NCBI GenBank assembly: GCA_016178625.1
Contig: JACOSX010000029.1
Coordinates: 1 to 33,284, forward strand
Length of the DNA: 33,284 bases
Source of the DNA: Ignavibacteria bacterium
GTDB taxonomy: Bacteria; Bacteroidota; Ignavibacteria; UBA10030; SZUA-254
Direction of reading: 5' to 3'
Below the pieces are notes generated by a model. That model was not told where the DNA came from. It saw nothing but the letters and a program-made list of their open reading frames with translations, and made no database searches. A program made the position numbers and the translations under genes. Below, piece by piece: positions 1 through 33,284 of this stretch. Every line of letters begins with the position of its first letter. Position 1 is the first letter of the stretch.

Positions 1-1379
1 GGTTCTTGTTCCATTAACGACATGATAAGTCGCTTGGCTGGTTGACTCAGTGGGATGATGTAACTACCTGGAGGGAATTGTTTTGAGGTTGTCGTCTTCG
101 AGAAATAGGTGCTCAATCCATCGACGGAGAATTCTCTTTGTGCCTGCGAAATTTCAACACCTTGTTTGCTGAGAAGGGAGATCATCTTCGCGGCGCGAGA
201 GGGATCTTTTGCCGGGTTAACAATAAATGCCTTCACCGGGCCCGATATGCCTTCCGAAATTGCTTGCTTGAAGAATTGGTAGAAGTCGCGCAAGCGTTTC
301 TCGCGGTTATCGGCGGTTGCCTTCAGTGTCGCAAGGGATGTCGCCGCATGATGCTCAAGTCGGTCCTTCAACGTTAGTATTGTTTCATCCGATCGTTTGA
401 CGCTGACCCCAACCTGACCTGCCTGCTCGTATGTCATCCCGATGGCACCGTTCAACGAGGGCCACGAATCGCCGTAGCCGGGATAGAAAAGGTCGAATGA
501 TTCGCCACTCCAATAACTCCACCCCTGCTTATCAAAAGCTGCCGCATTGGCTCGACCATAGATCTCGCCCCATTCAACTGTGTTCTTGGGAAAATTCTTG
601 TTGATTGGTTTGAATGCCGGAAAGAAAAAATAGGAACTGTTGTAACCCATTTCATGGAAATCGACATGTACCTGGGGCTTCCATTCCTGATAGGCCATGA
701 TGCGAGCTTGACTTTCGCGCTGTGTGAGCCATGCCCAATCCCTGTTCAGGTCAAAGAAGTAATGATTTGTTCTTCCGGAGGGCCAGTCTTCGTTGTGCTC
801 GACGGCATTCTTGTCATCGATCGGTTTGACACCGGAACGCGTTGTTTCATAATTCACATACCGTTCATGTCCATCAGGATTCAACAGTGGATCAATGACA
901 ACGACAAGATTTTTTAGGAGCGTCATCATCTCGGCATCGGTCCGCGAAGCTAACTGATACAAAACACTCAATGCTGCTTCTGGACTGGAGGCTTCATTGC
1001 CATGGACGCCGTATGAAAGCCACGCGATCGCAGGGGAAGATCCGATGATGCGTTCGGCCTCACCGTCTGATGTTGCCCGCGGGTCTGAGAGCTTGTGAAT
1101 ATTCGCCTTGATGTCGTCGAGATGATTCAGATTTTCAGGTGAACTAACGACGACCAGGTAGAGGGTTCTTCCTTCATATGTTTCTCCATAGGGGATTACA
1201 CGGACCCGATCGCTTGCGGCATCTCGTATTGCGAGAATGTATCGCTCGATCCGTGCGTGTGAACTGAACCGATCGCCCAGCTCGTAGCCAAGTATTTGTT
1301 TTGGCGGCGGGATGGACGACGACGTCTGCTGGGCATGTGCAGTCAATAAAAGAACGAATAGGAGAGTAAATGGTTTCAT
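1..1379 (-). CDS. Secreted M14-family zinc carboxypeptidase (partial, 3' end outside window)
   Basis: The reverse frame is open from an ATG at 1379 to the window edge, giving about 459 residues without a stop. Residues 1-16 form a short signal peptide (MKPFTLLFVLLLTAHA). The M14 zinc site is visible as H126-x-x-E129 in YGVHGNEAS, followed by NPDGHERY, DLNRDW and a third-ligand candidate in VDFHEMG. M14 peptidases remove C-terminal residues or cleave cell-wall peptides; export is predicted, so it probably acts in the periplasm or outside the cell. A Shine-Dalgarno (AAGGAAG) lies about five bases before the ATG. The nearest upstream gene ends about 100 bases away on the same strand, so co-transcription is possible. 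The C-terminal part, including the usual catalytic Glu, cannot be judged fully because the gene is cut. The substrate is unknown. Confidence 0.88.
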   Translation of the reverse strand, partial: MKPFTLLFVLLLTAHAQQTSSSIPPPKQILGYELGDRFSSHARIERYILAIRDAASDRVRVIPYGETYEGRTLYLVVVSSPENLNHLDDIKANIHKLSDPRATSDGEAERIIGSSPAIAWLSYGVHGNEASSPEAALSVLYQLASRTDAEMMTLLKNLVVVIDPLLNPDGHERYVNYETTRSGVKPIDDKNAVEHNEDWPSGRTNHYFFDLNRDWAWLTQRESQARIMAYQEWKPQVHVDFHEMGYNSSYFFFPAFKPINKNFPKNTVEWGEIYGRANAAAFDKQGWSYWSGESFDLFYPGYGDSWPSLNGAIGMTYEQAGQVGVSVKRSDETILTLKDRLEHHAATSLATLKATADNREKRLRDFYQFFKQAISEGISGPVKAFIVNPAKDPSRAAKMISLLSKQGVEISQAQREFSVDGLSTYFSKTTTSKQFPPGSYIIPLSQPAKRLIMSLMEQE

Positions 1380-1480
1380 GAAACTTCCTTCTGATGGCGG
1401 TTGTCGTGGTAAAATAATGTTCAATGCTGCAAGGAAATCTGACGAATATGGATCTCAGGCTATGATCATAATGCCGAAGC

Positions 1481-1966
1481 TTATCCCAGCTTATAGCCGA
1501 TCTTTCTCAAGAACTCTTTTCGTGTCCGGATATCGCTTGCAGTCTCAATCCCTTTCGTCTTGATACCGTCGATGACGCCGAGGATTCCTCTCCCTTGGGT
1601 CGATTCGGCGATGATCACTTCAACGGGATTTGCCGTCGCGCAATAGATCGTACATACTTCCGGGACGTTTTTGATCGTGTTCAGTATGTTTATCGGAAAT
1701 CCACTCTCCATGAAAATGATAAAGCAATGTCCGCAAGAAAGGCTCATCGCGTTCTTCGTTGCGATATCGATCAGCTTCTGGTCGTTGCCCACAAAGCGCA
1801 CCAATGCTGGTCCCGACGATTCACTGAAGGCGAGACCAAATTTCATACTTGGATTGGTGGAAACTATAGCTTCATACATGTCTTCGATGGTCTTGATGAA
1901 GTGCGACTGACCCAGGATGAAGTTCATCTCAGCGGGTTTTTCGATTGTGACGGTCTTCAGCTCCAT
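1481..1966 (-). CDS. Adenosine-specific kinase family protein (DUF355/PF04008)
   Basis: This 161-residue soluble protein matches, by recall, the compact family first described from archaeal structures as adenosine-specific kinase. The N-terminus (MELKTVTIEKP, then FILGQSHFIKT) and the central and C-terminal stretches (GHCFIIF, CATANPVEVI, GRGILGVIDG) are characteristic, and the length is normal for the family. Family members bind adenosine or AMP; the physiological role in bacteria is not settled. A strong Shine-Dalgarno (AAAGGAG) sits just before the ATG at 1966 and overlaps the end of the upstream Mut7-C-like gene, which suggests translational coupling. Start choice is supported by that site. 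There is no sign of truncation. Confidence 0.85.
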   Translation of the reverse strand: MELKTVTIEKPAEMNFILGQSHFIKTIEDMYEAIVSTNPSMKFGLAFSESSGPALVRFVGNDQKLIDIATKNAMSLSCGHCFIIFMESGFPINILNTIKNVPEVCTIYCATANPVEVIIAESTQGRGILGVIDGIKTKGIETASDIRTRKEFLRKIGYKLG

Positions 1967-1978
1967 CGTGCGCTCCTT

Positions 1979-2209
1979 TCAAAAATCATATTCTACGTCT
2001 TTCACTTTGTATGATAAAACTTTTTTCAGATGCTTAACCTCCTGGCGAGAAGTTCGACGCGTCAGAACCATCGCATCGGGATGATCGACTTTCCCGCGGA
2101 GATTGTTCAGTGATTCCGAGGGATCATACATGATATCGCATCCTAGAATCCGAAACCAGCGAGCGAGTTTTCCTCTTAACAAAAATATAGAGTCAACAAC
2201 GAACCTCAT
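1979..2209 (-). CDS. Short Mut7-C RNase-like protein (truncated or degenerate)
   Basis: The 76-residue product starts MRFVVDS and continues RGKLARWFRILGCDIMYD, which resembles the N-terminal half of Mut7-C (PF01927) RNase/PIN-like proteins. The family usually runs to about 140-150 residues with a C-terminal CxxC zinc finger; here the protein stops at VEYDF with no cysteines. The expected acidic residue after LTR is replaced (VLTRRTS), and a few extra residues (IFLL) sit near the N-terminus. It may be a degraded copy or a short family form. The ATG at 2209 is preferred over a TTG nine codons earlier, because that TTG overlaps a promoter-like -10 at 2235-2240. It lies 12 bases upstream of the adenosine-specific kinase gene. 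Confidence 0.55.
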   Translation of the reverse strand: MRFVVDSIFLLRGKLARWFRILGCDIMYDPSESLNNLRGKVDHPDAMVLTRRTSRQEVKHLKKVLSYKVKDVEYDF

Positions 2210-2234
2210 CGCTGAATCTCTATCCTGGAAAATC

Positions 2235-2264
2235 AAAGTACGAATATTTCCACTCTAAAATCAA
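2235..2264 (-). promoter_or_regulatory. Candidate promoter for the Mut7-C-like/adenosine-kinase pair
   Basis: On the minus strand TTGATT is followed after 18 bases by TACTTT. The predicted transcription start falls about 15-20 bases before the ATG at 2209. Seen by eye only; there is no experimental support. Confidence 0.4.
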
Positions 2265-2379
2265 GCATTCACCAACGCGCCAAAACGTCTACACATTCGT
2301 CACGGGCGGCAGGAAATGTCCTCTGAATTTCAGTGTTTTTGAGAAGATTTCTAAGATTTTGAACGATTGAAAATTCCCC

Positions 2380-2408
2380 TTGACCTAAGCATGGAAATTT
2401 AGTATCTT
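2380..2408 (+). promoter_or_regulatory. Candidate promoter of the first cold-shock gene
   Basis: TTGACC and TATCTT are separated by exactly 17 bases, giving a predicted transcript start near 2415. This leaves a leader of about 345 bases before the cold-shock gene at 2760. Nothing else in the 2237-2759 gap looks like a protein-coding gene. Confidence 0.5.
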
Positions 2409-2439
2409 GCAATGCCAAATAACAGTACACCGTTTTTGT

Positions 2440-2488
2440 CCCCCAGGGATAATAACTTTCCTGAAAGGGGTGGCGTTGCCACGCTTTT
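2440..2488 (+). promoter_or_regulatory. Two mutually exclusive hairpins in the cold-shock leader (attenuator candidate)
   Basis: Hairpin 1 pairs CCCC-CAGGGA (2440-2449) with TTCCTG-AAA-GGGG (2458-2470). Hairpin 2 pairs AAAGGGGTGGC (2464-2474) with GCCACGCTTTT (2478-2488) around a GTT loop, with one G-G mismatch and one G-U pair, and ends in four Ts. They share bases 2464-2470 and cannot form together. Hairpin 2 resembles a weak intrinsic terminator about 70 bases after the predicted start. The rest of the leader (2489-2759) holds only small hairpins and no recognised RNA family. Confidence 0.4.
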
Positions 2489-2759
2489 ACGTTGTAGCTG
2501 CAGATGTAATCCCCGTGTTTGGTTCAGCTTCCATTGACCGTTCCACGAGGTGCGTCATCGCAAGCATAAGCGTCACTGTTTGATGATCAAAACGGCGAGG
2601 GTAGAAAATCGTGCAGATGGTCACCACATCCACAGTGGAGTTGATGCGTAAAAAGCCAAAAAGATCTGGCCTAGCTGGAGAGAATGCTTCGGTATTATTC
2701 TTCAGCGGAGCGGAGCCTCGGGTACATTTTTATCAACTTTTTTTGAAAGGATACACTCC

Positions 2760-2960
2760 ATGGAGCAGGGCACTGTGAAATGGTTCAACGGAGCCAAGGG
2801 TTACGGCTTCATTTCACGCCAGAACGGCGAAGATGTGTTCGTCCATTTCAAGGCAATTGTCGGCGATGGCTACAAGACCTTGAACGAGGGCGACAAAGTC
2901 CAGTTCGACGTTGAAAAAGGACCGAAGGGGTTGCAAGCAGCAAACGTGCAGAAGATTTAA
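2760..2960 (+). CDS. Cold-shock protein (CspA family), copy 1
   Basis: A 66-residue single cold-shock domain protein. It carries the two RNA-binding motifs, RNP1 as KGYGFI (about residues 14-19) and RNP2 as DVFVHF (about 25-30), and the family opening GTVKWFN. Such proteins bind single-stranded RNA or DNA and act as RNA chaperones in the cytoplasm, often during cold or growth transitions. The ATG at 2760 follows GAAAGGA at a normal spacing. It has its own promoter candidate, a long structured leader and its own terminator, so it is probably monocistronic and controlled at RNA level. Length is typical. Confidence 0.95.
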
Positions 2961-2980
2961 TTCTGCAACTCGACATATTG

Positions 2981-3018
2981 AACCCCAGCCGGTTCGTTAC
3001 GCTGGCTGGGGTTTTTTT
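2981..3018 (+). terminator. Intrinsic terminator after cold-shock copy 1
   Basis: A perfect 10-bp stem (AACCCCAGCC paired with GGCTGGGGTT) is followed by a T run. It lies 20 bases after the stop codon, before the second cold-shock gene. Confidence 0.9.
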
Positions 3019-3048
3019 AATCATCTTCATTAACAGGAGAAGGGGCAT

Positions 3049-3252
3049 ATGACTCAAGGAACAGTGAAATTTTATAATCCGGTGAAGGGCTTTGGATTTA
3101 TTACCACAGAGAAAGGGGAGGAGATCTTTTTCCATAAGAGCAATGTGAAGAACACTGGATTTCGAGACGTCTTGGTTCAAGGCGACAATGTACAGTTCGA
3201 AGAAAAAGTGGAACAGAAAGGTAAGCGCGCATACAACATTAGCCGCGTGTAA
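3049..3252 (+). CDS. Cold-shock protein (CspA family), copy 2
   Basis: A 67-residue cold-shock domain protein, clearly different in sequence from copy 1. RNP1 reads KGFGFI and RNP2 reads EIFFHKS; the aromatic residues expected to stack on nucleic acid are kept, with FYN in place of WFN near the N-terminus. A strong Shine-Dalgarno (AGGAGAAGGGG) precedes the ATG. It begins only about 30 bases after the terminator of copy 1, so its expression depends either on read-through or on a promoter inside copy 1. The divergence between the copies suggests separate roles and not a recent duplication. Confidence 0.94.
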   Translation: MTQGTVKFYNPVKGFGFITTEKGEEIFFHKSNVKNTGFRDVLVQGDNVQFEEKVEQKGKRAYNISRV

Positions 3253-3278
3253 GCTTTCCTTATACTAAAGATACATCA

Positions 3279-3314
3279 AGCAGCCCCGTCAGTTGGCGGG
3301 GCTGCTGTGTTTTT
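3279..3314 (+). terminator. Intrinsic terminator after cold-shock copy 2
   Basis: A 10-bp stem (AGCAGCCCCG paired with CGGGGCTGCT) is followed by TGTGTTTTT. It ends the cold-shock unit before the convergent response-regulator gene. Confidence 0.88.
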
Positions 3315-3418
3315 CTGCGTGCCCCACTCATGGAAAAGGTAAATAACCGCATATGTAACCAAACGTGGGTGAATGAGATTTCCTGCATGTCATTGTTTTT
3401 GACATCGGAATCCTTCGT

Positions 3419-4255
3419 TTATCCGGAGAGCACTTTTTTGATGGTATTAAGTAAATCTGGACGCATAAAAGGTTTACCGATGAAATCATCAGCGCCGAAT
3501 TCTTTGCATTCAACGGCGAGCTTGAGTTCTGAATATGCAGTCAGCATTATTACCTTAATGGAAGGTGCATTCTCCTTGATGAACATCAATACTCCAAAAC
3601 CGGAAACATTTGGCATCACGATATCAAGTAAGACAAGATCGAAACTCTGATTCCGAACGAGCTCAATCGCCTCTTGTCCATCAGACGCAGTGATCACAAC
3701 ATATCCTTCTCTACCAAGCATATCGCTCAGAAGAATTCTGAAAGCCTCATCATCGTCGACAACAAGAATACGAGAATGCTCAGGACTCTTATTTTTGCTG
3801 ATGGTATCATTCGTCGAAGCCTCCCTTGCCTGCGTTTCTTTTGTTGACGGTTCCATGGGCACATCAGAAGGAGAAAAACCCCCTCCTTGGTCCACAGGAG
3901 TTGTAAGATGATGAATCATAGCGACCAGTTCGTTCATCGGGCGACCCTTACTTAAAAAAGCGCTGTTCTTGAGCGAGCTCAATAGTCCAAACGTGTGCTC
4001 ATCGCCGTAGGCAGAAACGAAGAGGTAAGGAATACTCTGAAATCTTGGAATTTCCCTTGCTACAGAACAAAATTTTATACCGTCCATTCCGTGCATATGC
4101 AAATCCGAGATAACGATATCGATCTTTTCTTTTCTAAGTTTCTCTATCCCTTCCTCACCGTTCTCAGCTAGAACTACGGTAAAGCCTTCATCGACGAGAT
4201 AATCTTTGACAAGTAATCTGAATGATACCTCGTCGTCGACAATAAGAACATTCAT
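3419..4255 (-). CDS. Tandem two-receiver (REC-REC) response regulator without output domain
   Basis: The 278-residue protein contains two CheY-like receiver domains joined by a polar linker (about residues 120-160). REC1 (1-118) has acidic pair D7/D8, phospho-acceptor D51 in ISDLHMHG, S81 in the switch position and K103. REC2 (162-278) has D167-D169, phospho-acceptor D211 in LLDIVMP, T239 and K261. Both domains keep the residues needed for phosphorylation. There is no DNA-binding or enzymatic domain, so signalling by protein contact or a phosphorelay role is likely. It lies 227 bases beyond the end of the kinase gene on the same strand, behind its own promoter candidate. Whether that kinase is its partner is unknown. 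Confidence 0.9.
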   Translation of the reverse strand: MNVLIVDDEVSFRLLVKDYLVDEGFTVVLAENGEEGIEKLRKEKIDIVISDLHMHGMDGIKFCSVAREIPRFQSIPYLFVSAYGDEHTFGLLSSLKNSAFLSKGRPMNELVAMIHHLTTPVDQGGGFSPSDVPMEPSTKETQAREASTNDTISKNKSPEHSRILVVDDDEAFRILLSDMLGREGYVVITASDGQEAIELVRNQSFDLVLLDIVMPNVSGFGVLMFIKENAPSIKVIMLTAYSELKLAVECKEFGADDFIGKPFMRPDLLNTIKKVLSG

Positions 4256-4306
4256 CGTTTCACCATGTATTCAATATAGAAAGATCTCCTTCGTTGATCT
4301 TGTCAG

Positions 4307-4335
4307 AATGTACAAAGGAAAGCGTAAAATTACAA
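4307..4335 (-). promoter_or_regulatory. Candidate promoter of the REC-REC regulator
   Basis: On the minus strand TTGTAA and TACATT are 17 bases apart, upstream of the ATG at 4255. The rest of the 4256-4482 gap shows only a small CGAAG/CTTCG hairpin after the kinase gene and no gene. Confidence 0.3.
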
Positions 4336-4482
4336 TATATAGAAACTTGAATTGATAAATACTTTCAGGGGGAAATCATCTTGAACGGATTAAGAGAAAG
4401 GAGGGTGGGGTCAGATCACCAAACGAGGAGAGTTGCACAAGGTCATTCTTCAATAGCGAAGTTATGCTTCGAGAGAAGACTG

Positions 4483-5790
4483 TCAACAAAAGAGGATCGT
4501 GAAACGCGTCGGCTGTAGTGGAGTGCTTTCGAGTGAGAACTCAAATTTGTGTTGGCTGAGGATTTCCTGGATAAGGGTGAGCCCGATGCCCTGTCCGTTC
4601 TCCTTGGTGCTGAAGAACGGAGTAAAAAGATGCCGTCTGGTCTCTTCATTGATGCCGCAGCCGGTGTCCTCAATTGATACAAAATTCTTCCGATTTAACT
4701 TCCCAAGCCGTATTGTAATTGCCCCGTCAATATCGATCGCTTCCATAGCATTTTTGAAGACATTCAGGAAAACTTGTTCCATCTGTTGCTCGTCCATCTG
4801 GACGGGCTCCATCTCAGTCTGTACATCCCAGACCACCCGGATCATTCTGCGCGTCAACTCTGTGCTGAGCAGAGAGACCAAATTCTGCAGGAGTGTTCGT
4901 GCATCGGTAAATTGTCGCCGCGGCAGCGGCAACTTGACAATATCAGCAAAGCTCTTCATGAACGAATTCAAATGTTCAGTGCGTACAATCGCGACCGTGA
5001 GAGCAGTTTCAAAATCAACTCTGTCTTCCGTCCGTATTTGATCCTTGTAGTGTAAACAAGAGTGAAGGAGAGAATTTGCCGCCCCGAGAGAATTGTTCAC
5101 TTCATGTGATAGCATGCGAATCAGTTTTTCATAAGCAGCCCGTTCGGTCTGGCGGAGCTCTTCCGTCAGTTCTTCGATTATATAGAATGTTCGCGGATGC
5201 CCTTGGTCTAGAAAGTGGGATTTGTAACACCTGAGCTTCCGGATGCCACGCAGAGGAATGATGATAGAATGTCCTATGGCGAGCTCATCCATCGTTTTGG
5301 TGAATGGAGGTGCCAGATCCCCTAATCTTTTTCCCTTTAACTCGTTAAGGGGATGCTGCAGGACCGACTCAGCGGCTGGGTTCGCAAACGATACTTTCTC
5401 ATCGTAATCGAGCGTGACGATGGCAGAGGGTGAAACGCTGAGGATCTTTTCAAGAAAGTAATGTTGTTCCTGCATCCGAACACGTTCAGCTCGTAAATGA
5501 TCGACCATCCGGTTGTAGATACCGATGAGCGTATCCATTTCCGGCTGTCCGAGTTCCCGGAGGCGCGTTGTGAAATCGCCATCTCTCATAAACTCGACAC
5601 CCGAGGTGATCAGCTCTAGTGGTTGAAAGAGCCCCTGAAATATTTTGAGCGCCATGATAAATGAGAGGAGAAAGAACACTTCGACGGCAAGTAGCCAGAT
5701 GCGGTGGTCCCACAGGAGATAGATAACAACCGCAGCGAATATAAGATGGATAAAAAGCAGGTAAGCGACAAACTTCCGGCGGAGACTCAC
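4483..5790 (-). CDS. Membrane sensor histidine kinase (HAMP-PAS-HisKA-HATPase)
   Basis: The gene starts at a GTG (5790-5788) overlapping the TGA of the upstream regulator (GTGA); the frame is open further upstream, but that stretch lies inside the regulator gene. The product is 435 residues. Two membrane helices (about 8-25 and 30-48) have almost no periplasmic loop between them, so sensing is probably in the membrane or cytoplasm. A HAMP region (50-105) and a PAS domain (about 112-205) follow. The phospho-histidine is H229 in MLSHEVNNSL. The ATP-binding part shows N347, D375-x-G377 and the GQGIGL lid. It should phosphorylate the sigma-54-type regulator encoded just before it. Confidence 0.93.
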   Translation of the reverse strand: MSLRRKFVAYLLFIHLIFAAVVIYLLWDHRIWLLAVEVFFLLSFIMALKIFQGLFQPLELITSGVEFMRDGDFTTRLRELGQPEMDTLIGIYNRMVDHLRAERVRMQEQHYFLEKILSVSPSAIVTLDYDEKVSFANPAAESVLQHPLNELKGKRLGDLAPPFTKTMDELAIGHSIIIPLRGIRKLRCYKSHFLDQGHPRTFYIIEELTEELRQTERAAYEKLIRMLSHEVNNSLGAANSLLHSCLHYKDQIRTEDRVDFETALTVAIVRTEHLNSFMKSFADIVKLPLPRRQFTDARTLLQNLVSLLSTELTRRMIRVVWDVQTEMEPVQMDEQQMEQVFLNVFKNAMEAIDIDGAITIRLGKLNRKNFVSIEDTGCGINEETRRHLFTPFFSTKENGQGIGLTLIQEILSQHKFEFSLESTPLQPTRFTILFC

Positions 5791-7166
5791 GGTGAGATTC
5801 CGAACTTCTCCAGTCGGCGATATAATGCTGCACGACTCAAGCCCAACGCCTCGGCGACCTTGCTGATATTCCCGCCGAACTGCTGCATACACTGCGTGAT
5901 CATGGCTCGTTCGATCTCCTCGAGCGTCATGCTTCCGGCAGTAGGAAGCGAATTCTTCACAAGGTCGTTGGAGTCCATCGTCAGTGGCATGCTGAAGTCG
6001 TCGATCTCAAGGATGTCCTTCGGTGTCATCAGCACAGCGCGTTCGATAGCTTGTTTGAGTTGACGGATATTGCCGTGCCAGGGAAGATGCTGCAGCCACT
6101 TCATGGCGCTCTCACTAATCGTGAAGTTGTTTCGTCGATAGATATTGGCGATGTTCAAAAGAAAGTGATTTGCGAGGGGTGGTATGTCGTCGCGACGCTC
6201 TCGGAGCGGCGGCACATGGAGGGCAATAAGGTTGAGCCGATAGAGCAGGTCCTCACGGAATTCCCCTGCCTCGATCATCTCTGGCAGGTTTGCGTTCGTA
6301 GCGGAGATGACTCGGACGTCAACGGTCCGAGTTTCGCTAGAGCCGAGAACTTCGTATGTGCGATCCTGCAGGACGCGCAGGAGCTTCACCTGACATGCCG
6401 CATCGAGATCACCGATCTCGTCGAGGAAGATAGTACCCCCGTGTGCTATTTCGAAGCGACCCTTACGATCCTGCCGCGCATCGGTAAAGGCGCCTTTGAC
6501 GTGACCGAACATTTCACTCTCGAATAACGTTTGTGAAATTCCCCCCAAGTTCACTTTGACGAACGGTTTGTCCTTCCGGTAACTATTCTTATGGATTGCC
6601 TCCGCGATGAGTTCTTTCCCCGTGCCACTCTCGCCCGTTATGAGAACAGAAGCGTCGGTTGTGCTTACCCTGCTGATGGTTTGCAGGATGTTCAACAATT
6701 TCGGATTTCGACCAACGATGCTTTGGAAGTCGTACTGTTTATCCAGTTCTTCGCGAGATGGAGATGTCGGTCGTCCGTTCGTGGAGGCGGCAACGAGGCT
6801 GAGCGTCGTACGGATCGATTGGAGCAATTGTTCATTCGTCCATGGTTTCGTAATGAAATCGTGTGCACCGGCTTTGACGCCCTTCACTGCCAGGGAGATC
6901 GACCCCCACGCAGTCATCAGAATCACAGGAAGGTTGGGTTGCAGCGACTTGATCTGTTGAAGGAGTGAAAGACCCTCCTCACCCGTCGTTTGGCGGGAGA
7001 AGTTCATGTCCTGTAAGACAAGTTCAATAGAGTTGCTCTTTAGTTCGTCAAGTGCTTGAGCCGGCGATGTTGCGGTACGCGATTGGTACCCCGCCTGCTT
7101 CAGTAAGAGTGCAAGTGAGGTGATAATGGAAGCATCGTCATCAACGATGAGGATTGTGGTGCTCAT
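5787..7166 (-). CDS. NtrC-family sigma-54-dependent response regulator
   Basis: The 459-residue product has the standard order: receiver (about 1-120), AAA+ activator domain (about 147-375) and a Fis-type helix-turn-helix at the C-terminus (SKVAEALGLSRAALYRRL). The receiver phospho-site is D53 in LQDMNF, with T85 and K107. Walker A is GESGTGKE (178-185) and Walker B is GGTIFLDE (243-250). The sigma-54 contact loop reads GAFTDA (225-230) instead of GAFTGA. ATG at 7166 is chosen because the receiver starts immediately (MSTTILIVDDD); a longer reading adds 13 unrelated residues. It overlaps the kinase start by four bases. It probably activates sigma-54 promoters, perhaps that of the ABC export operon at 12.6 kb. 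Confidence 0.93.
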   Translation of the reverse strand: MSTTILIVDDDASIITSLALLLKQAGYQSRTATSPAQALDELKSNSIELVLQDMNFSRQTTGEEGLSLLQQIKSLQPNLPVILMTAWGSISLAVKGVKAGAHDFITKPWTNEQLLQSIRTTLSLVAASTNGRPTSPSREELDKQYDFQSIVGRNPKLLNILQTISRVSTTDASVLITGESGTGKELIAEAIHKNSYRKDKPFVKVNLGGISQTLFESEMFGHVKGAFTDARQDRKGRFEIAHGGTIFLDEIGDLDAACQVKLLRVLQDRTYEVLGSSETRTVDVRVISATNANLPEMIEAGEFREDLLYRLNLIALHVPPLRERRDDIPPLANHFLLNIANIYRRNNFTISESAMKWLQHLPWHGNIRQLKQAIERAVLMTPKDILEIDDFSMPLTMDSNDLVKNSLPTAGSMTLEEIERAMITQCMQQFGGNISKVAEALGLSRAALYRRLEKFGISP

Positions 7167-7184
7167 AAGCTTATCCAAATTAGC

Positions 7185-7198
7185 TGATCCATGGATCA
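7185..7198. promoter_or_regulatory. 14-bp perfect palindrome between the divergent regulator and CPBP genes
   Basis: TGATCCATGGATCA is its own reverse complement. It lies 19 bases before the regulator ATG (7166) and about 80 bases before the CPBP gene start. It could be an operator for either gene; chance cannot be excluded. Confidence 0.3.
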
Positions 7199-7278
7199 AA
7201 TGCAATACTAACGATTCCTGACTGAAACCTTGTAGGCTATTATCGTGTCTAAGATAGCAAAAGAAAAATCAAGTCTAG

Positions 7279-8238
7279 ATGAATACCTTGTTTCTTAACC
7301 CTGAAGAACAACGCTATCGTGCGCTCTGGCGAATACTCGTTCAGGCGTTGATCATGGTTGTTATTGTCGCACTGCCGGTCGTTGGTTTAACCGAAGCCGC
7401 GACGTGGCTCCTGAAGTCTGGATCGATCCAGTGCTCGCCGGAACTTTTCGACAAAATCATGGATGTTATCGTCGGTATCTTGATGACCCTCCTTGTCTTG
7501 TCGAGTCTTTTCGTCGCCGCACGATGGCTCGACCATCGGAAGTTTGTCGATTTTGGATTTCGCCTTAATGCATCATGGTGGAAACAATATTTTCTTGGCA
7601 TTACGGTCGGATCATTGTTGATAGTGTTCATTTTCTTAATTGAAATCTTCGCCGGCTGGGTAGACATTACTGACTACTTTCATCGATCAGACGCCGCGCT
7701 GCCGTGGTGGTTCGCAAACTTGTATCCTGTCATCAAAGCCTCTTGCGTTGGCATTTATGAGGAAGCAATCAGCCGGGGGTATCATATCACGAACCTCAGA
7801 GAGGGATTGCTTGGCGTTCGGGGACTTGGTGAGAAGCCGACATGGGTTATGGCGATCTTTTTGTCTTCAGCTTTCTTTGGCATGCTTCACATTCAAAATC
7901 CAAACGCAAGTTTGATAAGCACCGTCAATCTGGTTATCAATGGTGCAATGTTCGCTGTCGCATATATGTTGACGCGCCAATTAGCGATGTCCATCGGGCT
8001 TCATATGGCATGGAATCTTTGTCAAGGCTGGGTGTTCGGATTTCCCGTCAGTGGCGACCCGGAAATTGCGACCATCGTTCACATACAACAGCGCGGACAG
8101 GATTGGATAACGGGCGGACCCTTTGGACCAGAGGGAGGCCTTTTGGGATTGGCGGCTTCGCTGATCGGGATTGGCATATTGATTCTGCTGCGCCCCATGC
8201 TGGATGGACAATCGAGTCGACCTCTGTCATTGCAATGA
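7279..8238 (+). CDS. CPBP-family intramembrane metalloprotease (CAAX/Abi type)
   Basis: A 319-residue polytopic membrane protein with about seven or eight hydrophobic segments. The family motifs are all present: E161-E162-x-x-x-R166 (EEAISRGY), H204 in FFGMLHIQNP, and H242 with N246 in GLHMAWNL. These are the residues expected to form the intramembrane active site. Bacterial CPBP proteins include peptide-processing and self-immunity proteases, and many have no known substrate. It is transcribed divergently from the two-component regulator and converges with the ABC export operon, with only 13 bases between the two stop regions. This placement suggests a link to envelope stress or peptide export, which is inference. 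Confidence 0.9.
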   Translation: MNTLFLNPEEQRYRALWRILVQALIMVVIVALPVVGLTEAATWLLKSGSIQCSPELFDKIMDVIVGILMTLLVLSSLFVAARWLDHRKFVDFGFRLNASWWKQYFLGITVGSLLIVFIFLIEIFAGWVDITDYFHRSDAALPWWFANLYPVIKASCVGIYEEAISRGYHITNLREGLLGVRGLGEKPTWVMAIFLSSAFFGMLHIQNPNASLISTVNLVINGAMFAVAYMLTRQLAMSIGLHMAWNLCQGWVFGFPVSGDPEIATIVHIQQRGQDWITGGPFGPEGGLLGLAASLIGIGILILLRPMLDGQSSRPLSLQ

Positions 8239-8251
8239 AATGCCGACCGCG

Positions 8252-9442
8252 TCATTCGTAATGTAGTGCTTCCGCCGGCTCGATGTCCATCGCGAGCCAG
8301 CTTGGAAAGAGGCTACACAGGTAGGTGAGGGCATACATGAGGATGAGCGAGATCGTCAGTGCGGCAATGTAAGTCCCGGGTTGAATAAACCCGATGAGAT
8401 CAAGGAGCGGTACTTGCATCACCAGTATCGATCCGACGAGAACGCCGAGTGTGGTGATGACGAACTGTTCTCCAAGAATCTGACGATATACATGCTGTGC
8501 CGTGCCGCCCATGGCGCGGCGCAGACCGATTTCTTTCGTCCGCTGGGAAACGTTTTGCCAGAGAACGCCGATGAGTCCGAGCGCGACCATGATCAACAGA
8601 AAGCTTGCTATAAGTCCCCCGGCGATAAGAGGAGCAAGGCGAAGTTTGAAATCGGATTCCCGCTCGTGTTCGAGGCGTACCACGTCGAAGGTCCAGTTCT
8701 TTGCTACCGTCTCCATTGTTTTGACGAGCCGCTCCTGAAATGCAGCGGTGGTGCCGGGTTTCACTTTAATGAGGATGTCCCACAAATTGAGTTCGGTCGT
8801 GTCGTTGGACTTGATGCGCGAAATCATATAATTCACAGGTTGGGAGAACTCCCCCGATTTCCGGAAATCTTTAACGATTCCAACAACTCGGGGTTTGCCA
8901 TGTTGGCTGGCAAATGGGATCTCTTTCCCGAGGGGGTCATCCGAACCGAAAAGGTCCTTTGCTAACCGTTCGTTGATGATGGCAGGTTCAGACTTCGCTG
9001 CATCGTCATCGGAGGAGAACCATCTTCCGGCAGTGAGTTCGATGGTAAGTACGTCTTTGAGCCCGTCAGTAGCATGGTTCATATGCGTTTCAACCGGTCT
9101 TCCATTGTAGTCGGCGCCGTAAATTCCATCGATGCGAGAATACGGTACCATCGAAATTCCACCGATGGATTCGATCTCCGGGAGACCGCGAAGAGCGAGC
9201 GTTAGTTGATTCATACCGTCCACTTTTTCTTTCATGTGTGTCTTCCATGGGAGACGCGTGTTTACACTGATGCTCCATACGCGGTCGATTGAAAACCCTA
9301 GGGGCTTCCGGTAATTGCTCACATAATACACCGTCGCCGTTATCACGGTGAAGAGCACGACAAACGAAAAGAAAATCTCAATCATGATGAGGCCATTGAT
9401 ACGTTTTCGATTCCAGACCATTTTAAGAAAATGTTTGATCAT
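8252..9442 (-). CDS. ABC transporter permease (MacB/FtsX type), second subunit
   Basis: The product is 396 residues. The start ATG at 9442 overlaps the TGA of the preceding permease gene (ATGA); a longer reading frame adds 31 residues lying inside that gene. One N-terminal membrane helix (about 14-38) is followed by a MacB-like periplasmic domain (about 40-265) and a C-terminal FtsX bundle of three helices, ending with the typical cytoplasmic PAEALHYE. TKEIGLRRAMGGT, the conserved coupling-helix segment, is present. MacB-type permeases work by mechanotransmission and export antibiotics, peptides or lipoproteins together with a membrane fusion protein. It is the last gene of the four-gene unit. 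Confidence 0.92.
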   Translation of the reverse strand: MIKHFLKMVWNRKRINGLIMIEIFFSFVVLFTVITATVYYVSNYRKPLGFSIDRVWSISVNTRLPWKTHMKEKVDGMNQLTLALRGLPEIESIGGISMVPYSRIDGIYGADYNGRPVETHMNHATDGLKDVLTIELTAGRWFSSDDDAAKSEPAIINERLAKDLFGSDDPLGKEIPFASQHGKPRVVGIVKDFRKSGEFSQPVNYMISRIKSNDTTELNLWDILIKVKPGTTAAFQERLVKTMETVAKNWTFDVVRLEHERESDFKLRLAPLIAGGLIASFLLIMVALGLIGVLWQNVSQRTKEIGLRRAMGGTAQHVYRQILGEQFVITTLGVLVGSILVMQVPLLDLIGFIQPGTYIAALTISLILMYALTYLCSLFPSWLAMDIEPAEALHYE

Positions 9443-10302
9443 CGCATCACTCCTTTCAAAGCGTTGACAGGATGCATACGCGACATCTTCCATGCGGGGT
9501 AAACGCCTGAGAGGACTCCGAAAAACAGGATGCACGCGAACGCATAGAGAAAAATTCTGATGTTGAGGTGAAACTCCGCGTACTGAATTAAACCGCTGTT
9601 CGTCAATGTGTGGAGAACAACGGTTGATAGTGCGAATCCGATGATGCCTCCGATGAAGGCGAGAAGAATGTTTTCCACAAGAAACTGGCCGACAAGCGTA
9701 TGAGCCGACGCACCGAACGACTTCCGCACTACGATCTCCGACGCGCGCTCGATGATACGGCTTATATTGATGTTCACAAGATTTATCGTAGGGAGAAGCA
9801 TAAAGAGAAATGCTGCGCCGAACATTATCGCTAGGAACATCCCGGACCGGTTCTCCAATTTTGAACCGCTTCCGAGGATCTCGCTCGCTGCAGACTCGAA
9901 ATACGATTCCGCCTTGGTTTCAAAGTGATTACATTCCGATGTCGGAAACTCGACCTTCGCAATCCGCGAGTTCAACTCTTGCTGAATAGCTGAGAAATCC
10001 GACCTCTCATACGCCAATATCAGTCCAACGAAACCAAACATGAGACTCTGTCGATACTCTGGGGCGCGGGAAGTGTTAATAGGAACCCAAATATCGGCGA
10101 AGGGGATTTGCCGATAGATGGGGATGTTCTTGACGACGCCAACGACTCGAAATCTTTGACGATCTACTTCGATAAATTTCCCTAGGGCGGATTCGTTTCC
10201 GAAGAACTTCTCTTTCGTTGCTTGATTAATAACAGCAACGAAATTCGCATTTTTTTCATCGTCGACCGAAAAGGGTCCACCTTCAAGGAAGGTGAAATCC
10301 AA
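9439..10302 (-). CDS. ABC permease (MacB/FtsX type), first subunit: C-terminal part after frameshift
   Basis: This frame encodes the periplasmic half and the three C-terminal helices of a MacB-like permease, including ASEIVVRKSFGAS and the final HPVNALKGVMR. It is not an independent gene: its first possible start is a TTG inside the conserved sequence, and in-frame homology runs upstream to 10371 (SYKDGYEIKSYL). Joined to the fragment at 10332-10661 by restoring one base in the T5 run (minus strand, 10375-10371), it gives a normal 407-residue subunit. As read here the permease is split, so the pump would be defective unless the missing base is a sequencing error. Confidence 0.85.
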   Translation of the reverse strand: MDFTFLEGGPFSVDDEKNANFVAVINQATKEKFFGNESALGKFIEVDRQRFRVVGVVKNIPIYRQIPFADIWVPINTSRAPEYRQSLMFGFVGLILAYERSDFSAIQQELNSRIAKVEFPTSECNHFETKAESYFESAASEILGSGSKLENRSGMFLAIMFGAAFLFMLLPTINLVNINISRIIERASEIVVRKSFGASAHTLVGQFLVENILLAFIGGIIGFALSTVVLHTLTNSGLIQYAEFHLNIRIFLYAFACILFFGVLSGVYPAWKMSRMHPVNALKGVMR

Positions 10303-10331
10303 AACTTTCCAGTATTCTCCGTCGGTGCGTT

Positions 10332-10661
10332 TCAGGTAGGACTTAATCTCATACCCATCCTTGTAGGAGGAAAAATTGAAACCATTTCGACATTAGGGAG
10401 CGTGCGGACATATTTGTCGAGAAATCCATACCCCGGATTTCCGTTATAGGCGGAGTTTTCTCCTCTCATGGACGCGCGGAAAATGCCGAGCGTGCGATCT
10501 TGCTTCGTCTCCGGCGGGACAGGAGCGAACACGTGATCCAGCGCCGCAGTCGCCACCATCAATACCACCAACGTAAAGCTAATGGCAAACAAACTGATAA
10601 ATGTGAAGAACTTTCTCCTGAGCAGCACCTTGATAGCGATCTTGATGTAGTTCTTTAGCAT
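10332..10661 (-). CDS. ABC permease (MacB/FtsX type), first subunit: N-terminal part before frameshift
   Basis: The 109-residue reading starts at an ATG (10661) with a good Shine-Dalgarno (GAAGGGAAC). It encodes the N-terminal cytoplasmic segment, membrane helix 1 (about 18-40) and the first part of a MacB-like periplasmic domain, up to NVEMVSIFPP. From the T5 run on, the frame is wrong and ends after MGMRLSPT. The true continuation is in the next frame and merges with the 9439-10302 coding region. The gene begins 10 bases after the ATPase gene, as expected in a transporter operon. Confidence 0.85.
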   Translation of the reverse strand: MLKNYIKIAIKVLLRRKFFTFISLFAISFTLVVLMVATAALDHVFAPVPPETKQDRTLGIFRASMRGENSAYNGNPGYGFLDKYVRTLPNVEMVSIFPPTRMGMRLSPT

Positions 10662-10671
10662 AATGTTCCCT

Positions 10672-11337
10672 TCAATTTACTTGCCGACCATCGAACAGAC
10701 GCAACGTCCGCTCGGTTTTTTCCGCCATCCGAGGGTCGTGGGTGACCATGACAATGGTTGACTTCTCTGTCTTACTCAGGTCGAGCAAAATGGACATAAT
10801 ATCTTCCCCCATTTGACTGTCCAGATTGCCGGTCGGTTCATCCGCAAGGATAATCCTTGGATTTCCGACAATCGCCCTTGCAATGGCTACGCGTTGCTGC
10901 TGCCCGCCCGAAAGCTGCGAAGGGAAATGATGGACTCGTGCGCTCAGCCCCACGCGCTCCAGCGCTCTCAGCGCAAGCTTGCGGCGTTCGGAGCCAGACA
11001 TGCGTCGGTAGAGAAGCGGCACCTCGACGTTGTCCATAACGCTCAAGTCGTTGATAAGATGGAACGTCTGAAAGATGAACCCGAGTCGCTCGTTCCTGAG
11101 ACGTGCAAGCTGCTTGTCGCCATACGAATCGACTGTCGTGCCATTAAGTGCGAGGTGTCCGTGGGTCGGCGCGTCGAGCAGTCCCATAATATTGAGCAGC
11201 GTGCTCTTCCCCGAGCCGGATGGACCCATGATGGAAATGAACTCCCCCTCGCGAATCTTGAGATTGATGGCTTGCAGTGCGACTGTTTCTATCTTGTCGG
11301 TCCGATATACCTTCTCGATGTTTTCCAGCGTGATCAT
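10672..11337 (-). CDS. ABC transporter ATPase (MacB/LolD-like)
   Basis: A 221-residue stand-alone nucleotide-binding subunit. Walker A is GPSGSGKS (38-45), the Q-loop is Q90 in GFIFQTFHL, the signature is LSGGQQQR (142-149), Walker B with the catalytic glutamate is IILADEPTG (D166-E167) and the switch histidine is in VTHD. The sequence belongs to the MacB/LolD/FtsE clade, which pairs with FtsX-fold permeases. A Shine-Dalgarno (TAGGAG) precedes the ATG. It sits 16 bases after the membrane fusion protein gene and 10 bases before the first permease. It should power mechanotransmission through the two following permeases, which are different from each other, so a heterodimer is likely. Confidence 0.95.
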
Positions 11338-11353
11338 GGTTTCTCCTAATTGT

Positions 11354-12598
11354 TTAATGAATCTTGATTTGCGAAAGGTGTTTGTATTCGTTCATGTTTG
11401 AAATGATGATCTCTTCTCCCTCGGAGAGTCCTTCTGCGATTTCGATCTCATCGAAGCTCATGACTCCGACCTTGACGGTCACTTGCTGTGCCGTATTCCC
11501 TCTGATGACGAAGACCTCTTGTTGTCCCTCGCCATTGACGAATTGCCCTTTTTTAACCTTCAGCGTGTTCTCATGTCGATTCGTGATCAGAAAAACATCT
11601 ACGCGCAAACTGGGTCGCAGAAATTTGTTCGACGCATCGTCAAGGACTAGCGCAACCTTGGCAATACCGTTCTCAATTGTAGGGTAGACAGTCTCGATCT
11701 TGCCGGAGATGGTGAGGTCGTTCAATCGAATTTTTGCCGACATCCCGATGGAAAGACGAGAGGCATGAATATCTGAAACCGTTGCTTCCACTCGATAACT
11801 GCTCAGGTCGGCAACGCGGGCGATGATCTCGCCGCGGTGAATGCTCGCACCGATCTGATCTTTTACCCACGTGACGACGCCGTTCTGTTCGGCTTTACAC
11901 GAGAGCAAGTCGAGTTGTCGCCGAAAGTCGTCTTTCTCTTGCAAGAGTGTACGGACTTCCGTCGTGATTCCTTCGAGCTGGTTCCCCAACGATTGCTTTG
12001 TCGTCTGGATGGACTGTTCTAATTCTTTTTTTTCAATGGACGCAATACGCTCCTCCAGTTTTGTTTGCTCCAACTGGTCTTTGGCAATCGCGCCAAGAGT
12101 GAACATCTTGTCGCCCTGCTCCGACTTTGAGTGGAGGTACTGAAGCCGGAGATCTTTGATGTCGAGTTGACCCCTGAGATCGTTCAACGTACGATTGATG
12201 TCAAGTTTCAATTGAATTTGACGGTTCGCTTTCAGAGATAGTTCCCTCTCTGTTCTCTCAAGAGCAAGAGTAAACTCACTGCGGTCGAGGTCGAGGAGTG
12301 GGTCTCCTTTCTTTACATACTCACCTGGTTTCTTCCGCATAGCGAGGAGTCGAGTCTCTCCGGGACTTGAAATCGCCTGCTCGAATTTTGGGACGACGCT
12401 GCCTGAGGCGGAGATTGTTCCTTCGATCGCGCCCCGCTGTACAAGTGCGGTTTGAATATCCTTGCGATCGATTGAAGGGCGAATCCATGCGGAAAGGAGA
12501 AAAAAGAGTGCAAGTATTCCCCCAAGAAGAAGGCTTACTTGCAGAAGTTTGTGTCTTCGCATTCGTTGGAGAACGTGTGTGTCAATTGGTCTGTCCAT
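11354..12598 (-). CDS. Periplasmic adaptor / membrane fusion protein (HlyD/MacA type)
   Basis: The 414-residue product has one N-terminal membrane helix (about 17-38), the first half of a lipoyl domain with VQRGAIEGTISASGSVVP (about 53-70), a long coiled coil (about 105-240), the second lipoyl half (NGVVTWVKDQIGASIHRGE) and beta-barrel and proximal domains. This is the adaptor layout that bridges an inner-membrane pump to an outer-membrane channel. No outer-membrane channel gene lies next to it. The ATG at 12598 is preferred, with GGGAG five bases before it; a TTG eight codons upstream lies inside the putative sigma-54 promoter. It is the first gene of the export operon. Confidence 0.92.
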   Translation of the reverse strand: MDRPIDTHVLQRMRRHKLLQVSLLLGGILALFFLLSAWIRPSIDRKDIQTALVQRGAIEGTISASGSVVPKFEQAISSPGETRLLAMRKKPGEYVKKGDPLLDLDRSEFTLALERTERELSLKANRQIQLKLDINRTLNDLRGQLDIKDLRLQYLHSKSEQGDKMFTLGAIAKDQLEQTKLEERIASIEKKELEQSIQTTKQSLGNQLEGITTEVRTLLQEKDDFRRQLDLLSCKAEQNGVVTWVKDQIGASIHRGEIIARVADLSSYRVEATVSDIHASRLSIGMSAKIRLNDLTISGKIETVYPTIENGIAKVALVLDDASNKFLRPSLRVDVFLITNRHENTLKVKKGQFVNGEGQQEVFVIRGNTAQQVTVKVGVMSFDEIEIAEGLSEGEEIIISNMNEYKHLSQIKIH

Positions 12599-12617
12599 GG
12601 GAACTCCCACAAAATAA

Positions 12618-12634
12618 GTCAAACACCGTGCCAG
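12618..12634 (-). promoter_or_regulatory. Candidate sigma-54 (-24/-12) promoter of the ABC export operon
   Basis: On the minus strand the sequence reads CTGGCACGGTGTTTGAC, close to the consensus YTGGCACGRNNNTTGCW with correct GG-to-G spacing. The one clear fault is A where C is expected at -12. The predicted start would be near 12607, giving a leader of only about nine bases before the ATG at 12598. An NtrC-type regulator is encoded in the same locus. Confidence 0.5.
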
Positions 12635-12693
12635 CCGTTATCGTGTGGAAACGGAGGGGAATATCATTCGTTGGACCTGTGGATGTTCGTTAG

Positions 12694-12710
12694 CGGACAG
12701 GGAGTGTCCG
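12694..12710. promoter_or_regulatory. Perfect inverted repeat, candidate enhancer site upstream of the export operon
   Basis: CGGACA and TGTCCG flank a five-base spacer. The centre (12702) lies about 95 bases upstream of the predicted start of the sigma-54-like promoter, a usual distance for an NtrC-type enhancer. The rest of the 12599-12812 gap holds no gene and no clear terminator for PriA. Confidence 0.45.
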
Positions 12711-12812
12711 GTTCAGAGCGGGATCGATGTCTACATTATTCTGGTGAGAGTATGCCTGCAACGCTTGAATGACTTGGTGCCAATCTCAAAGGCTCGATAC
12801 TCATCTACTCTC

Positions 12813-15413
12813 TCACATCATCCCTACCGGGTCGACATCGATTGTTAACCTCACTGATTTGTTTTTTCCGAGAGCAGAGGCATGGTATCCATGGACAACC
12901 TCCTGAAGCACTTCGTGTATCCGATGTCCGCCAGGATCTGTTTCTTTTAAGCTCTTCACAACGATGTGCCATCGGAAGAGACCCTTTAATTTTGGGAGGG
13001 CAGCCGGGGCAGGTCCAAGTGTAAGGAAATGGTGATTGTAATTCTTGAGTTTGTCGGCAAAGATGGAGGCATGATTCATCACTTCTTCCTCGTGCTTCCC
13101 CTTGAACTCGATGAGGACGATTCGCGAAAATGGAGGATAGTGAAGCTCCTTGCGATATCCGAGCTCCTGAGCGTAAAAGGATTTGAAATCGTGTATGACG
13201 ACGTGCTGAAGGCTGTAGTGGTTCGGCTGACATGTCTGTATGACAACTTCGCCTGCAAGGCTGCTGCGTCCTGCACGCCCTGCAACTTGCGTGAGCAAAT
13301 GAAACGTCCGTTCTGCCGATCGGAAGTCTGGCAGTAACATCTGTGTGTCTGCTGAGATGACCCCCACTAATGTAACTCTTGAGAAATCCAAACCCTTTGC
13401 AACCATTTGTGTGCCGAGGAGAATGTCAACTTCGGCATCGGAGAACCTTCGAAGCATCCGGTCATGTGCGCCTCTGCTCGAGGTTGTATCAAGATCCATC
13501 CGCACCAGTGTTGCATTCGGAAAGAGATTCTGCAGATCTTTTTCCACCCGTTGCGTTCCGACCCCGCGATAGTTGATGTCTGGTGAGAGACACTGTGGGC
13601 ATACCTCAGGCGGCTGCTTCACATTCCCACAATAGTGACAGCGTAGATGCTTCTTCGTGAGGTGATAGGTGAGTGAGATATTACACTGTTCACACACTTC
13701 AATAAAGCCGCACATCGGACACTCCACAAAGGGCGAGAAGCCGCGTCGATTCTGAAGCAAAATAATTCCTTCCTTCTTCCGCAAGCGGTCTGCGATTTTT
13801 TCTTTGAGGAAGTCAGAGATCGAGCCGAATTCAAACTTGCGCTTCTCAGCACGGGCTGCTGCAGGGTCTTTCGTAAACCGCTCTTTCCCTTCTGTGAGGA
13901 AGAGCTCCAGCTTTCTCTTCCGTTCATTGGTCATGTCGATGATCTCGATGTCAGGGAGCTGGGCGTTATCAACGCGCTCTGGAAGCTCGAGGAGTGAGTA
14001 CTTCCCGCTTGTCGCGTTCGCATAGGATTCGATCGATGGAGTCGCGGAGCCGAGCACGACGACGGCATTTGTCAGCGATGCGCGCATGATGGCGACATCA
14101 CGCGCGTGGTAGCGCGGGGTTTGATCGAATTGTTTGTACGATGACTCCTGCTCTTCATCAACGACGATGAGTCCAATCTGTTTCAACGGTGCGAATACCG
14201 CTGAACGTGGACCGATGACAACAGAACACCGACCCTCCCATGCCATCCGCCAGGCATCGTATCGCTCACCAAGCGACATGCGGCTGTGCATCACTGCAAC
14301 CTTCTCGCCGAAGTGCAGCTTAAACCGTCGCACGATTTGCGGCGTGAGAGAGATTTCCGGAACGAGAACAATGGCTGTCTTACCTTGATCGAGCACGTGA
14401 CGGATCGCTTCGATATACACCTGTGTCTTACCGCTTCCGGTCACACCATGAAGAAGGTAGGCTTGAAATTTTCCGCCCTCCACCACTTTGGTAATCTCGT
14501 CCAGCGCGTTCTGCTGATAAAGATTTAATATGATGTTCTGTGCTCCAAGCGATGATTCGTACAAATCGAACTCGCTGGTACGGATGACCTCACGCTTGCC
14601 GATCGTGATGAGATGCATTTGCGCAAGTGTCTTGGCAGTCGAGAGAGAAGCACCTGATTTCTTCAAAGCTTCTGTGAGAGGAATGAATGTCCTATCCCGG
14701 GTTACTGTAAGAAGTTCTCTCACCAACGCCCGCCGCCGTTCGTCTCGCTTTGTCGCAGGCTGACCGTCACTCAGCCATTGATCCCAACGCTCTCGCTCGT
14801 TGTCACTAATTTCGATCACCTTTTCAAATTTGGGCTTGAGTCTTGATTGAGAGAGTTCTTCCCTCATGGTCACTAATCCTATCTGCGAAAGCTCATTCAG
14901 TGTTGTATGGATGCTTTTGGTTTTGAGAATTTTCTGCAGTTGAGCAATAGTCATCGCGCCGTGCTGTCGGAGTTCTTTGAGGAGTGCAGCCTGCTTCGGT
15001 CCGGTCGCTCGCACACCGATGGTGATCTCGTGCTCGGTCGTGGTTGCCGAGACGATCCGTTTCGCGGGGCGCGCTGCGCCTTGCACAAGGACAGCTTTGA
15101 GCACTTCCCCCCACGGTGCGAAATAATATTCTGCCATCCACTGGGTGAGGTTCAAGAGATCCGCGGAGAGAACAGGCTCCGGGTCGAGGATATCGTGAAT
15201 CGCTTTGATGTGGGGAATTGTTTTTCCCCGCTCTGCACATGTCTGTGAGGTGAGGGATGTTTCAACGATGAAGCCTATGACGGTGCGCTTGCCAAACGGC
15301 GCGACAACGCGCACCCCGCGCCGCGCCGCGTGATAAAGTTCATGTGGTACGCTGTACGTAAATATCCGGTTGACCGCCACGGGGATGGCAAGGTCAACAT
15401 ACAGTTCAGTCAT
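12813..15413 (-). CDS. priA: Primosomal replication restart helicase PriA
   Basis: An 866-residue protein with the N-terminal PriA DNA-binding domain (VDLAIPVAVNRIFTYSVP), a linker region, and the superfamily 2 helicase core. Walker A is GVTGSGKT (323-330), Walker B is DEEQ (419-422), GSATPS is motif III, and GTQMVAKGLDF and AGRAGR mark the later motifs. Eight zinc-binding cysteines (C565, C568, C574, C577, C592, C595, C605, C608) form the two PriA zinc sites. PriA reloads the replisome at stalled forks. The start at 15413 is chosen because the family sequence begins there; 22 upstream residues are not family-like. A charged insertion of about 40 residues (around 496-536) precedes the zinc region. 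It is slightly longer than usual but intact. Confidence 0.97.
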   Translation of the reverse strand: MTELYVDLAIPVAVNRIFTYSVPHELYHAARRGVRVVAPFGKRTVIGFIVETSLTSQTCAERGKTIPHIKAIHDILDPEPVLSADLLNLTQWMAEYYFAPWGEVLKAVLVQGAARPAKRIVSATTTEHEITIGVRATGPKQAALLKELRQHGAMTIAQLQKILKTKSIHTTLNELSQIGLVTMREELSQSRLKPKFEKVIEISDNERERWDQWLSDGQPATKRDERRRALVRELLTVTRDRTFIPLTEALKKSGASLSTAKTLAQMHLITIGKREVIRTSEFDLYESSLGAQNIILNLYQQNALDEITKVVEGGKFQAYLLHGVTGSGKTQVYIEAIRHVLDQGKTAIVLVPEISLTPQIVRRFKLHFGEKVAVMHSRMSLGERYDAWRMAWEGRCSVVIGPRSAVFAPLKQIGLIVVDEEQESSYKQFDQTPRYHARDVAIMRASLTNAVVVLGSATPSIESYANATSGKYSLLELPERVDNAQLPDIEIIDMTNERKRKLELFLTEGKERFTKDPAAARAEKRKFEFGSISDFLKEKIADRLRKKEGIILLQNRRGFSPFVECPMCGFIEVCEQCNISLTYHLTKKHLRCHYCGNVKQPPEVCPQCLSPDINYRGVGTQRVEKDLQNLFPNATLVRMDLDTTSSRGAHDRMLRRFSDAEVDILLGTQMVAKGLDFSRVTLVGVISADTQMLLPDFRSAERTFHLLTQVAGRAGRSSLAGEVVIQTCQPNHYSLQHVVIHDFKSFYAQELGYRKELHYPPFSRIVLIEFKGKHEEEVMNHASIFADKLKNYNHHFLTLGPAPAALPKLKGLFRWHIVVKSLKETDPGGHRIHEVLQEVVHGYHASALGKNKSVRLTIDVDPVGMM

Positions 15414-15490
15414 ACAAAGTGTTGAGAGAATTGCTATGAGTGATTGGCAAAATTTCGGAAAAAAAGGCAGGAGAAGCAAATCTAACCCGA

Positions 15491-15523
15491 AAACAAAAAA
15501 GGTCGGCGATGGGCCGACCTTCT
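15491..15523 (-). terminator. Intrinsic terminator of the large T9SS metalloprotease unit
   Basis: A nine-base stem (AAGGTCGGC paired with GCCGACCTT) with a five-base loop is followed on the minus strand by TTTTTTGTTTT. It lies 23 bases after the stop at 15546 and upstream of priA, separating the two units. Confidence 0.88.
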
Positions 15524-15545
15524 TGAGTCTACTCGAAAACAGCGG

Positions 15546-15590
15546 TTACTTCATTAGAACAATCTTCCGTGTTGCCTGGTAGAGTTGTTT
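15546..15590 (-). repeat. 45-base shared 3' end of T9SS genes, copy A
   Basis: It matches 21929-21973 at 44 of 45 positions, one synonymous change. Both copies encode the last residues of a T9SS sorting domain (LYQATRKIVLMK). Confidence 0.85.
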
Positions 15591-17057
15591 TCCCAACTGA
15601 TCTGTCACACTCATCCTCACATAATAAATCCCGCTGGATGAACTAGCCGCATCCCATGTCTTTTCATAATACCCAGCTTCCTGGTTTTCTTCCGCCAATG
15701 TGATAACCTCCTGACCGAGAATGTCATACACGGCTACTGTAACGTGCCCAGATGCTGCAAGTTGATAGCTAACCGTCGTTTGGGGATTAAACGGATTAGG
15801 ATAGTTCTGATCGAGCTGGAACGTTTGCGGCGTTCCTGTCATTGCTGATGCCTTCAAGTGTTCGTAGCGGCCGTGAGATACAAGAATAAAACTCCTGATC
15901 TTGTCAGCATCAAGAGGCGGAGCTTCGTACGAGAGCTCAATTGATTCACCCGGACGTAAGCTTGTAAAGTATCCGTCTGCGGACTTAAGCTTCGATACGA
16001 CCTCGCCGTTATGGGTGTGCCTTGCCGTTATCAATCTAAGACTTCGCGACGTGTAGGCAGAAGGAATTCTGACAACGAGGTTCGCGTAGTCAAGGGCAAC
16101 ACGATTATCGAACTTCAGCACGGGCGTTTGATCTATCGTCTGCAAAGGAACATAGACAAGCGTGAGTCGCTCTCGGAACGTAAACGACGTGGAGCCGTCG
16201 AACCTCTCTCTGTCTGCAATCGCCCCAACTGACTGCGCCTTTGGTAGTCCGTAACCCTTGACGCCCCCTGTGACCCACCCGCCAAGCAGCATTCCACCTT
16301 CGGTATGTTCAGGAAGGCGTGCATACTCTTCGTAGACCGGTTGGAACGAGAGAGAAAGGCTCTGACCCGGAACGGCGCTAATCGTGGCACCGTCTATTTC
16401 GGAGAGGCGTTTTGCACTGGCATTCTCTTGAGAGAGATCCCCGGTGATCGTAAAGGGCATCGTGTATTGAATAATTTCACTCGTCGGGAGTACTGCAACG
16501 TCGCTCGTTTGGCTATGATCAACCGCAATCAACTCGATCTGGTCAAGCTGCGATAGCTCCTCCTCGAACTCCTTGATCTTGAGAATGTAATGCCCTTCTT
16601 CGATCTTTGGAGTAGCCATAAGTTTGTAGTAATCGGTGACGCTTTTATGTTCGTTCCCCCGATATTCGCTCTGTGGAAGAATATTGTTATCGGCAATAAA
16701 CTCTTCGCCATTCCAACCGAAGACATACGGGCAGCCGCCGCCTTGGGACGATTGTGTAGTCCACGACCGAATTGACGACCACGCGCCGGTTCCGTTCAAG
16801 TTCGTTGCATTGACACGCCAATAGTACGTGGTTCCGTACGAGAGACCGGTCACCGGAGAAGAGGTAGCGGTGATATTGGAAATGTCTCGAATGATACCAT
16901 TTGCAAAATTACTCCCCCCTTGTGTAGACACTTGCAGCCGATAGGTTGACGCACCAAACGTACAATTCCAGGAGAGCGTTGTAGACACACTGCTGCAACA
17001 ATAGCCATCCGAGAAACCGTAGAGCGTGGTCTGCGGGGGGGGCTTGCGGTTGTCCAA
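15546..17057 (-). CDS. C-terminal part of T9SS-targeted putative metalloprotease (Fn3-like + sorting domain), after frameshift
   Basis: This frame continues the protein encoded at 17043-20181. It begins with an Fn3-like domain (TLSWNCTFGASTYRLQVS, then YYWRVNA), continues through a middle region of unknown fold, and ends in a type IX secretion sorting domain with YPNPFNP, VYDILGQEV and GIYYVRM. The nominal first residue is a TTG codon inside conserved sequence, so it is not a separate gene. One extra C in a run of eight (minus strand, 17042-17035) breaks the frame; with seven the reading is APPQTTLYGFSDGY. The reconstituted protein has 1544 residues. Without the repair the protease would lose its secretion signal for the outer membrane. 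Confidence 0.85.
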   Translation of the reverse strand: MDNRKPPPQTTLYGFSDGYCCSSVSTTLSWNCTFGASTYRLQVSTQGGSNFANGIIRDISNITATSSPVTGLSYGTTYYWRVNATNLNGTGAWSSIRSWTTQSSQGGGCPYVFGWNGEEFIADNNILPQSEYRGNEHKSVTDYYKLMATPKIEEGHYILKIKEFEEELSQLDQIELIAVDHSQTSDVAVLPTSEIIQYTMPFTITGDLSQENASAKRLSEIDGATISAVPGQSLSLSFQPVYEEYARLPEHTEGGMLLGGWVTGGVKGYGLPKAQSVGAIADRERFDGSTSFTFRERLTLVYVPLQTIDQTPVLKFDNRVALDYANLVVRIPSAYTSRSLRLITARHTHNGEVVSKLKSADGYFTSLRPGESIELSYEAPPLDADKIRSFILVSHGRYEHLKASAMTGTPQTFQLDQNYPNPFNPQTTVSYQLAASGHVTVAVYDILGQEVITLAEENQEAGYYEKTWDAASSSSGIYYVRMSVTDQLGKQLYQATRKIVLMK

Positions 17058-20000
17058 CAGACATTGTCGTGATTGAGTAGAGGGTATTTCCAGATATGAC
17101 GTAACCTACACTTCGGCTGTTGTCCGTGGCGTTGTTCGTTATGAGAATGTTCGGTTTCTGGCCCGACTGATCTACAATGTATGGACTGCTCCAGCTACCG
17201 GCGGTGTAGGTGTACTGCGCACCGACCACGCCACTATTTGTCGTTGACCACGCTAGGGTTACGTCGTTTGCCTTTGTTGTATTGAAACGATAATCTGTCA
17301 ATGAAGGAGCGGACACCGTTGTCCCTGAGCAGTTGGTGAAGGTCGTGGAGCCGACGATGTTGTTCCCTGCATCCACCCTGCAATACTTGATGTTGGTTTG
17401 TCCGCCGTTTGAGTACACCCATGCAATGCAGCTATTACCAGCGTTATCACGCACGAGCGTTGGGGATGCATTGGTTTCTGAAGTCGTGTTGAATACAGTT
17501 GCAATGCCAGTCCACGTTATGGAGGCAGGGATAGAGACAGAGCTAAGCTCGCCTTTCTGGTGTTTGATCCCACCAGCAGAGCCCGGTTCCTCCCAGACAA
17601 CGTAGACGCGGTAGGGTCGTTGCGTTCCTCCTCCGCCTTGGACGTCAGCTGCTGCAACCGGATTCTTGGAGGACGAGGTTGTTGAGGGGATCTGACCGAT
17701 AGACCATTGATATCCATTACTAAAGCTGTAGTTCAGTGATGTTGCGTCTCTCCACGTGACGAATATATAGGCAGGACTCGTGTTCGAAGCGGCAACAGGT
17801 GACGCAAGAGAATCCTTGGGTGCCGTGAAATGTGCTATCTCGCCCATCTGTAGGACAACACCAGAGGTTCCCTCACCCCACATGATCCGATGGATCCAAC
17901 TCGAAGTTGGATTGTCACATTCGACTTTTTCCCATACGATACCCGTCCAGCCAGTGATGGGCTCAATGAAAACCGACGGGCTCCTGTAAATAGTATTCTG
18001 GTTTGTGATGCCATCGACTGGAACTTCGTTTGTCCAGTTTGCACCGTTATCGGTAGAGCAGGTAAACCACGGGGTGCCTGAACTCTCATACACCATCGAT
18101 ACCATGTTGGTGTTATCTTTAACGAGCTTGCGCTGGGCGCTGGAGGAAAGAGCTGTAGGAATAGCAGAGACGAGATGACCCTTGTACCGCGCCTTGATCG
18201 TATCGATCCCGGTATGGAAGATGATGGGTGTCTCTGCACTTGTCGGATATTGAAACTGTGCGGGATTGCTCGCCGTTGCAGTCCAGCCGATGAAGGCTCC
18301 GTTGTAGCCACCGATGGGTTGATTTTGCGGTGCGCGGACAGAGTAGTGAGTTTGATCCCATTGTGGTGGGTTACCTTCGTTCAAGAACACGCCGCCCGTT
18401 GTTTGGTTGTACGCGCCTGTTGGCGAGAAGGGAGTTGACACGTTGTATGTAAAGAACGAATCCGGCTGCGTGCCATTGGAGTGCAGATACCACGGATCAC
18501 GGAACTGGATTGTTCCGCTATTCAATGTTGGTGCTTCAATCAGCTCATTGCGCATGGTTACAGGATTCAGGCCGGAGAAGTTTGCAACTTGTTCGCCAGG
18601 TTGAGGCGGCACTTGAAATGTATCTGAAAGTCTGAACTTCGAACTCACCGCGTTCCAATCGTGATGCTTGTAGATGGAATCGGAAACAAATCTCTCATTC
18701 AGTGTTCTCACCTGATGGTTCAACCCCCCAACGAGATTTCTGCAATCTCCGGAGGATACGGTATCAGCCCCATTGAGCAAAAATTTTCCACCGGCATTAC
18801 TACCTTTCACCTTGTTTATGAACGTCACCGATGCCGCGCCTGACAACGATGCTGAGTATGAAAAATGAGGGGTATTCCCTGGCTGCGCTCCCCCAAGATT
18901 AGCCATGACGAGCGCGATTTTACTGTTTCCTGTCCACGGGACGGTCGCTGTTCCTTGGTCGTTCGAATTCAGGACAAATTCATTTGCGCTCGATGGTGCG
19001 GGGACACGCACACCTACCCCATACACTGCCCATATGATCGAAGAATAGAGCCCTCCGTCAAATGTCATGCTCAATGAGCCTCCGGTGGGTCCCACAAACT
19101 CGATAAAGCCTGCACCTCCAGTACCGTAGATGTACGTTCCGTTATCAGTGCCTGAGACCGGATAACAAGATGAATACACTTGACGAACGGTAGATGTCGG
19201 ATAGAGACTCGCATACTTGAAGTGGTATGCGTCCGCCCGCGATCCGGTGAAGTATCGCCACAGGGCATAGTACTTGAACGCCGTATCAATCCGGCTTGCA
19301 TATGAATTTTGGAGTACCAGATTCGTCGCATTCACGATACTCCCCGACCCCGTGCCGCTATACGTTGCCCATTGCTCCCAGGTACGGCGGACTATGACAC
19401 TATCGTAGTATTCGTGTAAGAAGGTTGGCCATAAAGCCCCGCTGTACCAAAAGGCTCTTAAATAGATCGGATTTTGCGGTGAAGTCAGCGGATTGCTACT
19501 CTGTGAAAATATGTAGGGAAGATCATAGATATCTTGATATACCAGGTGTTCTGTATAGACGGCAGTGTTTTCTGCAAACCAGAGTTCATTATTGACCTGA
19601 TTGAAATCAAAGGCCGTCAATCTATAACGGGCCTGACAGGCGTGGTTAAATTCATGCGCGACTACTGAGCGAAGTGTCGCAAATTTTGGGAACGGTTCTC
19701 GGATAGAATCGTTCGTGATCTCGATCCAGCTACTGTATCCACGTGGATAGGGAACAGGGTAGGAACTATCGGGAATGTTCCAGCCAGCGGCACGAAGCCC
19801 GCTCAAATTTTTAATGTAAATATCATATCGGTCATCTCCACCCGCGTTCCGATCAGGAGGCGGTAATGCCCAGCCATGACTCTCAAAGAACGACCAGCTG
19901 TATTCAGCGGCAGTTATCGCCGTGTCAGCCCAGGCTTTCGTCGTTGAGTCTGTCCCACTCAGTGTAAAGTGAAGTTTGAAGTGTGTCGTCGTTCGTATAC

Positions 20001-20181
20001 TTTCCGGTCCTGATAAGGTGGGTCTTGGACTCTGAATGGTTCCGGCGTTTTGAATTGCCTGAGGCGTGGCACATGTATCCAAAATATCGGCCATCACGCA
20101 AGTCACACTTGAAAGCGTAATGAAGAAAAGCGCAAGCGCGGCTCGTGTGATGTTGATGTGTCGTTTGATGACTTGATCCAT
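16909..20181 (-). CDS. N-terminal part of T9SS-targeted putative metalloprotease (HExxH), before frameshift
   Basis: A signal peptide (about 1-31) is followed by a catalytic-looking region with H176-E177-x-x-H180 (VAHEFNHACQ) and a likely third zinc ligand E204 in ELWFAENTAVYTE, a gluzincin-like arrangement. The overall layout resembles, by recall, MXAN_6640-type putative metalloproteases. The later part (about 690-1030) has repeated Asp-box-like or propeller-like segments such as TCSTDNGANW and SFSNGYQW. True coding runs to the C8 run at 17042-17035; the last 50 or so residues read here (ADHALRFLGW onward) are out of frame. A Shine-Dalgarno (AGGAG) precedes the ATG. The gene starts 58 bases after the lipoprotein gene and is probably co-transcribed with it. 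Confidence 0.85.
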   Translation of the reverse strand: MDQVIKRHINITRAALALFFITLSSVTCVMADILDTCATPQAIQNAGTIQSPRPTLSGPESIRTTTHFKLHFTLSGTDSTTKAWADTAITAAEYSWSFFESHGWALPPPDRNAGGDDRYDIYIKNLSGLRAAGWNIPDSSYPVPYPRGYSSWIEITNDSIREPFPKFATLRSVVAHEFNHACQARYRLTAFDFNQVNNELWFAENTAVYTEHLVYQDIYDLPYIFSQSSNPLTSPQNPIYLRAFWYSGALWPTFLHEYYDSVIVRRTWEQWATYSGTGSGSIVNATNLVLQNSYASRIDTAFKYYALWRYFTGSRADAYHFKYASLYPTSTVRQVYSSCYPVSGTDNGTYIYGTGGAGFIEFVGPTGGSLSMTFDGGLYSSIIWAVYGVGVRVPAPSSANEFVLNSNDQGTATVPWTGNSKIALVMANLGGAQPGNTPHFSYSASLSGAASVTFINKVKGSNAGGKFLLNGADTVSSGDCRNLVGGLNHQVRTLNERFVSDSIYKHHDWNAVSSKFRLSDTFQVPPQPGEQVANFSGLNPVTMRNELIEAPTLNSGTIQFRDPWYLHSNGTQPDSFFTYNVSTPFSPTGAYNQTTGGVFLNEGNPPQWDQTHYSVRAPQNQPIGGYNGAFIGWTATASNPAQFQYPTSAETPIIFHTGIDTIKARYKGHLVSAIPTALSSSAQRKLVKDNTNMVSMVYESSGTPWFTCSTDNGANWTNEVPVDGITNQNTIYRSPSVFIEPITGWTGIVWEKVECDNPTSSWIHRIMWGEGTSGVVLQMGEIAHFTAPKDSLASPVAASNTSPAYIFVTWRDATSLNYSFSNGYQWSIGQIPSTTSSSKNPVAAADVQGGGGTQRPYRVYVVWEEPGSAGGIKHQKGELSSVSIPASITWTGIATVFNTTSETNASPTLVRDNAGNSCIAWVYSNGGQTNIKYCRVDAGNNIVGSTTFTNCSGTTVSAPSLTDYRFNTTKANDVTLAWSTTNSGVVGAQYTYTAGSWSSPYIVDQSGQKPNILITNNATDNSRSVGYVISGNTLYSITTMSVGQPQAPPADHALRFLGWLLLQQCVYNALLELYVWCVNLSAASVYTRGE

Positions 20182-20239
20182 GGTTTGTACTCCTGCTGTT
20201 GGTTTAAGTTGGTTGATTAACTCGTTGAAAGATCATGTC

Positions 20240-21586
20240 TCAGTTCCTTCTCCCACGAAAGACAAGTCCTTTGCTGTGAATCGGGTCGAACAAGTACCCA
20301 ACTGCGACGACAAAGTTATTTTGTTGATCGACAGATACCAATCTGCCGTATCCGCTTAATTCTTGAAAATGTTTGAAGGTCATTCCGTTAAAATGGGCAA
20401 GCATATAATATTCACCTACAATGACCAAATCATTCGAGGCTTTACCCCGTAACCTCCGCGGAAACCCCGACCACGTGGAAGGAAACGGAATCCGCTTGCC
20501 CTCTCCATGTGTTGTTATCAAGGAACTATACACGCCATACCAAGACAATGCGAAGAATTGTCGGTTATTTGGGAGCCATACACTTGTGAAAGCTCCGGAA
20601 AGTGTATCATCACGTTGCGTGAATGGGTTGTTTTCTTCCCATGCTTTCTCCCATTGTCCTCCGGCTTGTAGTCGCAAGAGCACGGTAGGTTTAAAATCTA
20701 TCCATCCACATGCCCAAACGATACTTCCATCCGGACTTCCCCACACATCCAGTAAATCCACGTCTGTCCCGCTCTCCATCCGCCGCCACGTGCCTGAGGA
20801 ATAGTGGGCGATAACGCCATTACGTCCGACTGCATACAAATTGTTTGATGATGTTCCCCAGAGTTTCTCTGCACCTGCATCTGGTGAAGGAAATGGCCCA
20901 CTTCTCCAAAAGGTGGTGTTGGATACACCATCCCAGTGCCAAACAGTTCCGTCAGCAAGCCAAACATCTGTTGTGGAAAATGCAAAGATCCCCCTTGCAC
21001 GAACCGTAGGAGAGCCTTGGCACCCGTCGCATTGTGGATACACTCTCTTCAATTTCCACGAACGTCCGTTCCACACCGCTATACTGTAAGGTTCGGTATC
21101 CCATCGACCCGTTGAATCCTTCAAGTACATCTCTCCCACCGCATAAGCAAGCGTGTCGTTAATAATTGCCACATCATTGAGCCTGCTCGAGTTACCATCT
21201 CCAAGTGTATCAATCTGCCATGTGAAGTTATGGCTGGTGGTATCCATCGTCCTCACCGTCACCGCATCGCTGGAATCAAAAGGCACTTGGGAGCTGCGGT
21301 ATGCCTTGTAGGTGTAGGTCTGGTTGGGTGAGAGAGAATCGTCCACAACCAGCGTATCGGTACGATTTCCCAGTCGAGCACTCAAGACCCTCTGCCCATT
21401 CCGTTTGATAACAACCTCTGAGAGAGAATCCGGAATGAGGAGGTGAACCTTGAGAAACGCATCGGTCACGCCAGCATCCTCAACCGAGAGGAACACCGAT
21501 TGGACGTAGGGTTGCGGCGGAGTTTCTTTGCAGGCAAAGCCACAAATGAGAAATCCAAAGCAAACAACGACGGTGAGAATTCGCAT
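20240..21586 (-). CDS. Outer-surface lipoprotein with Fn3-like domain and propeller-like repeats
   Basis: The 448-residue product has a lipoprotein-type signal ending GFAC, with C19 as the likely lipidated residue (the -3 position is Gly, slightly unusual). Residues about 25-115 look like an Fn3 domain (QTYTYKAYRSS). The rest has repeated blocks such as LNDVAIINDTLAYAVGE, RARGIFAFSTTDVWLAD and KLWGTSSNNLYAVG, a pattern of WD/BNR-like propeller blades seen in many secreted Bacteroidota proteins. No catalytic motif was found and the function is unknown. It precedes the metalloprotease gene on the same strand and shares its promoter region, so the two may act together at the cell surface. Confidence 0.8.
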   Translation of the reverse strand: MRILTVVVCFGFLICGFACKETPPQPYVQSVFLSVEDAGVTDAFLKVHLLIPDSLSEVVIKRNGQRVLSARLGNRTDTLVVDDSLSPNQTYTYKAYRSSQVPFDSSDAVTVRTMDTTSHNFTWQIDTLGDGNSSRLNDVAIINDTLAYAVGEMYLKDSTGRWDTEPYSIAVWNGRSWKLKRVYPQCDGCQGSPTVRARGIFAFSTTDVWLADGTVWHWDGVSNTTFWRSGPFPSPDAGAEKLWGTSSNNLYAVGRNGVIAHYSSGTWRRMESGTDVDLLDVWGSPDGSIVWACGWIDFKPTVLLRLQAGGQWEKAWEENNPFTQRDDTLSGAFTSVWLPNNRQFFALSWYGVYSSLITTHGEGKRIPFPSTWSGFPRRLRGKASNDLVIVGEYYMLAHFNGMTFKHFQELSGYGRLVSVDQQNNFVVAVGYLFDPIHSKGLVFRGRRN

Positions 21587-21631
21587 GTTGACAACTCAAC
21601 TCGTTGAGAAGAGTAATTGTATCGTTGTGAT

Positions 21632-21660
21632 AGTGTAGAAAGATTTTAATTTAGAATCAA
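21632..21660 (-). promoter_or_regulatory. Candidate promoter of the lipoprotein-metalloprotease unit
   Basis: On the minus strand TTGATT and TACACT are 17 bases apart, about 45 bases before the ATG at 21586. It is followed by a short inverted repeat (CTCAAC/GTTGAG) near 21590-21605. Confidence 0.5.
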
Positions 21661-21928
21661 GATATTTTTCGTGATCGGGTAAGATTTATTTTGTCAACTC
21701 CCACGTTTTACCCGTTTCCTCCCACGTGCCATTTATCTAAGTGATCGCAAAAATCAAATCATCGAACGAGGTGACAGACTTCCAGTTGCATGGAAGAAAC
21801 TTCCGGTATGCCCGCGAGTGGATGGTACATCGCCACTCGTTGCAAAATGCAAGCAGCGGTTCCCCTCCCGATGAACTCAAGAAGAAAAACCGCTGCCTTC
21901 ATGAAACCTCCCTAAGATGAAATGAGAG
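21661..21928. other. Intergenic stretch with inverted repeat, no gene
   Basis: No convincing coding region. A perfect nine-base inverted repeat (GCAGCGGTT at 21853-21861 with AACCGCTGC at 21888-21896, loop 26) lies about 35 bases past the stop of the LVIVD-repeat gene. It could end that transcript, although a clear T run is missing. CTCCCACGT occurs twice near 21700-21730. Confidence 0.4.
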
Positions 21929-21973
21929 TTACTTCATCAGAACAATCTTCCGTGTTGCCTGGTAGAGTTGTTT
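21929..21973 (-). repeat. 45-base shared 3' end of T9SS genes, copy B
   Basis: It differs from 15546-15590 at a single position. The similarity drops abruptly on both sides at nucleotide level. Confidence 0.85.
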
Positions 21974-24900
21974 GCCGGATGAATTTGTGACCATCATCCG
22001 CGCATAATAAATACTGCTCGGTGTGTTACCCGCATCCCATGTTGCCGTGTAACTGCCGGGTAATTTCTCCTCGTTCACTAATGTTGCCAGCTCACGTCCC
22101 AGAATATCATATACCTTTAGTGTCACCCATCCTACATCCGCGATCCGTAATCCAAATGTTGTCATCGGGTTAAAGGGGTTGGGGTAGTTCGGTTCTAAAG
22201 CAAACTTTAAGGGAACTGATGAGGAGAATGCAGAAGTTGTAAGAGTCATCGTCAATGGCTGATGTGCTATGATTGCTTGCCCCCTAGACCGGAGTACAAT
22301 TTCTTTGCCGTCGATGTTCAATGTGAATGGTTGTTCTTGCCCGCCGTGGTGGGCTTGCTCGTGAATGTTCCATTTGATCGTCAATGGATAGCTGACTCCT
22401 TGCATGGTAATTGGAAATTCATCTGCACCGGAAGTATTGCCCATCGCCAACAATCGTTGAGAAGCAAATCGCACGTCGAACGCACCTTCGGGAGGTGATG
22501 GAGGAAGATCAAACCGTTCCGGTGCAATAATTCCATCACGTTCTTGTATATAATAGAGTGTTTGCGTGTGGTTCTCGGCATCTGTGAATGTCAATGCATT
22601 GAGCTGAGAAGACACTCCTCCTTTTTCGGGTGGTGCAATCGGTTCCGCGTTATTTTGGAAGGATGTTAACACGAGCTTCCCTGCTTGCGACGTTTTCACC
22701 CAGTATGCTTCACCCGGCTCTATTGTTGATGAGGCGACATAGCTTCCATTAAACCCGTAATAGCTCGATGTCACGATTCCTGTCGGTATGCTCTTCACCG
22801 CTGCAACATTGATCCTGCTTGTGATCGATCCGATGATGTTCCATCCCACTTGAACATCGACCGTGTCTCTCCGAATCGGTGAGCCGGTGAGTGTTATGGA
22901 GGTTGGTGATCCAAATTTCACCCAATAACCAACACCAGGGTCGAGAGTATCCTTAATTGTATATGCGCTGCCTTCGAACGCAAATGCATGGGACGTGGCT
23001 GAGGGATAGACAACAGCTGTCCTCCCATCTGCCACGCCGACTGGAAGAGAGACGAGGTTCCAATCACTAACAACCGAGGAGGAGACAGTGGCTGTGAGTG
23101 GAGGATCGCCGATGAAGAGGTCATCGATATACCATCCGTCTGCATTGTTCGTTCCATTCGTCGAGAGACGGAACCGTACGGCCACCGTATCTCCAGCGTA
23201 GGCTGAAAGAGTAAATGCGTCAGTGAACCAATCCCCCGGATCGGCGTGACTGTCCTGCCACTCAGGGTGCATCGTCATATTGTATACTTTTAGAACAGAA
23301 AATGTTTTGCGCCCATCCTTGCTGATTTCCACAAACCCAAAATCGGCGAAGGCAATGATCGCAATGTGGCTGAATTGAAGAATCGGATTTGTGCCAAGGA
23401 CGACAGGAGGGGTCTGAAAATACGTTACAGAACCATCGGCATAGTTCCCTACCGGACTATCAGTAAAACTCTTCTCTCCGCTCGCTGCAATGCTCGATGT
23501 TGAATCCCACGTACCTGTGCGGTAAATAGTTTCTAACGATGATTCAAAGCCTTCATTGTAATTCACAAAGAGACCTCCATATCCTGTCAATGTCGGGGTG
23601 AAGGTGCTGTAGTGCGTTGGGGCTTCATTATCGCTGACTTGGATAGTATAAGAATGATATCCGACAACCGAATCGAGATAACTACGGTTCTGTCCTGTGT
23701 CAGCGGAAGTCTGAGAGATACTGTGAACGTACAACCCATCGCGATAGATCAAGACTTCTGCAAGATCGTTCAACGGAGTGTTATCGAGTTGACGGGAAGG
23801 ATTGGTCCATGTGAGTAAAATTCCTCCGGTTGCGTCGACAACATTAAATGCCGCAGGCGGTTGAGGCTGAGCATGTCCGCCGGCGTACGCACCTGCACTG
23901 GTTGCACCGCTCGAATCAGAGGGAACGACAGCGCCCAGTGTATACGTGTAATATTGGTGTTGTGTCCGACCTCCATCAATATACGTCTGTACCCCTGAAT
24001 CGACTTCGGCAATGAACGCTCCATCACGATAGATATGTATCTTGAAATTGGAAAGAGGGGCTCCCGAAACTAATGTTGAAGGATCGGTCCACGTTAGTGT
24101 TACACTTGTTGGAGTCTGATAATCGCTGTAGGCAGAGAATGGCGCGGGCAAGTTCGGCGCGTTATAATCGAGATCGACAATGTATAACCCACTGTCCTCA
24201 TCGCCGATAATAATTTGTCCCGAAGGGAAAAACGGATATGCAGACCACGCGCCGTTATAGGAGGAAGGATCGCCGCTTGGGTACGTATCATAACCGCCAA
24301 CCTCCACCGGATGCGTTGGGTCTGTGATGTCAACAACTCGCAATCCTGCCGTATAGTACGACATGACAGCGAGGTTCCCCTTGACGAACACGTTGTGCAC
24401 AATGGCTGTAGGACTTCCCTGATATTCAGCAACTTTTGGAAACGAGGGGGCTGTCTGGAGATTCCAGATCTTGAGTGTTTTCGGTGTGGAATTGATTTCG
24501 TCAGTTGTAAGGAGATACTTCCCATCGGTTGTTGTCGCGCAGTTATGCGTACCAGCTCCAGTATAGGTGAATCGATAGAGGAATTGCGGATTGGTTTTCA
24601 CGCGCACGTCGACAATATCGATGCCGCCATTGTTTATGGTCGCCGCGTAGATCGTGTCATTGCGAACGAAACAGTCATGGACGTACCGTTGCTCATATGC
24701 TGATTGGTACACTGGGTTTACAGGGTCAGCGAGACTGAAGATAACAATGCCGCCTGCCGACCACCCTGCACATCCGTTGAGATACATATAGCCGTCTCTG
24801 ATGTGCAACGAATGCGACCGTGAGGTATTGTTCCCCGACTGGGAATAGGTGAAGTTCTTTACGAGATGCGCGGAATCGGGTAAGTAAGATAGATCAATGA

Positions 24901-25243
24901 TTTGTGTTCCACCACCGCCCTCACTTACCACGTATGCATAGTGTGACCACACCTGGATCTCTCGCCAAATCGAACACACGCCCGGAATGAATGATCGCTC
25001 GATCGGCGATGCCGAGTTCGTAATCTCCACAATCGAAGTACCGCAGTAGCTGCCGAGGATTGCGTACTCGCGATGAGAGACGGTATCTGTCCATCCCCAG
25101 CATCCTGATACGTACGACCCACCACTCGGTGGAATATAATGTGCAAGGAACCGAACAGCCCCAATTGGTTGTGAAAATGCCCACGAGGCAACAACCAAGA
25201 TGGAGAACGGGAGGAGGTAGAGATACCTACGATAGCGGTTCAT
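21929..25243 (-). CDS. T9SS-secreted LVIVD-repeat (choice-of-anchor B-type) protein with Fn3 domains
   Basis: The 1104-residue protein has a signal peptide (about 1-24), an LVIVD-type beta-propeller (about 30-370; blades such as TQIIDLSYLPDS, GGIVIFSLADPVNPV, GIDIVDV, GLRVVDITDPTHPVEVGGY), two Fn3-like domains (about 375-465 and 470-560), a jelly-roll-like region (about 575-710; QFSHIAIIAFADFGFVEIS), further beta-rich sequence, and a C-terminal T9SS sorting domain with YPNPFNP, VYDILGREL and SIYYARM. It should cross the outer membrane by type IX secretion and be held at the surface or released. Function is unknown; propellers of this class are usually binding or scaffold modules. It has its own promoter candidate at 25303-25331. 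Confidence 0.88.
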   Translation of the reverse strand: MNRYRRYLYLLPFSILVVASWAFSQPIGAVRFLAHYIPPSGGSYVSGCWGWTDTVSHREYAILGSYCGTSIVEITNSASPIERSFIPGVCSIWREIQVWSHYAYVVSEGGGGTQIIDLSYLPDSAHLVKNFTYSQSGNNTSRSHSLHIRDGYMYLNGCAGWSAGGIVIFSLADPVNPVYQSAYEQRYVHDCFVRNDTIYAATINNGGIDIVDVRVKTNPQFLYRFTYTGAGTHNCATTTDGKYLLTTDEINSTPKTLKIWNLQTAPSFPKVAEYQGSPTAIVHNVFVKGNLAVMSYYTAGLRVVDITDPTHPVEVGGYDTYPSGDPSSYNGAWSAYPFFPSGQIIIGDEDSGLYIVDLDYNAPNLPAPFSAYSDYQTPTSVTLTWTDPSTLVSGAPLSNFKIHIYRDGAFIAEVDSGVQTYIDGGRTQHQYYTYTLGAVVPSDSSGATSAGAYAGGHAQPQPPAAFNVVDATGGILLTWTNPSRQLDNTPLNDLAEVLIYRDGLYVHSISQTSADTGQNRSYLDSVVGYHSYTIQVSDNEAPTHYSTFTPTLTGYGGLFVNYNEGFESSLETIYRTGTWDSTSSIAASGEKSFTDSPVGNYADGSVTYFQTPPVVLGTNPILQFSHIAIIAFADFGFVEISKDGRKTFSVLKVYNMTMHPEWQDSHADPGDWFTDAFTLSAYAGDTVAVRFRLSTNGTNNADGWYIDDLFIGDPPLTATVSSSVVSDWNLVSLPVGVADGRTAVVYPSATSHAFAFEGSAYTIKDTLDPGVGYWVKFGSPTSITLTGSPIRRDTVDVQVGWNIIGSITSRINVAAVKSIPTGIVTSSYYGFNGSYVASSTIEPGEAYWVKTSQAGKLVLTSFQNNAEPIAPPEKGGVSSQLNALTFTDAENHTQTLYYIQERDGIIAPERFDLPPSPPEGAFDVRFASQRLLAMGNTSGADEFPITMQGVSYPLTIKWNIHEQAHHGGQEQPFTLNIDGKEIVLRSRGQAIIAHQPLTMTLTTSAFSSSVPLKFALEPNYPNPFNPMTTFGLRIADVGWVTLKVYDILGRELATLVNEEKLPGSYTATWDAGNTPSSIYYARMMVTNSSGKQLYQATRKIVLMK

Positions 25244-25302
25244 GACGACTCAAAGAGTATTTGTGATGGAAATTGTTGTGGAAAAGAATGTAGCTATAAG
25301 TA

Positions 25303-25331
25303 ATAATAACGAATTCGATGCTCATACTCAA
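25303..25331 (-). promoter_or_regulatory. Candidate promoter of the LVIVD-repeat gene
   Basis: On the minus strand TTGAGT and TATTAT are 17 bases apart. The -35 lies three bases from the left duplication of the 132-bp repeat element. Confidence 0.5.
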
Positions 25332-25341
25332 TAGAAATTTA

Positions 25342-25473
25342 GGTGGTGGCTCAGTTTCACAGGTGTCACAGCCTGTCCCGCTGAAAAGCGGGAGTCCACA
25401 CCGTGACACAAGCACGGAATTCGGTCACGGAATAGTCAGTAACCGCTGTGATTTCTCAAAGTGAGCCAGCACC
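25342..25473. mobile_element. 132-bp MITE-like element with terminal inverted repeats
   Basis: The left end reads GGTGGTGGCTCAGTTT and the right end, on the opposite strand, GGTGCTGGCTCACTTT, differing at two positions. Both ends are flanked by the same 8-bp sequence GAAATTTA (25334-25341 and 25474-25481), as expected of a target duplication. Inside are two strong hairpins, CCCGCT/AGCGGG (25377-25392) and CCGTGAC/GTCACGG (25401-25430). There is no coding capacity. This fits a miniature element mobilised by a transposase elsewhere; the family cannot be named from here. Confidence 0.6.
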
Positions 25474-25504
25474 GAAATTTAGATCTGGTCATTGTTCGGT
25501 TTTC

Positions 25505-25533
25505 TTGATTATCTCAATTCCTTTTCGTATTCT
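25505..25533 (+). promoter_or_regulatory. Candidate promoter of the EVE-domain gene pair
   Basis: TTGATT and TATTCT are 17 bases apart, about 100 bases before the ATG at 25631. It lies about 30 bases outside the right end of the repeat element. Confidence 0.45.
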
Positions 25534-25630
25534 TTTATTGCTCTTCGTTTCAAGGAAACAAGAGATGCAGCCAGGTCGACGAATAGGTGAAATCTTTTGC
25601 TTTATCATTACTCTTTTTGAGGGTTAGCTC

Positions 25631-26050
25631 ATGGGGTTCTGGTTAATCAAGACTGAACCGAGCGTCTATTCATACGATTCACTGGAGCGGGAGGGTAATA
25701 CCGTGTGGGACGGTGTTACAAATAACCTCGCGCTCATGCACCTCCGATCGATGAAGAAAGGGGACCTTGCCCTTGTGTATCACTCTGGAGAACAGAAAAT
25801 GATTGTCGGTGTTGCAGAAATTCAACGTAATCCTTACCCAGATCCATTACACAACGATCCAAAGCTCATGGTCGTTACGCTGAAAGCAAAAGAACGGTTG
25901 ACGAGGAGTATTCCGCTTTCGGAGATCAAGCAGAGAAAAGAGTTTGCACCGTTCGAGTTAGTCCGACTCCCCCGCTTGTCTGTCATGCCAGTGACGTCAA
26001 AACTGTGGAGCGCAATCATGGCGCTGGGACACCAACAGAAAGGAACATAG
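25631..26050 (+). CDS. EVE-domain protein (PUA-like fold)
   Basis: The 139-residue product is a single EVE domain: it opens GFWLIKTEPSVYSYDSL, continues TVWDGVTNNLALMHLRSMKKGDLALVYHSG, and has VGVAEIQRNPYPDP, all hallmarks of this family. EVE domains resemble YTH and PUA folds and are thought to bind modified bases in RNA or DNA; the exact ligand is not known for this subgroup. Length is normal for bacterial stand-alone members. The stop codon lies one base before the ATG of the next gene, so the two are almost certainly co-transcribed. No restriction or defence genes are nearby, so a defence role is not supported here. Confidence 0.93.
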   Translation: MGFWLIKTEPSVYSYDSLEREGNTVWDGVTNNLALMHLRSMKKGDLALVYHSGEQKMIVGVAEIQRNPYPDPLHNDPKLMVVTLKAKERLTRSIPLSEIKQRKEFAPFELVRLPRLSVMPVTSKLWSAIMALGHQQKGT

Positions 26051-26051
26051 T

Positions 26052-26807
26052 ATGAAGTTTATTTTTTACATGCTATTTCTTTTTGTCGCCGTTTCATCGG
26101 GGAATGGGGGGAAGAAAGTGACCGTCTCAACGGTTCACTACGCTAGCGGAAAGGATTCGGTGAGCAATTATCTTTGCGTTCCTGAGGGGAGAGGACCATT
26201 CGCAGCTATTATCATTATTCACGAGTGGTGGGGATTGAATGACTGGATCAAAGAGAATGCAAAAAATCTTGCTGCTCAAGGATATCTTACCCTTGCAGTC
26301 GATCTCTATCGAGGGAAATCGACAGAGTCCCCGGATGAAGCACACGAACTCATGCGCGGTCTACCGGAAGATCGCGCAGTGCGCGATCTTGTAGCGGCAT
26401 CGGAGTTTCTCAAGGCGCGTTCCGATGTCAATAAAAAAATGATCGGCACTGTTGGATGGTGTATGGGGGGAGGATATGCTCTTGTGACAGCCTTGAACGT
26501 GCCGGACCTTGCTTCGTGCGTGATCTGCTATGGACGGTTGGTGACAGATTCTTCCTCGATTGCGAAGATACCGTGTCCTATGCTTGGGATCTTTGGGGAA
26601 GAGGACAGAGGAATTACGCCACAGAATGTTCATGAATTTGAAGCGGCGTGTAAGACTGTAGGAAAACGGATTGATGTCAAGATCTATCCGGGAGCGGGTC
26701 ATGCGTTTATGAACCCACATAATACAAAAGGCTATCAAAAGAAGAATGCAGCAGATGCTTCGAAGTTAATAGAGAAGTTTTTCGATCAGACGCTAACGAA
26801 AGAATAA
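26052..26807 (+). CDS. Dienelactone hydrolase-family protein, probably exported
   Basis: A 251-residue alpha/beta-hydrolase of the dienelactone hydrolase type. The nucleophile is C137 in GWCMGGGYAL, the acid D185 in GEEDRGITP, the base H217 in PGAGHAFMNP, and E58 in HEWWGLNDW matches the glutamate that interacts with the cysteine in this family. Residues 1-17 form a signal-peptide-like stretch, so it is probably periplasmic, unlike the classic cytoplasmic enzyme of chloro-aromatic degradation. No aromatic-degradation genes are nearby, so the substrate may be another ester or lactone. It follows the EVE gene with one base between stop and start, and AAAGGAAC serves as ribosome site. Confidence 0.93.
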   Translation: MKFIFYMLFLFVAVSSGNGGKKVTVSTVHYASGKDSVSNYLCVPEGRGPFAAIIIIHEWWGLNDWIKENAKNLAAQGYLTLAVDLYRGKSTESPDEAHELMRGLPEDRAVRDLVAASEFLKARSDVNKKMIGTVGWCMGGGYALVTALNVPDLASCVICYGRLVTDSSSIAKIPCPMLGIFGEEDRGITPQNVHEFEAACKTVGKRIDVKIYPGAGHAFMNPHNTKGYQKKNAADASKLIEKFFDQTLTKE

Positions 26808-26918
26808 TATAACGCCCCCGCCAATGAGGAACTATTTTTTCGGGAAGAATCGTCAATCAAAGACAAAGGACTCAAAACCGGGATACCGAGGTATCTTCAA
26901 CTCTAAGAGGAGATTGAT

Positions 26919-27470
26919 GTGAAAGAGAAGGTAAAAATCGTATGGGATAATATAAAGAAACTCGTCGATCGTTATCCGGTAGTCATCGCTGCAGTTGTCA
27001 TCTATCTGTATTATCTCCTTACCTCAGTGAACTTTTTCAAGCACGAAAAGGAGGTGCGTTCATTCTTTGATTACATCATGCAATTCGATTCATTGTTCTT
27101 CCTCTGGATCGCAGCTGCCGCACTCCTGCAATTGCAGAGGGTACGCAAATCGCATCGAGAGGAGGAAGGCCGACGTCACCAAGTCGAACGCGTGCTCGAT
27201 CGTCAGCAGATCTATAGCCAGTTGGTCAATGATATCACCATGCTGTTGCAGGATAGCGTCAATAATCCTCTTGCTGTCATATCGGTGACGACTCAGGAAA
27301 TTCGGCGGCGATTTGAAAAAGATGTGGAAATCATGCGGTGGCTTGACCGTATCGACGGCGCTATGAAACGGATCCATAATACGATCCGCGATCTCCAGGC
27401 TTACGAAGCACAAAAACTCATCGAATCTTCCAACGAAGTGATGAGGCAAAAGGAAGGCGAAACGCGATGA
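26919..27470 (+). CDS. Small membrane protein with DHp-like helices lacking the phospho-histidine
   Basis: The 183-residue product starts at a GTG with AAGAGGAG as ribosome site. Two membrane helices (about 20-38 and 56-72) are followed by a charged coiled segment and a helical pair resembling a histidine-kinase dimerisation domain: ITMLLQDSVNNPLAVISVTTQEIRRRF (around 106-132), then RIDGAMKRIHNTIRDLQAYE. The NNPLAV core is typical of HEINNPL boxes, but the expected His is D112 and the expected Glu is S113. There is no ATPase domain. It may dimerise, act as a decoy or scaffold for a kinase, or be a phosphotransfer relic. Residues after 165 are polar and unstructured-looking. Function is unknown. 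Confidence 0.75.
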   Translation: MKEKVKIVWDNIKKLVDRYPVVIAAVVIYLYYLLTSVNFFKHEKEVRSFFDYIMQFDSLFFLWIAAAALLQLQRVRKSHREEEGRRHQVERVLDRQQIYSQLVNDITMLLQDSVNNPLAVISVTTQEIRRRFEKDVEIMRWLDRIDGAMKRIHNTIRDLQAYEAQKLIESSNEVMRQKEGETR

Positions 27471-27500
27471 TGGTGTTATTCACCATGTTCCCCTAAAAAC

Positions 27501-27535
27501 AAAAAATCCCTGAGCGGTTTGCCAGGGATTTTTTT
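27501..27535. terminator. Bidirectional intrinsic terminator between convergent units
   Basis: ATCCCTG pairs with CAGGGAT around a 10-base loop, with an A run on the left and a T run on the right. It can end the plus-strand DHp-like gene and the minus-strand pilin-like operon. Confidence 0.9.
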
Positions 27536-27556
27536 CTGCACATCAGGTCTCGCGTT

Positions 27557-28651
27557 CTATTCCCACCAAGCGATGACCTTCGGTTGAGTACCGTTTGTAA
27601 AAATTGACGTGGCATTTTGAATGGCCTTCCTCGAGAAGCGAATGACAGCGCTGCCGTTTCCAAGCACATTGCCGGATGGGCTCGTTGACAAATCAACGAT
27701 TGCCCCATAAACGGTTCCATGGACGTGGACGATGTCGTCCGCAACCACTACACCCATGAAGGTCTGCGTCGCGTTCTCTAAGATCGCGTTTTTAGCGCTG
27801 TTGTGCACGATGAGAATTCCGGTTCCGGTAATGGTCGCGGAGTTCCATGATGGAGAACCCACAGGCATCTCAACGTACGTGACACCACGCAGGGGATATT
27901 TGAGAAGTGCAGGATTTGTAACGTACTGGCTCCCTGCGATGCCGCTCTGTGCAACTGCTTTCAGTGTTCCCTCGGGATATCCATAACTCTCGCCACCGAA
28001 CACGCTATCGGGTGTATTAGGAAAACCTGGTGGTGGAAAGACTTGTTTAATTTTGACAATGCTTGTGTCCACACTTCCGGATGGAGGTATGTCTACACCA
28101 CCTGACGTGGTCCCCCCAACCTGGCCTGAGCCACCGATTGCAAACGTATCGCCGGTGGTCCAGATTCCGTAGATGCCGGTTCCGGGAATTACATTTCCCG
28201 ATAGGTCATAATTTCTTCCATCGATGATAATACCTCCATTTATTTGATTGGTTGCGTGGAGAGTGAAGAGACCTTTCACTCCAATGGGAAGGAGACCTGG
28301 TGGAAAATAGCAAAACGCCGTCGACGTTGCTGAGGAATCTTGCACAGTACCGGTTGATCGAACACCTATTGCCGTTGATATCCCTGCGAAGGTTGTGTCG
28401 AAGAGTCTCACTGAAACAGTTCCACCTAACATCGTGAGTGAAGAGAAACCGGTTCTCCATGCGTGGTTATAACCAAGTTGGCGCAAGGAAAGATTGACAC
28501 CGCTTTGGGCGATGTTTCGTGCCGATTGCATTTTGAAATACCCCGAGGCATTTGCCACGATTGAAGTGCTTGATGCTTCAATGCGGTAAAGAATCACGCC
28601 AGAGATAATAATAATCCCCGCAACGATCAGTATAATAGCTCTGCCAGTCAT
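27557..28651 (-). CDS. PilX-like pilus assembly protein (third gene of pilin-like trio)
   Basis: A 364-residue protein with one N-terminal membrane helix (about 4-24), then a helical segment with the pattern ANASGYFKMQSARNIAQSGVNLSLRQL, reminiscent of PilX-type minor pilin N-termini. The rest is beta-rich with many Gly and Ser residues (FTLHATNQINGGIIIDG, ILIVHNSAKN, GVVVADDIVHVHGTVYGAIVDL), a pattern like a right-handed beta-helix. No GFTLxE-type prepilin cleavage site is present. It starts three bases after the preceding gene's stop and is the last of three tightly packed genes. Assignment as pilus-related rests on gene order and N-terminal style. Confidence 0.65.
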   Translation of the reverse strand: MTGRAIILIVAGIIIISGVILYRIEASSTSIVANASGYFKMQSARNIAQSGVNLSLRQLGYNHAWRTGFSSLTMLGGTVSVRLFDTTFAGISTAIGVRSTGTVQDSSATSTAFCYFPPGLLPIGVKGLFTLHATNQINGGIIIDGRNYDLSGNVIPGTGIYGIWTTGDTFAIGGSGQVGGTTSGGVDIPPSGSVDTSIVKIKQVFPPPGFPNTPDSVFGGESYGYPEGTLKAVAQSGIAGSQYVTNPALLKYPLRGVTYVEMPVGSPSWNSATITGTGILIVHNSAKNAILENATQTFMGVVVADDIVHVHGTVYGAIVDLSTSPSGNVLGNGSAVIRFSRKAIQNATSIFTNGTQPKVIAWWE

Positions 28652-28654
28652 AAC

Positions 28655-29260
28655 TTATTTGAGATTTTTCGGTCTTATGGTTCTTTCCCAGTAGACGCCC
28701 GGATTAAGCTTTAGATAAGGCATCGTTGTTTCTTTATAAGGTTCCGTGCTTTCCACATTAAGAGCAATCTTAAGAACCTTGATCTGTGACGGTTGAGGAA
28801 TCGGATTTGCTGTGAGGATCGTGTCGAGCATTTTGTAATATGAGAGCCTAAACTGTGTGATCCCCAGATTGATCGATTGGGTTGTGGGCGTGGATCCTTT
28901 TGGAATATACGTACGATACAAAATGTGTGTGTTCAAATTTCGTTTCCCGGAAGGTTTGGTTATGTCAAAATAGTAAATGACTGTATCGATATTCTCTTGG
29001 TTTCTGAAGTCACCGATGAATCTGATCTTATTTGAATCGGCGTACATAATAGAACTATCAAAGCCTCCCAAAACCCGGTATCCCATTTTTCTGAACTCGT
29101 ATTCAAGAATGCTTGTTACCTCCGTGAGATTCGACTGTGTCATCACTTTGACCGTCTGAGTGCCGGCTTTCTCAACGATCGTACTGTTGAAGCCGACGAG
29201 CATAAACAAGACTATGCCGCCTATGACCGCAGAACAAACGACATCAAACATTGAATTCAT
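28655..29260 (-). CDS. PilW-like minor pilin-type protein (second gene of trio)
   Basis: A 201-residue protein with an N-terminal hydrophobic helix (about 7-27, CSAVIGGIVLFMLVGFN) and a following amphipathic stretch (LTEVTSILEYEFRKMGYRVLGG) that resembles PilW-type proteins, where a conserved EFRKMG-like segment follows the helix. The remainder is a beta-rich periplasmic domain with no catalytic motif. The classical prepilin peptidase site is missing. It begins nine bases after the PilV-like gene and three bases before the PilX-like gene, so the three are translated together. Confidence 0.65.
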   Translation of the reverse strand: MNSMFDVVCSAVIGGIVLFMLVGFNSTIVEKAGTQTVKVMTQSNLTEVTSILEYEFRKMGYRVLGGFDSSIMYADSNKIRFIGDFRNQENIDTVIYYFDITKPSGKRNLNTHILYRTYIPKGSTPTTQSINLGITQFRLSYYKMLDTILTANPIPQPSQIKVLKIALNVESTEPYKETTMPYLKLNPGVYWERTIRPKNLK

Positions 29261-29269
29261 AGGGGTTTT

Positions 29270-29812
29270 CTAATAGGTAAATGCATACGATAGCTTTATC
29301 GTATCCGGCATGTACGGACTTATGACCTGCACAGTCATTTTCTTACAGAACGTCTTTACGGCGGAACTCACATCAGGGTTGGTTTCATTTGCATAGTTCA
29401 CAGAAACCTTTACCCGATAACCCTCGGCACGCTGAGTGTTGACGAGGCGATTATAATTCCTATAGTCATCAATGTCGTTCAATGTATATGTTGACCGGTA
29501 TCCGGGAGAGCTTGGCGTGTAAGGGGCGGTTGTTACGAGTGTGTCGGGATTTCCAATAACTTCACCTGCTTCTCGTCCAAGTAATCCGGGGGCAGTCAAC
29601 GAATCAGGCACTAACACGGGCACATTGATCGTATTCTGATCGAACGACTTCGTTTTGGCTTCATCAATGATGGATTGTGCAAGGGAGATTGCAGAAATGT
29701 AATATTCGTTCTGCTCGGCAATTTGGGTGTTGCCTGTCATTAACCTGTTTGAGGAACTCAGGAATGTCCCGAAAATGAAAAGTGCGCCGATTGCCAAGAT
29801 GATATTACTCAT
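29270..29812 (-). CDS. PilV-like minor pilin-type protein (first gene of trio)
   Basis: The 180-residue product has a hydrophobic N-terminal helix (about 3-20) and then EQNEYYISAISLAQSIIDEAKTKSFD, a segment typical of PilV-type proteins. The periplasmic part is short and beta-rich. No GFTLxE motif is seen, so processing by a prepilin peptidase is uncertain. Start ATG at 29812 has only a weak upstream GAGAG. The gene diverges from the assembly ATPase gene at 30211, with about 400 bases between them. Confidence 0.65.
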   Translation of the reverse strand: MSNIILAIGALFIFGTFLSSSNRLMTGNTQIAEQNEYYISAISLAQSIIDEAKTKSFDQNTINVPVLVPDSLTAPGLLGREAGEVIGNPDTLVTTAPYTPSSPGYRSTYTLNDIDDYRNYNRLVNTQRAEGYRVKVSVNYANETNPDVSSAVKTFCKKMTVQVISPYMPDTIKLSYAFTY

Positions 29813-30210
29813 GCAATAACTCTCGAATTAATGTTGTTTCTCACTAAACTATCCCGACATTCTTCTAGTGAAAGGATCAGTTGTTTGGAACAAAATACCT
29901 TCCCTCCATATCTGTGACCATACAATTTACGATAAAAAATGTAACTGTCTGTAACCAAAATCACGAATAGCGGGCGTAATGTATTTGCAATACAATTTCA
30001 ATCACCCGATGCCGTCAGATATATCATTGTCTGACAATAATTGATCAAAGATAGCCACATTTGGTTGCATCTCGCTACTTGCTGGTGTTTTTTATCACAG
30101 GGTTTGTTGCTCATCAATGGAGTCAAGTTATAATTAGTGTATCATACGTGCGAGGTGTCGTCTATACCGCACAATGGATAGTCTCATTCATATATCGAAA
30201 AGAGGGTAAT
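29813..30210. other. Divergent intergenic region between pilin-like operon and assembly ATPase
   Basis: No gene is supported. An in-frame extension of the ATPase gene to a TTG at 30061 would add 50 hydrophobic residues unlike the family, so this is treated as non-coding. A promoter candidate (TTGCTC, 16 bases, TATAAT at 30107-30134) faces the ATPase gene. No clear promoter was found for the pilin-like operon. Confidence 0.5.
30107..30134 (+). promoter_or_regulatory. Candidate promoter of the assembly ATPase gene
   Basis: TTGCTC and a perfect TATAAT are 16 bases apart; the transcript would carry a leader of about 70 bases. Confidence 0.4.
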
Positions 30211-32289
30211 ATGTCTACAAATAATGGTAACAATAATGCTACGAAAAAGAATGTGTTTGTCGCATTTAGTAATCTCGTAGCGAGGAAACAAGCATTCTCA
30301 TCCGATGAAGTTGATGATAATAAGAATCTGAGTGTAGTTCCCGGGAACGATGAGGGTGTTGGCGAATCTAAGAATGGCAATGGACAGCCACACGCTGAAC
30401 GTCCGATGTCTTCAGCACTATCCTCAGGAGTAGTGTTTGAGGAAATCCCTTCACCGAACAGGGTAGTTCGTTCAGGAAAAGAGAATGCTGTTGTGGACGA
30501 CACGTTCACCGTGGGAAAAAGAGCTCAAACTCCCCGTCTGAACCAAATCCTTGTTGAGAGCGGAGCTGTTGCAAAAGAGAAGATCGAGGAAGCTCTCGAG
30601 ATGCAACGAAAGATGGCGGACAAGCGCCGTCTGATCGACATCTTGATAGATGATCTTGGTGCTGATCGCGAAGTCATTCTGAAAACAATTGCCCGCTATT
30701 ATTCCTTTGAGTCTGTAGACCCTACACCGGTCTTCGGGAACAAAGAGAAATTGCAGTTCATCCGCCAGTTACTGGATATGTTGCCGCCGCTCTATTATGA
30801 TATGGCAGTGCGGCATAAGGTTCTTCCGTTTGAGCTATATTCAAACGGCTATGATAAACTTATCGTGATTACTCCCGATCCCACGTATCCGGAAGTCCAT
30901 CCGATTGCGCGTGCATTCAAATTCCCTAAATACGAAATCAAGTATGTTAACACCGACCATTGGACGGAACTCTGGCGTCAACTCGCCTTCGATCAAGGAG
31001 CAAAGCAGCTCGGGCTGGATGCGGAGGACGGATTTTCTCAGTACGATAAGGACGAGAGCGAAAAGGAACTCGAGAAATCATTAGAAGAAGAGATCGGTCG
31101 TGGTAAACTTAACGAGGTCATCGAGGCACTTCTTGTTGATGGGGTGAGAACCGGCGCAAGTGATATTCACGTCATCCCCAAAGGTACTCATCGGACGGAA
31201 TTTCATTTCCGGATTGATGGTCGTCTCTCGCTGTGGAGTGCTATCGCCGATGTACGCGCTGAGGCAGTGCTCACGGTCATCAAAGATCGCGGGAAAAATC
31301 TCGATCGATTTGAAAAGTTTCTTTCTCAGGACGGCTTTGCCCAGCGAATGGTTGACAATAAAATGATACGGTTCCGTTTTTCAACTATGCCGATCTACAG
31401 CAGCGATCTTCGCAGCAAGCTTGAATCGATTGTTATCCGTATTCTTCGCGGGGCTGATGCGGCAAACGGCATTGATTCGCTCGGCATGCCCGATTCAACG
31501 AGGGAGAGCTTTGTCAAAGCTATCCGCAAGCCGCAGGGGATCGTGATCTTCACTGGACCAACGGGAAGTGGAAAGAGCACCTCGCAGCTCGCGGCAATCC
31601 AAACAATTATGGATCCGGGAATCAACATCATCACGATTGAAGATCCGGTTGAGTACTTGATCGAAGGATGTCGACAAGTGAAGCTTAATCATAAGCTTGA
31701 TTTTGAAGGAGCGTTGCGTGGATTGTTGCGTCACGATCCCGATGTTGTGATGGTTGGTGAGATGAGAGATAAGACGACCGCGGAAATTGCCGTCAAGCTT
31801 GCGAACACAGGTCACCTCATTTTTTCAACGCTACACACTAATGACTCCGTTGGTGCAATCACCAGACTCTACAATATGGGGATCGAGCCATTTCTTCTCG
31901 CGTACACGATCAATATCGTCGTTGCTCAACGACTTATCCGAAAGCTGTGTGATCGATGCAAGATGCTCGATGAACACGTCGATATCGATTTGCTCATCGA
32001 AGCAGGGTTGACCATGGATGAAATACTCTCTTCGACGATCTACAAGCCAGTAGGTTGCGTGCACTGTATTCGGGGGTACCGAGGACGAATCGGTATCTTC
32101 GAGGCGCTCGCAATGACAAAAGAGATGCGGAAGATTATCTTGAAATCGAAGGACTTCATCGATGAAGACGCGCTGCGCACATTGGCATTGCAGAATGGGA
32201 TGCAGACGCTACGTCAGTCTGCCATCAACCTCGTGAAAAGTGGAGTTACCGCAATCGAAAACGTTGAAGGTATGTTATGCGAAGAGTAA
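30211..32289 (+). CDS. Type IV pilus/type II secretion assembly ATPase (PilB/GspE family)
   Basis: The 692-residue product has a disordered polar N-terminus (about 1-105), an N-terminal MshEN/GspE-N-like domain (about 108-260, RLNQILVESGAV onward) and the secretion ATPase core. Walker A is GPTGSGKS (449-456), the Asp box is ITIEDPVEY, Walker B is around DPDVVMVGEMRD (509-520), and the His box is HLIFSTLHTND. Four cysteines (C580, C583, C616, C619) form the zinc site common to PilB and GspE. It powers assembly of a pilus or pseudopilus at the inner membrane. ATG at 30211 is preceded by AAAAGAGGG. The pilin-like trio diverges from it; no inner-membrane platform gene lies within the window. Confidence 0.93.
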   Translation: MSTNNGNNNATKKNVFVAFSNLVARKQAFSSDEVDDNKNLSVVPGNDEGVGESKNGNGQPHAERPMSSALSSGVVFEEIPSPNRVVRSGKENAVVDDTFTVGKRAQTPRLNQILVESGAVAKEKIEEALEMQRKMADKRRLIDILIDDLGADREVILKTIARYYSFESVDPTPVFGNKEKLQFIRQLLDMLPPLYYDMAVRHKVLPFELYSNGYDKLIVITPDPTYPEVHPIARAFKFPKYEIKYVNTDHWTELWRQLAFDQGAKQLGLDAEDGFSQYDKDESEKELEKSLEEEIGRGKLNEVIEALLVDGVRTGASDIHVIPKGTHRTEFHFRIDGRLSLWSAIADVRAEAVLTVIKDRGKNLDRFEKFLSQDGFAQRMVDNKMIRFRFSTMPIYSSDLRSKLESIVIRILRGADAANGIDSLGMPDSTRESFVKAIRKPQGIVIFTGPTGSGKSTSQLAAIQTIMDPGINIITIEDPVEYLIEGCRQVKLNHKLDFEGALRGLLRHDPDVVMVGEMRDKTTAEIAVKLANTGHLIFSTLHTNDSVGAITRLYNMGIEPFLLAYTINIVVAQRLIRKLCDRCKMLDEHVDIDLLIEAGLTMDEILSSTIYKPVGCVHCIRGYRGRIGIFEALAMTKEMRKIILKSKDFIDEDALRTLALQNGMQTLRQSAINLVKSGVTAIENVEGMLCEE

Positions 32290-32354
32290 CGTACAGCAGA
32301 AAAGGCAGACTGGACGCTCCGTAGACAAGCGACCCTCCCAGTTGCCGTGACGGA

Positions 32355-32384
32355 AGCCCGGGGTTTACGCCTCGGGCTTTTTAT
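32355..32384 (+). terminator. Intrinsic terminator after the assembly ATPase gene
   Basis: AGCCCGGGG pairs with CCTCGGGCT (one G-U pair) around a TTTACG loop, followed by a T run. It lies 65 bases after the stop. Confidence 0.85.
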
Positions 32385-32557
32385 TTGGTGTCTTGCGTTT
32401 GCTCTTTATTCATTGAGCGATCAAAAGAGTTGAATTCTCCACAATGAAGGAGTCCAAGGGACATGAATTCGTCGGAGTCCCTCGCTTTGAAGAATCAATC
32501 ACTTCACATTTTCTCGCTCTGCTTCCCGTTCTTTATCTAGGATTTTCGGTAGTACCT

Positions 32558-32765
32558 CAGTTTGAAGATTGTCGTGACGAATCCAAATTGAATGGACCTC
32601 ACCTCTACGAGTCTACCGACTCGAAGAGTCGTAGACCGCAACCCTCTCCTATGAGGAGAGGGCGTTAGCACATCCTACCCGTAAGCATGCGGAGCAATTT
32701 CATCCTTTCCTCTTAGGAGAGGATTATAGGTGAGGTCTGGAGTGTAGTTCTGCCAATTCAAACTG
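32558..32765. repeat. About 208-bp palindromic repeat region (REP/MITE-like)
   Basis: Nested inverted repeats: CAGTTTGAA (32558-32566) with TTCAAACTG (32757-32765); GACCTCACCT (32595-32604) with AGGTGAGGTC (32728-32737). Inside are three hairpins: CGACTC/GAGTCG around GAA (32617-32631), CCCTCTCCT/AGGAGAGGG around ATG (32642-32662), and ATCCTTTCCT/AGGAGAGGAT around CTT (32702-32724). The CTCTCCT..AGGAGAG unit flanked by AGGTGAGG resembles dispersed repeats seen in many bacterial genomes. No gene is supported here; a 74-codon frame across it reads repeat sequence. Confidence 0.6.
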
Positions 32766-32989
32766 ATACACTAGCGGATTTTCACATCCGTTGATTCGGA
32801 GAAAATTTTTAAGTATGTTATCTCGAACAGATTCGAGAATAAACTCCTTGCATGAAATTCCCACAACATTCCTAATCCCAGACGACTTACAGAAATGAGT
32901 ATCGGAGGAAGACTATTGTCACCACGGCAGGGAAATCAGTTGCGTTTCCCGCCAGCATAGTCGCAGAAGTCTCGGAATGAAAAAATCGA
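32766..32989. other. Upstream region of the transporter gene, no gene
   Basis: It contains two small hairpins (CGGAT/ATCCG and CGAA/TTCG) and AT-rich sequence. No promoter was clear enough to call. Confidence 0.4.
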
Positions 32990-33284
32990 ATGAATAGCAA
33001 GCGCGCGCTTGAGTTGAAGGTAGAACTCTGGCTTCTCGTTGTGGTCGTCGTTTGGGCTGCAAATTATCCGGTAGCAAAGTATGGTCTCCAGGGCATGAAT
33101 CCTTTTGTCTTCAACGCCCTACGCTATCTTGTTGCTGCACTGGTTTTGGCTGCCCCGTTGGTTAGGTGGTCACTCTGGCAGCCTATCGAACGAACAGATG
33201 TCCCACGAATCCTTCGTGCCGGGATGATCGCAAGTGTCATTTACCAGATCGCGTTTATTACTGGACTCAGCCTGACGACAGCGG
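32990..33284 (+). CDS. EamA/DMT-family transporter (partial, 3' end outside window)
   Basis: The first 98 codons of a drug/metabolite-transporter-type membrane protein. The first helix contains LLVVVVVWAANYPVAKYGL and is followed by MNPFVFNALRYLVAALVLAAPL, the typical start of an EamA repeat, where a small-residue W(G/A)xN motif precedes FxxxR. A third helix begins at RAGMIASVIYQIAFITGLSLTTA. Full-length members have ten helices; only about three are in the window. Substrates in this family range from amino acids to metabolites and cannot be told from this fragment. Start ATG at 32990 is the only one consistent with the family N-terminus. Confidence 0.88.
   Translation, partial: MNSKRALELKVELWLLVVVVVWAANYPVAKYGLQGMNPFVFNALRYLVAALVLAAPLVRWSLWQPIERTDVPRILRAGMIASVIYQIAFITGLSLTTA

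Follow-up and report, generated by a model that had tools for sequence, protein, structure and literature searches.

How might a type IV pilus-like machine be built from pilins that carry no leader to be removed? The question arises from one locus of the window, that is, the whole stretch of 33,284 nucleotides from an Ignavibacteria bacterium that was analyzed here. Three pilin-like genes on the reverse strand are divergently oriented from a PilB/GspE-type ATPase gene on the forward strand, an arrangement also found in one relative (G010, locus L047). The literature regards both the class III signal peptide and the peptidase that removes it as defining, invariably present components of type IV filament systems (PMC4471445, PMC10191384). 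An earlier note, made from the sequence alone, had described this layout and the lack of any GFTLxE-type prepilin site in the three proteins; both observations held, coordinates included. Its suggestion of an unusual pilus or pseudopilus, or of pilins that are processed differently, is supported by our analyses in a stronger version: there would be nothing to process. We favor, with a probability of about 0.78, a reading in which the window carries an accessory V-W-X and PilB cassette of a type IVa-pilus-like machine whose core is encoded elsewhere in the genome, and whose pilins are translated essentially in their mature form with no need for a prepilin peptidase. No filament has yet been observed, and its assembly is inferred.

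The three proteins, named P1 (27557..28651, minus strand, 364 amino acids, ending in WWE), P2 (28655..29260, minus strand, 201 amino acids) and P3 (29270..29812, minus strand, 180 amino acids), are preceded by only one, three, and five in-frame codons, respectively, between the upstream stop and the start, and therefore no leader fits. One may object that the start codons were misread and that normal leaders lie upstream, since some homologues have a longer ORF when the first possible start is taken. This explanation is refuted for P1, P2, and P3, and with it the possibility, raised in the earlier note as a ground for refutation, that better starts would restore prepilin motifs; beyond the window it is all but excluded. 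In all four families of the system (V, W, X, and the MGQQQLL protein of the core operon described below) the upstream stop lies 3 to 6 codons from the start (family medians), and the several rows flagged because the first-start rule gives them a longer N-terminus or because their hydrophobic stretch comes late (three MGQQQLL, one V, three W, and seven X) contain no strict site at the leader junction. Once identical sequences and ORFs open at their 5′ end were dropped, none of the 131 V, W, and X homologues (44, 43, and 44, respectively) showed a strict prepilin site within the first 45 residues; this absence is conserved and thus not due to chance. Two of 144 MGQQQLL proteins matched the strict pattern, in each case only at the distal end of the helix, and neither represents a true site. 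Glycine occupies residue 2 in 140 of these 144 proteins, in 15 of 44 V and in 20 of 44 X proteins, while many V proteins start with MNTGQ. The glycine conserved close to the N-terminus (MG, MNTG, MSG) may be what is left of Gly-1.

The assignment of the three proteins to the PilV, PilW, and PilX types, as proposed in the earlier note, rests on evidence of unequal strength. Searches of Pfam and NCBIfam returned no minor-pilin match, and indeed no match at E ≤ 1, for any of the three, except for a meaningless FecR_C hit (0.1) for P2. For P2, found in 88 of 100 relatives, the GspJ/PilW-like identity is predicted from the fold: the AlphaFold2 model (pLDDT 89.2) comprises a helix from residue 2 to 57 followed by a beta domain, and the ten top rows given by VIA-align were all type IV pilins or pseudopilins, including XcpW, EpsJ, and GspJ (Z 12.3 to 10.5), the next and unrelated row scoring 4.7. 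A profile search of the PDB also retrieved 5g23 (E=0.0032). It should be mentioned that VIA-align 2 re-examines only the matches of Foldseek, which alone gave nothing below 0.001 for the models of P2 or the MGQQQLL protein. Of 16 W rows, 14 carry an acidic residue at position 6, which would become position 5 on loss of the methionine. P3, whose alignment included 14 homologues taken from related operons, and P1 are considered GspI/PilV-like and GspK/PilX-like, respectively, on the basis of gene order and N-terminal pattern, with no significant profile match; the V family found no match in the PDB profile search, while P1 was recovered with an HMM made from the X proteins of related operons and shares with the X proteins examined a common C-terminal W-x-E. 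When the leaderless families were compared with the canonical pilin families of the same genome by hhalign, all matches were weak and only X against K, the best of four, stood out (E=0.0087). Canonical tip-capping subunits also lack Glu5 (PMC10191384), so P1 alone would be unremarkable in this respect. One outcome that the earlier note would have counted as a refutation, the lack of any relation to minor pilins, is contradicted for P2 by its predicted fold.

Beyond the region between the triplet and the ATPase, which would hold the divergent promoters (29813..30207), the extension ATPase of the cassette (30208..32289, plus strand) more likely starts at the ATG at 30208 than at the first in-frame start, a TTG at 30061. 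It matches T2SSE (E=4.3e-98) and the PilB model TIGR02538 with 409.9 bits, below the equivalog cut-off of 675.65, and its Walker A, MVGEMRD, STLHTND, and CxxC pair motifs are intact. In the phylogenetic tree the cassette ATPases form one clade of six rows (support 100/96) nested among the PilBs of leaderless systems and separate from the canonical GspE that this genome also encodes; an orphan ATPase on another contig (C81) falls outside every set on a very long branch.

The cassette itself lacks a PilC/GspF platform protein. The earlier note had advised looking for the remaining machinery outside the window, and a larger operon found elsewhere in the genome encodes the MGQQQLL protein, PilC, PilB as extension ATPase, V, W, X, PilT, putative PilMN and PilO proteins, and a secretin; the set of the window is an accessory copy of its V-W-X-PilB genes. 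This core operon is present in named genomes as well, and all its pilins are leaderless. PilC (contig C72) matches PF00482 (9.9e-26) and NF052607 (6.6e-38, below the equivalog cut-off of that model), and PilT, on the same contig, exceeds the cut-off of TIGR01420 (322.7 bits vs 319.1). PilM and PilN are apparently fused in one protein of 529 amino acids, whose PilN region matches M. xanthus PilN (3jc8, E=2.3e-7) and in which PilM was seen only through Amuc_1101 (8.1e-9, below cut-off, C-terminal part matched). The PilO match is weak (0.013), and the secretin matches PF00263 (1.6e-27) and, below the cut-off of the model, the PilQ family TIGR02515 (4e-22).

By inference, the role of major pilin falls to the MGQQQLL protein. 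Its sequence begins at the start codon with MGQQQL or MGQQQM in 64 of 66 alignment rows, and the mean majority fraction reaches 0.93 over residues 1-12 vs 0.39 over residues 76-128. Its structure model, a helix from residue 2 to 55 with four strands, predicts a pilin fold: the first 13 rows of VIA-align, with Z from 9.2 to 6.4, contain only type IV pilins. Sequence profiles link it only weakly to known pilins, the Geobacter pilin being matched at E=0.022 and 0.064. One could argue that none of these proteins are pilins, and that they are secreted class I proteins, static membrane look-alikes, or the relics of a decaying machine: hydrophobic N-termini also resemble signal peptides, and the sequence profiles fall short of pilin families. 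We regard this as very unlikely, given that conservation is highest in the N-terminal helix, unlike in a signal peptide that is discarded, that the predicted folds match pilins, that linkage to PilC, PilB, PilT, PilN, and secretin genes is conserved, and that the ATPase motifs are intact.

If these proteins are pilins, which peptidase would mature them? The genome of the window does encode one prepilin peptidase, located in a canonical operon (contig C30), and one may propose that it processes the leaderless pilins. Yet these offer no leader to cut, and in most carriers of the system no such enzyme is detectable. Among 100 relatives, 92 have the MGQQQLL protein, 86 a PF00482 match, and only 8 a match to the peptidase family PF01478, which was found in 7 of the 92 MGQQQLL-bearing relatives and not in the other 85. 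Across a phylum sample of 395 genomes, 130 have the MGQQQLL protein, 56 the peptidase, and 18 both (odds ratio 0.96, p=1), leaving 112 of the 130 with no peptidase match. In control comparisons the peptidase tracks canonical-type GspF (5/6 genomes, p=4e-6) and N_methyl prepilins (5/10 genomes, p=2e-4) and does not track the MGQQQLL protein (p=0.5). Canonical GFxLxE prepilins, in a separate canonical operon, were seen at 10 of the 12 peptidase loci inspected and not at the two others (L206 and L213). Five of the 100 relatives have an N_methyl match with no peptidase match, and the searches may therefore miss some peptidases owing to incomplete assemblies. Processing by this single enzyme is thus refuted as a general explanation and very improbable even in this genome.

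The surroundings of the core operon were also inspected. Clustering of the 215 unassigned ORFs of 33 operon loci yielded only three families present in at least six loci: a sensor kinase recurs in 17 of them, a response regulator in 14, and another large gene in 6. A conserved new peptidase beside the core operon was ruled out, no candidate appearing among the neighbouring ORFs. A last alternative holds that a tiny leader of 2-4 residues ending in glycine (MG, MSG, or MNTG) is cut by an unrecognised and highly divergent peptidase. The frequency of glycine at residue 2 and the MNTGQ starts speak in its favor; against it, published leaders range from 6 to 26 residues (PMC4471445), P3 has no such glycine, the 33 operon loci show no conserved neighbour that could be the peptidase, and A24 peptidases occur where canonical prepilins occur. 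We consider this alternative unlikely and retain the reading of pilins made essentially mature.

Like type IVa pili of Myxococcus xanthus and Thermus, the leaderless machine combines in one operon a homologous extension ATPase, platform, retraction ATPase, PilN-like protein, and secretin, and its pilins are predicted to be lollipop-shaped; it differs in that no pilin bears a class III signal peptide, a prepilin peptidase is usually missing from the genome, PilM and PilN appear fused, and the predicted major pilin lacks Glu5. The minor pseudopilins of type II secretion systems occur in an I-J-K type gene order, as in the cassette. With GspI-GspJ-GspK (XcpV-W-X) the window set shares the GspJ/XcpW fold of P2 and the acidic position 6 of W proteins, whereas its pilins have no leader, an ATPase forms part of the cassette, and the core operon includes PilT, which type II secretion systems have lost (PMC10191384). 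The canonical T4P/T2SS-like operon of the same genome likewise encodes GspE, GspF, a secretin, and I/J/K-like pilins, but with prepilin sites (GFTMQE, GYTLLE, and GFSLTE) and with the only peptidase of the genome. MSHA loci also lack a prepilin peptidase of their own; their genomes may borrow that of another system (PMC6668835), while most genomes with the leaderless system have none to borrow.

The machine would likely work as follows, each step being inferred. Every pilin would insert into the inner membrane by its N-terminal hydrophobic helix with the globular domain outside, and removal of the initiator methionine would be at most the only trimming. PilB and PilC would pull the pilins into a filament that a V-W-X tip primes and that would pass through the PilQ-like secretin and be retracted by PilT, and different V-W-X(-PilB) cassettes may provide alternative tips on one platform. 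One point stands against this reading: the N-termini of the MGQQQLL and V proteins have no positive charge, and how their N-in topology would be set is unclear. A bolder reading, which we also hold to be likely, is that of a phylum-wide branch of type IV pili without prepilin processing, save at most methionine removal by the ordinary methionine aminopeptidase, in which the bacteria would exchange tips by keeping, for a common platform, several V-W-X cassettes, of which some bring an extension ATPase of their own.

Neither leaderless type IV pilins nor such a system turned up in the open-licence PubMed Central literature searched (preprints excluded). In the genome paper on Melioribacter roseus, pilA and pilD are listed as missing, and genomes with pilB, pilC, pilT, and pilQ but without pilA or pilD have been noted (PMC3534657); the leaderless system, if real, would account for the latter. 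Searches keyed to the prepilin motif would then overlook pili in many Bacteroidota. Such a machine would break a textbook rule of type IV pili, with subunits starting where normal pilins begin after trimming, and leader removal, N-methylation, and Glu5 would not be required for assembly. What sets pilin orientation and extraction from the membrane in the absence of a basic, cleavable leader would become a testable question.

Within contig C143 of a 3.36-Mb genome (177 contigs, 97% complete), the PilV-, PilW- and PilX-like genes P3 (29270-29812), P2 (28655-29260) and P1 (27557-28651) follow one another in this order on the minus strand, and open reading frames place a PilB-type ATPase (30208-32289, plus strand) divergent from the triplet. 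The ATPase is the sole member of the set named by Pfam or NCBIfam, neither of which names a family for P1, P2 or P3. The earlier note had claimed that the triplet is pilin-like and devoid of a prepilin motif. The second claim held: in-frame stops lie only 5, 3 and 1 codons upstream of P3, P2 and P1, respectively, and therefore leave no room to encode a leader peptide. When homologues drawn from relatives, from named loci and from genomes of the phylum were scored over their first 45 residues, the strict prepilin pattern was found in none of 44 PilV-, 43 PilW- and 44 PilX-like proteins. The first claim held for P2, whose AlphaFold2 model (16 sequences, pLDDT 89.2) shows a helix at residues 2-57 followed by a beta domain. 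The top ten VIA-align rows are type IV (pseudo)pilin entries (XcpW, EpsJ, GspJ, TTHA1219; Z 12.3 to 10.5), the first unrelated row reaches only Z 4.7, and residues 1-201 align with residues 1-197 of one full-length XcpW model; P2 is predicted by this model to be minor-pilin-like.

Two neighbouring genes are worth recording. A 183-aa protein adjoining the triplet (26919-27470, plus strand) is apparently membrane-anchored and has a HisKA-like dimerisation region (E=1.4e-5, slightly short of the cut-off) and no kinase ATPase domain; similarly sized ORFs adjoin the triplet in two relatives, G004 (L051) and G010 (L047). A Choice-of-anchor B family protein (21929-25243, minus strand; 221.6 bits against a cut-off of 100) ends in a T9SS type A sorting-like domain, and ORFs resembling it flank the triplet of G004 (L051); the T9SS sorting domain of a neighbour gene scores under the cut-off of its model.

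The earlier note had proposed looking outside the window for pilC, pilD, pilM-Q and a major pilin, and PilC, PilM/PilN-like, PilO-like, secretin and major-pilin-like genes do lie on contig C72 of the same genome. The operon there encodes, in order, a 125-aa protein named MGQQQLL from its N-terminal residues, PilC, PilB, the PilV-, PilW- and PilX-like proteins, PilT (above its curated cut-off), a 529-aa PilM/PilN-like protein whose PilN part matches Myxococcus PilN (2.3e-7), a PilO-like protein (weak match, 0.013) and a secretin. The only prepilin peptidase detected in the genome belongs to a separate operon on contig C30, together with GspE, GspF, a secretin and pilins bearing GFTMQE, GYTLLE and GFSLTE sites; this canonical operon constitutes a within-cell control. 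The C72-type gene order recurs in Melioribacter roseus MAGs, Stygiobacter, Ca. Kryptonium, Ca. Chrysopegis and other named genomes, the triplet lying inside the operon at some loci and being absent from it at others. Named carriers are mostly Ignavibacteria and related Bacteroidota, and MGQQQLL proteins are also present in one Calditrichota and one KSB1 genome. The genome under study holds two more MGQQQLL-family genes outside the core operon (L190, contig C17; L191, contig C25), of which the latter is altered at its N-terminus and lies close to the end of a contig. Of 33 operon loci (L086-L165), 17 have a sensor-kinase-like gene close to the pilus genes and 14 a response regulator. The PilB of Ca. 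Chrysopegis kryptomonas reads as two ORFs (L163, 11887-12970), perhaps owing to a sequencing error or a frameshift.

We infer the MGQQQLL protein to be the major pilin, given its position, copy number and conservation, and it is likely to be the pilin that the Melioribacter genome paper recorded as missing along with pilD (PMC3534657). Its model (pLDDT 82.3, pTM 0.64) comprises a helix at residues 2-55 and four strands, and type IV pilins fill the first 13 VIA-align rows. Residue 1 of full-length pilins aligns to model residue 4 (1oqw) or 2 (5vxx), so that the start codon falls no more than about three residues from the canonical cleavage point. In Ignavibacteria, and likewise in further families of the phylum, single-contig genomes included, this N-terminus starts directly with the initiation codon. 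The strict pattern occurs in only 2 of 144 MGQQQLL proteins, both times at the distal end of the helix. One may object that a leader of two to four residues is removed by an unknown enzyme; this seems improbable, albeit not fully excluded. Conservation is highest at the N-terminus (mean majority fraction 0.93 for residues 1-12 versus 0.39 for 76-128), a pattern that speaks against a signal peptide being discarded. In 14 of 16 rows, PilW-like proteins are acidic at residue 6, or residue 5 should the initiator Met be removed; Glu5 is missing from MGQQQLL proteins.

The distribution of the prepilin peptidase profile PF01478 accords with pilins made without a leader. Among 100 relatives, MGQQQLL proteins occur in 92, P2 homologues in 88, the platform profile PF00482 in 86 and PF01478 in 8 (6 above cut-off), and 85 of the 92 MGQQQLL-bearing relatives gave no PF01478 match. 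In a 395-genome phylum sample, MGQQQLL (130 genomes) and PF01478 (56) co-occur in 18, without association (odds ratio 0.96, p=1). PF01478 was also unmatched in 30 of 35 chosen carriers, including both M. roseus MAGs, Ca. Kryptonium and Ca. Chrysopegis (of the five positives, two duplicate G047 and G013, judging from identical coordinates), and in the single contig of G278 (3,300,414 bases), which the PilB tree places with M. roseus. Could the search simply be insensitive? We judge it sensitive where a peptidase is expected, since 12 of 14 control genomes were positive and the peptidase tracks canonical-type GspF (5/6, p=4e-6) and N_methyl prepilins (5/10, p=2e-4); it does not track MGQQQLL (p=0.5). 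Canonical prepilins adjoin the peptidase in 10 of the 12 peptidase loci fetched. One relative without a peptidase match carries three consecutive N_methyl-type prepilins (G006, C237, 2905-3858), which could reflect an incomplete assembly or a foreign contig.

Triplets, some accompanied by a PilB and others not, also occur outside the core operon: the genome has a second such cassette with PilB on contig C90, and G010 (L047) shares the divergent layout. The six cassette ATPases form a single clade (support 100/96) inside the PilBs of the leaderless system, apart from canonical GspE, and the P2 of the window shares 40% identity with the copy on C90 and 28% with that on C72. G007 encodes six P2 homologues and has two PF00482 matches, as expected for one two-domain PilC gene. 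From this spread, the ATPase clade, the P2 divergence and the G007 counts, we infer, without having shown it, that cassettes may be exchangeable tip complexes that use a dedicated extension motor on a shared platform. A further GspE-like ATPase on contig C81 (L044, 3263-4675) has no pilin genes with it and sits on a very long branch separate from canonical, core and cassette ATPases; in many relatives it has matches whose open frames are comparably long (420-450 aa).

Reviews make class III signal peptides, together with a prepilin peptidase, defining requirements of type IV filaments (PMC4471445; PMC10191384). The leaderless system satisfies neither of them, and hence we do not count it as an ordinary member. 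Denise et al. reported MSHA loci without a peptidase, though the genomes hold another one, and oddly placed Bacteroidetes 'T2SS' (PMC6668835); we found no description of leaderless pilins in the open-licence PubMed Central literature searched. No filament is known; the system probably works like a type IVa pilus and is best regarded as a variant that departs from ordinary type IV filaments.
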